Shown: piece after piece, positions 1-49,856 of the stretch
Position numbering within the stretch: the stretch's first letter is position 1
Layout of the letters: every line of letters begins with the position of its first letter
Origin: Lachnospiraceae bacterium
GTDB lineage: Bacteria; Bacillota; Clostridia; Lachnospirales; Lachnospiraceae
Length of the DNA stretch: 49,856 bases
Assembly (NCBI GenBank): GCA_024684055.1
Contig: JAIKXN010000110.1
Span: forward strand, 1-49,856
Direction of reading: 5' to 3'
Made by a program: the position numbers and the translations under genes
Notes under the pieces: generated by a model
Seen by the model: only the letters and a program-made list of their open reading frames with translations
Told to the model about the DNA's origin: nothing
Databases searched by the model: none

Positions 1-151
1 TGTTTTTCATGAAAGATTTAATCTTTCGTTTTACTGTTACAATAAAAATGTCTTAATCCAGAAAAAAAGATGTGATCATTTTTTCTTGTTCCTTCTTATA
101 TATGTAAAATAATATTTTTATTTTATATTTTTCAAAAAAACTGATTAAAAA
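1..151. other. AT-rich stretch without a recognisable gene
   Basis: Very AT-rich sequence beyond the guaA terminator. No reading frame, RNA gene or clear promoter was recognised. It may belong to the regulatory region of a gene outside the window. Confidence 0.5.
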
Positions 152-194
152 CAAAAAAAATCCCGCAAACCCCTGCAAATAGGGGCTTGCGGGA
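152..194 (-). terminator. Rho-independent terminator of guaA
   Basis: A stem with arms TCCCGCAA and TTGCGGGA, extended by a run of CCCCT/AGGGG, lies about ten bases past the guaA stop. On the minus strand it is followed by a run of T (A-run at 152-160 on the plus strand). This is the classic intrinsic terminator layout and closes the leftmost minus-strand unit. Confidence 0.9.
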
Positions 195-203
195 AATGCA
201 CTA

Positions 204-1187
204 CTATTCCCACTCGATTGTGGCAACAGGCTTTTCTGAGATATCCCAGAGAACTCTGTTTACACCGGGGATCTGAACGATCTTGTCACGCATTGCGCAA
301 AGAGCTGAGAAAGGAATTTCGGGTACAGTAACCTTTACTGCGTCTGTTGTGTTAACCGCACGGATGACTACTGCCCATCCCATGTAACGCTCACCCTTGC
401 CGTTTACGTACTTAATACCTGTGGATTTGATATCGGGTATAGCACAGAAATACTGCCAGGGTGTTTCGGGAAGTTTTTCGATTTCTTCACGAACGATTGC
501 GTCTGCTTCACGTAAAGCATCAAGACGGTCTCTTGTGATAGCACCAACGCAGCGAACACCGAGTCCGGGTCCGGGGAAAGGCTGACGATAAACCATGTTG
601 TCGGGAAGACCGAGTTCTTTGCCAACTACACGAACTTCATCTTTGTATAATAATTTAATGGGCTCAACAAGTTCAAAATTAAGTTCTTCGGGAAGACCGC
701 CTACGTTATGATGTGCTTTAACGCCGTCACTCTCGAGAATGTCGGGATAAATTGTTCCCTGAGCAAGGAATTCGATTCCTTCAAGCTTGGCAGCTTCTTC
801 TGCGAATACATCGATGAATTCTGCACCGATAATCTTACGCTTCTTTTCAGGTTCATCAACACCTGCAAGTTTGTCAAGGAATCTGTCAGTTGCATCAACA
901 TAAATGAGGTTGGCATTCATCTGATTCTTGAATACCTCAATAACCTGCTCGGGCTCACCTTTTCTTAAAAGGCCGTGATTAACATGCACGCATACAAGAT
1001 TCTGTCCGATCGCCTTGATAAGAAGTGCGGCAACTACAGAAGAATCAACTCCGCCTGATAATGCAAGAAGTACTTTTTTGTCACCTACCTGTGCTTTGAT
1101 TTCTGCAATCTGCTCTTCAATAAATGCATCAGCCAAAGCTTTAGTGGTAATTCTTTCCATTGATTCCGGTCTTACGTTTGAGCTCAT
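204..1187 (-). CDS. guaA: GMP synthase, ATP-pyrophosphatase subunit only
   Basis: Makes GMP from XMP by activating XMP with ATP and aminating it with ammonia; last step of guanine nucleotide synthesis, cytoplasmic. The PP-loop SGGVDSS is at residues 44-50 and the C-terminal GMP synthase dimerisation domain is present (RQPFPGPGLGVR, ending ATIEWE). At 327 residues it lacks the roughly 190-residue class I glutamine amidotransferase domain of usual bacterial GuaA. The upstream 188 bases and the next gene (a PPIase) do not supply it, so the amidotransferase must be encoded elsewhere or free ammonia is used. The start is supported by AAAGGAG eight bases upstream. Two-subunit GMP synthases are well known in archaea. 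Family assignment is firm; the pairing with a separate subunit is inferred. Confidence 0.92.
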   Translation of the reverse strand: MSSNVRPESMERITTKALADAFIEEQIAEIKAQVGDKKVLLALSGGVDSSVVAALLIKAIGQNLVCVHVNHGLLRKGEPEQVIEVFKNQMNANLIYVDATDRFLDKLAGVDEPEKKRKIIGAEFIDVFAEEAAKLEGIEFLAQGTIYPDILESDGVKAHHNVGGLPEELNFELVEPIKLLYKDEVRVVGKELGLPDNMVYRQPFPGPGLGVRCVGAITRDRLDALREADAIVREEIEKLPETPWQYFCAIPDIKSTGIKYVNGKGERYMGWAVVIRAVNTTDAVKVTVPEIPFSALCAMRDKIVQIPGVNRVLWDISEKPVATIEWE

Positions 1188-1244
1188 ATTGTAATCTCCT
1201 TTATATAATTATTTTTTCGTTTCAACAATTATAAATTTTTGCAT

Positions 1245-1341
1245 ATCTTCAGCCTTAAAACTACCAATCCAGAAGCCTTATCGCTTTCCGACTTCCTTCA
1301 GACTGGAAATGATATACCCTTTGAAATCTTCAGCCTTAAAA
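1245..1341. repeat. Pair of 16-bp direct repeats
   Basis: The 16-mer ATCTTCAGCCTTAAAA occurs at 1245-1260 and again at 1326-1341, 81 bases apart, in the gap between guaA and the isomerase gene. The sequence between the copies shows no further clear repeat. Meaning unknown; possibly a remnant of a local duplication. Confidence 0.6.
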
Positions 1342-1375
1342 GCTTTCAACTCCTGTATACCGATTCTTCCGGGTC

Positions 1376-2560
1376 TTACTGTTCAACCACGGTTACAAAC
1401 TGTTTAACATACTTAACAGCCGCATAAGGAGTTCCTGCCTGGTAAAGATATCCTTTGCCTAGCTGGCTTTCGTATGCATTGATATATGAACTGTCAAGGC
1501 CGTATGAACTTAAGAAAGTAGCAACGTCCTCTTCCGTACATACGATTCCGCCGTCTTCACAGACAGCCTGCATGATAAGGATCGAATCCAGGGAATTCAT
1601 GGCCTGTGTAGTCAAAGCAGCTTCATATTCCTTCATTCCGATTCCCATCATTTCAATGTACTCTTCAAACGTGAATGAATTTCCCATGCTTGATTTGTAA
1701 TATTCGTATGTAGCCATATCATCATTTTTAATGATGCCCTTCTGGACTTCAAGATATTTCTTGGGATACTCGTTTACCTTTGAGTTGTTCTTTAAATATT
1801 CCGAGATATACTCAGTAAGTTTCTTATCGGTAATCGTACTTGCGTAGTGCTCTTTAAGTCCGTCTGCAGTAGTGGCAATATCGGATAAATTTGCTGCCAC
1901 GAACTCATCGGTAAGTTCGGGTTTTTCCTGAACACTGTTTACCGTAATATTGAATTTTGCCTCCTGCCCCGCAAGTTCTGCTTTGGCATAGGTTTCGGGG
2001 AATGTAACAAAAATGTCAAAATTCTCACCGACACTGTGTCCTATAATGGCATCTTCAAATCCGGGAATATATGCACCCGAACCAATTGTAAGGCTCGTTC
2101 CCGCTCCCATTGTATTGCCGCCTTCAAATTCGACTCCGTCGATACTTCCCACATAATCAAGGTTAATCGTATCGCCGCTTTTAATTCTTCTTGAAGTATC
2201 GGTATTTGTTATGGGATACAAAGCCAGAAGAGCATCGATCTGTTCATTGATCTCTTCATCTGTAGGCTCTACTTCACTTTTGGGTGCGGTCATATTTTTG
2301 TAATCGCAAAGATCAACGTAATCAAGCGCCTTAACATTTGCTATCGACCCGTCATCGTTGAGGCCTTCGCTTAAATTCTTGACGGGTTTTGTGTTTGTAA
2401 CTGCTTTTCCGGCATAATACCATGCTCCGAAACCGACGCCGGCAAGAACGATCAGTACGATTCCTATTATGACTGCTGCCTTAATGCCTTTTTTGGTTTC
2501 GGCCTTTTTCATTGCCTGCTCTCTGTTTCTTTTCTGTGCTTCTCTTTTATCGCTGCTCAT
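1376..2560 (-). CDS. Membrane-anchored FKBP/trigger-factor-like peptidyl-prolyl isomerase
   Basis: Predicted prolyl isomerase and chaperone acting outside the membrane. A lysine-rich N-terminus is followed by one transmembrane helix (about residues 26-50). An FKBP-type domain follows at about 127-215 (SGDTINLDYVG, IPGFEDAIIGHSVGE, VTFPETY), then a helical region that reads like the trigger factor C-terminal domain (PELTDEFVAANLSD). There is no ribosome-binding N-terminal domain, so it is not the cytosolic trigger factor. It may help fold exported proteins, as PrsA does. The start has GGAGG seven bases upstream. It lies 13 bases after the acyl-CoA synthetase stop and is probably cotranscribed with it. 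The family call is firm; the location and role are inferred. Confidence 0.85.
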   Translation of the reverse strand: MSSDKREAQKRNREQAMKKAETKKGIKAAVIIGIVLIVLAGVGFGAWYYAGKAVTNTKPVKNLSEGLNDDGSIANVKALDYVDLCDYKNMTAPKSEVEPTDEEINEQIDALLALYPITNTDTSRRIKSGDTINLDYVGSIDGVEFEGGNTMGAGTSLTIGSGAYIPGFEDAIIGHSVGENFDIFVTFPETYAKAELAGQEAKFNITVNSVQEKPELTDEFVAANLSDIATTADGLKEHYASTITDKKLTEYISEYLKNNSKVNEYPKKYLEVQKGIIKNDDMATYEYYKSSMGNSFTFEEYIEMMGIGMKEYEAALTTQAMNSLDSILIMQAVCEDGGIVCTEEDVATFLSSYGLDSSYINAYESQLGKGYLYQAGTPYAAVKYVKQFVTVVEQ

Positions 2561-2573
2561 TTATACCTCCGAA

Positions 2574-4250
2574 TTACTTGTTAGCGTACATACGCTCGTC
2601 TTCTTCTCTAAGTTCTTTTCTCTTTATCTTGCCACCGAGCGTTTTAGGTAATTCTTTAACATACTCTACAATTCTCGGGTATTTATAAGGTGCAGTAGCA
2701 TGTTTTACATGGTTCTGCAGTTCTTTTGTGAGTTCTTCCGAGGGAGTATATCCTTCCGCAAGTACGATTCTTGCCTTAACTACCTGACCTCTGATGGGGT
2801 CGGGCGCTGCGGTGATGGCACACTCTACAACGGCAGGATGCTCGATAAGGGCACTTTCAACTTCGAAAGGTCCGATACGGTATCCCGAACATTTGATAAC
2901 ATCATCATGACGTCCTACGAACCAGTAATATCCTTCGTTGTCGCGCCATGCAACATCCTTAAGATTGTAATTTCCCGAACCGAGTGCTTCGTCGGTCAGT
3001 TCTTTATCTTTGTAATATCCTACAAAAAGACCGATGGGAGGATTGTTTAAAACATCGCAGATAACGATCTCGCCTTCTTCACCGTTTTCGCATTCCTCGC
3101 CGTCATTGTTGTAAAGTCTTAAATCATAAATGGGTGAAGGCTTTCCGAGTGTACCGGGTTTGGATTCAAACCATTCGAAGTTTGCGATAAGAACCGTTCC
3201 TTCCGTCTGACCGAAACCTGATGCAATTTTTTTGCCGGTTAATTCTTCCCATCTGTTGAATACTTCGGGGTTAAGTGCCTCGCCTGCAGTTGCCCAGTGT
3301 TCAACACTTGATAAATCGTAATCCTCAACCTTTTCCTGAAGCATAAATCTGTACATGGTGGGCGGTGCGCAGAATGTTGTAAGTTTGTACTGCTCGATCT
3401 TTGCCAAAAGATTGTTGGCATGGAACTTATCCATATCGTAGCAAAAGATCGTTGCGCCGCAGATCCACTGTCCGTAGATTTTTCCCCAGCCGAATTTAGC
3501 CCAGCCGGAATCCGATACCGACATGTGAAGTTTGTTTTCCTGAACTCTCTGCCAGTAGTGAGCAGTTACGATATGTCCCAGAGGATGGAAATAGTTGTGA
3601 CAAACCATCTTGGGCATACCCGTGGTTCCGGATGTGAAATAAATCTGCATAAGGTCTGTTCCGACCGTTCTCTGATCGTCAGTCGGTCTTTCGAATGTAT
3701 CGGGATATTTTGCTATCTCGGCATTGAAATTGATCCAGCCTTCTCTTTCCTTGTTGTCTACAAGAAATATACTTTCAACGCTGGGAGCTTCGGGACGCGC
3801 AAGTTCCATCTGCTCCATAACGTATTCGTCGTCTACACAAATAAAAGCTTTGATATGCGCTGCATTAGCACGATACGCAATATCTTTTTTGGTAAGCTGA
3901 AGAGTTCCGGGAACGATGATAACACCAAGTTTCATAAGTCCTGTTGCTGCAATCCAGTATTCCCAGCGTCTTCTTAAAATAAGCATTACAACATCACCTT
4001 TTTTTAGTCCGCGTGCCTTAAACATATTGGCAACCTGCGATGACATTTTCGAAATCTCCGTAAAGGTGAATGTTCTTTCCTCGTCATGATCGTTGCACCA
4101 TAAAAGTGCTCTTTTTTCGGGCTCTTCCTTAGCCCATGCATCTACAATATCGTAAGCGAAGTTAAAATCCTTCGGCGCATCAACTCTGTAATTTTTCTTA
4201 AAATCTTCGTATGAATCAAATTCTATACGCGGTAAAAATTTCTCTAACAT
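2574..4250 (-). CDS. AMP-forming acyl-CoA synthetase (medium-chain/acetyl type)
   Basis: Joins a carboxylic acid to CoA through an acyl-adenylate, using ATP; cytoplasmic. All adenylate-forming core motifs are visible: YFTSGTTGMPKM near residue 205, GFGQTEG, WFVGRHDDVIKCSGYR and PKTLGGKIKRKE with the catalytic C-terminal lysine. The length of 558 residues is normal for the ACSM-like group. The substrate cannot be read from sequence. The gene lies 24 bases after the XRE-cupin regulator and close to a four-subunit 2-oxoacid:ferredoxin oxidoreductase. A branched-chain, aryl or short-chain acid that the oxidoreductase also handles as its acyl-CoA is a reasonable inference. Confidence 0.9.
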   Translation of the reverse strand: MLEKFLPRIEFDSYEDFKKNYRVDAPKDFNFAYDIVDAWAKEEPEKRALLWCNDHDEERTFTFTEISKMSSQVANMFKARGLKKGDVVMLILRRRWEYWIAATGLMKLGVIIVPGTLQLTKKDIAYRANAAHIKAFICVDDEYVMEQMELARPEAPSVESIFLVDNKEREGWINFNAEIAKYPDTFERPTDDQRTVGTDLMQIYFTSGTTGMPKMVCHNYFHPLGHIVTAHYWQRVQENKLHMSVSDSGWAKFGWGKIYGQWICGATIFCYDMDKFHANNLLAKIEQYKLTTFCAPPTMYRFMLQEKVEDYDLSSVEHWATAGEALNPEVFNRWEELTGKKIASGFGQTEGTVLIANFEWFESKPGTLGKPSPIYDLRLYNNDGEECENGEEGEIVICDVLNNPPIGLFVGYYKDKELTDEALGSGNYNLKDVAWRDNEGYYWFVGRHDDVIKCSGYRIGPFEVESALIEHPAVVECAITAAPDPIRGQVVKARIVLAEGYTPSEELTKELQNHVKHATAPYKYPRIVEYVKELPKTLGGKIKRKELREEDERMYANK

Positions 4251-4274
4251 TTTTCTTTCTCTTCTCCATTCCTG

Positions 4275-4823
4275 TTATTCCGCAATCATGGTCAGGAATG
4301 TAGCCGGTGTATCCGAGCCGCATCTTTGTCCATGAGGGTAATTGGGGTTAAAATAAATACTGTCGCCTTTTTCCAAAACAAGTTCTTTGTCACCAAAGGT
4401 GACGACGACCGTACCTTCCAACACCAGGTTGAACTCTTCCCCCCTGTGCGTAACAAGATCTGCGGGTTTGTCGGACGGATCAAGTGTTACTATAAAAGGC
4501 TGCATAAGCGTGTTTGAATAATGATAAGCCAGATCCTTGAATTCGTAGCCGGGATATCTGTCTGCCTTTGCACCCTGTCCGGCGCGAACTATCTGATAAG
4601 TATTAAGCTTCGCAGAAACACCTGTAAGAATCTCCGACATATCGACCTTGTACATTTTCGACAACTGGAAAATCGTATTGATGGGAATATCTTTTCCGGT
4701 CTTCTCGTATTCGCGATAAGTCTCAACGCTCACGCCGACTCGCTGTGCCACTTCTTCTTCTGTATAATCGCACACTTCACGGAGTTCTTTGATTCTCATG
4801 GCTATTTCTCTGATTTCATCCAT
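4275..4823 (-). CDS. XRE-family regulator with C-terminal cupin domain
   Basis: DNA-binding regulator with an N-terminal helix-turn-helix (IKELREVCDYTEEEVAQRVGV, about residues 8-60) and a small-ligand cupin barrel at the C-terminus (HRGEEFNLVLEG, GDSIYFNPNYPHG). This architecture usually senses a small metabolite. The start at 4823 is chosen because AAAGGTG lies nine bases upstream; an in-frame TTG seven codons earlier has no ribosome site. It has its own promoter and a hairpin-rich leader, and is followed after 24 bases by the acyl-CoA synthetase. It probably controls the synthetase, the oxidoreductase genes, or both. The ligand is unknown. Confidence 0.88.
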   Translation of the reverse strand: MDEIREIAMRIKELREVCDYTEEEVAQRVGVSVETYREYEKTGKDIPINTIFQLSKMYKVDMSEILTGVSAKLNTYQIVRAGQGAKADRYPGYEFKDLAYHYSNTLMQPFIVTLDPSDKPADLVTHRGEEFNLVLEGTVVVTFGDKELVLEKGDSIYFNPNYPHGQRCGSDTPATFLTMIAE

Positions 4824-4871
4824 ACTGTTCACACCTTTCATCAAAAATTTTCATTGTATAAAAAACATATT

Positions 4872-4916
4872 ACACGCCACACATTTTATCGGTATTAACC
4901 GACACATGCGGCGTGT
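4872..4916 (-). promoter_or_regulatory. Leader hairpin or operator before the XRE-cupin gene
   Basis: A 45-base imperfect inverted repeat: the outer arms ACACGCC and GGCGTGT pair perfectly over seven bases, and the inner arms TCGGT and ACCGA form a second stem. It begins about where transcription from the promoter at 4921-4949 should start, so it would form the 5' end of the mRNA. As DNA it could equally be the regulator's own binding site. It matches no riboswitch class I know. Confidence 0.55.
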
Positions 4917-4920
4917 CTAT

Positions 4921-4949
4921 ATTATATAATATCGGGGTGCAAAAATGCA
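4921..4949 (-). promoter_or_regulatory. Candidate promoter of the XRE-cupin / acyl-CoA synthetase unit
   Basis: A perfect TATAAT (4921-4926, read on the minus strand) with 17 bases to a poor -35 box, TGCATT. The -35 lies inside the hairpin at 4934-4953. The weak -35 suggests dependence on an activator or low basal use. Confidence 0.5.
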
Positions 4950-4953
4950 CCCC
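4934..4953 (-). terminator. Hairpin after the 2-oxoacid oxidoreductase operon
   Basis: A perfect 8-bp stem, GGGGTGCA/TGCACCCC, with a four-base loop just past the gamma-subunit stop. No T-run follows it on the minus strand, so it may be a weak terminator or an mRNA-stabilising end. Confidence 0.5.
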
Positions 4954-4964
4954 TTTATAAAGTT

Positions 4965-5498
4965 TTAAGCGTTAAGGCCGATTTCGATAGCCTTTAAGTT
5001 AAGATCGATCATTGCTGCTTTCTTGGCAGGAATAACCTTCTTAACCGCATCGTTAACAACATCTTTGTTAAGGAAACCTATTTCCTTGAACATCTTTCCG
5101 ATGAGGATGATGATCGCACAGCTCTTCATGTTGTTTTCGTCTGCGATCTTGGTAGCGTCGATGTAGAATACCTTAACATCGTCTCTTTCAACCTTGATAT
5201 CAACCATTGAGCTGTCAACGAGGATCATTCCTCCGGGAACAACTGCGTTAACGAATTTCTCCAGTGAAGGACGGTTCATTGCAACAAGAACGTCAGGCTG
5301 TGTTACTAACGGTGAACCGATAGGGTCGTCACTGATAACTACTGAGCAGTTACATGTACCGCCACGCATTTCAGGTCCGTATGAGGGAAGCCAGGAAAGA
5401 TTCTTTCCGTCAAGGAGTCCTGAGTAAGCAAGTGTTTTTCCTCCGAAGAGAATACCCTGTCCGCCGAATCCGGCAAGTAAAACGTTAAGTGTACTCAT
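4965..5498 (-). CDS. 2-oxoacid:ferredoxin oxidoreductase, gamma subunit
   Basis: Gamma subunit of a ferredoxin-dependent 2-oxoacid oxidoreductase, which converts a 2-oxoacid and CoA to acyl-CoA, CO2 and reduced ferredoxin, reversibly. The 177-residue protein has the family's N-terminal [12 protein letters not shown] motif and [17 protein letters not shown]. Its start codon overlaps the beta-subunit stop, showing translational coupling. It is the last gene of the ferredoxin-alpha-beta-gamma operon. Family certain; substrate inferred from the alpha subunit. Confidence 0.93.
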
Positions 5499-6256
5499 TA
5501 CTTATTTCCTCCTTCTTCTGCGGTAACATCCTTATATACACCGAGAGGATAGTAAGGAATCATATTCTCTCTGAGCCAGTTCATTGCTTCCTTGGGTGAA
5601 AGTCCCCAGTTGGTAGGACAAGTGGATACAACTTCGATGATCGAGTATCCTCTTTTGTTGATCTGGTTTTCAAAGCCCTTCTTGATAGCTTTCTTTGCTT
5701 CTCTTACGTGAGCAACCGAATCAACGGTAACACGCTGTGCAAGAGCTGTTCCTGAAAGTGTTGAAAGAAGTTCGCATACGCGGATGGGATAACCTGCTGT
5801 CTTTACGTCTCTTCCGTAAGGAGAAGTCTGTGTAACCTGTCCGGGAAGCGATGTGGGAGCCATCTGTCCGCCTGTCATGCCGTAAATGGCATTATTAATG
5901 AAAATAACTGTGATATTCTCGCCTCTTGTAGCTGCGTGAACAGTTTCAGCCATACCGATTGCTGCAAGGTCACCGTCGCCCTGATATGTAAAGATTACAT
6001 TATCTGGAAGCGCTCTCTTAAGACCTGTTGCAACTGCGGGAGCACGTCCGTGAGCCGCCTGAACCATATCGCAGTTAAAATAGTTGTAACTGAATACGGA
6101 GCATCCTACCGAAGCAACGCCTACAGTCTGTCCTTCTACTCCGAGTTCATCTAAAACTTCTGCCACAAGACGATGTACGATACCGTGTGTACATCCGGGG
6201 CAGTAATGAAAAGGCACATCAGCCAATGCCTTGGGTTTTTCAAATACTACAGCCAT
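5498..6256 (-). CDS. 2-oxoacid:ferredoxin oxidoreductase, beta (TPP-binding) subunit
   Basis: Carries the thiamine pyrophosphate site: GDGDLAAIGM followed by NNAIYGMTGGQ is the GDG...N diphosphate/magnesium motif. CPGCTHG near residue 19 provides cysteines typical of the beta subunits that bind an iron-sulfur cluster. The length of 252 residues is normal for the separate-subunit enzymes. It sits two bases after the alpha gene and overlaps the gamma gene. Together they form a cytoplasmic complex that passes electrons to ferredoxin. Confidence 0.93.
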   Translation of the reverse strand: MAVVFEKPKALADVPFHYCPGCTHGIVHRLVAEVLDELGVEGQTVGVASVGCSVFSYNYFNCDMVQAAHGRAPAVATGLKRALPDNVIFTYQGDGDLAAIGMAETVHAATRGENITVIFINNAIYGMTGGQMAPTSLPGQVTQTSPYGRDVKTAGYPIRVCELLSTLSGTALAQRVTVDSVAHVREAKKAIKKGFENQINKRGYSIIEVVSTCPTNWGLSPKEAMNWLRENMIPYYPLGVYKDVTAEEGGNK

Positions 6257-6258
6257 GA

Positions 6259-7323
6259 TTAATTCTCCTTTCCTGCAAGCTTGCGAATCTCGCCAAGTAC
6301 TTCGGCAGGTGTGGGAATGATACCACCCGTACGTCCGAAGAATTCAACATCCTTACGACCGTTGACTACAAGCTTGACATCATCGATCATCTGTCCCTTG
6401 TTCATTTCAACGCAAAGGAACTTCTTGGCTTTATCAATATTCTTCTCAATAGTCTTGTCAGGGAAAGGCCAGAGTGTGATGGGACGGATAAGACCTGCCT
6501 TGATACCCTCTGCTCTTGCCTGCATAACTGCACTTCTTGAAACACGTGAGCTTGCGCCGAAAGCAACTACGAAGATTTCAGCGTCATCGCACATAAACTC
6601 TTCAGCTCTCTGCTCGTTTTCTTTGATCTTTGCATAGCGCTCATATCTCTCGTTGATGATATTTTCGAGTTCTTCGGGCTGAATATATAATGAGTTGATG
6701 ATATTTTTCTTTCTCTTGTTCTGGTGACCGTTTGTAGCCCAGGGCTTATCTGCGATGGGTTCGTCCTTCTTTGTGGGAAACTCTACGGGCTCCATCATCT
6801 GTCCGAGCATACCGTCGGAAAGAATCATAGCGGGAACTCTGTATTTTTCGCCTACTTCATAAGCAAGTGAAACGAAGTCAACCATTTCCTGAATTGTTGA
6901 AGGTGCAAGTACGAAAAGCTGGAAATCACCGTGACCCAAAGCTTTTGTAGCCTGCCAGTAATCTGACTGTGAGGGTTGAATACCGCCGAGTCCGGGGCCG
7001 CCTCTCTGTACATTTATAATAAGAGCGGGAAGATCGGAACCGCCGATGTAAGATACACCTTCTGATTTAAGCGAAATTCCGGGTGAGGATGAAGATGTCA
7101 TAGCTCTGACACCTGCACTTGTTGCTCCCAAAACCATGTTAATTGCCGCTACTTCCGATTCTGCCTGAAGGAATACACCGCCTTCTTTGGGAAGTCTCTT
7201 TGACATATATGCGGCTACCTCTGTCTGAGGTGTTATAGGATAACCGAAGTAATGTTTGCAGCCGCACTGGATAGCAGCTTCGGCAAGTGCTTCGTTACCT
7301 TTCATCAAAACTTTCTCTGCCAT
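6259..7323 (-). CDS. vorB: 2-oxoacid:ferredoxin oxidoreductase, alpha subunit (VorB-like)
   Basis: Alpha subunit (354 residues) with the pyrimidine-binding domain of 2-oxoacid oxidoreductases: FGYPITPQTEVA near residue 27, LQAESEVAAINMVLGA, and RGGPGLGGIQPSQSDY. It most resembles proteins annotated as 2-ketoisovalerate (3-methyl-2-oxobutanoate) ferredoxin oxidoreductase subunit VorB, suggesting a role with branched-chain 2-oxoacids from valine, leucine or isoleucine. 2-oxoglutarate or aryl-pyruvates are alternatives. It lies 13 bases after the ferredoxin gene. The family is certain; the gene symbol reflects resemblance only. Confidence 0.88.
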   Translation of the reverse strand: MAEKVLMKGNEALAEAAIQCGCKHYFGYPITPQTEVAAYMSKRLPKEGGVFLQAESEVAAINMVLGATSAGVRAMTSSSSPGISLKSEGVSYIGGSDLPALIINVQRGGPGLGGIQPSQSDYWQATKALGHGDFQLFVLAPSTIQEMVDFVSLAYEVGEKYRVPAMILSDGMLGQMMEPVEFPTKKDEPIADKPWATNGHQNKRKKNIINSLYIQPEELENIINERYERYAKIKENEQRAEEFMCDDAEIFVVAFGASSRVSRSAVMQARAEGIKAGLIRPITLWPFPDKTIEKNIDKAKKFLCVEMNKGQMIDDVKLVVNGRKDVEFFGRTGGIIPTPAEVLGEIRKLAGKEN

Positions 7324-7336
7324 TTATACTTTCCTC

Positions 7337-7543
7337 CTATCTTTCTACCGTAATTGCCACATCGGGACACATAATCGCACATGAAGCACATCCTACGCAC
7401 TGTGACTCATCTTTCATAGTGGACGGATGGTAACCTTTAGCATTAATATGGTCTGTCGCAAGTTCCAATAAATTCTTAGGACAAGCTTCAACGCAAAGAC
7501 CGCAACCTTTACATAAGGTTTCGTTAATTGTCACTTTTGCCAT
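7337..7543 (-). CDS. 2[4Fe-4S] ferredoxin-type delta subunit
   Basis: A 68-residue protein with two cluster motifs, CKGCGLCVEACP near the N-terminus and CVGCASCAIMCP near the C-terminus. It is the electron-carrying small subunit of the oxidoreductase encoded just downstream and is likely the first gene of that operon. An AGAGAGG ribosome site precedes the ATG. Confidence 0.93.
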   Translation of the reverse strand: MAKVTINETLCKGCGLCVEACPKNLLELATDHINAKGYHPSTMKDESQCVGCASCAIMCPDVAITVER

Positions 7544-7646
7544 AGTATTTATCCTCTCTTTCCCTATCTTTCCATTTGCCGTATTTATATATAATATGCC
7601 TTAATTTTCAGTATGTAAACAAAAAAAATGTTAAAGTTTAAAGAAA

Positions 7647-8327
7647 TCATTCCCACGGAGCCTTCACATAAATGTCTATCGGGAAGAACACCTCGTCGGA
7701 AGATTCAATCTTCTCTTTTGTCTTTTCATCCTCAAGAAGAAACAGGGGAATCGTCGTTCCGATAAAGGGGAGACCAAGTTTTTCAGCCACTTCCTTTGCA
7801 TAAGGAATCGATTCTTCAATGATCGCAAGTGTGCTTTCCTTCTTCAAGTGGGAATTGTTTATTACTTCCGTGGCATGGCATCTTGAAGCTGCTTCGATTT
7901 CCTTTAAAATCTCCACCGTATCGTCAACTTCGGAAGTAAGGTTTCTGTATTTATTTACGAGATATGTCATTTTGTAATCAATCGCGGAAATCTGTGAAGC
8001 GTATCTTCCAAGCACTACCGCACCCGCATCATCTCCGCCCAGATCAAGCACAACATCCCTGTCCGTCTCAAACATAAGGTTTAAGTCCGCGGGAAGAGCA
8101 GGCGTTTCAACGTTCGTATTTGCAAAAAGCGGAGCAATCACCTGAATTCCGTTTTCCTCGAGCATGTCCTTATAGCCCGATGAAAGGAAATAAGGATTAA
8201 CAAGATCGAGATCGACGAGCATTACTTTTCTTCCCTTTCCTGCCATATCAAGCGCAAGGTTAATGGAATAATTGCTTTTTCCGCAGCCGTAATGACCGCA
8301 TATAATATTAAATGTTCTTTCGTTCAT
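7647..8327 (-). CDS. MinD/ParA-like P-loop ATPase
   Basis: A 226-residue nucleotide-binding protein. The N-terminal loop GHYGCGKSNYSINLAL is a variant Walker A, followed by VMLVDLDLVNPYFLS (the switch-like aspartate) and VVLDLGGDDAG. It resembles the CobQ/MinD/ParA group, but the exact role is not known to me. It is 103 bases upstream of the ferredoxin gene on the same strand. It may help assemble or regulate the iron-sulfur oxidoreductase (inference only). The ribosome site is weak. Confidence 0.7.
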   Translation of the reverse strand: MNERTFNIICGHYGCGKSNYSINLALDMAGKGRKVMLVDLDLVNPYFLSSGYKDMLEENGIQVIAPLFANTNVETPALPADLNLMFETDRDVVLDLGGDDAGAVVLGRYASQISAIDYKMTYLVNKYRNLTSEVDDTVEILKEIEAASRCHATEVINNSHLKKESTLAIIEESIPYAKEVAEKLGLPFIGTTIPLFLLEDEKTKEKIESSDEVFFPIDIYVKAPWE

Positions 8328-8515
8328 TCTTTTTACCGTTCAAAAAAATTGTGATCAAGGATTAAATATCGGACATATATTGATATTCGCGAGAGATTCT
8401 TCCGTAAAAGACATTTCATTCTACGGCGAACCAGTATATACCTTATGATAAAAATTATCGCGTCTATGATAACACAGCAATTTTTATAAATCAAGAAGCA
8501 TATTCTTGTGAATTC

Positions 8516-8544
8516 TTGCTATTTTCAAAGTTTTTTGTTAGAAT
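8516..8544 (+). promoter_or_regulatory. Promoter of the orphan membrane protein gene
   Basis: TTGCTA and TAGAAT separated by exactly 17 bases, ending 32 bases before the ATG. The ribosome site AGGAGG follows. This supports the short gene as an independent unit. Confidence 0.65.
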
Positions 8545-8576
8545 GATAGAGCATATTTTCCAGGAGGTTATATCCA

Positions 8577-9077
8577 ATGACCAATTTACTGTTAATTAAT
8601 ACATTCTCCATCGTAATGCTTTCCATTACGGGAGTTTTACTTATAGGCGTTATCGTTCTCTTCTTCCTTGGCAAAAGACTTGACAAGAAAAACGCAGAGC
8701 AGCAGAAGCTCATGGAAGAGAATAAGCAGAACGTAACAATGCTTATCATCGACAAGAAAAAAATCAGATTCAAGGATGCCGGATTTCCCCAGTACGTTGT
8801 GGATCAGGCTCCGAAGATGTCGAGACTCATGAAAGTTCCGGTAGTCAAGGCAAAGATCGGTCCTCAGATAGTTACACTGATCTCAGACGACAAGATCTTC
8901 GATTCAATTCCCGTTAAAAAGGAAGTTAAGGCCGTTTTAAGCGGAATGTACATTATTTCCGTAAAAGCAGCACACGGCAAGGTGGAAGCGGTTCCTCAGA
9001 AAAAGAAAAGCGCTTTCAAGAAGATGGTCGAAAACCTTCAGGAGAAGGCCGGAGCAAATCCCATCAAAAAGAAGTAA
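8577..9077 (+). CDS. Orphan single-pass membrane protein of unknown function
   Basis: A 166-residue protein I do not recognise. It has one N-terminal hydrophobic helix (about residues 8-32), then a lysine/glutamate-rich stretch likely to form a short helix. A compact region with alternating strands follows (TMLIIDKKKIRFKDAGFPQY, KVPVVKAKIGPQIVTLISDD), ending in a lysine-rich tail. The basic cytoplasmic part could bind nucleic acid or phospholipid, but this is a guess. It is the only plus-strand gene for nearly 40 kb, with its own promoter, strong AGGAGG site and terminator, so it is a real gene. No neighbour hints at its job. Confidence 0.8.
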   Translation: MTNLLLINTFSIVMLSITGVLLIGVIVLFFLGKRLDKKNAEQQKLMEENKQNVTMLIIDKKKIRFKDAGFPQYVVDQAPKMSRLMKVPVVKAKIGPQIVTLISDDKIFDSIPVKKEVKAVLSGMYIISVKAAHGKVEAVPQKKKSAFKKMVENLQEKAGANPIKKK

Positions 9078-9095
9078 ATTGTTTTATCTATAGAA

Positions 9096-9125
9096 AAAGA
9101 AACGAGAGCATCGCTTCTTTTTTTA
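9096..9125 (+). terminator. Terminator of the orphan membrane protein gene
   Basis: Stem AAAGAAACGA/TCGCTTCTTT (one mismatch) with a GAGCA loop and a following T-run, 18 bases past the stop. Confidence 0.8.
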
Positions 9126-9259
9126 TTATATTCTGCTTCAATTAAATATTTTGTTTTGCTTCATTTTAATATAAATTTTTATATTCAGCTTCAATTTTAA
9201 ATATTCCGCTTAAATATAAATATTTCAGTTTCAATTTATATGTTATATTCAACTTCGAT
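9126..9259 (-). repeat. Degenerate copies of the ispE 3' end
   Basis: On the minus strand the last codons of the IspE fusion (IEVEYN, near ATCGAAGTTGAATATAA at 9243-9259) recur after the stop as ATTGAAACTGAAATAT (9220-9235), ATTGAAGCTGAATATAA (9179-9195) and ATTGAAGCAGAATATAA (9126-9142). Spacing is irregular and the filler is AT-rich. This looks like old tandem duplication of the gene's end. Confidence 0.6.
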
Positions 9260-10537
9260 TTTCATTTCGCAGTGATTCAGGCTCTCATAGCCCTGCATTA
9301 TGTCGTAATCGATTTCAAGAACAAGTCTGTCGGCTATTTCATTTAAAACAAACTCATGACAAATAATATCAATATTGATGTCTCCGTAAGCCGTGCTGTA
9401 AACAGAACTCGTGCTTTCATCCGGGGTGATCAGCATGCTGGTACTTACCGCACCCGACTTTGTATAAAGAAGTTTTCTGTCGCTTATCGTCAGAGTATTT
9501 ATGATATCGTACTTGCTGTCCTTGTCTTTTTCGTAATATGTAATACTGATGCTTCCTCTTTTTTCCGTGGCAACACAGTCATGGACTTCTTCGACGGGAT
9601 CTTCGCCGTCCATTGAGGACGTAATTCGTATCTGCGCTTTCTTTCTTACTTCATCGCTGCTTAAGTCTTCAAAACAGGTAACAACCACATCGCCGACTTC
9701 ATCAAGCGCTCTGAGTTCGACTGCTGCCCTTTCGGCATTTGCCTTGTTGTCAAAAAGACCGAATACGGTAGGACCGCTTCCGCTCATAAGCGATTTCATC
9801 GCACCGTGTGCATTCATTATGTCTTTTAATTCCTGAACAAACGGATAATCCTTTAAGGTTACGTTTTCAAGAATATTTTCTATATTTGATGCTATGCTCT
9901 TAATGTCTTTTCTGTTAATCGAATCGATTACCGAATCGATATCCGGATGCTTCTTTATATTCTCAACATGAAGATTCGCATATACATATCCGGTTGATAC
10001 GCCGAATTTCGGCTTTGCTATAAGAACCGTACAGTGAGGAACATCGGGAAGCCTGGTAAGTTTTTCTCCGATTCCTTCTGAAAGATATGTACCCCCATAT
10101 ACGCAAAACGGAACATCGGCACCAATCTTCACGCCGAGTCTGCAAAGTTCTTCTTCAGTAAGTCCGAGACCGAAAAGCTTGTTAAGACCCCTGAGTGTTG
10201 CTGCGGCATCGGAACTTCCGCCTGCCATTCCGGAAGCCATGGGAATATTCTTTATAAGTCTGATATCAACACCCTGTCTGATATTATACTTTTCCATCAT
10301 CAGATTGGCTGCTTTGATAATAAGATTTGTTCCGTCAAGAGGCAGATTATCTACATCTGCAATCAAATTGACTCCTTCGGTCGACGGGCTTGTTGCGAAT
10401 GTGATCTCATCGCAGATACCTATGGTCTGCATTATCATTTTAACTTCGTGATATCCGTCTTCTCTTCTTCTCAGAACATCAAGTCCGAGATTTATTTTTG
10501 CATATGCTTTTTCTTTTACGGTTTTGCTTATCGCCAT
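9236..10537 (-). CDS. ispE: IspE (CDP-ME kinase) fused to a DUF1934 / YwiB-like domain
   Basis: Residues 1 to about 285 are 4-diphosphocytidyl-2-C-methyl-D-erythritol kinase, an ATP-dependent step of the MEP isoprenoid pathway. Visible motifs are AYAKINLGLDVL at the N-terminus and the GHMP ATP loop MASGMAGGSSDAAA. SGSGPTVFGLF is the C-terminal glycine motif. Ordinary IspE stops there. Here the frame continues without break for about 140 more residues (IRITSSMDGEDPVEE to the end), resembling DUF1934, the YwiB-type beta-barrel of unknown function. The junction near residue 294 is not a frameshift. The ribosome site is weak. It follows a tandem repeat and pyrD. The kinase call is firm; the second-domain call rests on pattern memory. 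Confidence 0.88.
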   Translation of the reverse strand: MAISKTVKEKAYAKINLGLDVLRRREDGYHEVKMIMQTIGICDEITFATSPSTEGVNLIADVDNLPLDGTNLIIKAANLMMEKYNIRQGVDIRLIKNIPMASGMAGGSSDAAATLRGLNKLFGLGLTEEELCRLGVKIGADVPFCVYGGTYLSEGIGEKLTRLPDVPHCTVLIAKPKFGVSTGYVYANLHVENIKKHPDIDSVIDSINRKDIKSIASNIENILENVTLKDYPFVQELKDIMNAHGAMKSLMSGSGPTVFGLFDNKANAERAAVELRALDEVGDVVVTCFEDLSSDEVRKKAQIRITSSMDGEDPVEEVHDCVATEKRGSISITYYEKDKDSKYDIINTLTISDRKLLYTKSGAVSTSMLITPDESTSSVYSTAYGDINIDIICHEFVLNEIADRLVLEIDYDIMQGYESLNHCEMKIEVEYNI

Positions 10538-10597
10538 CTTTTTACCCGAATCTTTCCTGTCTTACCTGTCAGTTAATGCTGTAACCGAATCGGACTT

Positions 10598-10723
10598 CCT
10601 TTTATATTTCCGAATATGCTTTCAATTACGGTCGGCATTCCTTTTATATATCCGAATATGCTTTCAATTACGGTCAGCATTCCTTTTATATATCCGAATG
10701 TGCTTTCAATTACGGTCGGCATT
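10598..10723. repeat. Three tandem 42-bp repeats between pyrD and ispE
   Basis: Three units of exactly 42 bases at 10598-10639, 10640-10681 and 10682-10723, differing at only one or two positions. 42 is a multiple of three, so both strands read through as 14-residue repeats. On the minus strand an ATG at 10722 opens a 49-codon frame (unit MPTVIESIFGYIKG) ending at 10573, but no ribosome site precedes it. It could be a repeat peptide, an mRNA spacer or a simple satellite. Confidence 0.9.
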
Positions 10724-10761
10724 CTTTTTGAATTAAATAAATTAACCGCCGGATGCTCATA

Positions 10762-11661
10762 TTAAACACATCCGATAATCTCATTGATATCCGAAATGTT
10801 GTGAGTCATCATGTATTTTTCAATTCCTTCTTTAACCTCAACGGTTGCGTAAGGATTCATGAAATTGGCTGCTCCGACAGCTACCGCCGTTGCACCTGCC
10901 ATCATAAATTCTATAGCATCCTCGCCCGTCATGATTCCGCCCATTCCGATAATAGGGATCTTAACGGCCTGCGCACACTGATAAACCATTCTTACCGCCA
11001 CTGGTTTAACGGCAGGACCTGACATTCCGCCCGTTTTGTTTGCAAGGATAAATCTTCTTCTTTCAATATCAATCTTCATGCCGGTAATCGTATTGATCAA
11101 AGAAATCGCATCGCTTCCCGCTGCTTCGGCAGCCTTTGCCATTTCGGTAATATCGGTTACGTTGGGACTTAATTTCATGATAATGGGTTTCTTTGAAACC
11201 TTTTTGATCCTGTCCGTAATGTTAAAAAGCGCATCTGCTTTCTGTCCGAAGGCGATCGCACCCTCTTTTACATTGGGACATGAGACATTGATTTCAAACA
11301 TATCCACGTTTTGGTCATTAAGTCTTTCAACAGTTTCTATATAATCTTCGACACTTTTTCCGCAAACATTAACGATTACTTTCGTATCATACTTTGCCAG
11401 AAAAGGAAGGTCTCTTTCTATCATTACATCAACGCCGGGATTCTGAAGTCCGATGGCATTGAGCATTCCTCCGTAAACTTCCGCAACTCTGGGCGTGGGG
11501 TTTCCTTCCCAGGGAACATTGCTTACGCCTTTGGTAACTACCGCGCCGAGTTTGTTAAGATCGACGAACATGGAATATTCCATTCCGGATCCGAAAGTTC
11601 CCGATGCTGTCATTACGGGATTTTTAAATTCTACGCCGGCTATAGTAACTTTAGTATTCAT
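10762..11661 (-). CDS. pyrD: Dihydroorotate dehydrogenase B, catalytic subunit
   Basis: FMN enzyme that oxidises dihydroorotate to orotate in pyrimidine synthesis; class 1B, working with PyrK and NAD. Seen: TASGTFGSGMEY, NVSCPNVKEGAIAFGQ with the active-site cysteine, IMKLSPNVTDI, and GMGGIMTGEDAIEFMMAGA for phosphate binding. At 299 residues it is full length. Its start overlaps the pyrK stop, so the two are translationally coupled, as usual for the heterotetrameric enzyme. Confidence 0.96.
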   Translation of the reverse strand: MNTKVTIAGVEFKNPVMTASGTFGSGMEYSMFVDLNKLGAVVTKGVSNVPWEGNPTPRVAEVYGGMLNAIGLQNPGVDVMIERDLPFLAKYDTKVIVNVCGKSVEDYIETVERLNDQNVDMFEINVSCPNVKEGAIAFGQKADALFNITDRIKKVSKKPIIMKLSPNVTDITEMAKAAEAAGSDAISLINTITGMKIDIERRRFILANKTGGMSGPAVKPVAVRMVYQCAQAVKIPIIGMGGIMTGEDAIEFMMAGATAVAVGAANFMNPYATVEVKEGIEKYMMTHNISDINEIIGCV

Positions 11662-12437
11662 CAGATATCCACCTCCTCGGCATCAAATACGGGTCCTTCT
11701 GTACATATTCTTCTGTTGTTTACGTTTGAATGATCGTCTTTCTTTACGGTCTTACATACGCATCCGAGACACGCGCCTATACCGCAGGCCATTCTTTCTT
11801 CCAAAGAAATGTATGCTTTGATTCCGTTTTCCTCTGCGTATTTTTTGATTGCACGAAGCATGGGCATCGGTCCGCATGCCATAATAATGTCAGGCTTAAG
11901 ATAGATGCTTGCTCTTAATGCATCAAGAACATTTCCTTTTACTCCGATGCTTCCGTCCTCACTCGCAAGATAAACCTTGGAATACTGCATGAATTCGTCG
12001 GAAAGGAATGTATCTTTGTTTCTGTATCCGAGGAATGAATGAACATCGTTTCCTTTTAATGCTTTTGCAACGCCGAGCATGGGAGGGATTCCGATTCCGC
12101 CGCCCATTAATACAACACACTTGCCTTCGGCTTCCTCAATGGGAAATCCGTTACCGAGATTTGCAAGAACTCTTACCGTATCTCCTTCTTTTAAGGAAGA
12201 AAATTCCTTTGTTCCTTTGCCCGCAACTCTGTAAACAAATCTTGTTGCTTTGTCTTTTGTCTCGCAAATACTTATCGGACGCATAAGAAGCGTATCCTTT
12301 GAGTTTGGGAAAATACCCGCAAACTGACCGGGATTTGCTGCCTCAGCACCCTTGTTTTCGATCAGCAGACTGAATATCCCGTCTGAGATCTCTTCCTGTG
12401 AAATCACTTTTCCTTCATCAATTCCTCTGTAAAACAT
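11661..12437 (-). CDS. pyrK: Dihydroorotate dehydrogenase electron-transfer subunit
   Basis: FAD and [2Fe-2S] subunit that passes electrons from PyrD to NAD. An N-terminal FAD-binding barrel (MRPISICE), an NAD domain (VLMGGGIGIPPMLGVAKAL), and a C-terminal cysteine cluster (ERMACGIGACLGCVCKT plus a later RRICTEGPVF cysteine) are seen. The start at 12437 is preferred: GGAGG lies six bases before this ATG, while the ATG six codons upstream has no site. It is preceded by its own promoter-like sequence. Confidence 0.95.
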   Translation of the reverse strand: MFYRGIDEGKVISQEEISDGIFSLLIENKGAEAANPGQFAGIFPNSKDTLLMRPISICETKDKATRFVYRVAGKGTKEFSSLKEGDTVRVLANLGNGFPIEEAEGKCVVLMGGGIGIPPMLGVAKALKGNDVHSFLGYRNKDTFLSDEFMQYSKVYLASEDGSIGVKGNVLDALRASIYLKPDIIMACGPMPMLRAIKKYAEENGIKAYISLEERMACGIGACLGCVCKTVKKDDHSNVNNRRICTEGPVFDAEEVDI

Positions 12438-12469
12438 GCATCCTCCATAAATCATGTGTTTTTATATTT

Positions 12470-12498
12470 TCTATAATCATTTTTCCCTTTTCGATCAA
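12470..12498 (-). promoter_or_regulatory. Candidate pyrKD promoter
   Basis: TTGATC and TATAGA with a 17-base spacer, about 33 bases before the pyrK start. The -35 box lies inside one arm of an inverted repeat, which could serve for control. Confidence 0.55.
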
Positions 12499-12551
12499 TG
12501 AAAGAATTATTCCTTAACCCATTGATCAGTTTCGGATCGATACAAGATCCG
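12493..12551. promoter_or_regulatory. Two inverted repeats in the pyrC-pyrK gap
   Basis: GATCAATG (12493-12500) and CATTGATC (12520-12527) are perfect 8-base arms 19 bases apart. Beside them CGGATC (12533-12538) and GATCCG (12546-12551) form a 6-bp stem with a seven-base loop. No T-run follows. They could be a pyrC 3' structure or an operator over the pyrKD promoter. Confidence 0.5.
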
Positions 12552-12554
12552 TCT

Positions 12555-13967
12555 TTACTTTCCGTATACGATTTTTCCGTCGCATATTGTCATTTTGATG
12601 CGTCCGGTAAGTTCCTCGCCGATAAAAGGTGTATTGTGTGATTTCGACTGAATATCACTGTCGCTAACCGTCCATTTTTCGTTAATATCGGCTATCGTTA
12701 TATCCGCTGCCTTGCCGGGTGTAAGCGTTCCTCTGTCAAACCCGTAAAGTTTTGCGGGATTGATTGTAAACTTTGAAACAACATCTTTTAAACTCATTCC
12801 TGATTCATTGACAAGATGCGTAACAGCCAGAGCAAATGCGGTCTCAAGTCCGATCATTCCGCTCGGTGCTTCCGTTATGCTTTTTGCTTTTTCCTCCAAA
12901 GCATGAGGAGCATGATCCGTTGCGATGATATCTATGGTTCCGTCTCTTAAGCCTTCTATGATCGCCTGTCTGTCTTCTTCCGTTCTGAACGGAGGATTTA
13001 ATTTTGCAAGAGTCCCTTTCGCGATCAGTGCATCTTCAGTAAGTGAAAAATGCTGAGGCGTTGCTTCCGCATGTATATTCTTTCCGCCTGCATTTTTGGC
13101 TTTTCTTACAAGTTCAACGCCTTCCTTTGACGATATATGCTGAACATCAAGAACTCCGTTTGTTTCAAGCGCTATCTTAATGTCTCTTTCGATAAGAACG
13201 ATCTCGGCTTCTCTCGGCGCCCCGTAAACTCCGAAGTGTTCGGAAGCTTTTCCGTGATTGATCCCGTTATTTTTTATGAGTGTTTTGTCTTCTTCGTGAA
13301 GACTTATAGGAAGACCTTTCGCTTTTAAAAATGCTTCCCTTAAAATATTCTCATCCATAAGGGGAATTCCGTCATCCGTAAAACCGACGGCACCATGTTT
13401 TATAAGTTCATCGAAATCTGTTAACTTTTCTCCCTTAAGGCCATATGTTACGCTTCCGCAGGATTCAACTTTTATGCCTGTTTCCCTGCCTTTGTTTAAT
13501 ACGTAATCAAGAGTATCGGCATTGTCCACGGTCGGCTTCGTATTGCACATAAGAACCACTGTGGTATATCCGCCTGCTGCCGCTGCCTTTGCACCGGTTA
13601 AAATGTCTTCCTTATACTCGAATCCGGGATCCCTGAAATGCGAATGCACATCTATTAACCCCGGCATAACCGTAAGGCCTTTTGCATCAATAACTTCAGC
13701 ATCGGAATATTTATCTTTAAGTTCGTCCGGGGAAAATTTAACGTTTAATCCGACTCCCGGATCCTCCACTGCATCAGAAATAATTGCATTTGTCCTGGCA
13801 TCGGGATTCTCATCCTTCAACCCTGCATCCGAAACACTTCCATTTAAACCGTTTTCCGAATCATAAAGAACCACCGATTCGATTATTTCTCCGTTAATAT
13901 ATACATCGCCGATTCCTTCAACTCCGTTAGCGGGATTGATAATGAATCCGCCTTTAATAATCGTCAT
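12555..13967 (-). CDS. pyrC: Dihydroorotase with an N-terminal-region insertion
   Basis: Zinc amidohydrolase forming dihydroorotate from carbamoyl aspartate. Class I motifs are intact: DVHSHFRDPGFEYKED with metal-binding histidines, the asparagine of MCNTKP, and DIIATDHAPHALEEK. At 470 residues it is longer than the usual 420-430. The excess is an acidic stretch at about residues 36-82, inserted just before the strand that leads to the catalytic HxH. It contains repeated SDA/DA units (SVSDAGLKDENPDA, IISDAVEDPG, YSDAEVIDAKG), so it probably grew by local duplication. Activity should survive, since the insert lies in the small beta domain. An AGAGGAG site supports the start. Confidence 0.94.
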   Translation of the reverse strand: MTIIKGGFIINPANGVEGIGDVYINGEIIESVVLYDSENGLNGSVSDAGLKDENPDARTNAIISDAVEDPGVGLNVKFSPDELKDKYSDAEVIDAKGLTVMPGLIDVHSHFRDPGFEYKEDILTGAKAAAAGGYTTVVLMCNTKPTVDNADTLDYVLNKGRETGIKVESCGSVTYGLKGEKLTDFDELIKHGAVGFTDDGIPLMDENILREAFLKAKGLPISLHEEDKTLIKNNGINHGKASEHFGVYGAPREAEIVLIERDIKIALETNGVLDVQHISSKEGVELVRKAKNAGGKNIHAEATPQHFSLTEDALIAKGTLAKLNPPFRTEEDRQAIIEGLRDGTIDIIATDHAPHALEEKAKSITEAPSGMIGLETAFALAVTHLVNESGMSLKDVVSKFTINPAKLYGFDRGTLTPGKAADITIADINEKWTVSDSDIQSKSHNTPFIGEELTGRIKMTICDGKIVYGK

Positions 13968-13982
13968 TTTGTCTCCTCTAAG

Positions 13983-16900
13983 CTACTCTTCTTCGTTTAC
14001 AAAATAGAAGCCGAATTCGTCTATGCCGTCTTTGTAAACCTTGGCTTTTCTTCCGTTATACACGCTTACGGCAAACATATTCGTTCCCATGTTTCTTAAA
14101 TAAACTTTCTTTTTTGTTACGGGAACGTAATCAAGATCGACACTGCTTCCGATCTCTTTTACATCTTTTCCGTTATAAAGATTGATTTTGTAGAAACCGT
14201 CGACGTCCTTTACCTGATATGCAAAAACATAGTTGTTTCCATACGCTGTTTTCTTAACGCTTCCCGTTGAAACATTTCTTGCCACGAGTTTTTCGTTGCA
14301 GTAAAGATCAAGAAGTCCGCTTCCGTCGTTCTTTGTAACGAATACTTTTTTGTTTCCGATGTATTCAACATTTTCGATATTGCTGTCCACACAAACAGCA
14401 GTCTTTGAGAAACCTATTCCCTTATATGACACCGAATAAAGATTCGTTGCGCCGTTTTCTTTGCTCCTTGCCGTGAAATAAAGCTTTTTACCTTTACTGT
14501 CTATACCGACTACTTCTTTGGGATCCGCATCATCAATTCCGTTTATCTTCAATGCGCTTCCGTCTTTTATAAGATAGAAAGTACCGTCGCCTTTACGCAT
14601 GATAAAGGCAGCTTCGTTAAACTCTTTTCCCATCATTTTCTTGCAGTCGTCGCTGACCTTTCTGGCCTTGAAACTGTTCTCTCCGAAATACCAGAGATCC
14701 TTTGAGCCATCCTCAAAATATACCTTCGATTTTTCTGAATTTGCAGGGAAATAGTAAGATATCGAATCCGTGGTTATCGTTACGGTTTTCTTGCCCTTTT
14801 TGTTCATGCATAAAGCACCGTCTTTTGAGTAAATGATTCCGGTCTGTTTTTCGTTGACATGTAAAAGAGCCGTTATGTTTTCTTCGATAAGCTTGATCGA
14901 TTCTTTAGAATTAACCTTCATCTGATAAATCTTCACATCATATGTTTCGAAGATGATATTGCTGCCGTTACGATAATATGAACGCACATTCTGCGAAAGA
15001 AGTTCTGTATCGTTTTTCTTTGCATTGTATAAATAGAGATTGTCATTTACTTTATAAAGTAATTTGTTCTTTCCGAGAGTTTCGTATTTCTGAACGTTTT
15101 CGGCGATATCTTTTGCACCCTTTCCGTTTGAGGTGCAAACCTTTAATATCTTTGCCTGACCGTTATCGATCTCGAAATAGAAATTCTTTCCGTCATAATG
15201 AATCGCTGGATTCTGATAATTATCGGGATCCTTTGCCACGTTTTCGCCGGCAGCGATGATCACATTGTCTTCGATAAGACCTTTTGTGCAGTAGCCCTGA
15301 GAAGTGCGGAATACCACTTCACCCGACGTAATCCTCTTATATTCATTGGCCTTGATTATTCCTACCGCTGCCGTAACGATCACTATAACAGCACATACCG
15401 CAATAAGAATCGCGATAAGCTGTTTTTTCGCGCTTTTCTTTTCCTTCTGATCCGAAGTCAGAGTCTGACCGTCAGCGGCTTTTTTGTTCTTTTTGCCTTT
15501 TTCTTCCGTTTCCGTAACCGTTTCTGTCGAAGCAGCACCCTCGGTCGCAGTTTCGGCATTTTTTCCCAAATTAATGATATTTCCGATTGTGCTGTCATCG
15601 GTACCGAAAGAAGTATTCTTGAAAAGTTTTTCTTCTCTTTTTGTAAATGAATCCTTCTTGTCTTCATTCATCAAAGCATCGAGGATACGACTGAATTTCA
15701 TTCCGTTTGATGCCTTGAGCAAAACAGTATCGTCTTTTTTGATAAACGTATCGAGTTTTTCAATCGTCTCATCCACGCTTTCAAAATAAATTACATTTGT
15801 AAATTCCTTGTCAGCTGCTGCCGTGAAGGCTTTATCATACATTTTCTTCGAAAGAGGTCCTACGCAGACGATCGTATTGATTTCTTTCTTGGCTGCATAC
15901 TCGCCGATTTCTTCATGACTTTTGTCTTCGTTCTCGCCCTGCTCGTACATGTCTCCGAGAATGGCTACCGTGGGAGTAACCGCTTCGGTAAGAAGGTCGA
16001 GTGCTGACTTCATGGATTCCGGGCTCGCATTGTAGCAGTCATCTATTATCGTAATTCCGTTTTTCTGGATAATATTGTTTCTTCCCTGAATTGCCTTAAC
16101 GCATGAGATACCGAAGCTGATGTCTTCGGCGGAAAGATTGAGTATCTTTGCAACGCTTACTGCCGCAAGCGCATCATATACCATATGTTTTCCGGCAAGA
16201 GGAATGCTTATGCCAAAAATTCCGTCCTTGTCCTGCACGGTACATTCGCTTCCCCACAAACCTCTGTTTAACACTTTTACGGGATGAACGTCATTTTTTT
16301 CGTCAAAGCCGTATTTTACGGGCTTTTTGCCTTTTACATCTTCAATCTTTGCCAGTCTTTCGTCATCGCCGCATACAACAACACATCCGTCTTCTTTCAT
16401 ATGTTCGAAGATTTCCGTCTTTGCCTTGAAAACACCGTCAAGCGATCCGAGTGTTTCGAGATGACATTCGCTGATATTGGTGATAACGCAGATGTCGGGT
16501 TTAGCCATTTCGGAAAGGATCGTCATCTCTCCGAACTCGCTGATTCCCATTTCCAGAACTGCGATCTCATTGTTTTCCTTGATGTTTAAGATTGAAAGGG
16601 GAAGACCGATAAGATTGTTCTGATTCTTATCGGTTTTGTAGACACTGTATTTCTGTGAAAGTACGGTGGCGATAAATTCTTTGGTAGTGGTTTTTCCGAT
16701 ACTTCCCGTTACGCCGACTACTTTTATCGAAAGACTCTCTCTGTAGTAGCGGGCAACGCTTCTTAAAGCTTTGATCGTATCTTCGACCACGATACATATA
16801 CCGTCTTCGCCTTCGGGTACTCTTTCGCAGACTACTGCAAGAGCGCCGTTGTCAAAAGCCGATTTGATATAATCGTGTCCGTCTGTTTTTTCTCCCTTGA

Positions 16901-17033
16901 ATGCAAAGAACAGAAAGCCCTTTTCGACTTTTCTCGAATCAATGGCCGCTCCCGCAATTTTTTTATCTTCGAAGCCCTCGCCGTTTACAATTTTCCCGTT
17001 ACATGCGAGTGCAATACTTTGAACTGTTAACAT
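13983..17033 (-). CDS. murF: MurF fused to a transmembrane helix and a large C-terminal domain
   Basis: Residues 1 to about 455 are UDP-MurNAc-tripeptide:D-Ala-D-Ala ligase, the last cytoplasmic step in making the peptidoglycan stem peptide. Seen: GVTGSIGKTTTKEF (ATP loop), KTDKNQNNLIGLPLS, EMGISEFGEM, and DDCYNASPESMKSALD. MurF normally ends there. This protein runs on to 1016 residues without a break: a charged low-complexity linker (about 456-534), one strong transmembrane helix (about 536-560), then about 450 residues rich in short strands with repeated YLYN/LYFTA/LYCNE-like blades, suggesting a beta-propeller outside the cell. I do not recognise that domain with certainty. A GGAGGGG site sets the start; pyrC follows 15 bases on and ddl precedes by 30 bases. 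Confidence 0.9.
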   Translation of the reverse strand: MLTVQSIALACNGKIVNGEGFEDKKIAGAAIDSRKVEKGFLFFAFKGEKTDGHDYIKSAFDNGALAVVCERVPEGEDGICIVVEDTIKALRSVARYYRESLSIKVVGVTGSIGKTTTKEFIATVLSQKYSVYKTDKNQNNLIGLPLSILNIKENNEIAVLEMGISEFGEMTILSEMAKPDICVITNISECHLETLGSLDGVFKAKTEIFEHMKEDGCVVVCGDDERLAKIEDVKGKKPVKYGFDEKNDVHPVKVLNRGLWGSECTVQDKDGIFGISIPLAGKHMVYDALAAVSVAKILNLSAEDISFGISCVKAIQGRNNIIQKNGITIIDDCYNASPESMKSALDLLTEAVTPTVAILGDMYEQGENEDKSHEEIGEYAAKKEINTIVCVGPLSKKMYDKAFTAAADKEFTNVIYFESVDETIEKLDTFIKKDDTVLLKASNGMKFSRILDALMNEDKKDSFTKREEKLFKNTSFGTDDSTIGNIINLGKNAETATEGAASTETVTETEEKGKKNKKAADGQTLTSDQKEKKSAKKQLIAILIAVCAVIVIVTAAVGIIKANEYKRITSGEVVFRTSQGYCTKGLIEDNVIIAAGENVAKDPDNYQNPAIHYDGKNFYFEIDNGQAKILKVCTSNGKGAKDIAENVQKYETLGKNKLLYKVNDNLYLYNAKKNDTELLSQNVRSYYRNGSNIIFETYDVKIYQMKVNSKESIKLIEENITALLHVNEKQTGIIYSKDGALCMNKKGKKTVTITTDSISYYFPANSEKSKVYFEDGSKDLWYFGENSFKARKVSDDCKKMMGKEFNEAAFIMRKGDGTFYLIKDGSALKINGIDDADPKEVVGIDSKGKKLYFTARSKENGATNLYSVSYKGIGFSKTAVCVDSNIENVEYIGNKKVFVTKNDGSGLLDLYCNEKLVARNVSTGSVKKTAYGNNYVFAYQVKDVDGFYKINLYNGKDVKEIGSSVDLDYVPVTKKKVYLRNMGTNMFAVSVYNGRKAKVYKDGIDEFGFYFVNEEE

Positions 17034-17063
17034 CTGATTCCCCTCCGAAAAAGGTTTAAACCT

Positions 17064-18104
17064 TTATTCATACTTTTTAAGTGCAATTTCAATAATTTTC
17101 TCGCAGAGAGCAGGAAAATCAATTCCGATTGCCAGCGCTTCCTGAGGAAGAAGCGAGGTGGGTGTCATACCCGGAATCGTATTAGCCTCAAGGCAGTATT
17201 CCTGTCCGTTCTCATCAAGAAGAAAATCGATCCTTGCATATCCCTTTAAATGAAGTGCTCTGAAAGCTTTCTCGGCATTTTCCTGAATTCTCTTCGTGAT
17301 ATCCTCTTCAAGATTTGCGGGACAGGTTTCCTTTGTGCTTCCTGCCTGATATTTGTTCTTATAATCATAAAAGCCTTCAAGCGGCTCTATTTCAACAAGC
17401 GGCAATGCCTTTCCGTCAAGAATACCGCATGTAAACTCTCTGCCATTGACGAACTGTTCAAGAAGAACGTGGTTATCAAGCTTAAAGCATTTTTCAACCG
17501 CTTCTTTTGCTTCGTCTTTGTTGTCAACGATGAAAACTCCTACACTCGAGCCGCCGTTGGGAGCTTTGACAACCATCGGGAAACCAATCTTTTCAAAACC
17601 TTCCTCCGCCTGTTCTTTGGAATAAATGCTGAACGCTTTCGGTGTCGAAATACCGTTCATGATAAGGAAATCCTTTGTAACGCTCTTATCCATACAGATC
17701 GCGCTGCTAAGGTAATCCGTTCCAGAATATTTCACTTTGCAAAGGTCGAGCGAAGCCTGAATTCTGCCGTCCTCTCCTTTGGCTCCGTGAAGAGCAAGGA
17801 ATACGAAATCAGCCTTAAGACAGATTTCTTTAACGTTCTTTCCGAAGAAATCCTTATCGTTGCCCTTTAAGGCTCTTATCGCATTTATATCGGGATTCTC
17901 TTCGCCGATCTTGCTGATTCCTTCCGACCAGTCTCTTTTATCTTCAAAAACATGTTCTACATCTACATCATCCACACCAAGATAAACATCAAGAAGAACT
18001 ACATTGTGTCCTTTGCTCTTAAGCGCTTCATAAACTTCTTTACCGGAAACCAGTGATACGTCTCTTTCAGTGGAATCTCCGCCGGCAAGTACTGCTATAT
18101 TCAT
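17064..18104 (-). CDS. ddl: D-alanine--D-alanine ligase
   Basis: ATP-grasp ligase that makes D-Ala-D-Ala, the substrate MurF adds to the stem peptide; its place just before murF fits. Seen: VLAGGDSTERDVSLVSG at the N-terminus, FLALHGAKGEDGRIQ, VVKAPNGGSSVGV, and ARIDFLLDENGQEYCLEANTIPGMT with metal ligands. The start at 18104 is chosen over a longer frame from 18146: AAAGGAG lies nine bases upstream and the promoter at 18138-18166 would put the transcript start downstream of the longer ATG. 346 residues is normal. Confidence 0.95.
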   Translation of the reverse strand: MNIAVLAGGDSTERDVSLVSGKEVYEALKSKGHNVVLLDVYLGVDDVDVEHVFEDKRDWSEGISKIGEENPDINAIRALKGNDKDFFGKNVKEICLKADFVFLALHGAKGEDGRIQASLDLCKVKYSGTDYLSSAICMDKSVTKDFLIMNGISTPKAFSIYSKEQAEEGFEKIGFPMVVKAPNGGSSVGVFIVDNKDEAKEAVEKCFKLDNHVLLEQFVNGREFTCGILDGKALPLVEIEPLEGFYDYKNKYQAGSTKETCPANLEEDITKRIQENAEKAFRALHLKGYARIDFLLDENGQEYCLEANTIPGMTPTSLLPQEALAIGIDFPALCEKIIEIALKKYE

Positions 18105-18137
18105 AATGATATCTCCTTTATTCACAATATCCTTATT

Positions 18138-18166
18138 ATTATACATCTTTATTGTTAAACTGTGAA
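18138..18166 (-). promoter_or_regulatory. Promoter of ddl-murF
   Basis: TTCACA and a perfect TATAAT with a 17-base spacer; transcription would begin about 27 bases before the ddl ATG. It excludes the longer ddl start. Confidence 0.75.
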
Positions 18167-18365
18167 CTACTTTGGCTCTTATGAAACCTTTAAATAAGGG
18201 CTTTAGAATATCCCGGTCGAATTAATTATTTCATCAGGTTCACTTCCCGAAAGTTTCGGGATATTATGATTTACATGGTCCGGTCACATGCCAAAAGGCG
18301 AAAAACGTATATTGACCTATTTGGTCATTTTTTACGTAAATATGCGTATTTTAGGGAAAAAATCA

Positions 18366-18585
18366 ATGATTTACGAGTTGGAAAATACAGATAAAGTTAA
18401 AGAGCTGTTTGCATGCCGGGAAGAAATGATCGAAAGCTGCTATCCGAATGCAAAAAAATACACCGGATACGCCATAAAGAAAGATACTGAATCTGATGAA
18501 GAAAAACCATACAAGTCCAGGATACGATGTTGTGATCCTTAAAGGCGGAGAAATTGTCGCCGGCGCTTCATCATATACAAGTTAA
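18366..18585 (+). pseudogene. Remnant of a GNAT-family acetyltransferase
   Basis: The frame from 18366 begins MIYELENTDKVKELF, typical of the N-terminus of a Firmicutes GNAT acetyltransferase group of about 250 residues. It then jumps to EEMIESCYPNAKK and TGYAIKKDT, which in intact relatives lie about 100 residues later, and stops. In another frame the sequence continues GYDVVILKGGEIVAGASSY, the acetyl-CoA-domain entry of the same family, then stops at 18585. So there are at least two deletions and a frameshift. It is not functional. Recognition is from memory of the family and needs alignment. Confidence 0.65.
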
Positions 18586-18610
18586 GCTGAATCGCAAATT
18601 ATCCCTGTAA

Positions 18611-18659
18611 TGAAAAAGGAAACCGTCGTCGGAGTTCTCCGTGACCGTTTCCTATTTCA
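18611..18659. repeat. 49-bp imperfect palindrome
   Basis: Arms TGAAAAAGGAAACCGTC and GACCGTTTCCTATTTCA pair with two mismatches, with further pairing GGAG/CTCC near the centre. It lies 25 bases past the acetyltransferase remnant and may be its old terminator or the end of a small mobile repeat. No T-run follows. Confidence 0.55.
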
Positions 18660-19062
18660 ACTTTTCTAAATTCATTTCGACACCTCATCGATTCTAAGCA
18701 CCGACAACCGACTAATGTCGATTACAGTAATTTCGGAGGATAATCTTCATGATTCCTGTCCCCCACTTTTTTCAAATCTACTTGATCTTAATTCCTACCT
18801 CTGTATCCGATCAATCCGTCTTCTAATCTTCAAATTTCTTGTCACAGAATTTAACAAAAAACGTCACTTTTTTATTAATGTTATTTTTTAAGAAAACAAG
18901 AAAATTAAATTTTAGAATTCGGATCAAAATTCAACTTCGCCAGCAATCTTAATCTTTCGATTTAAAAGGTTAACTGTTTATTTCCTTTTGATGTATTAAA
19001 TATACCACATTTTTTTTATTAGAAAAGAGGTTTTTCATCAATAAATAATATTTTGACACGAA
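18660..19062. other. Non-coding gap, nothing recognised
   Basis: About 400 AT-rich bases between the acetyltransferase remnant and the hydratase gene. I see no coding frame with a ribosome site, no RNA gene and no clear terminator. Confidence 0.5.
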
Positions 19063-21351
19063 CTAAATTCTATTGTAATTGATGAGACATCCTTTGAGAA
19101 TTATCTGTCTTTCTTCGTCCGTAAGTTCACCGATCTGCATGGTGAATTTCTTAAGTTCGCCGTCCTTTACAACATATGCTTCGATGTTCTCTTTCTTCTC
19201 TTCTACAGCCTGTTTGATGCCGGGAAGGAAGATGTAATCAAGGTTCTTGAAAGGAAGAGCACCCTTCTCAATAATGAAAGGAAGCATACCCCAGTTAATG
19301 AGGTTGGAACGATAACGCTTTGTGGCATATTCGTTGGCAATGTTTGCCCATCCGCCGAGAACTTTCTGGCAGCTTGCAGCCTGTTCTCTTGCAGAACCGT
19401 CACCGGGTTTAACAGCGAAGATCGTAGAGCCTACACCGAGGTTGTCATGCTCTACATTCGGGAATGTCTTTTTAACAACAGACATTACTTCTCCTACTTC
19501 AGGTACAGCCTTGCCTGCGCACTCGCCTGCTTCAAGAGCCTTCTGTGCAACCTGAACGGCTTTTGCACGGCCTACGTATTCGGGATCCTTTCTCGAAAGA
19601 GCAAATTCGGCAAGTCCGAGAGGATTTGAACGGTAACTTGAAGTCTCGCCCGAAGGAATAAGTTCATCCGTCGTGGTAACGGGATCGTGAATCTCTGATA
19701 CAACTTTTAAGAGCAGATTCTCAGGTAACGCAGACATCTTAGGCCAGTCTTTGATATTGGGACCAAACTGGATTTCCTGACCGGAATCCGCAACACCCTT
19801 TGAATCAAATACTCTGTTTTCATAAATCGTTTTATCAAAGTGATATTTGTATTTACCGATCGTACCGTCAAATTCGTCAGCCGCAGTAAGAACACCCTTG
19901 TTGGCTGCAGTTGCAGCGATGGAACGCGCATCCATGAGTGCAACGGAAGAAATCTGGCCGTTCTGAAGCTTGGAACCTTCTCTGTTCGGGAAGTTTCTTG
20001 TTGAATGACGGATACTGAATGCATTGTTTGCGGGTGTATCGCCTGCACCGAAGCAGGGACCGCAGAATGCAGTCTTAAGTACGGCACCGGTCTGCATGAT
20101 CTTTGCAGCACAGCCGTTTTTGATAAGTTCCATGTAAATAGGCATTGATGCGGGATAAACGCTTAACGTAAATGCATCGTTTCCGATGAATTTGCCGTCA
20201 AGGATATCGGCTGCAGCGCAGATATTTTCAAATCCGCCGCCGGCGCATCCTGCGATGATACCCTGTTCTACAACGAACTGACCGTTTTTAACTTTATCTT
20301 TAAGTGTATATTCAACCGCACCGTCAAGAGAAACAAGCGCTCTCTTTTCAACATCATCGAGAATATCCATGAGATTCTCTTTGAGTTCGGCAATTGTATA
20401 TGTATTGCTGGGATGGAAAGGCATTGCAATCATGGGTTTGATCTTTGAAAGATCGATCTTGATAATGCCGTCATAATATGTTACGTCTGCAGGATTAAGT
20501 TCTGCATATTCTTCGGATCTTCCGTGAATTTCAAAGAACTCTTTGATGTTTTCATCCGTACGCCAGATCGAAGAAAGGCATGTTGTTTCGGTTGTCATTA
20601 CATCAATACCGATCCTGAAATCAGCAGAAAGATTTGAAACGCCGGGTCCGACGAACTCCATTACCTTATTTTTAACATATCCGTTTCCGAATACAGCACC
20701 GATAATGGCAAGCGCAACGTCCTGAGGACCTACGCCCTTTGCAGGAGTTCCTTCCATATATACGCCGACTACGCCGGGCATATTGATATCGTATGTCTGG
20801 CATAAAAGCTGCTTAACAAGTTCGGGACCGCCTTCACCCATTGCCATTGTACCAAGTGCACCGTATCTTGTATGCGAATCGGAACCGAGGATCATCTTTC
20901 CGCATCCTGCAAGCATTTCTCTTGCAAACTGATGAATAACTGCCTGATGAGGGGGAACATAAACTCCGCCGTATTTCTTGGCACATGTCAGTCCGAACAT
21001 GTGGTCATCTTCGTTGATCGTACCGCCAACCGCGCAAAGCGAGTTGTGGCAGTTTGTAAGAACATAGGGAACAGGGAATTTTTCAAGTCCCGAAGCTCTT
21101 GCTGTCTGTATGATACCTACGAATGTGATATCGTGTGAAGTAAGCTTGTCGAATTTTATTCTAAGCTTTTCCATATTGTCGGAAGTATTGTGCTTCTTTA
21201 ATATGCCGTAAGCAATAGTACCTTTCTTAGCCTCTTCCTTGTCTGCGTCTTTTCCTGTAAGGCTCTTAATTTCATTAACTGCCTCGGGTGAGTCTTTAAC
21301 GAGCTTTTCACCATTAACGAGATAAGCTCCGCTTTCAAATAACTCAATCAT
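19063..21351 (-). CDS. Aconitase-family hydratase (YbhJ-like)
   Basis: A 762-residue member of the aconitase superfamily, in the group of E. coli YbhJ, whose substrate is not established. Seen: [21 protein letters not shown], a lone cysteine in [13 protein letters not shown], and the CxxC pair in [15 protein letters not shown], which together can bind a [4Fe-4S] cluster. [21 protein letters not shown] corresponds to the substrate-arginine region. The C-terminal swivelling domain is present. It is not a standard AcnA, AcnB or LeuC. A small XRE regulator lies 21 bases upstream in the same transcript. AAAGGAG precedes the start. Confidence 0.88.
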
Positions 21352-21372
21352 TTTAAAGTTACTCCTTTATGA

Positions 21373-21864
21373 TTATTTTGTTTCTTCTAAAAAATCATCA
21401 ACCGCTTCATCGGTTTCATTTCCTATATTCCTCAATATAAGAACAAGAATGTAATATACGGGTATTATCACAAAAACTATCCAGCCCGGATGCCACAGAT
21501 TCATGGAAAAACCGAGCACAAGAAAAACAATGAGGCAAAGGACAGGGAAAATCAGAAGTGCAAATATCTCACCCTTTGTAAATCCTTTTCTTCTTTTTCT
21601 TTTGGATTTCTTACGCTTTGAAACGTCTCCGTAAGTTCCGTTTTCATTATTATATTCAGGTGCTTCGGCGTCATTGTAGATCATTTCGTCCATGGTCATT
21701 TCATAAACCTTGGACAAACCGATAAGGTCCGAAGCGGAAGGTACTATGCTGCCTTCTTCCCATCCTTTGATAACATCCGCTTCCCTGCCGCACTTTTCGG
21801 CAAGTTCTTCCACTGACAAACCTTTGCTTTCTCTGACATCTTTCAATTTCTTGGAAATATCCAT
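21373..21864 (-). CDS. XRE-family regulator with C-terminal membrane segments
   Basis: The N-terminal helix-turn-helix (LKDVRESKGLSVEELAEKCG) is at about residues 5-60. A lysine/arginine-rich linker and two hydrophobic helices follow (about 100-120 and 125-145). The start at 21864 has a GGGGGG ribosome site seven bases before it; the longer frame has none. The protein lies at the front of the hydratase transcript and may regulate it from the membrane. The sensed signal is unknown. 163 residues. Confidence 0.85.
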   Translation of the reverse strand: MDISKKLKDVRESKGLSVEELAEKCGREADVIKGWEEGSIVPSASDLIGLSKVYEMTMDEMIYNDAEAPEYNNENGTYGDVSKRKKSKRKRRKGFTKGEIFALLIFPVLCLIVFLVLGFSMNLWHPGWIVFVIIPVYYILVLILRNIGNETDEAVDDFLEETK

Positions 21865-21895
21865 ACAATGTCCCCCCGTGGCCATTATCCACTAT

Positions 21896-21924
21896 ATTTT
21901 CACACAATATGCGACAGTTGTCAA
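21896..21924 (-). promoter_or_regulatory. Promoter of the XRE-hydratase unit
   Basis: A perfect TTGACA with a 17-base spacer to GAAAAT, which is preceded by a TGT extended -10 element. It lies 32 bases before the regulator's start codon. Confidence 0.65.
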
Positions 21925-21988
21925 ATTATTGCGTTCCTGTGCTTTCCGCTCACTTTTTTATATGTGAAAATCCGGTCGAAAACTTCAA

Positions 21989-22016
21989 AAAAAGAAGTGC
22001 CGAAGCACTTCTTTTT
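21989..22016 (-). terminator. Terminator of the sugar-ABC ATPase gene
   Basis: Perfect 12-bp stem AAAAAGAAGTGC/GCACTTCTTTTT with a four-base loop and T-runs on both strands, 16 bases past the ATPase stop. It could stop transcription in either direction. Confidence 0.92.
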
Positions 22017-22032
22017 TTGTGAATTTATTATT

Positions 22033-23145
22033 TTAGTTTGTAATAACAAGTTCTGTTTCCTTGTCGAATACGTGGATCTTCTCTACGTCAAGAGCGAACT
22101 TGATCGTATCGCCGGGTCTTGCTGTAGTTCTGGGATCTACTCTGGCTGTCATAGGGAACATCTCAAGATCGAAGTATAAGAATACTTCGGCACCAAGCAA
22201 TTCGTAAACCTTGATCTGGGATTCGAATACACTCATGGGTGATGTCTCTACATACATTTCAGAATCGTAAACGTCTTCAGGTCTGATACCGAATGTTACG
22301 CTTCTTCCGTCATAACCGCCCTCGATAAGTTTCTTTGACTTAGCGGGAGGAAGAGGAATTGAATGACCGGCTACGTTAAGGTAAGCTGTCTCGCCCTGTA
22401 CTTCTACGATAGCATCAAGGAAGTTCATCTGAGGTGATCCCATGAATCCTGCTACAAAGAGGTTCTGAGGCTTGTCATAAAGGTTCTGAGGTGTATCAAC
22501 CTGCTGGATAACACCGTCCTTCATAACGACGATTCTTGTACCAAGTGTCATAGCTTCTGTCTGGTCATGTGTAACGTAGATGATCGTGGTACCAAGTCTC
22601 TGATGAAGCTTAGCGATCTCAATTCTCATCTGTACACGAAGTTTAGCATCGAGGTTGGAAAGAGGCTCGTCCATAAGGAAAACCTTAGGGTTACGAACGA
22701 TAGCACGTCCCATTGCAACACGCTGTCTCTGACCACCGGAAAGAGCCTTGGGCTTTCTGTCAAGGAGGGGAGTAAGATCGAGGATCTTAGCTGCTTCCTT
22801 AACCATCTTATCGATTTCGTCCTTGGGAACATGTCTTAACTTAAGACCGAAAGCCATGTTCTCCTGAACTGTCATATGAGGATACAGAGCGTAGTTCTGG
22901 AATACCATCGCGATATCTCTGTCCTTGGGTTCAACGTCATTTACAAGTCTGTCGCCGATTCTCAACTCACCTGAGCTGATATCTTCCAAACCAGCGATCA
23001 TACGAAGTGTTGTAGATTTACCACAACCTGAAGGTCCTACGAAAATTACAAATTCCTGATCTGCGATTTCAAGGTTGAAATCTTTTACAGCTTCGAAGCC
23101 GTTAGGATATACTTTGCAGATATTCTTTAAGGATAATCCTGCCAT
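22033..23145 (-). CDS. Carbohydrate ABC transporter ATPase (MsmX/UgpC type)
   Basis: ATP-hydrolysing subunit for sugar import, cytoplasmic face of the membrane. The nucleotide domain has FVGPSGCGKSTTLRM, the Q-loop QNYALYPHM, signature LSGGQRQRVAMGRA, Walker B FLMDEPLSNLDAKL, and the H-loop VTHDQTEAMTLG. A C-terminal OB-fold (TOBE) regulatory domain begins near residue 240. No permease or binding protein is nearby, and the gene has its own promoter and terminator. It is therefore probably a shared ATPase serving several sugar transporters, as MsmX does in Bacillus. 370 residues, full length. Confidence 0.93.
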   Translation of the reverse strand: MAGLSLKNICKVYPNGFEAVKDFNLEIADQEFVIFVGPSGCGKSTTLRMIAGLEDISSGELRIGDRLVNDVEPKDRDIAMVFQNYALYPHMTVQENMAFGLKLRHVPKDEIDKMVKEAAKILDLTPLLDRKPKALSGGQRQRVAMGRAIVRNPKVFLMDEPLSNLDAKLRVQMRIEIAKLHQRLGTTIIYVTHDQTEAMTLGTRIVVMKDGVIQQVDTPQNLYDKPQNLFVAGFMGSPQMNFLDAIVEVQGETAYLNVAGHSIPLPPAKSKKLIEGGYDGRSVTFGIRPEDVYDSEMYVETSPMSVFESQIKVYELLGAEVFLYFDLEMFPMTARVDPRTTARPGDTIKFALDVEKIHVFDKETELVITN

Positions 23146-23247
23146 TAAATTTTCCTCCTACATTATAATCTGTATTTAATGTTTAGCAGCGGGTTTTTAC
23201 CCGTTGTGACTATTTTAAGGGCAAAGCCCGTAAAATACCATACCACA

Positions 23248-23278
23248 ATTATACAAACTTTTCCTCAATCCTTGTAAA
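23248..23278 (-). promoter_or_regulatory. Candidate promoter of the sugar-ABC ATPase gene
   Basis: TTTACA and a perfect TATAAT with a rather long 19-base spacer, about 100 bases before the start codon. The leader between contains two small hairpins (GGGC-TTT-GCCC and CGGGT-like arms around 23190-23230). Confidence 0.5.
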
Positions 23279-23369
23279 GATTGCCATTTTAAGGCTTTTA
23301 CTGGGGTTAATTTGTATGATTTTAAATTCCTTTTTTGTGCAAACTTTACATTGTGCTTTTTTTGTCTGT

Positions 23370-24638
23370 TTATTCGTGTATTACACGGTTTTTCTCAAAA
23401 TCTCCGTAAACCGTCTGATACTTTTCCGTAAGGCTGTTGTACATGTTTAAAGCTTCCTTTGTCTGCATCTGTACTTCAGTCATGATTTCATCATACGAAT
23501 TCATAAAACACTCTGCAATCCTCTGATTGATTTTCCCGTCCGAAATCTCTTTTTTGAGGATATCGACAACCTCGTTTTTGGTGAAAGTCTTACGGTAACT
23601 TCTTTCGCAGGTTAAAGCCGTCACAAGGTCGGCAATCTGCAGAATGTTCTGCTCTCTCGTCATATTTGCGCTTGTAAGCCCTCTGGGATATCCGGAGCCG
23701 TCGTTTCTTTCATGATGCGCAGTCGCAATCGATACGATATCGGAATCCATTCTGTTTAAAAGAATCCTTTCTTCCCTGTCGACATGCGCACGCATAAGTG
23801 CGATTTCCGTCGGTGACAGCTTTCTGGGAGCCTCAATGATATTCGTGGGGATCGAAAGCATTCCGATGTCATGAATAAGCGTGGCATAATAAAGCTTCTC
23901 ACTGCTCGCCGGGGTCAGATTCAGTTTCTTTGCAAGAAGTGAGGCGATACAAACACTCGTTACATTGTCGATCAGAGTGATATCGCTTCTTAAGCCTATG
24001 CAGAACATCAGGGTCTTCATAAACTTTTCTTTGTCTTCGTTAGTATAAATCATATACTCGAGAATCCCGTCGAGTTCGTTCTGATATGATTCGTCTTCAA
24101 GATGTTTGAAAACATCGAATCTGTCAACCGCTTTGTCGAGAAGATTTAAAGCTTCCGTTGAATAGTAGGTCCCTTCCTGCCTTCTGAACATTTCATGATC
24201 GAAGCCTTCTCCGAGAGCATTATGATATATCTCGGCAGCTTCCGCGAGAGAAAGGATCTCGGTTTCTTTGGAGTATTCAAAATTTTCCTTCGGGATATTT
24301 TCGACACCGACACGGTGATAAAGAATCATTCTCGCCATGGAAGAAAGAGGAGTTATGTATTTAAGAAACAAAAAACCGTAAACCGAATGTTTCATCGGTT
24401 CCTTGAATTCATACTGAAGTCTGTCGCCCATTTTGTCGGTCTTGTAAGCGCCGATATCATGAAGCGTCGCAAGCATAAGAAAATCCGCAAGTTCGTACTG
24501 TTCATAGCCGCCCTTGCATTCGAGCATCTTGCAGAAAAGATACCCGACTCTTGAACCGTGATCCATGGGTCTTCTGTCAAGAAGCTTAAGAGTATCTCTC
24601 AATAAAAGAAAAATGTTCTTGCTGCTTATGTACTCCAC
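23370..24638 (-). CDS. HD-GYP domain protein with a second N-terminal HD region
   Basis: Predicted cyclic-di-GMP phosphodiesterase-type protein. The C-terminal HD-GYP domain shows HDIGMLSIP, HHERNDGSGYPRGL and ERSYRKTF. An earlier HD-like segment has TLHDIGAYKTDK. In most active HD-GYP enzymes the motif is HDIGK; here the lysine is methionine, so activity is uncertain. The start is taken as GTG at 24638 because AAAGGGG lies six bases before it; an upstream ATG at 24689 has no comparable site. 422 residues, no membrane helix, so cytoplasmic. It follows a GNAT gene by about 80 bases. Confidence 0.85.
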   Translation of the reverse strand: MEYISSKNIFLLLRDTLKLLDRRPMDHGSRVGYLFCKMLECKGGYEQYELADFLMLATLHDIGAYKTDKMGDRLQYEFKEPMKHSVYGFLFLKYITPLSSMARMILYHRVGVENIPKENFEYSKETEILSLAEAAEIYHNALGEGFDHEMFRRQEGTYYSTEALNLLDKAVDRFDVFKHLEDESYQNELDGILEYMIYTNEDKEKFMKTLMFCIGLRSDITLIDNVTSVCIASLLAKKLNLTPASSEKLYYATLIHDIGMLSIPTNIIEAPRKLSPTEIALMRAHVDREERILLNRMDSDIVSIATAHHERNDGSGYPRGLTSANMTREQNILQIADLVTALTCERSYRKTFTKNEVVDILKKEISDGKINQRIAECFMNSYDEIMTEVQMQTKEALNMYNSLTEKYQTVYGDFEKNRVIHE

Positions 24639-24717
24639 TGTTTTCCCCTTTCCGAAAAATGCACTCCCTTGCATTTCCTGCGCCCGCAATCAAATCAATT
24701 AATCATTCCCCGTCACC

Positions 24718-25263
24718 CTATAAGGTGTCATTTTCATCCCGGCCGTTTTCCGTTACCGGATTAAAGAGCGAATCAGGTGCTTTGTTTTCGAATTCCCAGA
24801 TCATCGGAGTGACTCTCATTCCCGATGACATATATTCCGCGCCCGTATCGACAAAGCCCACCGAATGGTAAAAAGGAACACCGTAAGGTGATGCATTTAC
24901 CGTGGCGGATTTTTCGCCGTTCTCAAGCATGTACTCGGCCGCGGCATATATAAGATCCCTGCCGATGCCTTTTCTCTGATGCTTTCCGTCCACAAAAAGC
25001 AGCGATATATGTCTTCTGGTCCTGATGGAGATCATCCCGACTATCTCATCGTTTAAAAGAGCCACCCAGAGACGGTATTCTCCGATGAGAAACATTTTGT
25101 ATATGCCGTTGTCGGAAATAAAGTCATAAAATTCCTTTACTCCGACATCGGTATAATCGTCTGCTACATATTTTTTAAAAGTCCGCCAGGCAAGCGCCAT
25201 GGCATCTTCCCATTCCTCTTTATTTGCCGGTCTGACCGCATAACGTTCGTTCACAACGCTCAT
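24718..25263 (-). CDS. GNAT-family N-acetyltransferase
   Basis: A small acetyl-CoA-dependent transferase of unknown substrate. The acetyl-CoA loop reads LLFVDGKHQRKGIGRDL (R/Q-x-x-G-x-G/A pattern) at about residues 89-105, followed by the typical NASPYGVPFYHSVGF segment. It begins two bases after the DUF1002 stop. The ATG at 25263 has AGG only two bases away, so the GTG at 25254, with AAGGA eight bases upstream, may be the real start. About 180 residues. Confidence 0.88.
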   Translation of the reverse strand: MSVVNERYAVRPANKEEWEDAMALAWRTFKKYVADDYTDVGVKEFYDFISDNGIYKMFLIGEYRLWVALLNDEIVGMISIRTRRHISLLFVDGKHQRKGIGRDLIYAAAEYMLENGEKSATVNASPYGVPFYHSVGFVDTGAEYMSSGMRVTPMIWEFENKAPDSLFNPVTENGRDENDTL

Positions 25264-25265
25264 CC

Positions 25266-26291
25266 TTACAAGTTTTTAAAATAATCCGTAATGGATTTGA
25301 AAAACGATCTTAAGATGTTTTTTATCGAATCCCAGATTGTGGCTTTTACTTCATCCGTAATAATTCCGTTGATGGCGTCCTTTGCGCCCGCAAGGATTGT
25401 TTCGCCATACTTGTCGTACATATCTCCCGCCTGTTCAAGCAAAACGGAAGGATCAATATCAAGTTTGGCCACATTGCCCATTACGTTCGAAAGGCTGTCT
25501 GTCTGATCCTCGTTCAGATCTATGCCGAATAACCCTTCTGCTTTTTCGATAATTTCCTTTACGTCTTCGGGATTTTCTATGCCTTCGGCGATCACACTCG
25601 CTTTGACATAATCAACAAGTTCCTGAACTTTCTCCGTCTGCGAATCATCAAAAGAATCAACGATGGAAGCCGTAACGATCATCTCGTTTAATGCGGTATC
25701 CTTTGCTTCATCGACAAGTTCTTCTCCGGTCATTTCCTCGTAAGCATGCCACGCCCCGATCAGTGCGGCGGTGCCCGAAATCGGGAACGGGCCGACAACC
25801 AGAACGTCCGCATCTTTTACACCTGCCGTAAGAAGAGCATTTTTGTACATGCTTACCGTACAGTAATCAATATTTCTGGTTGAGACCTTAATGCCGTAAC
25901 CGGGATTGTTTTCTTTAACCATTACACTCGAAAGAGAAATGCTTCCTATAACGGAAGGGTCGATGTAAGAATCGAGTTTTTCATGCTCTTCCTGGTTTGT
26001 AACATAATAAACGCGATAGTTTGCAAGGTCGTCCCTTGTAATACCCATTTCGCCGAGAACATAATCAAGCTGTTCATCGGTTAAATCTTTTCCGAGCGAA
26101 ATAAAGGGTTTCTTTTCAGCCTTTGTCTCCTCCGCCGGTTCAGCCTGAGTATCGTCGGACATTTCAACGGGAGAGCCTGTGGAAGGTTCTTCCGAAGCGG
26201 TAACTTCCAGGGGTTCACCCTCGGCAAATGCCGTCATAGGATACGCAAGAAGTGATACCGCAAGTCCTATCGCAACTATTGATCTTTTCAT
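25266..26291 (-). CDS. Secreted DUF1002 protein
   Basis: An N-terminal signal peptide (MKRSIVAIGLAVSLLAYPMT then AFAEG) indicates export; cleavage is likely after AFA. An acidic threonine/glutamate-rich linker is followed by the DUF1002 region (GKDLTDEQLDYVLGEMGI, VVGPFPISGTAALIGAW). Function unknown in the family. 341 residues. It lies 17 bases after metG and immediately before the GNAT gene, so it is part of that transcript. Confidence 0.85.
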   Translation of the reverse strand: MKRSIVAIGLAVSLLAYPMTAFAEGEPLEVTASEEPSTGSPVEMSDDTQAEPAEETKAEKKPFISLGKDLTDEQLDYVLGEMGITRDDLANYRVYYVTNQEEHEKLDSYIDPSVIGSISLSSVMVKENNPGYGIKVSTRNIDYCTVSMYKNALLTAGVKDADVLVVGPFPISGTAALIGAWHAYEEMTGEELVDEAKDTALNEMIVTASIVDSFDDSQTEKVQELVDYVKASVIAEGIENPEDVKEIIEKAEGLFGIDLNEDQTDSLSNVMGNVAKLDIDPSVLLEQAGDMYDKYGETILAGAKDAINGIITDEVKATIWDSIKNILRSFFKSITDYFKNL

Positions 26292-26308
26292 TTTTTAATT
26301 CCTCTAAA

Positions 26309-28276
26309 TTAACAGATTTCCGCACCTGAAGGCATATCTTTTTCAGGCTTTACAAGCGCAAGATTTCCTTCTTCGTCTTCGGCACAAAGAAGCATTCCTT
26401 CCGAAACAACTCCGGCAAGAGTTGCGGGCTTTAAGTTCAAAAGAACCATTACCTTTTTGCCGACCATTTCTTCGGCTTTGTAATACTGCTTGATACCGGA
26501 TACGATCTGCTTTGTCATGTTGCCGATCTTTACCTGTGAGCAGAGAAGTTTCTTTGATTTAGGAACTTCCTCGCATTTAACTATTTCGCCTACAACAAAC
26601 TGAAGTTTTGCAAAATCATCATATGTGATCTCGTCTTTCATCTTAACTTCAATTGCATTTTCATCGGCGCTTTCTTCCGTTACGCCTGCTTCTTTTTTCT
26701 GAATCTCGGCGATCCTTGCTGCTTCTGCATAAACGTCGTTAATGTCCATACGTGCAAAGAGAATTTCGGGCTTGTCGGTTACTTTTGTACCGCTTGCAAA
26801 AAGACCGAATTTATCGAGATCGTCAAATTCTCTTAATGAAGTATTAAGCTGAGCTGCAATCTTTTCGGCAGTCTCGGGAAGGAAAGGCCATAAAAGGCTT
26901 GCGCCGATAATTATGCCTTCCGTAAGGTTGTAAAGAACCGTGGCAAGTCTGTCTTTCTTAGCTTCATCTTTTGCAAGAACCCAGGGTGTTGTCTCGTCAA
27001 TGTATTTGTTGCATCTTTTGAAAAGAGTGAAGATTTCTGTAAGAGAATCTGCTGCCTTTAATTCTTCCATCTTTGAACATACTTTTGCATATGTTCCTTT
27101 TGCAACCTTTTTTAAATCCTCATCAACTTCTTCGCTGACACCCTTGTCTTCCACAACACCGTCGAAATACTTGTTGCTCATGGAGATTGTTCTGTTTACA
27201 AGGTTGCCGAGAATGTTGGCAAGATCTGAATTGACTCTCTCGGTCATTAAGTCCCAGCTGATGGAACCGTCGTTTTCGTAAGGCATTTCGTGGATCATGA
27301 AGTAACGAACCGCATCTACTCCGAAGAATGCAGCGAGATCGTCAGCGTAAATTACGTTGCCTTTTGATTTGCTCATCTTTCCGTCGCCGGCAAGAAGCCA
27401 GGGATGTCCGAATACCTGCTTCGGAAGAGGCTCGCCGAGAGCCATGAGGAAGATGGGCCAGTAAATCGTATGGAATCTTACGATATCTTTTCCGATAAGA
27501 TGTAAATCTGCGGGCCAGAATTTTTTGTAAAGGTCCGAACTGTTTCCGTCAGTATCGTATCCGATTCCGGTGATATAGTTTGAAAGTGCATCTAGCCATA
27601 CATAAACTACATGCTTTTCATCAAAATCAACGGGAATTCCCCATTTGAACGAAGATCTCGAAACACAGAGATCCTGAAGTCCGGGAAGAAGGAAATTGTT
27701 CATCATTTCATTCTTTCTCGAAACAGGCTGGATAAATTCGGGATGTGTATTGATATGCTCGATAAGTCTGTCGGCATATTTGCTCATCTTGAAGAAATAT
27801 GCTTCCTCTTTTGCAGGCTTGACTTCTCTTCCGCAGTCGGGGCATTTTCCGTCAACAAGCTGGGCTTCCGTCCAGAAAGATTCGCAGGGAGTGCAGTAAA
27901 GTCCTTCGTATGAACTCTTGTAAATATCACCCTGTTCATAGAATTTTTTGAACATCTTCTGAACCTGTTTCTCATGATAATCATCCGTTGTTCTGATGAA
28001 ATGATCGTAAGAAATATTCAGGCATTTGCAGATATCCTTGATCTCATCCGATACACCGTCAACGAACTGCTTGGGTGAAATACCTGCTTCTTCCGCTTTT
28101 AACTCGATTTTCTGACCATGCTCGTCGGTACCGGTCTGGAAGTAAACATCATATCCCTGTTTTCTTTTAAATCTCGCAATGCTGTCTGCCAGAACAATTT
28201 CATAACTGTTTCCTATATGCGGCTTGCCTGAAGTATAGGCAATGGCAGTTGTAATATAATAATTCCTGTCACTCAT
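26309..28276 (-). CDS. metG: Methionyl-tRNA synthetase
   Basis: Charges tRNA-Met and initiator tRNA with methionine. Seen: the class I signature as PHIGNSYE (HIGN instead of HIGH), KMSKSKGN, two zinc-knuckle pairs (CTPCESF and CPDCGRE), and a C-terminal tRNA-binding EMAPII-type domain from about residue 550 (FVVGEIVKCEEVPKSKKLLC). 655 residues, typical of the dimeric long form. No T-box leader was seen in the 137 bases upstream. The HIGN variant seems tolerable but was not checked. Confidence 0.97.
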   Translation of the reverse strand: MSDRNYYITTAIAYTSGKPHIGNSYEIVLADSIARFKRKQGYDVYFQTGTDEHGQKIELKAEEAGISPKQFVDGVSDEIKDICKCLNISYDHFIRTTDDYHEKQVQKMFKKFYEQGDIYKSSYEGLYCTPCESFWTEAQLVDGKCPDCGREVKPAKEEAYFFKMSKYADRLIEHINTHPEFIQPVSRKNEMMNNFLLPGLQDLCVSRSSFKWGIPVDFDEKHVVYVWLDALSNYITGIGYDTDGNSSDLYKKFWPADLHLIGKDIVRFHTIYWPIFLMALGEPLPKQVFGHPWLLAGDGKMSKSKGNVIYADDLAAFFGVDAVRYFMIHEMPYENDGSISWDLMTERVNSDLANILGNLVNRTISMSNKYFDGVVEDKGVSEEVDEDLKKVAKGTYAKVCSKMEELKAADSLTEIFTLFKRCNKYIDETTPWVLAKDEAKKDRLATVLYNLTEGIIIGASLLWPFLPETAEKIAAQLNTSLREFDDLDKFGLFASGTKVTDKPEILFARMDINDVYAEAARIAEIQKKEAGVTEESADENAIEVKMKDEITYDDFAKLQFVVGEIVKCEEVPKSKKLLCSQVKIGNMTKQIVSGIKQYYKAEEMVGKKVMVLLNLKPATLAGVVSEGMLLCAEDEEGNLALVKPEKDMPSGAEIC

Positions 28277-28413
28277 TTCAATTTAATCCCTTCCTCTATT
28301 TTTTTTTGAAAAGCCTTTCGGCTAATTTGTCATTTATATTTTTTATACCTTCAACGGTATATATAAATTTCTTTTGGTGTATTTTCCCTTCATTTCAGAC
28401 ATAAAGAAAAAAC

Positions 28414-30471
28414 TCACTTCCTCTTCGTGCCTTTGACACCCGTAAATGCCATAATGCTTCTTCCCATCAGATAAGCGGTATTATTACCGTCGTATCTGCT
28501 CTCATCGCCGGTACTCATTTCCATCTTCCATGAAAATCCGGGCGGAAGTTCGGGAATTTCTACTTTTCTTTCTTCCCAGTGCATGTTCATTATAACCATA
28601 ACAATGTCATCCTTTTTTTTATTCTCGTCATAACCCGCAAACATAACACCGATAACTCTTGTCTCGTAATCGGTATAATCGTTCCAGGGAACCGAATTGT
28701 GAATGGAACAGTCGGGCAGTCCGCATTTCGCCTGCGAGGTCCTGCCTCTCAGTACCGGATGATTATTTCTGTACTCGATGCACTTTTTTATAAATCTGTA
28801 CTGGTGCTGATGCGTGGGAAGTCTGTCCCAGTTAAGCCACGATACACGGTTGTCCTGGCAGTACGCATTGTTGTTTCCGTACTGTGAATTGCCGAATTCG
28901 TCTCCCGCAAGAAGCATTGGAATACCACGGCTCACCATTAGTGTAAATACAGCGTTCTCACGCATTCGGTTTCTGAGTTTCTTTATTTCGGGATCTTTGG
29001 TATCTCCCTCGAAACCGCAGTTCCAGCTGTAGTTTTCATCACTTCCGTCGGTATTGTTCCAGCCGTTTTTTTCATTATGCTTATAATTATAAGCATATAA
29101 ATCATGAAGTGTAAAGCCGTCATGGCATGTAATAAAGTTTACGGACGCACTCTGTCCTCTCGATCTCGGATTGTAAATATCGAGCGAACCCGTGATCCTT
29201 CTTATTGCTGCATCGGCCATGCCCGCATCGGATTTCAAAAATCTTCTGATATCGTCCCTGTATTTTCCATTCCACTCTGCCCATCTTTTCCATGAAGGGA
29301 AAGAGCCAACCTGATAAAGTCCGCCGGCGTCCCAGGCTTCCGCAATGAGTTTCGTCTTTGCCAGAACCGGATCGAATGCAAGGATTTCGAGAAGCGGCGG
29401 CGCATTGAGAGGAACACCGTTCTCGGAACGTCCAAGGATGCTTGCAAGATCGAATCTGAAGCCGTCGACTCTATACTCGGTAACCCAGTACCTGAGGCAG
29501 TTTAAGATCATGCTTCTTACAATGGGATGATTGCAGTTCATCGTATTGCCGCACCCCGAGAAGTTAAAGAAATAACCGTCGGGTGTCAGCATGTAATACA
29601 CATCTTTGTCGTATCCCTTAAAAGAATATGTAGGTCCGTGTTCGTTGCCTTCAGATGTATGATTGAAAACGACATCGAGAATAACTTCTATTCCGTTTTC
29701 GTTTAGTGTCTTTACAAGTTTTTTGAATTCGTCTCCCTCTTTGTTATGCTCAACTTTCGAAGCATAACTTGTATTGGGTGCGAAAAAGCTTACCGTATTG
29801 TAGCCCCAATAATTCACCAACTGCTGGCCGTCGACGAATCTTTCGGCTTCAAGTTCATCGAATTCAAATATGGGCATGAGTTCGATTGCGTTGATCCCGA
29901 GTTCCTTAAGATACGGTATCTTTTCCATGACACCGTCAAACGTGCCCGGGTGTTTTACTTTCGAACTTTTATCCATGGTAAAACCGCGGACATGCATTTC
30001 GTATATTATCAGATCGTTAAAAGGAATTTCAGGCTGTTTGAAATTGCCCCAGTCAAAATCACTGTCAACGACTCTGGCTTTGTATGTAATATCTTTTTCG
30101 GGTTTCTGCCCCCAGATCCTCTGACCTGTTACCGCCTTGGCATACATATCAAGGAGTCTCGGCGATGCTTTTTCGTTTCCTTCGGAATCAATCTCGATTA
30201 CCCTGTAGGCATATTCAAACTCCGCGATATCGAGTCCGAATACAACCATGGCATATGTATTACCGATCCTGTATGAATCGGGATATCTGAGTACGGCATA
30301 AGGTTCCGTCTGCTCGTTTTTAAAAAGCAAAAGTTCCATCGCATGAGCATGCACGGAATGAATCGTGAAATTCACTCCTTCGGGCATTCTCTTGGCGCCG
30401 AATGATAAATAATCTCCGGGACATACCCAGTATTTTCCGATTTTATCAACATGCCTGTAATTCGATCCCAT
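28414..30471 (-). CDS. glgX: Glycogen debranching enzyme / isoamylase family (GlgX-like)
   Basis: Hydrolyses alpha-1,6 branches in glycogen or related glucans; cytoplasmic. The N-terminal CBM48-like domain is at about residues 15-110. The GH13 core has the nucleophile in VDGFRFDLAS, acid/base in LIAEAWDAGG and the transition-state aspartate in FITCHDGFTLHDL. An isoamylase C-terminal domain ends the protein. 685 residues, full length. It begins 17 bases after the AlaX-like gene. It may be isoamylase rather than strict GlgX. Confidence 0.93.
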   Translation of the reverse strand: MGSNYRHVDKIGKYWVCPGDYLSFGAKRMPEGVNFTIHSVHAHAMELLLFKNEQTEPYAVLRYPDSYRIGNTYAMVVFGLDIAEFEYAYRVIEIDSEGNEKASPRLLDMYAKAVTGQRIWGQKPEKDITYKARVVDSDFDWGNFKQPEIPFNDLIIYEMHVRGFTMDKSSKVKHPGTFDGVMEKIPYLKELGINAIELMPIFEFDELEAERFVDGQQLVNYWGYNTVSFFAPNTSYASKVEHNKEGDEFKKLVKTLNENGIEVILDVVFNHTSEGNEHGPTYSFKGYDKDVYYMLTPDGYFFNFSGCGNTMNCNHPIVRSMILNCLRYWVTEYRVDGFRFDLASILGRSENGVPLNAPPLLEILAFDPVLAKTKLIAEAWDAGGLYQVGSFPSWKRWAEWNGKYRDDIRRFLKSDAGMADAAIRRITGSLDIYNPRSRGQSASVNFITCHDGFTLHDLYAYNYKHNEKNGWNNTDGSDENYSWNCGFEGDTKDPEIKKLRNRMRENAVFTLMVSRGIPMLLAGDEFGNSQYGNNNAYCQDNRVSWLNWDRLPTHQHQYRFIKKCIEYRNNHPVLRGRTSQAKCGLPDCSIHNSVPWNDYTDYETRVIGVMFAGYDENKKKDDIVMVIMNMHWEERKVEIPELPPGFSWKMEMSTGDESRYDGNNTAYLMGRSIMAFTGVKGTKRK

Positions 30472-30488
30472 ATCTTTTTACCAGCCTT

Positions 30489-31721
30489 TTATTTATTCAT
30501 TTCCTCAAAAAAGGAATTGATCAGATCGTCATTCGCGGGAATGCTTCCCTGAATCATCTGTTCGCTGCCGCCGCCTCTGGATGATAATTTATTCTGCATG
30601 TTTTTAGCCAGTTCCCTGAGAGAAATGTCGGTAACATCAGCATTCTTTCCGACCACAAATCTGTATGTCGAATTTTTCTTTTCAAACATAACCGCCATAA
30701 CGGTTTTGGTTTTCAAAGCAACTTCATTGATAAGTTTTCTTGACTGTATCTCATCAAAATCAGGAGCATAAAATACATAAAACTTCAAATTGTTTTCCGT
30801 TATTTTTTTGATGACTTCTTTTGTATTAAGATCCGTGATCTCTTTTTTGAGAGCGGAATTTTCTTCATGCAGCTGCATCGATTTTTCATATAAGTTTTCG
30901 ACAGCGTTTGCGCATTCGTTTCTTTTCGACGAAAGGATATTCATGATCTTTTTGTTGTCTTTATGAATATCGATATAGTCTTTTACAGCATCGATTCCTG
31001 CGATAAGAGTAAGTCTCATTCCGCCGCGGTGAGGCATGGAATCGATAATCTTTACAAGCTGCATCTCGGCACTCGACTTAAGGCAGGGCGCGCAGCATGC
31101 GCAGATATCATACCCTTCGATAACCACAAGTCGTAAGTTCTCTTCTATGTCGAGTTTGCTTCTGTATGCAATGTCTTTTGCTTCTTCCGCGCTCGGAAGA
31201 AGTGCGTAAACCGGAACGTTTGAGGCAATCGCCATATTCGCCTGAAGTTCTATCTCTTCAAGATCTTTTGCATCTATCGGTCCGTCAACATCCATAACCG
31301 CTTCGATCCTGATCACATTTCTGTTTTCATCAGAAGTTTCGGAAAGATGAAAGCCCACATTGCTGTATCCGAATTTTTTATGGATAAGTCCGCAGATCAG
31401 ATGTTCCGCGTTATGATTCTGCATTCTTCGAAATCTTAAGTCGAGGTCGATTTTCTGTAAAACCTCTGTGCCTGCCGGAATCTCACTCTCGAGAAAATGA
31501 ATTATTTCCCCGTCAAATTCCTGAACATCGACAACTCTGACATCGTCAAAAAAACCTTCGTCGCTTTTCTGTCCTCCGCCTTCCGGAGAAAAGATCGTCG
31601 AATCAGTTACGGCTTCGTAAAGTTTTTCAAAGCCCTCCCTCTCTGACAGTGCGCATTTTGTCACCGTGGTTTTGTTCTCTTTTATAAAAGCATCTGTGTC
31701 AAAAATCTTTTTTGTTTTCAT
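30489..31721 (-). CDS. AlaX-like tRNA editing protein with DHHA1 domain
   Basis: Free-standing relative of the alanyl-tRNA synthetase editing domain, which removes serine or glycine from mischarged tRNA-Ala. The HxxxH zinc motif is present (NAEHL preceded by QNH). The second zinc motif, normally CxxxH, reads CCAPCLKSS, so the histidine is replaced by cysteine. A coiled coil (about 260-300) and a C-terminal DHHA1 domain with GGGS (SSRGGGSEQMIQG) follow, as in long AlaX. 410 residues. The ATG overlaps the stop of the GGDEF gene (ATGA). The zinc change could preserve metal binding or alter activity. Confidence 0.85.
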   Translation of the reverse strand: MKTKKIFDTDAFIKENKTTVTKCALSEREGFEKLYEAVTDSTIFSPEGGGQKSDEGFFDDVRVVDVQEFDGEIIHFLESEIPAGTEVLQKIDLDLRFRRMQNHNAEHLICGLIHKKFGYSNVGFHLSETSDENRNVIRIEAVMDVDGPIDAKDLEEIELQANMAIASNVPVYALLPSAEEAKDIAYRSKLDIEENLRLVVIEGYDICACCAPCLKSSAEMQLVKIIDSMPHRGGMRLTLIAGIDAVKDYIDIHKDNKKIMNILSSKRNECANAVENLYEKSMQLHEENSALKKEITDLNTKEVIKKITENNLKFYVFYAPDFDEIQSRKLINEVALKTKTVMAVMFEKKNSTYRFVVGKNADVTDISLRELAKNMQNKLSSRGGGSEQMIQGSIPANDDLINSFFEEMNK

Positions 31722-33238
31722 TTTTTCTTTTTCCCGGAAGTTTTCATTTTGGGCTTACGAGGTTTTTCGTCCTCATAATCATCGTAATCTTCTTCGTCTT
31801 CTTCCTCTTCGATTTCTTCCATGACGATTCTGTTTCTGCCGTTTTCCTTGCCGTAATAAAGTTTTTCGTCGGCAAGTTTAACCACTTCATCCTGCGTTCT
31901 TCCGAAGCCGCCGCTTACAAGACCGATCGTCATTGTAACCTTAATGAAAGGGATATAGGCATCGTCTACGGTAATATACTGTTCGGTCGAAGAACCGTCG
32001 TCTTCTATAATCTCGATTTCTCCGGTCTTTCCCGCAAGGAATTCGCCGAAGAGTTCCTCTTCCGACATTTCTTTTTTCTGTATCTGAAGTCCTCTTATTT
32101 CACCGAGAATTTTCTGGGTAACCATAAAAGCGGACTTAATCTGCATGTTTGTAAATATGAGCAAAAATTCCTCACCGCCCCATCTTGCGGCAAATCCGTT
32201 GCCGACCATATTGGTTCGAAGAACTTTCGCAACTTCCTTTAATACAACGTCACCCATGTCGTGACCGTATGTATCGTTGACTTTCTTAAAGAAGTCTATA
32301 TCGCAAAGCGCTACCGAATAAGGTACTCCGAAATCCGCTTCTTCCCTTATGATCTTCTGAAGTCTTCTGTTTGCAAGTCTTCTGTTGAAAAGTTCGGTGA
32401 GCGCATCTTTTTCAATAAGCGTATGCAGAGATTTCTGCATGGACTGAAGGGCTTTTCCGATATCGGAAATTTCATCGCCCCTGCTTAAAACTTTATAATC
32501 AACCTCGCCGGTTAAATCTCCTTTTGAAACTCTTGTAAGCGATTCCTTTATGCTTTCGATAGAATCCGCAAGCTTGATTGAATAGGCATAGGAAATATAT
32601 GCCGCAATAACAAGGGATATTAAAATGATGATCAGGATCGGCGCCACGGATCTGATTGCGAGAATATTGACTTCCCTGCATTCCTTCGCTACGGCAACCA
32701 TCCCGGTACATCCGCCCGATGAATTGATTATCGGCTGATAGTAAACATAGTAATCGGTTCCGTTGATGTCTACTTTTTTGTAAAACTTGCTCTGCATTCC
32801 CTCAACGACGATCTGATTTACCACTTCGTTTACCGCGGTACCTACCAGCCTGTTGCCAGACTCATCGGTAATGGTCGTGATCATTCTGGTATTTCTGTAA
32901 AAGACGGAAATCTCCGCACCGGTCATTTCGGCATATCCGTCAATAATTTCATTGTGTCCGGTTATTTCATTTTCGCCTTTAAAATAGGCAACCAGATTTC
33001 CGCGCTTAATAAGCGTATATTCGCCCGGATAAATATAATCATACGAAAGAAGAACAGACGAAGCTATTTCCTTTAGTTCAGATTCAACTTTTTCATACAT
33101 AACGGATGAAAATCTGATACCGCAGAAAATGATTGTAAGTAATCCGAAAACAAGAAGAGGACCGCAGGTCATGACAGGAATAGTGGTACTCAGTCCGCCC
33201 TTTCGCTTTTTCTTTTTTTCTTCTTTTTCTTTCGCCAT
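31718..33238 (-). CDS. Membrane GGDEF diguanylate cyclase with sensor domain
   Basis: Predicted to make cyclic-di-GMP. Layout: an N-terminal transmembrane helix (about 14-37), an external Cache-like sensor (about 40-185), a second helix (about 190-212), HAMP (to about 265) and a GGDEF domain. The catalytic motif is RWGGEEF, intact; no RxxD inhibitory site precedes it. A 40-residue acidic insertion interrupts the late GGDEF strands (after GLQIQKKEMSEEE), and an acidic then lysine-rich tail ends the protein. 506 residues. It forms a unit with the AlaX-like and glgX genes, linking glycogen use with signalling only by position. Confidence 0.92.
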   Translation of the reverse strand: MAKEKEEKKKKRKGGLSTTIPVMTCGPLLVFGLLTIIFCGIRFSSVMYEKVESELKEIASSVLLSYDYIYPGEYTLIKRGNLVAYFKGENEITGHNEIIDGYAEMTGAEISVFYRNTRMITTITDESGNRLVGTAVNEVVNQIVVEGMQSKFYKKVDINGTDYYVYYQPIINSSGGCTGMVAVAKECREVNILAIRSVAPILIIILISLVIAAYISYAYSIKLADSIESIKESLTRVSKGDLTGEVDYKVLSRGDEISDIGKALQSMQKSLHTLIEKDALTELFNRRLANRRLQKIIREEADFGVPYSVALCDIDFFKKVNDTYGHDMGDVVLKEVAKVLRTNMVGNGFAARWGGEEFLLIFTNMQIKSAFMVTQKILGEIRGLQIQKKEMSEEELFGEFLAGKTGEIEIIEDDGSSTEQYITVDDAYIPFIKVTMTIGLVSGGFGRTQDEVVKLADEKLYYGKENGRNRIVMEEIEEEEDEEDYDDYEDEKPRKPKMKTSGKKKK

Positions 33239-33287
33239 AGTAATTCCCCCGACAATTCATTTCTTTGCAAAATTGCCCATAAACCCG

Positions 33288-33314
33288 CAGAAAGCAGGCA
33301 TAGCCTGCTTTCTG
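33288..33314. terminator. Strong hairpin between the AIM24 and GGDEF genes
   Basis: Perfect 12-bp stem CAGAAAGCAGGC/GCCTGCTTTCTG with a three-base loop, 25 bases past the AIM24 stop. No T-run follows on the minus strand, so termination may be partial. Confidence 0.6.
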
Positions 33315-33338
33315 TGAATATTGAAACTATGAATTGAT

Positions 33339-34019
33339 TTATCTTCCTGTAGGAATGAAAGGTTTGATAGCTTCAGCAAGCTGTGAAACAGGCATTGTCT
33401 GTAACCAGATTTTTCCGGGGCCTGTTACCTTTGTATTGAAGAATCCTTCGCCGCCGACAAGTTTGTTTCCGAGTCCGCCCTTAACACTCTCAATATCCAT
33501 CTGTACGGTTCCTTCCATACATGCAAGAGAACCGGTATCAACAATCATAACCTGTCCGGGTTCAAGTGTATATTCGATCATGCTTCCGTCGATCTCAAGG
33601 AAAAGATCTCCTTCTCCCGAGAACTTCTGCATGATAAATCCTTCACCGCCCAAAAGTCCGGCACCGAATTTCTTTGTAACTGCTGTTTCCATTTCAATTG
33701 ATGTTGAGGAAGCAAGGAATGATTTCTTCTGAGCAATGATCGTGTCGCCTGCTTTAAGGTTAACCGCAAGGATTCTTCCGGGAACACCTGTTGTAAATGC
33801 GATGGTTCCGTTTCCGCCTGTAGCAGTATAAACATTTTCAAATAACGATTCACCTGTAAGAGCTTTTCCGAACATCTTTCCGAGACCTCCGGTCTGTGTC
33901 TTCATCTCCATGTTGGGAGACATCCAAGCCATTGCTCCTCTCTGACATTTCACGCTTTCATTTGCGTCAACTTCGCAAACTACCACGGGAAAAGGTTCAC
34001 CTTTGATTTCAAATTTCAT
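33339..34019 (-). CDS. AIM24 / TIGR00266-family protein
   Basis: A 226-residue member of the AIM24 family (TIGR00266), a glycine-rich double-stranded beta-helix fold whose bacterial role is not established. Seen: MAWMSPNMEMKTQTGGLG, GLLGGEGFIMQKFSGEGD and GPGKIWLQTMP near the end. No signal peptide or membrane helix. It lies 11 bases after the DUF1846 gene, so they are cotranscribed; a hairpin follows. Confidence 0.9.
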   Translation of the reverse strand: MKFEIKGEPFPVVVCEVDANESVKCQRGAMAWMSPNMEMKTQTGGLGKMFGKALTGESLFENVYTATGGNGTIAFTTGVPGRILAVNLKAGDTIIAQKKSFLASSTSIEMETAVTKKFGAGLLGGEGFIMQKFSGEGDLFLEIDGSMIEYTLEPGQVMIVDTGSLACMEGTVQMDIESVKGGLGNKLVGGEGFFNTKVTGPGKIWLQTMPVSQLAEAIKPFIPTGR

Positions 34020-34030
34020 AATTACCCCTC

Positions 34031-35515
34031 CTATTTATGATATAAAGTTTTTGTTTCGTATACAGGTTCACATGTAAGATTTACACCGAGTTTCCTGAAT
34101 ACATTTTTATCTACATGTGAAAGAATCACACTAGAATGCACTTCCGATCCCCTTAAATTCTGAAGCTGTTCCATCGCTGCCTTGGCATCCTCGTCTTCAG
34201 CAGCGCATATTGCAAGCGCGATCAAAACTTCATCCGTATGAAGTCTGGGGTTTCTGTTTCCGAGATGGTTTACTTTCAGATCCTGAATCGGTCCGAGAGT
34301 GGTTGCTTTTATAAGTTCTTTTGAATCATCCAGTCCCGCAAGAGCCTTTAACGCATTAAGAAGCATTGCGCTCGATGCGCCGAGCAGTTCGCTCGTCTTG
34401 CCTGTAATGATCCTGCCGTCGGGCAGTTCGATCGCAGCAGCGGGTTCACCCGTAGCTTCGGCCTTAACCTTTGCAGCCGAAACAACCTTTCTGTCATCCA
34501 CGCTGATTTCAGCCTGTTTCATGAGAAGTTCAATCTTGAAACTTTCTTCCTCATCTGCGATTCCCTGTCTTCTCAGGCAGAGAGCCGTATAATATCTTCT
34601 GATGATCTCCTGTTTGGAAGCTTCTCTGACAACTTCGTCATCGACAATACCGAAACCGGCCATGTTTACACCCATATCGGTGGGCGACTTGTAAGGCGAT
34701 TCGCCCATGATCTTTTCAAACATCGCATTGAGAACAGGAAAAACTTCCACGTCTCTGTTGTAATTGATGGTCGTCTCGCCGTATGCTTCGAGATGGAAAG
34801 GATCGATCATGTTGACATCCTTTAAATCAGCAGTTGCGGCTTCGTATGCAATGTTGACGGGATGTTTAAGAGGAAGGTTCCAGATAGGGAATGTCTCGTA
34901 TTTCGCATATCCTGCCTTAATGCCTCTTTTGTAATCATGGTAAAGCTGTGAAAGACAGGTTGCCATTTTTCCGCTTCCCGGTCCGGGTGCGGTGATAACA
35001 ACAAGAGATCTTGATGTTTCGATATATTCATTCTTTCCGTATCCTTCGTCGCTGACGATCAGAGGAATATTGGAAGGATATCCCGCGATGGGATAATGTC
35101 TGTATACTTTAAGTCCGAGCGACTCGAGTTTCTTCTGATAAGCCACGGCACTCGGCTGCGCTGCAAAGTGTGTAAGGCATACGCTTCCGACATAAAGACC
35201 GTAGCCTCTGAAAGCATCGATAAGTCTTAATACATCAACATCGTATGTGATGCCAAGATCCGCTCTCATTTTATTTTTCTCAATATCTGCTGCGGAAATT
35301 ACGATTACGATTTCCGCCTCATCCTTAAGTTGCGAAAGCATCTTGATCTTACTGTCGGGTTTAAATCCGGGAAGTACTCTTGAAGCATGATAATCATCGA
35401 AGAGTTTTCCGCCGAATTCGAGATACAGCTTGCCCCCGAAGAAATCGATTCTTTCCTTAATCTTTTCGGACTGCATTTTAAGATATTTTTCGTTGTCAAA
35501 ACCTATTTTGTTCAT
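34031..35515 (-). CDS. DUF1846 protein
   Basis: A 494-residue protein of the conserved DUF1846 family, common in Firmicutes, function unknown. It starts [20 protein letters not shown], as family members do. [20 protein letters not shown] includes a P-loop-like GPGSGK segment (about residues 170-190), suggesting nucleotide binding. No membrane helix. Upstream is the acpP terminator, so it starts its own transcript with the AIM24 gene. Confidence 0.9.
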
Positions 35516-35641
35516 TGAATCATCCTCTTTTCAAACCTTTTTAATTATAATAAAAATCGTCCCTATAATCAAGTTAAATTCGTTCGTTGAAGCGAGTGCT
35601 CCTTTTTCTTCAGAGGCACCGTTTCAGCGCTAACCAAAAAT

Positions 35642-35671
35642 AAAAAAAACCGAATTTCTCCGGTTTTTTTA
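35642..35671 (-). terminator. Terminator of acpP
   Basis: Stem AAAAAAACCG/CGGTTTTTTT on the minus strand, 20 bases past the acpP stop, with a T-run in the 3' arm. Confidence 0.8.
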
Positions 35672-35691
35672 TCTTCATTTATCTTCGTTAA

Positions 35692-35925
35692 TTAATCGTT
35701 GATTCCTGTATCCTTAAGAAGCTTGATAACATCTCCGACTGTTTCGATATTTTCAAGATCGTCCTGAGGCATTTCGATTCCGAATTCCTCTTCAAAAGCC
35801 ATAACAAGTTCGAATAAATCAAGAGAGTCAGCGCCAAGGTCATCCTTGAAAGATGTATCCTCCGTAATTTCAACTCCCTGAAGATTTAACTGTTCAATAA
35901 TTATCTCTTTTATTTTCTCAAGCAT
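35692..35925 (-). CDS. acpP: Acyl carrier protein
   Basis: A 77-residue carrier that holds growing fatty acids on a phosphopantetheine arm; cytoplasmic. The attachment serine is in [19 protein letters not shown], about residue 37. It has a strong promoter, a GAGGTG ribosome site and a terminator of its own, so it is monocistronic. No other fatty-acid genes are nearby, so it may be a second carrier rather than the main one. Confidence 0.95.
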
Positions 35926-35986
35926 ATTAACACCTCATAAAAATTTTATATATATTTTCTTACTGTTCTTTGCCTTAACGACTATG

Positions 35987-36015
35987 AGTATATTATCAGT
36001 ATATTACTTTGTCAA
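35987..36015 (-). promoter_or_regulatory. Strong acpP promoter
   Basis: TTGACA and TATACT with an exact 17-base spacer, 61 bases before the acpP start. Close to the ideal vegetative promoter. Confidence 0.88.
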
Positions 36016-36048
36016 CCGATATTTTCCATTTGCAAAGAAATTTTACAT

Positions 36049-36903
36049 TTAATTCATATCTTCCGAAAGAAGTTCCCTGTAAACCTCATTCTTCGGGATT
36101 CCTCTGTCCTTTGCCACCTTCTTCATTGCCTCTTTTTTGTCAATCCCCGAGTCCAGATAATGCTGCATGTGTTCCCTTACGGATATCTCCATCCAGCTTT
36201 TTTTGCTCTCTTCTTTTTCTGCATTTCTGTCAATGCCCTCTATAACAAGAACATACTCACCCTTGGGTTCCTTTGCATCGTAATATTCGCATGCTTCCGA
36301 CAAAGTAAACCTCATTACTTCCTCGAACTTTTTGGTCAGTTCCCTGCAAAGCGCCGCTTTTCTGTCGCCGCCAAGCACACTTTTAAGTTCCGAAAGCGTG
36401 TTTTTTAAATGATGCGGAGCCTCGTAAAGAACGATAGTGCGATATTCTTTCTTTAAATCTTCCAGCACTTCGTTTCTCTCTTTTTTATCCGCCGGAAGAA
36501 ATCCTTCAAAACAAAATCTCCTTGTGGGAAGTCCCGACAAAGTAAGCGCCACTATGCATGCGCAGGGTCCCGGAAGCGATGTTACCGTTATTCCTTCGTC
36601 GTGGCACATTCTGACAAGCACTTCACCAGGATCGGAAATACCCGGTGTTCCGGCATCGGTGATAAGTGCTATGTTCTTTCCTTCTTTAAGTCTGTCTATA
36701 AGCTCATAAGCCTTCTGAGTTTTGTTGTATTCGTGATAGCTGGTCATCGGAACGTGAATATCAAAGGCATTCATTAGTTTCATCGAATTCCTTGTATCCT
36801 CGGCCGCGATCAGGTCGACTTCGTTTAAAGTCGAAAGAACGCGTTTTGATATATCGCTTAAATTACCTATGGGTGTAGGGCATAAATATAATAATCCGGC
36901 CAT
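36049..36903 (-). CDS. rsmI: 16S rRNA 2'-O-methyltransferase RsmI
   Basis: Methylates the ribose of C1402 in 16S rRNA using S-adenosylmethionine. Seen: LYLCPTPIGNLSDIS at the N-terminus, AAEDTRNSMKLMN and LITDAGTPGISDPGE. 284 residues, full length. It overlaps the trmN stop by one base, the order known from Bacillus (yabB-yabC). Confidence 0.96.
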   Translation of the reverse strand: MAGLLYLCPTPIGNLSDISKRVLSTLNEVDLIAAEDTRNSMKLMNAFDIHVPMTSYHEYNKTQKAYELIDRLKEGKNIALITDAGTPGISDPGEVLVRMCHDEGITVTSLPGPCACIVALTLSGLPTRRFCFEGFLPADKKERNEVLEDLKKEYRTIVLYEAPHHLKNTLSELKSVLGGDRKAALCRELTKKFEEVMRFTLSEACEYYDAKEPKGEYVLVIEGIDRNAEKEESKKSWMEISVREHMQHYLDSGIDKKEAMKKVAKDRGIPKNEVYRELLSEDMN

Positions 36904-37649
36904 TATGCTTCCTCATAAATCTTTCTTACTTCCGGTGTGTAGTTTCCGTTTTCATCATATATTATCAAAGGCTTTTCGACTCTCATTCCGGCATTGGCAC
37001 ATTTCCTGCCTTCGATAAGGATCATGTTCGGCTCGCTGTCGATACGAGGATAAACAACCCTTAATCTCTTCGGTTCGAGTCTGACATTTTTCATCTCAAC
37101 TATTATTTCATCGAGTCGTTCGCTCTTATGAACCATAAAAAATCTTCCGCCGTTTTTCAAAAGTGCCGATGAAGCGCTTAAAACATCCTTAAGACTGCAT
37201 TTTATTTCATGTCTTGCGATCGCTTTGGAATCATCCGGATTAACAAGCGCTTTCCCGGGCACCATGTAAGGCGGATTTACGGTCAGCGCATCAAAGGATG
37301 CCTTCTTTAAGTATTTGTCATATTCCTTCAGATCGGCATTGATAATTTCGATTTTGTCTTCAAGTTCATTCATTATGACGCTTCTTTTCGCCATGTCGGC
37401 CATGTCGTTTTGGATCTCAACGGCCGTAAAATGTTTTGCTTCGCTTTTCGCACTAAGCAGTATCGGAATAACGCCCGTACCTGTGCAAAGATCGACAACC
37501 ATGTCGCCTTTTTTTATTTTCACGAATTCACTCAGAAGAACTGCATCCATACCAAAACAAAAACGGGTAGAGTCTTGTATTATACTATACCCGTTTCTCT
37601 GAAGCGAATCTATTCTTTCATTGTCTTTAAGCAAATTATTCTTCACCAT
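36903..37649 (-). CDS. TrmN6-like tRNA adenine methyltransferase
   Basis: S-adenosylmethionine-dependent methyltransferase of the tRNA(Val) m6A37 group (YabB/TrmN). Seen: VVDLCTGTGVIPILLS for cofactor binding and the catalytic LTVNPPYMVPG motif. The start is set at 37649 (MVKNNLLKDNERID): this gives the usual 248 residues. The longer frame from 37853 only reads the ricT tail in another phase. The gene then overlaps ricT by 14 bases, pointing to coupled translation. Substrate inferred. Confidence 0.9.
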   Translation of the reverse strand: MVKNNLLKDNERIDSLQRNGYSIIQDSTRFCFGMDAVLLSEFVKIKKGDMVVDLCTGTGVIPILLSAKSEAKHFTAVEIQNDMADMAKRSVIMNELEDKIEIINADLKEYDKYLKKASFDALTVNPPYMVPGKALVNPDDSKAIARHEIKCSLKDVLSASSALLKNGGRFFMVHKSERLDEIIVEMKNVRLEPKRLRVVYPRIDSEPNMILIEGRKCANAGMRVEKPLIIYDENGNYTPEVRKIYEEA

Positions 37650-38799
37650 TGGGTCTCGGTCTGCTTTCACGACGATTATTGTGGTAATGTCCGTTATGAT
37701 TCTTCTTTCCTGCATTGGGATTGTTGTTCTTTTCTCCCTTGCCGGACTCTCCCTTCTTGTCTCTCCACTCTTTCTTTTCTTTGGGTTTTGAGCCTTTGTT
37801 TGCATTATCGAAATCTTTCTTTTTCTCGGGACGTTTCTTTTCCCTGCCGGCATCCTTGCCGTAGATTTCTTTTGCTTCTTCTTCCTGTTCTCTTTCGGTC
37901 TCTATGATGTCTTCTCTTTCCTGTTTTTCAAGAAGCTCGAGTGCCTTTCTGTCTTCGTCGCTTAAGACTTCCTTTTCCTTGCGTCCGTTTTTCTTAAATG
38001 AAAGTTCGGAAGAATTGTACTCTCTGACTTCCTTTTCATCCTTGACTTCAATTACGACTCTGACTTTCTGTCTTAATACGTTAACGCTTACCACTTCACC
38101 CTTGTAGCCGTCGTTTGTACTTACGGTATCACCGACATTGGGCATTGTCCTGTTAAGTTCTTCGTATGTTTCTTCCTCGTTCTTAAGACAGCACATAAGT
38201 CTTCCGCAGACACCCGAAACATTTGCGGGGTTAAGAGAAAGATTCTGTTCCTTTGCCATCTTGATTGAAACGGGAGCAAATTCGTGAAGATACGAATGAC
38301 AGCAGAATTCTCTTCCGCATGTGCCGACTCCGCCGAGGAGTTTGATCTCATCTCTTACACCGATCTGTCTCAATTCGATCCTTGTTTTGAAAACTGCTGC
38401 CAGATCCTTTACAAGCTCTCTGAAATCGATACGATTGTCGGCGGTAAAATAGAACATTAACTTCTTTCTGTCGAATGTATATTCCGCCTCCACGAGTTTC
38501 ATCGGAAGTGCATGTTTTGCGATCTTTTCCTTACAGATTTTGTAAGCGTCTTCTCTTATCGCAAGGTTTTCCTGTTCCTTTGCATCATCTTCTTCGGTCG
38601 CAAGTCTGATTATGGGTTTAAGCGGTCTTACAATGTTTTCTTCGGCCACCTCTCTTCTTTCACCTATTACGGTGCCGTATTCCATTCCTCTCGCGGTTTC
38701 CACTATTACGTGGTTACCTTTTTTTATTTCAAAATCGCAGGGGTCGAAGTAATAAAGTTTCCCTGCGGTGCGAAAACGCACGCTGACTACTTCTGCCAT
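37636..38799 (-). CDS. ricT: PSP1-domain protein RicT
   Basis: Member of the YaaT/RicT family, part of the Ric (Y) complex that steers RNase Y cleavage in Bacillus. The PSP1 domain spans about residues 5-260, with the cluster-binding cysteines in CGREFCCHSYLHEF and VCGRLMCCLKNEEE. The last 110 or so residues are a lysine/glutamate/asparagine-rich disordered tail. 387 residues, against about 275 in Bacillus. RicA and RicF are not in this window. It lies between holB and trmN as in Bacillus. Confidence 0.93.
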   Translation of the reverse strand: MAEVVSVRFRTAGKLYYFDPCDFEIKKGNHVIVETARGMEYGTVIGERREVAEENIVRPLKPIIRLATEEDDAKEQENLAIREDAYKICKEKIAKHALPMKLVEAEYTFDRKKLMFYFTADNRIDFRELVKDLAAVFKTRIELRQIGVRDEIKLLGGVGTCGREFCCHSYLHEFAPVSIKMAKEQNLSLNPANVSGVCGRLMCCLKNEEETYEELNRTMPNVGDTVSTNDGYKGEVVSVNVLRQKVRVVIEVKDEKEVREYNSSELSFKKNGRKEKEVLSDEDRKALELLEKQEREDIIETEREQEEEAKEIYGKDAGREKKRPEKKKDFDNANKGSKPKEKKEWRDKKGESGKGEKNNNPNAGKKNHNGHYHNNRRESRPRPNGEE

Positions 38800-38810
38800 T
38801 TTTTTCCTCT

Positions 38811-39803
38811 CTATCGCGTTTCCCGTATAACTTCAAGAAGCAGTGTCATACAGGTCTCGAAATTTGCTTTTGCTTTAATTCTGGTTTTGGTCTTTTCAAG
38901 AGCACGGACTATCTCATCGATTCCTTCATAGCTCGTTCTTTTGGCCACAGCTTTAATATGCTTTATTTCCTGTTTGAAAACAAGATCGTTGATATCATTG
39001 GTTGCTTTGAAAAGAAGCACGTCCCTGTACCATACAGAAAAAATATCAAGATAATCGATCTCGTCATACTTATACTCTTTTATCTTGTAGATAGCCGCCA
39101 TGATATCGGGAGCATCCATGTCGTTGATATGCTTAAGAAGCGAAACCGCTTCTGTTTTCATCTTGTCAAAATCCTCGTTGATAATGAGCATTTTGGCTTT
39201 TCCGAAATTACCCTGCGAAAAAGAAACCGCAATATCAGCCTTATAATCGGGAATCTTGTATTCCTTCATAAGGTATTTCTTGAGGATCTTCTTGTCTACA
39301 GGTCTTAAGCTTAATTTGACGCAGCGACTCTGAATCGTCGGGAGAAGTTTGTCTTTTGAAGTGGTAAGAAGAATGATGACCACATATTCAGGCGGTTCTT
39401 CCAGAGTTTTAAGAAGTGCATTCTGTGCCTCTTCCGTCATAATCTCAGCTTCATTTATAAGATATATTTTATATCTGCTTTTAAAAGGACGTGTGGAAAT
39501 TCCTTTTACAACCTGATCTCTGATATCCTTAACGCTTATAATGCTCGGCTTGTCATGAACGATGCTGTAAAAATCCGGATGAGCATTGTTTTCCATCTGA
39601 AGGCAGGACTGGCACTTTCCGCAAGGCTTGTCGCTTTCGCCCTCGCAAAGAAGAGCTTCCGAAAAAACTTTGGCGATAAATTCCTTACCGCTTCTCATTT
39701 CGCCCTCAATAATATAGGCATGAGAAACCTCACCCCCGTTTACAGCTTTTCGTAAATATTCAATTAAATGTTCCTGTCCGACAATATCTTCAAATCTTGC
39801 CAT
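38811..39803 (-). CDS. holB: DNA polymerase III delta-prime subunit
   Basis: Clamp-loader subunit at the replication fork. Seen: GEMRSGKEF, a Walker A without serine/threonine as in delta-prime, four zinc cysteines (CEGES, CGKCQSC), LLKTLEEPPEYVVIILLTT, and the SRC motif in TIQSRCVKL. 330 residues. It begins 12 bases after yaaR and ends 11 bases before ricT. Confidence 0.93.
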   Translation of the reverse strand: MARFEDIVGQEHLIEYLRKAVNGGEVSHAYIIEGEMRSGKEFIAKVFSEALLCEGESDKPCGKCQSCLQMENNAHPDFYSIVHDKPSIISVKDIRDQVVKGISTRPFKSRYKIYLINEAEIMTEEAQNALLKTLEEPPEYVVIILLTTSKDKLLPTIQSRCVKLSLRPVDKKILKKYLMKEYKIPDYKADIAVSFSQGNFGKAKMLIINEDFDKMKTEAVSLLKHINDMDAPDIMAAIYKIKEYKYDEIDYLDIFSVWYRDVLLFKATNDINDLVFKQEIKHIKAVAKRTSYEGIDEIVRALEKTKTRIKAKANFETCMTLLLEVIRETR

Positions 39804-39815
39804 ATTAACCCCATC

Positions 39816-40256
39816 CTACATAAATATGTCCAAAAGCAGACCTCTGATTTCATCTATCTTTCCAAGAATGGATATCGCATCTTTTTCTTCCTCGACAAGT
39901 TCTTTGGCCAGTTCGTCAAGAACCTCGTCAACACGTCTGATGATTCCGTAAACCCTGTGTCTGCCTCTTCTGTCAAGAAAGTTTTCTCTCGAAAATTCAT
40001 GAGATCTGTTAACCACTTCGTTCATAAAACTTTTGATCAGGGTACGATAATGTTTCATATCCCTGATATCCATTTTCTTTTTGATCTTATCGCCCTGCAT
40101 GGTTATTTCTTCCATCATGCCGACAAGCCTCTGCTGAAGTTCCGCGTCCTCAACATTGGCCGATAAAACAAATTTAAAAGGAACTTCTGCCGTCGGGTTC
40201 TGTTTAACCGTGTCTGTGGCAACTGCCTGTGTGATTTGATTGACTTTTATTTCCAT
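39816..40256 (-). CDS. YaaR-like DUF327 protein
   Basis: A 146-residue helical protein of the YaaR (DUF327) family, function unknown. It occupies the yaaR position before holB, as in Bacillus. Seen: [20 protein letters not shown] and [27 protein letters not shown] lies before the start. Confidence 0.88.
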
Positions 40257-40284
40257 CAGGCTCTCCTTTTACAAAATCAGGCGT

Positions 40285-40881
40285 TTAAACCTCTTTTTCC
40301 GATTCGACTATATAAGAACGGACTTCGTTTATACAGTCCTCGAGAACATCATTGACAAATACTTTTTCAATTCCGGCATTTTTGACTTTTTCCTTTGAAA
40401 AATCAGAGGAATCAGCCAGAAATCTTCTGCACATTTCTTCATATTTGGGTTCACTCTGACTTCTCTCGCGTCTTAATGCGCGGTCAAGTCTTTCGCCGTC
40501 ATCCACATCTATCATGATGGGAATAATCTTATCCCTGCCGAAATAGTTTCTTATCTGAATGTATGATTCAAGTGTACCGATAACAACGTAACTCTTCTTA
40601 TCAAGTTCTATATCGCCGTTGTCCACGGTCATGTATTTCCAGATCCCGTATACCGTATTGTAAGCTCTGGATTCAACTATTTTGCCTTCTTCATAAAGCC
40701 TTCCGGCTTCAACCTCGTCTATGAAATAATATTCTCTTCCGTTTTCTTCGCCTTCTCGTATAGGTCTTGTGGTATAAGTTACAAGCTGGTGAAGATTAAG
40801 ATCCTTATCCGATAAAAGTCTCTTGTATACCGTGTCCTTACCTGTGGAACTCTTTCCGCAGATACAGTAAATTTTTCCCAT
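40285..40881 (-). CDS. Guanylate kinase-like protein with variant P-loop
   Basis: Resembles guanylate kinase (GMP + ATP to GDP + ADP): YTTRPIREGEENGREYYFI is the GMP-binding region, and RRERSQSEP a lid-type stretch. The P-loop reads CGKSSTGKDT rather than GPSGxGKST, with an aspartate after GK. In Bacillus this position holds tmk, so a kinase gene here is expected but of a different type. It may be a divergent paralogue of true Gmk. 198 residues. GGAG precedes the start and yaaR follows after 28 bases. Confidence 0.82.
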   Translation of the reverse strand: MGKIYCICGKSSTGKDTVYKRLLSDKDLNLHQLVTYTTRPIREGEENGREYYFIDEVEAGRLYEEGKIVESRAYNTVYGIWKYMTVDNGDIELDKKSYVVIGTLESYIQIRNYFGRDKIIPIMIDVDDGERLDRALRRERSQSEPKYEEMCRRFLADSSDFSKEKVKNAGIEKVFVNDVLEDCINEVRSYIVESEKEV

Positions 40882-40912
40882 TACAACATTTTCTCCGATT
40901 CAAAGTTTTCCC

Positions 40913-40933
40913 ACTTTACGCTTTCGCATAAGT
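40913..40933 (-). promoter_or_regulatory. GAAA-tetraloop hairpin upstream of the guanylate kinase-like gene
   Basis: On the minus strand ACTTATGC-GAAA-GCGTAAAGT forms a stem of eight pairs with one bulge and a GNRA loop, 32 bases before the start codon. It lies in the degV-kinase gap beside the run CCCCAAAAGGGATTCCCC. Possibly a leader structure. Confidence 0.45.
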
Positions 40934-40978
40934 TCACCGGGGAATCCCTTTTGGGGACTTGGAAATTCTGCGCTTACG

Positions 40979-41842
40979 TCAGTCCTCTCTGCCTTTCGCA
41001 TAGAAAAGCACTCCGAGCGTCGACGGACCGCAGTGGCTCGTGATAACGCCGCCTGCCTGTGTTTCCAGAATTTCATCAAAATAATTAAGCTCTTTGAGAT
41101 AATTTACGACCGGTTCTACCAGTTCGTGATCCATTACCGAATAAGTAACGAAAACTCTCGTTTTATCCGCTTTTAACAAATCTTCTTTCATGTCATCGAC
41201 ATAATTGATGAGGACTTTTTTAAGTTTTCCTCTGTACTTGGTTCCGACACCCATTTTGCCCATCTTGACTTCGATCCTGGGTTTAAGCTGAAGCGTATTT
41301 GCAAGCAGTGCCGTTACAGCGGTACATCTTCCTCCTCTTGCAAGGAATGTAAGCGTATCCACAACGAAACTTGCTCTTACATCTTCTCTTGCACCGTTGA
41401 TCGCTTCATAAATATATTCGGCATTCTTTCCTTCGTTAACCATCTCGGCGGCACGAATCACCTGAAGTCCTATTCCCGTTGAGAGATTCATTGAATTGAT
41501 GACATATACTTTGTCATATTCAAGTTCATCCGCAGCAAGTCTTATAACATTGCAGGTTGTGCTCATGTCTTCGGAAATACCGATAAAGATCACTTCGTCT
41601 CCGGCCTCTTTGTGAGGTCTGAGTTTTTCGATTGCTTCTTCAATTCCCGCAGCCGCAGTCTTGGGTGTGGTTTTGTTTTTATTTGACCATTCGATTATTT
41701 CTTCGGAAGTTACATCTATTCCGTCAAAATAACTTTTCTCATCCATTATGATGCATAAAGGTATAATTTCAATCCCGTATTTTTCAATCAGGTCAGCCGA
41801 CAGATCACATGTACTGTCCGACATAATAATGATTCTTCCCAT
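40979..41842 (-). CDS. DegV-family fatty-acid-binding protein
   Basis: Binds a free fatty acid, probably for the FakA kinase that feeds exogenous fatty acids into lipids. Seen: IIIMSDSTCDLSADL at the N-terminus, KTAAAGIEEAIEKL and TAVTALLANTLQLKP. The start at 41842 is chosen: AAAGGAG lies seven bases upstream and the promoter at 41921-41949 places the transcript start downstream of most of the longer frame's ATG. 287 residues, normal. FakA is not in the window. Confidence 0.93.
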   Translation of the reverse strand: MGRIIIMSDSTCDLSADLIEKYGIEIIPLCIIMDEKSYFDGIDVTSEEIIEWSNKNKTTPKTAAAGIEEAIEKLRPHKEAGDEVIFIGISEDMSTTCNVIRLAADELEYDKVYVINSMNLSTGIGLQVIRAAEMVNEGKNAEYIYEAINGAREDVRASFVVDTLTFLARGGRCTAVTALLANTLQLKPRIEVKMGKMGVGTKYRGKLKKVLINYVDDMKEDLLKADKTRVFVTYSVMDHELVEPVVNYLKELNYFDEILETQAGGVITSHCGPSTLGVLFYAKGRED

Positions 41843-41920
41843 GCGTTGTCTCCTTTGTAAACGTATTCGGAAAAACTGCCGATTATATTGCCATTTTCTA
41901 CTTATGCATATAATCAATTA

Positions 41921-41949
41921 ATTATACCATTTTTTACATATTTGTCCAA
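41921..41949 (-). promoter_or_regulatory. Promoter of degV
   Basis: TTGGAC and a perfect TATAAT with a 17-base spacer and a TGG extended -10 element, 79 bases before the start. Confidence 0.8.
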
Positions 41950-41995
41950 TCCGCATTATTTGCGGGCGGGATTGTTTTTCATTCAGCCCTAAAAA

Positions 41996-42023
41996 GGAAA
42001 AAACCTAAGATTATCTTAGGTTT
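41996..42023 (-). terminator. Terminator overlapping the tetR stop codon
   Basis: Stem AAACCTAAG/CTTAGGTTT with a five-base loop and following T-run. The last codons of tetR (CTA AGA TAA) form part of the stem and loop. Confidence 0.85.
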
Positions 42024-42658
42024 AAAAGAGCCACAAGGCCTTTGTATATAAAATCTTTTATCTCTTCGAATTCCTCATCCGATCTGCAATTTTTCATCAT
42101 GAAAAGAAAAAGAATAAACTGTGAGTAGAAAATATTTTTCTGATATGTGGCGTCTTTTTCCGTAAATATTCCCTCTTTGATTCCCTGATTTACGAAATCC
42201 CTGAGAGTACTTTCTATCGTGACAAATTTGCAATCTTTTGATTTGAGTCCGAAATGCGAAAGATTCTTATCCGAAAAATCCGGTTTGCTTATTTCCTTTA
42301 TTGTTTTGACAATGGACTGAAGCGTCGCTTCATCGATCCTTCGTCTCCATATATCATCAAGAATGGAATAAAATTTTTCCTTAAAGCTGCCCTCGGAAAC
42401 CATTATCATAAGAATATCTTTTGCAGCATAAACCATCAGATAATAAATCGCTCTCGAAAGCAGTTCTTCCTTGCTTTTAAAATACTCGTAAGTTGTGCCT
42501 TTTCCGATGCCGGCGCGTGAGGATATTTCACTTATGGTTAAAGTCGAAATATCCCTTCCCTCGCCTATAAACTGACCTACCGCAAGATAAACCTTTGTTT
42601 CCTTGTCCGGCAGATTCGATAATTTTTCAACAAATTCCATTAATTCCTGTCCGGCCAT
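42011..42658 (-). CDS. TetR/AcrR-family repressor
   Basis: N-terminal helix-turn-helix with STLTISEISSRAGIGKGTTYEYFKSKEELL in two segments (about residues 30-65), and a helical ligand domain. The start at 42658 has GGAGG six bases upstream; the frame extends eight codons further without a site. It follows the RND exporter gene by 33 bases, so it is likely cotranscribed and represses both through the palindrome at 46831-46846. The inducer is unknown. 215 residues. Confidence 0.92.
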   Translation of the reverse strand: MAGQELMEFVEKLSNLPDKETKVYLAVGQFIGEGRDISTLTISEISSRAGIGKGTTYEYFKSKEELLSRAIYYLMVYAAKDILMIMVSEGSFKEKFYSILDDIWRRRIDEATLQSIVKTIKEISKPDFSDKNLSHFGLKSKDCKFVTIESTLRDFVNQGIKEGIFTEKDATYQKNIFYSQFILFLFMMKNCRSDEEFEEIKDFIYKGLVALLNLR

Positions 42659-42691
42659 GTTTTCCTCCATAATACTAACCACCCAGATACA

Positions 42692-45600
42692 TTAATATGC
42701 GTTACGAAGTTCTTTTTCATCAACTGCCTTATCATTTTCAGCCGTAACCACAACCGGCTCGGGCATTGATGTTTCTTCTTCGTCTTTAATTCTTTCACCG
42801 TATTCGTCAACTCGCATCGACTTGTTCGAATTGAATATATCGTAAAGACAGGGCACAACGATAAGCGTAAGAATTGTACCGTAAATAAGTCCGCCTATCA
42901 TTACTATCGCCATCGGCTGCATCATTGCCGAACCGCCGCCGATACCGAGAGCAAGTGTTGTCATTGAAATCACTGTTGTAAGCGTTGTCATAAGGATCGG
43001 TCTTAATCTCGCTTTTGCAGCTTCAACTATGGCATCCTTTTTAGACACACCCTCGCGTCTAAGCTGGTTGATAAAGTCAACCATAACGATACCGTTGTTT
43101 ACTATGATTCCGGCCAGCATTACGAATCCGAGTGCACCGATTACGGAAACGTTGTTCTTTGTAAAGAAAAGTGCAAACAGACCGCCTGTAAATGCAAGAG
43201 GAATGGTAAACATTATGATAAACGGCGAGAGCAGTGACTGGAACTGTGCAACCATGATGAGGTATATAAATATTACTGCCAGGATAAGCATGAGCGTTAA
43301 CTGCTTCATTGCATCTCTGATCATCTCATCCTCACCTCCCATTTCAATCGAGTAACCGTCTTTAAGATTCATCTCGTCGAAACGTCTCTGGAGTTCATTG
43401 CTGACAAAAGTAATATTGTGTTCATCATCGATTCCCGCACTTACCGAAATATATTTTGTCTGAGCATCACGGTTAATAACATTAAGTGTATCCGTTACTT
43501 CAAAAGAAGCTACTTTTGAAAGAGGGATCATCTTGTGATTTCCTTCTCTGTCCGTATAAGGAAATTCAAGATAACAGATATCGTGAAGTGTTGTATCTGC
43601 CTGTTCTTCAGCAATCACGTAAATGTCATAATCCTTTGTATCCGCCGAAAGCGAAGTAGTGGCAGTACTCGGCATCATGGCTTTCATAACTTCCGCAAAA
43701 ACCTGAGCGGTTGTCATCTGATATTCCATGGCCCTTACCTTGTCCACATGAATTTTGATACAGGGTGTGGTATTGTCGAGACCGTCATTTATATTTTTAA
43801 CACCGGGTGTTTCTTCCATGATCGAAACAACCTCTTTCGTGTATTCCCTGATCTGGTCAAGATCCCTTCCTTTAACCATTACGGAAAGACCGGAACCCAT
43901 GAGTGAAGTCATATCGCCCGATGTCGTCGATACGCTTACCTTGCAGTTTAAATCCTTTGTCTTTTCTATTATTTCAGCCGTAATGTCTTCCATTTTTCTC
44001 TTGTTGTTTTCGTCAAGCAAAAGATAGTATGTAGCCGAATTTCCGCCGCCTAAACCGAGACCTGCGATTACGCTTCCGCCGCCGACCATTGCACCGACGG
44101 TATCGATTCCCTCAATACCCATAACTCTTTCAGTTACAATATCACAGTCCGCCATAAGATCTTCCTGAGTATATTCCTCATCTTCCGGCGCGTAAACAGA
44201 CATCGAGATCTGATCCACTTCAATATCCATATCGAGGAATGAAAATCCTCTCGAAAAACCTGCGTAAATACTGACTCCGAGAAGTACAAGTGCGAGCAGG
44301 AGGACCAGCGGTTTAAACTTAAGAATATACTTTAATCCCGAACCGTAAGCATCCCTTATTTTGTCAAAGAATTTCGTAGGCTTTTCCTCTCCGTCCTTGA
44401 TCATAACGGATGCAAGTGACGGAACGAAGGTAAGCGCAACTATCAATGACGCTGCGAGTGTATATGTTACGGTAAGTGCCATATCGACAAATACCTGTTT
44501 TGTAATACCCTGTGCAAATACGATGGGTGCAAAAACGCTGACAGTCGTGAGTGTCGAAGAGACGATCGCACCGCCTACTCCTTTTGCTCCTTCCACTGCC
44601 GCTTTATTAATGCTGGCTCCTTCTTTTCGCAGTCGGTATATGTTTTCTATGACGACTATCGAGTTATCAACCAGCATACCTATGCCCAGCGCCAGACCGG
44701 AAAGCGAAATAATATTCAGAGTGATATGTGTAAAATACATAAGCACAACTGCGAAAATAACGCTTAAAGGAATCGAGCAGGCAATAATAAATGTTGATTT
44801 GAAATCCTTTAAGAAAAGGATCAGGATAATAACCGCAAGAGCGGCACCGATGAGCATGTTCTGAACTACACTGCTTACAACTATGTCAATATAAACGCCC
44901 TGGTTCATAAGAACAGCCAGGTTAAGTCCCGGGAATTCCTCTTCCATCTGATCGAATTTATCAAGAAGTCTGTCGGTTACATCACCGGTCGAATAGCCTG
45001 TCTGCTTTTCAAACGAAAGCATTACTGCAGGGTTTCCGTTGATTTTTGAATATGAGTCTGCTGCATTGTTGACCACTTCAACTTTTGCAACATCCTTGAC
45101 ACGGATCGGCTCTATGTCTTCCATTCCGAGATCCAGAAGCACCATGTCACGAAGTTCGTCAACAGTATTAACACTGTCTCCGACAGAGATCATATACTGT
45201 TTTGCACCTTCATCAATGTAACCTGCCGGCATGTGGAAGTCCTGTGCAAGTATCAGGTTTCCGAGCATTTCAACCGTAACTATATTTGAAATGTCTGCCT
45301 GTTTCAGCGCTTCTTCTTTTGCTGCATCAAGCTGTGCCTGACCTTGTTCGAGAGCAGCCTTTCCGTTAGCGATTTCAGTTGTAGCTCTGCTCATTTCGAG
45401 AATACCCGTTACGATACCCTCGTTTAATTTTTTGTATGCATCATCAAGCGTAACTTTTCCTTCCGCAATCGGTTCCCTCGCCTGTTCCATTGTGGCAATG
45501 GTCGAATTAACCTTTGCAAGCGCTTCCGTAAGCTGAACCGAAAGAGTCTGCGGATTGTCTGTCGAAGCGGTAATGCCGAGCCACGACAAATCTATTCCGG

Positions 45601-46660
45601 CTTCTTTTAAAGCGTTGATCGCAGCGTCAACTTCTTCCTGAGAAGGAGTTACGGCATCTCGTGCTGCTTTAAGGGTCTCGACAAGCTGTACAAGCTGTTC
45701 CCTGGTCAGACCGGTGGATGTGAATATTTCCTCATCGGAAGCATTGTTAAGAAGATCCTCATACTGCTGAATAAGATCGAGTTTCTGTCTTAACTCATCC
45801 ACTCTCCTGTTGTAATCATTCATGGCATTTACGGCTCTTTCAAGAAGAGGCTTAACCATCTTCATCATCGCAAGATTGGATTCAAGTGTGGACTCTCCCA
45901 CGTAAAGCTGAATCTTGCCGTTAACGATCTGGTTGGCACCGTCAGCCACCTGTGAAGCCATTTGTTTTTTGCCGTCTTCAAGAGCTTTTTCGCCGTCTTC
46001 TATCTTCTGTTTTGCATCATCGATTTCACTCTGCGCATCGGCAAACCCTTTTTCAATATTTTTAACTACATCTTTGTTAAGTTTTTCAATCTTGTCTTCA
46101 TCGAGAGTGATCTGAATTCTCTCTTCAACCTTACCTGTAGTCGATACGCTTGCTACACCTTCAACACTTTCAAGATAAGGAACGATCGTACTGTCTACAT
46201 AGTCGGAAATCTCAATCTGAGACATGCCTTCCATGTCTACCGAAGCAACCATTACCGGAAGCATGGTAGGGTCAAGCTGCATTATCATCGGATTCTGAAC
46301 ATTTGCAGGGAAAGAACCCGATACCTGATCAAGTTTCTGCTGAATCTCTATAACTATGGAGTCCATGTTGGAACTCTGTTCGTATTCGAGAATAACAAGC
46401 GAATAACTGTTGTACGACATCGACTGAATTGTTTTTATATTCTTGGTCGTTGCCATCTGCGCCTCAACGGGTGCGGTAACATTTCTTTCAACCTCTTCGG
46501 GACTTCCTCCGGGGTAAACGGTGATTACCATGACATAGGGAAGATTCATATCCGGAAGAAGGTCGGTCGTCATTCTCATAACGCTAACCACACCAAGAAC
46601 TATAATAAGTACTACTCCAACCAATACCGTAAATGGTTTTTTAACGCTGTACTTTGACAT
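42692..46660 (-). CDS. RND-family exporter with a large coiled-coil insertion
   Basis: A 1322-residue proton-driven exporter of the AcrB/HAE-like group. Seen: KKPFTVLVGVVLIIVLGVVS (first membrane helix), PGGSPEEVERNVTAPVE, GLALGIGMLVDNSIVVIENI (the TM4 proton-relay region), and GIIVNNGIVMVDFINQLR. About 260 residues (roughly 195-458) of alpha-helical coiled coil (DAQSEIDDAKQKIEDGEKAL) are inserted in the first porter loop, absent from AcrB (1049 residues). Such insertions occur in Gram-positive RND proteins, where no outer membrane or separate adaptor exists. Substrates could be drugs, lipids or fatty acids; a TetR repressor follows. Confidence 0.92.
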   Translation of the reverse strand: MSKYSVKKPFTVLVGVVLIIVLGVVSVMRMTTDLLPDMNLPYVMVITVYPGGSPEEVERNVTAPVEAQMATTKNIKTIQSMSYNSYSLVILEYEQSSNMDSIVIEIQQKLDQVSGSFPANVQNPMIMQLDPTMLPVMVASVDMEGMSQIEISDYVDSTIVPYLESVEGVASVSTTGKVEERIQITLDEDKIEKLNKDVVKNIEKGFADAQSEIDDAKQKIEDGEKALEDGKKQMASQVADGANQIVNGKIQLYVGESTLESNLAMMKMVKPLLERAVNAMNDYNRRVDELRQKLDLIQQYEDLLNNASDEEIFTSTGLTREQLVQLVETLKAARDAVTPSQEEVDAAINALKEAGIDLSWLGITASTDNPQTLSVQLTEALAKVNSTIATMEQAREPIAEGKVTLDDAYKKLNEGIVTGILEMSRATTEIANGKAALEQGQAQLDAAKEEALKQADISNIVTVEMLGNLILAQDFHMPAGYIDEGAKQYMISVGDSVNTVDELRDMVLLDLGMEDIEPIRVKDVAKVEVVNNAADSYSKINGNPAVMLSFEKQTGYSTGDVTDRLLDKFDQMEEEFPGLNLAVLMNQGVYIDIVVSSVVQNMLIGAALAVIILILFLKDFKSTFIIACSIPLSVIFAVVLMYFTHITLNIISLSGLALGIGMLVDNSIVVIENIYRLRKEGASINKAAVEGAKGVGGAIVSSTLTTVSVFAPIVFAQGITKQVFVDMALTVTYTLAASLIVALTFVPSLASVMIKDGEEKPTKFFDKIRDAYGSGLKYILKFKPLVLLLALVLLGVSIYAGFSRGFSFLDMDIEVDQISMSVYAPEDEEYTQEDLMADCDIVTERVMGIEGIDTVGAMVGGGSVIAGLGLGGGNSATYYLLLDENNKRKMEDITAEIIEKTKDLNCKVSVSTTSGDMTSLMGSGLSVMVKGRDLDQIREYTKEVVSIMEETPGVKNINDGLDNTTPCIKIHVDKVRAMEYQMTTAQVFAEVMKAMMPSTATTSLSADTKDYDIYVIAEEQADTTLHDICYLEFPYTDREGNHKMIPLSKVASFEVTDTLNVINRDAQTKYISVSAGIDDEHNITFVSNELQRRFDEMNLKDGYSIEMGGEDEMIRDAMKQLTLMLILAVIFIYLIMVAQFQSLLSPFIIMFTIPLAFTGGLFALFFTKNNVSVIGALGFVMLAGIIVNNGIVMVDFINQLRREGVSKKDAIVEAAKARLRPILMTTLTTVISMTTLALGIGGGSAMMQPMAIVMIGGLIYGTILTLIVVPCLYDIFNSNKSMRVDEYGERIKDEEETSMPEPVVVTAENDKAVDEKELRNAY

Positions 46661-46830
46661 AAAATTTAACTCCTGTACTGAATTTTTGGAAAAACCGATT
46701 TAAACGGCTCCTCAATTTTTCTTAATTCATTTTCAAAAATTTATATAAAACCGGAAAGCGATATTTTCCATGGAAAATTTTTAAGGCATTTATTTCCAAA
46801 ACCATTTCCCGATCCATCAAATCAATTTCC

Positions 46831-46846
46831 GACCGAACGGTCGGTC
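46831..46846. promoter_or_regulatory. TetR-type operator
   Basis: GACCGA-ACGG-TCGGTC: perfect six-base arms around a four-base centre, 171 bases before the exporter start. It has the GACCG/CGGTC look of many TetR-family sites. A possible promoter (TGGACA, then GATATA after 19 bases) would place the transcript start inside it. Confidence 0.75.
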
Positions 46847-46888
46847 AGTAAGTTATATCTTACTCATTTTTTCCCATTTGTCCATACT

Positions 46889-46916
46889 TTCACAAAATTT
46901 TCACGCATTTTGTGAA
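46889..46916. promoter_or_regulatory. Second dyad in the exporter control region
   Basis: TTCACAAAAT and ATTTTGTGAA are perfect ten-base arms separated by eight bases. It directly follows the -10 of the promoter at 46918-46945, covering its start site. It differs from the TetR palindrome, so it may bind another regulator. Confidence 0.6.
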
Positions 46917-46917
46917 T

Positions 46918-46945
46918 ATTATATTATTTGTCCGAATGATGTCCG
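46918..46945 (-). promoter_or_regulatory. Candidate exporter promoter
   Basis: CGGACA and a perfect TATAAT with a 16-base spacer. It would give a leader of about 250 bases containing both dyads. The alternative promoter nearer the TetR site is described with that site. Confidence 0.5.
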
Positions 46946-46981
46946 TTTTGGTTTGGTAATTTTTTTAAAGAGGCAAAAAAT

Positions 46982-47010
46982 TTGATTAAAAAAGAAGTAA
47001 ATGCTATTAT
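46982..47010 (+). promoter_or_regulatory. Promoter of the ybaK-like gene
   Basis: TTGATT and TATTAT with a 17-base spacer and a TGC extended -10 element; leader about 100 bases. It diverges from the exporter promoter. Confidence 0.65.
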
Positions 47011-47117
47011 ATGCAAAGAAAATATATTTCTGTTTGTATTAATCGAAGCAGAATAATCTGTATTATCTGAAAATATTCTGATTTCGTATGAATTAAAATC
47101 ACAAAAGGAAAATAAAA

Positions 47118-47597
47118 ATGGCCAAAGAAACAAAAACGAACGTTATGCGCGTTCTTGAATCAAAGAAAATAGAATATAAAGGTTATACTTACGATCCCGA
47201 GAAAGCAATTGCAGGCGATGAAGTTGCGGCAATATTAAACGAGCCGCCCGAGAAAGTATTTAAAACACTCGTTACAGTGGCAGGAAAAGGCGAACACTAC
47301 GTTTTCATGGTTCCCGTCAACAAAGAACTGAATCTTAAAGCAGCTGCAAAGGCTGTCGGTGAAAAGAGCATAGAAATGATTAAATCCAAGGAACTCCTTC
47401 CGCTGACGGGATATATCCACGGAGGCTGTTCTCCTATCGGAATGAAGAAACTTTTCAAAACGGTAATCGATTCATCCGCATCAAATTACGAAAAGATTTT
47501 CTTCAGCGGCGGAAAAGTCGGATTCCAGGTTGAAGTTGCATTCGAAGACTTATGCAAAGTTATACCTGTAATTACCGCAGACATTACAACAGATTAA
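47118..47597 (+). CDS. ybaK: YbaK/EbsC-type Cys-tRNA(Pro) deacylase
   Basis: Hydrolyses cysteine from mischarged tRNA-Pro, a quality-control step in translation. Seen: the N-terminal TNVMRVLESKKIEYKGYTYD, VFKTLVTVAGKG with the conserved lysine, PVNKELNLKAAAKA, and GYIHGGCSPIGMKK, the family's glycine-rich motif. 159 residues, full length. AAAAGGAAA precedes the ATG. The last codons are the first unit of a 35-bp tandem repeat that continues past the stop. Confidence 0.94.
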   Translation: MAKETKTNVMRVLESKKIEYKGYTYDPEKAIAGDEVAAILNEPPEKVFKTLVTVAGKGEHYVFMVPVNKELNLKAAAKAVGEKSIEMIKSKELLPLTGYIHGGCSPIGMKKLFKTVIDSSASNYEKIFFSGGKVGFQVEVAFEDLCKVIPVITADITTD

Positions 47598-47740
47598 TAC
47601 CTGATATTACTGCAGACATTACTACTGATCAATGCCTGAAATTCCTGCAGACATCACAACTGATCAATACCTGAAATTCCTGCAGGCATCACAAACGATC
47701 AATACACTTGATCGCTGCAGACATCAAAGACCATTAATAC
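47575..47740 (+). repeat. 35-bp tandem repeat growing out of the ybaK 3' end
   Basis: Units at 47575-47609, 47610-47644, 47645-47679 and 47680-47714, plus a partial at 47715-47740, each beginning C(C/T)GCAG(A/G)CAT. The first unit includes the last codons of ybaK (ADITTD) and its stop; later units drift. Because 35 is not a multiple of three, each copy changes frame. The terminator follows directly, so the repeat lengthens the 3' untranslated region. Confidence 0.9.
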
Positions 47741-47771
47741 AAAAAGGAACCAATAATTCGGTTCCTTTTTT
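47741..47771 (+). terminator. Terminator of ybaK
   Basis: Stem AAAAAGGAACC/GGTTCCTTTTT with an eight-base loop and a T-run on the plus strand. Confidence 0.92.
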
Positions 47772-47940
47772 GTGTTCTTTAAATCTTTCACGTAAAAGCA
47801 AATTTGTAATATCCTGAATAAAGCACTCTTCTCTATTCAAAGAGTTACCGGAAGTTTTAGCTCCTGCAATACATAACAGGTAACTTTCAGCTTCTGTTAC
47901 GAAATCATGAGTTGCTCAAATAAAATATTCAAGCCCGAAA

Positions 47941-48939
47941 TCAGTCGTCATTTGAAAGAAAGATCTTAACTATACCGATTGCTGCCGCATACAAAACTCC
48001 TGCAACAGGGAAAAGAATTCCGGCAACTTCCCACTTTCCATATCCAAGACCGAATACAAGAAATACGGCTGCAACGATACACCAGTATGCTCCGCTTATC
48101 TTTGATTTAATTCGGGCTGCTTTCTTTTGAGCAGGAGAAATTCTGCCTTCTTTAAGAAGATTTTCATAAATACCCGAAATTCTGGAAGTATAGATAAATA
48201 TTCCGACACCTGCAGCAACCATGATAAGCAAAAGATTAACCATGGATATGATTATGAGCGCATCGGCTTCAAGAAGCGCTGATGTGAGTATTCCCACGGG
48301 GCTCAAAATAAACAGCGATATTGCAAGAATAACAAGCGGAAGTCTTTTGCCTTCAAATTCTTTTTTTCTTTCCTTTACCATACCATCAATTCCGTAAAGT
48401 GTTTCAAAGTCATCATATTTAAGGAAATTGAATTCCTTTTCTTTAGCCTCCACTCCAAGCCAGATAACAACACCGGCAGCCACACATAAGAACAAAACAA
48501 TCAAACCTGCAAGGGCTGCGATATTTACGGGAAGCAGTTCTTCAAAAGCATCCGACAGACCTGCAAGTTCGATAAGTGCAACCGGACAGACTGTAAAAAG
48601 CATTGTTGCGATCACCGCACTCGGAGTATTCTTTTTAACAATATTTATATATCTTGTCGCTTCTTCGAGTGAAACCTTTCTTGTAACAGTATTGTTCTCT
48701 GAATCATTCCTTTCAGTATTTTCTTCACCGGAAGAAGATTCAATTTCATCCTTTAACAAATAATCCGTACTGACACTGAAAATTTCAGCCATCTTAATAA
48801 TTCTGTTAAGATCCGGAACAGCCTGTGCGCTTTCCCATTTCGAAACGGACTGTCGGGATACCGAGAGCATCTCAGCAAGTTCTTCCTGAGACCAGCCGTT
48901 CTTTTTTCTTTCATTGATAATCTTATCTGCTAATATCAT
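47941..48939 (-). CDS. XRE-family regulator with a multi-pass membrane domain
   Basis: N-terminal helix-turn-helix (QEELAEMLSVSRQSVSKWES, about residues 15-40), an acidic linker, then about six hydrophobic helices between residue 100 and the C-terminus, with a soluble loop between the second and third. The layout is common in Firmicutes and often goes with a nearby target gene, but none is evident here. The start at 48939 has AAAGGAAA upstream; the longer frame from 48978 lacks a site. 332 residues. The signal is unknown. Confidence 0.88.
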   Translation of the reverse strand: MILADKIINERKKNGWSQEELAEMLSVSRQSVSKWESAQAVPDLNRIIKMAEIFSVSTDYLLKDEIESSSGEENTERNDSENNTVTRKVSLEEATRYINIVKKNTPSAVIATMLFTVCPVALIELAGLSDAFEELLPVNIAALAGLIVLFLCVAAGVVIWLGVEAKEKEFNFLKYDDFETLYGIDGMVKERKKEFEGKRLPLVILAISLFILSPVGILTSALLEADALIIISMVNLLLIMVAAGVGIFIYTSRISGIYENLLKEGRISPAQKKAARIKSKISGAYWCIVAAVFLVFGLGYGKWEVAGILFPVAGVLYAAAIGIVKIFLSNDD

Positions 48940-49045
48940 ATTATTTTCCTTTCCGGGCCATGCCCAATGAATCAACATCGGGCAATTACAGTTTAGCTTT
49001 TTGCCCTCTTCATTACAAGAAAATCATATGAAAAAAGGCGGTTGC

Positions 49046-49076
49046 ATTCTAACAATCCGACTTTTCAATTTGTCAA
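49046..49076 (-). promoter_or_regulatory. Candidate promoter of the XRE-membrane gene
   Basis: A perfect TTGACA and TAGAAT but with a 19-base spacer; leader about 100 bases. Confidence 0.5.
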
Positions 49077-49087
49077 CCGGCAGTTGC

Positions 49088-49109
49088 AATTGCCTGAAAA
49101 CAGGCAATT
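49088..49109. promoter_or_regulatory. Perfect hairpin beside the XRE-membrane promoter
   Basis: AATTGCCTG and CAGGCAATT pair over nine bases around an AAAA loop (TTTT on the minus strand), 12 bases upstream of the -35. It could be an operator or a second stop for tRNA transcripts. Confidence 0.5.
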
Positions 49110-49123
49110 TATCAAAAATAAGT

Positions 49124-49149
49124 CAAAAAAAAATCACCTTAAGGTGATT
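49124..49149 (-). terminator. Terminator of the rRNA-tRNA operon
   Basis: Palindrome AATCACCTTAAGGTGATT followed on the minus strand by eight T, four bases past tRNA-Phe. Confidence 0.93.
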
Positions 49150-49153
49150 CAAA

Positions 49154-49226
<73 letters not shown>

Positions 49227-49230
49227 ATAA

Positions 49231-49303
49231 TAGCGGGGGAAGGATTCGAACCTACGACCTCCGGGTTATGAGCCCGACGAGCTTCCAGCTGCTCTACCCC
49301 GCG
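49231..49303 (-). tRNA. tRNA-fMet (CAT), initiator
   Basis: 73 bases. The anticodon stem has the three G-C pairs GGG/CCC around CTCATAA and the first acceptor pair is a C-T mismatch, both initiator features. T-loop GGTTCGAATCC. Confidence 0.88.
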
Positions 49304-49380
49304 TCATCGTCGTTGTGGACTTCGCAATTGTTCAATCTAAATAAATTTGGATTTCACTATAGCTGCGTCACAACTCCTCT

Positions 49381-49406
49381 CCCCTAAAATGCAAGCATTT
49401 TTGGGG
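49381..49406. repeat. Hairpin in the spacer between tRNA-fMet and tRNA-Tyr
   Basis: CCCCTAAAATGC and GCATTTTTGGGG pair with one mismatch around a two-base loop. The 120-base spacer is long for a tRNA cluster. Probably a processing structure or a small repeat element. Confidence 0.55.
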
Positions 49407-49425
49407 ACCCCTTATTAAAGAGAAA

Positions 49426-49507
49426 TGGATGGAGGTGGATTCGAACCACCGAAAGCGTCGCTAACAGATTTACAGTCTGCCCCCTTTGGCCACTCGGGAA
49501 CCCATCC
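49426..49507 (-). tRNA. tRNA-Tyr (GTA)
   Basis: 82 bases with a long variable arm, class II; anticodon loop CTGTAAA; T-loop GGTTCGAATCC; acceptor GGATGGG/TCCATCC. Confidence 0.95.
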
Positions 49508-49517
49508 ATAATATGAG

Positions 49518-49590
49518 TGGGGCCTACAGGGCTCGAACCTGTGACCCTCTGCTTGTAAGGCAGATGCTCTCCCAGCTGAGCTAAGACCCC
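49518..49590 (-). tRNA. tRNA-Val (TAC)
   Basis: 73 bases; anticodon loop CTTACAA; T-loop GGTTCGAGCCC; acceptor GGGGTCT/AGGCCCC. Confidence 0.95.
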
Positions 49591-49623
49591 ACGCAAAGTA
49601 AAAATTCAATTCGTATGAATTGA

Positions 49624-49697
49624 CGACCCAGATCGGACTCGAACCGACGACCTCCGCCGTGACAGGGCGGCGCTCTAACCAACTGAGCCACTAGGCC
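49624..49697 (-). tRNA. tRNA-Asp (GTC)
   Basis: 74 bases; anticodon loop CTGTCAC; T-loop GGTTCGAGTCC; acceptor GGCCTAG/CTGGGTC. First tRNA after the 23S gene. Confidence 0.95.
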
Positions 49698-49763
49698 ATG
49701 TATAAATGATTTATACCTTCAAAACCAAATACAGAATTCTCTCAAAACAAGATACCTAAACCT

Positions 49764-49856
49764 GGATAAGCTTTCGACCTATTAGTGACCATCAGCTGAA
49801 CACATTACTGTGCTTACACCTTGGACCTATCTACCTCGTCGTCTTCGAGGGGTCTT
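49764..49856 (-). rRNA. 23S rRNA, 3' end (partial)
   Basis: The minus strand reads GACGAGGTAGATAGG, GTGTAAGCACAG and CACTAATAGGTCGA, the conserved 3' terminus of bacterial 23S rRNA. The gene continues past the window edge. The exact end near 49764 is estimated. Confidence 0.92.

Follow-up and report, generated by a model that had tools for sequence, protein, structure and literature searches.

Background

Mur ligases are commonly regarded as soluble, although it has long been debated whether they act together with MraY and MurG in an assembly bound to the membrane. Fusions that combine a Mur enzyme and a partner in one chain are known, namely MurE-MurF (PRK11929), MurF-Alr (PRK11930), MurB-MurC, and MurC-Ddl. 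One paper (PMC6420597) covers a MurE-MurF fusion in Bordetella, mentions MraY-MurG fusions, and discusses a complex of Mur enzymes on the inner face of the membrane that is scaffolded by MurG. The MurF-type ligase chains among its PDB relatives count 437 - 475 residues, whereas the MurF protein described here, encoded in a window of 49,856 nucleotides of a Lachnospiraceae bacterium (contig JAIKXN010000110.1; the whole stretch of DNA analysed), is longer by 560 residues, which include a membrane helix.

The fused murF gene and its neighbourhood

The fused gene (13983 - 17033, minus strand) is a single frame of 1016 amino acids, encoding a MurF ligase, a linker, a membrane helix, and a propeller-like outer domain. 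It is open under translation table 11, without internal stop, and a recoded stop was therefore rejected. The original prediction had described MurF, a charged linker, a transmembrane helix, and a strand-rich domain in one frame, and the frame, the TIGR01143 profile, hydropathy, and structure models confirm this order. The fusion is real and conserved; it occurs in a set of Lachnospiraceae that live in the gut and rumen.

The ligase part (residues 1 - 455; 15669 - 17033, minus strand) covers the whole TIGR01143 profile (positions 1 - 418) with residues 31 - 454 (E = 5.8e-125; 417.5 bits versus a cut-off of 288.6). It was aligned with PDB 3zl8, which was among its structure-database relatives together with 4qdi and 1gg4; in this part, the protein resembles known MurF enzymes. 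Similarly, the Pfam families Mur_ligase, Mur_ligase_M, and Mur_ligase_C each scored above their own cut-off. The columns G107, T109, G110, S111, G113, K114, T115, and D331 - A336 were invariant in 13 of 13 fused proteins; they comprise the ATP-binding loop and conserved ligase residues. The genome of the window contained one TIGR01143 match at E ≤ 1e-75, namely the fused MurF. Judged from its sequence, the fused product would be an active ligase and probably the only canonical MurF of the cell. The dN/dS ratio of the MurF part was 0.02 - 0.05 (nine pairs, the split pair G003/G028 having no MurF value).

Directly upstream lies the gene coding for D-alanine--D-alanine ligase (ddl; 17064 - 18146, minus strand; above cut-off for NF002378, with E = 7.6e-102, and for TIGR01205), which makes a substrate of MurF, as the original prediction had held. 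Directly downstream on the same strand lies the gene for dihydroorotase (pyrC; 12555 - 13967; TIGR00857 above cut-off, and locus layouts); beyond it are those for the electron transfer subunit of dihydroorotate dehydrogenase (pyrK; 11661 - 12455; NF000798 above cut-off), and dihydroorotate dehydrogenase (pyrD; 10762 - 11661; NF005574 above cut-off). The cluster also contains a second fusion of neighbours, in which IspE is joined to DUF1934 (9236 - 10537, minus strand; TIGR00154 and PF09148).

Linker, membrane helix, and outer domain

The charged linker (about residues 456 - 537, i.e. some 80 residues; 15423 - 15668, minus strand) was modelled as disordered, with pLDDT below 50 at residues 467 - 539 of the full model, and its dN/dS ratio was 0.03 - 0.22 (ten pairs). 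It leads into a single hydrophobic helix (residues 538 - 560; 15354 - 15422, minus strand), with a 19-residue Kyte-Doolittle mean of up to 3.26; the full model places a helix at residues 527 - 569, with pLDDT of about 33 - 72 by blocks of ten. In the window protein, the 20 residues before the helix contain six Lys/Arg and the 20 after it four (net charge +3 versus +2). The Lys/Arg count over these 20-residue flanks was higher before the helix than after it in 21 of the 22 rows and equal in G019. The net charge was higher before the helix in 12 rows, equal in two, and lower in eight, and since it favours an inside N-terminus in just 12 of the 22 rows, the topology is not certain. The helix would anchor the protein with its N-terminus inside and its last domain outside, as the original prediction had proposed and as sequence-based prediction suggests. 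A lipoprotein anchor was rejected, as a Cys occurs in the helix in some rows only and does not fit what we take to be the lipobox consensus.

The predicted outside domain (residues 561 - 1016, 456 residues; 13986 - 15353, minus strand) was modelled confidently (pLDDT 90.9, pTM 0.85) as a short helix followed by 43 strands, making it nearly all-beta. A Foldseek search with this model yielded 724 matches in the PDB at E ≤ 0.001. Those listed, 50 in number, had a best query TM-score of 0.49 and are mainly what we take to be propeller proteins, besides a sensor ectodomain (BT4663) and receptors. The domain is called propeller-like here, a true propeller being a closed ring of four-stranded blades. 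No Pfam or NCBIfam family scored above its cut-off for the outer domain of the window, and PF16472 (DUF5050) did not match the window protein at E ≤ 1. PF16472 was matched by two of the 19 aligned outer-domain copies (best E = 6.5e-8). The database searches and fold prediction that had been suggested for the C-terminal part hence returned a strand-rich, propeller-like model and no assigned family. A search of PDB sequences with the outer-domain profile gave a best E of just 0.027, and searching the window's own genome with the single sequence revealed no second copy at E ≤ 1.

Purifying selection acts on the outer domain, with dN/dS ratios of 0.05 - 0.11 in seven of ten pairs, among them the split pair G003/G028; in the other three, dS was saturated. 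The dN/dS pairs share genomes and are hence not independent. The domain diverges much faster than MurF, for instance with 40% versus 80% identity between G000 and G021. Its most conserved stretch (residues 888 - 963; 14145 - 14372, minus strand) had a mean conservation that was reached by none of 2000 column shuffles, a procedure that ignores the correlation between neighbours, and is a candidate binding face.

Taken together, MurF may be held on the cytoplasmic side of the membrane by a flexible linker and one tethering helix. UDP-MurNAc-pentapeptide would then arise on the inner face of the membrane, at the site of its use by the membrane enzyme MraY, and the outside propeller would act as an anchor or localizer, possibly binding the wall or another envelope protein through residues 888 - 963. 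We prefer this reading tentatively, rating it somewhat short of probable.

Alternatively, the protein may be a transmembrane regulator, in line with the suggestion of the original prediction that an external signal or the wall state could act on MurF; in this case, an outside ligand, such as a wall fragment, lipid II, an antibiotic, or a peptide, would bind the propeller and alter the activity or oligomer state of MurF. Its layout of cytoplasmic enzyme, helix, and outside domain, the conserved outside stretch, and the sensor ectodomain and receptors among the listed Foldseek matches are consistent with this, as are the zinc ribbons that replace the enzyme at the N-terminus in six of the nine scanned family relatives. 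However, a linker that is some 80 residues long and modelled as disordered could scarcely relay a conformational change on its own, the genus contains split and domain-less states, MurF in Lachnospiraceae is also fused to the non-wall enzymes FolD and PyrK, and the window's clade has a second fusion of neighbours in this cluster, so that we regard regulation of this kind as distinctly unlikely.

It is very unlikely that the gene yields two products, internal initiation or proteolysis freeing the membrane part or MurF, which would then be soluble. An ATG with SD-like bases is indeed kept in the fused genes of G006, G009, and G015 near the position where the split gene of G016 starts, and the linker of G019 contains an ATG with SD-like bases too. 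Against this, no SD-like site precedes a linker ATG, GTG, or TTG in the window and the 11 clade members scanned (the clade without G025), and internal initiation could release the C-terminal part only, not MurF.

Distribution and evolution of the fused frame

The fused frame, open and homologous throughout, was found in 17 of the 31 genomes of the genus (in G025 from two contig edges), with 50 - 59% identity over nearly the whole length in 11 of the 17. These relatives rule out an assembly artefact. An assembly or sequencing error hiding a stop codon might be suspected from the 264 contigs of the window's genome, but has a negligible probability given the same frame in the other genomes, including one that is not titled as a MAG (L073). 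The clade of the window comprises 13 genomes, all with the fusion. A stop between ligase and helix, which the original prediction had named as evidence against itself, was absent from the other 12 members (G025 being available as pieces only); five more distant members of the genus (G003, G028, G016, G010, and G005) contain MurF and the outer domain as separate genes. Four genomes (G001, G004, G011, and G030) contain a murF gene without an adjoining outer domain. As the outer domain is absent or separate in these nine genomes, neither MurF nor the genus depends on the coupling.

A single clade of fused forms was rejected by the AU test on MurF (p = 1.2e-4) and on the outer domain (p = 2.4e-4, in an unrooted comparison that lacked an outgroup and in which the branch of G019 was very long). 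Therefore, the fusion state changed at least twice, either by two fusions or by one fusion with later fission, both of which are compatible with the test. Between murF and pyrC there would once have been a gene encoding a membrane protein with one helix and a propeller-like domain outside the cell; in-frame joining of this gene to murF would have happened at least two times, or once with a later fission. The MurF tree contained 25 of the 31 genus genomes and three outgroup rows; G020, G023, G026, G027, G029, and G030 were left out, as they had no full canonical MurF in the data examined (G026 and G029 as judged by the genus similarity search alone). Alignment A1 contained 19 of 22 outer domains, without the near-copies in G007, G022, and G028; A2 contained 11 sequences, A3 the window and 16 loci, and A4 the window and 12 of 13 full-length fused loci (without L071). 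Among plasmid records, 144 matched the fused protein, none over 80% of the query, and the 20 listed matched the MurF part only.

Other MurF fusions

The survey of architectures across Lachnospiraceae that had been proposed with the original prediction revealed MurF frames of more than 600 amino acids in eight of the 330 family genomes with a MurF match (the census excludes 67 of the 397 family genomes, which gave no hit at E ≤ 1e-75). These eight comprise the window's frame with helix and propeller, two with a polytopic domain in one genus, one each with Alr, FolD, and PyrK, and two with Ddl in front. In the genus with the polytopic domain (g13; G042 and G366), a linker joins MurF in a single frame to a C-terminal membrane domain in which some six hydrophobic stretches were counted by eye, and which has no Pfam match and no relation to the window's module. 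As judged from these sequences, MurF is joined to two different, unrelated membrane modules within the Lachnospiraceae. Frame lengths were taken from stop to stop; among the 330 family rows, all frames above 600 amino acids and some of 530 - 600 were read, so that a short added helix could be missed among the latter. The order and class samples overlap with the family sample in a few genomes. Besides the window's, the order sample contained three frames above 600 amino acids, namely two MurE-MurF fusions (BLAST of the two Mur parts) and that of G520, whose gene itself is of normal length; the class sample contained two (G615 and G653), and no hydrophobic helix was found in the long class-sample frames read.

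These fusions bear on a neutral or expression-driven explanation, in which operon neighbours fuse by stop loss and keep their old jobs, the tethering of MurF being a side effect. The varied partners in the eight family genomes fit this explanation. Moreover, of the 30 genus genomes with a match, the 13 of the window's clade, and no others, have IspE and DUF1934 in one frame without an intervening stop, so that joining neighbours looks like a habit and may need no shared function. In G016, a TAA replaces the GAA or GAG of its fused kin, and some ten codons beyond this stop align with their linker. Conversely, the fused state was kept throughout the 13-genome clade and separately gained or lost in a second group, MurF has been combined with two different membrane modules, and the linker is selected against amino-acid change. 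Neutral joining is quite possible, if on balance doubtful. A bolder extension of the tethering reading, in which a membrane-spanning protein would carry out the last soluble step of peptidoglycan precursor synthesis, the outside propeller would read the state of the wall and gate precursor supply within the same chain, and tethering of MurF would have arisen independently with the two unrelated modules, is unlikely.

Under the preferred reading of a membrane-tethered MurF, the genus would offer a ready comparison of a conserved covalent tether with untethered and domain-less forms, which bears on whether wall synthesis is altered when an enzyme of precursor production is located at the membrane. 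In addition, MurF accepts large C-terminal additions.

Comparison with known systems

The partners in the known Mur fusions are cytoplasmic pathway enzymes, whereas in the window MurF is joined to a membrane protein that has no known enzyme activity and part of which is predicted to lie outside the cell. A MurE part before the window's MurF was absent (PRK11929 matched from position 522 of 965, with 400.9 bits versus 1023), as was an Alr part after it (PRK11930 matched to position 455 of 822, with 251.8 bits versus 804). TsgL of the T7SSg is a DUF5050 (PF16472) propeller protein (PMC11217815); such proteins are propeller-like as is the window's outer domain, although the latter lacks a PF16472 match. 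The zinc-ribbon proteins of Lachnospiraceae (L046, L047, L048, L049, L052, and L053) likewise combine a cytoplasmic-type N-terminal part, here not an enzyme, with a domain related to the outer domain (lowest E 2.8e-28), the match being confined in most cases to the first half of the outer-domain profile, and no murF match was found near them within stretches of about 3 - 4 kb. In L048 and L049, a hydrophobic stretch was seen by eye between zinc ribbon and related domain. The MurF proteins of genus g13 share the plan of linker and membrane module, but are polytopic and without outer domain. The original prediction knew of no described system of this form; accordingly, no description of a membrane-fused MurF was found in the accessible portions of the open-licence PMC literature, but the MraY-MurG fusion in print (PMC6420597) qualifies that claim. 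The MraY-MurG fusion is like the window's protein in joining a cytoplasmic Mur enzyme covalently to a membrane protein; it links MurG to the pathway's own membrane enzyme, whereas in the window MurF is linked to a single-pass protein from outside the pathway that bears an outer domain.

Architecture of the fused MurF protein

The fused murF gene (13983-17033, minus strand) constituted a single open frame of 1016 residues. Residues 31-454 matched TIGR01143 (MurF) across the full model (E 5.8e-125; 417.5 bits versus a cut-off of 288.6), the three Pfam Mur ligase domains all scored above their cut-offs and the conserved motifs were present; the ligase part is complete. It was followed by a charged linker (about residues 456-537) and one strongly hydrophobic helix (residues 538-560). 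In the full-length model (pLDDT 77.3, pTM 0.47), the linker was disordered (pLDDT < 50 at residues 467-539) and a long helix covered residues 527-569 (pLDDT about 33-72 in ten-residue blocks). The 20 residues before the hydrophobic helix contained more Lys and Arg than the 20 after it in 21 of the 22 rows compared, the numbers being equal in G019. Net charge was higher before than after the helix in 12 rows, equal in two (G013, G014) and lower in eight (G018, G015, G019, G003, G028, G016, G006, G009). An N-inside orientation is the likelier predicted topology.

No Pfam or NCBIfam family above cut-off was found for the 456 residues after the helix (outer domain), DPPIV_N being a weak Pfam match (E 0.0012). 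Its AlphaFold2 model (17 sequences; mean pLDDT 90.9, pTM 0.85) consisted of a short first helix followed by 43 strands. The original observation of one unbroken frame encompassing MurF, linker, helix and a long strand-rich domain was borne out. A Foldseek search of the outer domain against the PDB yielded 724 matches at E <= 0.001 (best 6.1e-10); the 50 listed were for the most part propeller proteins, among them LRP6, DPP4, tricorn, sortilin and the sensor ectodomain of BT4663. Among the matches listed, sortilin had the highest query-normalised TM-score (0.49). As modelled, the outer domain appears to be propeller-like. Its conservation peaked at residues 888-963, with a mean that was reached by none of 2000 column shuffles. 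A 19-row profile of the outer domain matched 20 of the 397 Lachnospiraceae genomes at E <= 1e-5, the window included, most matches spanning part of the profile only. N-terminal zinc ribbons occurred in six of the nine matched proteins scanned (loci L046, L047, L048, L049, L052 and L053) and were not found in the other three (L050, L056 and L061).

Distribution and history within the genus

The 31 genomes of the genus were classed by their murF loci. MurF and the outer part were fused in 17 of them (G000, G002, G006-G009, G012-G015, G017-G019, G021, G022, G024 and G025, the state of G025 being read from two contig edges). The outer part was a separate gene directly after murF in four genomes (G003, G028, G016, G010), and a separate gene about 13 kb from murF, adjoining pyrC, in G005. 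In four others (G001, G004, G011 and G030, the last at a contig edge), murF adjoined pyrC without the outer domain. A full canonical MurF was not found in the remaining five (G020, G023, G026, G027, G029), G026 and G029 being classed from the genus-wide search alone. The gene order was ddl - murF - [membrane/outer gene] - pyrC - pyrK - pyrD. An outer-domain profile search of named records retrieved 16 loci, all from Lachnospiraceae, comprising 13 full fused frames, one piece of a fused frame and two split forms. Fifteen were MAGs; the remaining one, FNEU01000004.1 of Lachnospiraceae bacterium G41, was not titled as such. An assembly error, such as the collapsed stop codon that had been named as a refutation, is excluded as the source of the fused frame by its recurrence in 17 genomes of the genus, including one not titled as a MAG.

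MurF-like proteins of 538-567 amino acids occurred in three genomes of the genus without a close MurF match, namely G027 (L035 5786-8686, plus strand), G023 (L034) and G020 (L036). That of G027 scored 224.8 bits, under the TIGR01143 cut-off, and a divergent Ddl adjoined the gene in G027 and G020. The fused protein of G021 (L009 1426-4557, minus strand) ended in a short tandem repeat, YNGRKSKVYKEGVSD occurring twice.

Selection was estimated from ten close pairs, which have genomes in common. For the MurF part, dN/dS was 0.02-0.05 across 9 pairs; for the linker, it ranged over 0.03-0.22 in all 10. The 7 pairs whose dS was usable for the outer domain, the split pair among them, gave 0.05-0.11. 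Between the window (G000) and G021, identity was 80% for MurF and 40% for the outer part. The outer domain is thus retained, yet evolves faster than MurF.

In a MurF tree of 25 genus rows and three outgroup rows, the fused forms fell in two groups: the 13-genome clade of the window (100/100), joined by G019 (86/77), and G006, G009 and G015 (91/88), with the split G016 beside them (100/99). A single group of all fused rows was rejected by both the MurF tree (p-AU 1.2e-4) and the outer-domain tree (p-AU 2.4e-4). Therefore, the state changed at least twice, through either two fusions or one fusion and a fission. Both genes of G003, and likewise of G028, lay in one frame, with TAA plus 15 bases between them that include a purine-rich site (AGGAGG in G003). 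G016 carried TAA at the position of GAG or GAA in G006, G009 and G015, and about ten codons beyond it aligned with their linker; these three fused genes retained an ATG and SD-like bases near the site of the G016 start. In the linker of the window's fused gene and of 11 further members of its clade, no SD-like site was found before start codons.

Other fusions

A MurF match at E <= 1e-75 was present in 330 of the 397 family genomes, and frame lengths were taken for all 330; eight exceeded 600 amino acids, the window among them. In two genomes of one other genus (G042, L084 3041-5185; G366, L085 2525-4711; both minus strand), MurF was followed by a Pro-rich linker and an unrelated polytopic membrane domain. 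This C-terminal part had no match in other genomes among the 397 at E <= 1e-5 and no Pfam family; it represents a second membrane fusion of MurF in Lachnospiraceae. Further forms were MurF-Alr (G127; frame > 600 amino acids), Ddl-MurF in two genera (G277, L098 1602-4043; G418, L100 1307-3772; both plus strand; 813 and 821 amino acids), MurF-FolD (G276; L099 2166-4391, minus strand) and MurF-PyrK (G409; L101 3109-5289, plus strand), the PyrK part scoring below model cut-offs, yet being 51% identical to the PyrK of the window. Two of the 146 genomes sampled from the order, G489 and G506, appear to encode MurE-MurF fusions. The class sample comprised 148 genomes, and the long frames that were read there showed no membrane fusion of MurF. 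In G653, long N-terminal extensions were present on a pair of MurF-like proteins, one of 985 amino acids (L095 414-3371, plus strand) and one of 916 (10137-12887, minus strand); a Ddl-like gene followed the first.

The cluster of the fused murF gene also contained an IspE-DUF1934 fusion of 433 amino acids (9236-10537, minus strand), matched in 30 of the 31 genus genomes. The frame ran uninterrupted through both parts throughout the window's 13-genome clade. G006, G009, G015 and G016 had the two parts as separate neighbours, stops fell within the match in G001, G019, G020 and G027, and the match in the remaining nine was limited to the IspE part or to a fragment. This second fusion calls for caution, as it would fit a plain joining of neighbours without functional coupling, and FolD and PyrK, partners outside the wall pathway, point the same way: in a lineage that joins neighbours generally, a MurF fusion would arise without a special role. 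We regard this as a possible, somewhat doubtful explanation. Elsewhere, the window encoded an RND-type AcrB-family transporter of 1322 amino acids (42692-46660, minus strand).

Proposed function and known systems

Tentatively, the best reading of function is that MurF is tethered at the membrane, the propeller anchoring or placing it. The helix would hold MurF on the cytoplasmic face, and the flexible linker, some 80 residues long, may leave it free to work. MraY, in the membrane, uses the MurF product, so a tethered MurF could increase the supply close to it. Binding of the outside propeller to wall or to an envelope partner may determine where MurF works. External regulation of MurF via the outer domain is quite improbable; a linker this long, modelled as disordered, speaks against tight conformational coupling. 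The initial interpretation, in which the fusion would anchor precursor synthesis and could expose it to external signals, is supported in part, namely as regards the fusion itself; the anchoring is a prediction, and the IspE-DUF1934, FolD and PyrK fusions would fit a MurF fusion without a special role.

A membrane-spanning MurF with a predicted outside part would be surprising to a specialist, and no account of one was found in the open-licence PMC literature. To that extent, the claim that no such system had been described holds, with the limit that covalent Mur enzyme fusions, including one with a membrane enzyme, are already known: PMC6420597 mentions MurE-MurF, MurB-MurC, MurG-MurC, MurC-Ddl and MraY-MurG. 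Two of the 19 aligned outer domains matched DUF5050 (PF16472; best E 6.5e-8), the window's own copy not being one of them. According to PMC11217815, DUF5050 is a beta-propeller in TsgL, a protein of a variant type VII secretion system. In MraY-MurG, a Mur enzyme is joined to a membrane enzyme, whereas in the window MurF is joined to a membrane protein with a domain predicted to lie outside the cell.
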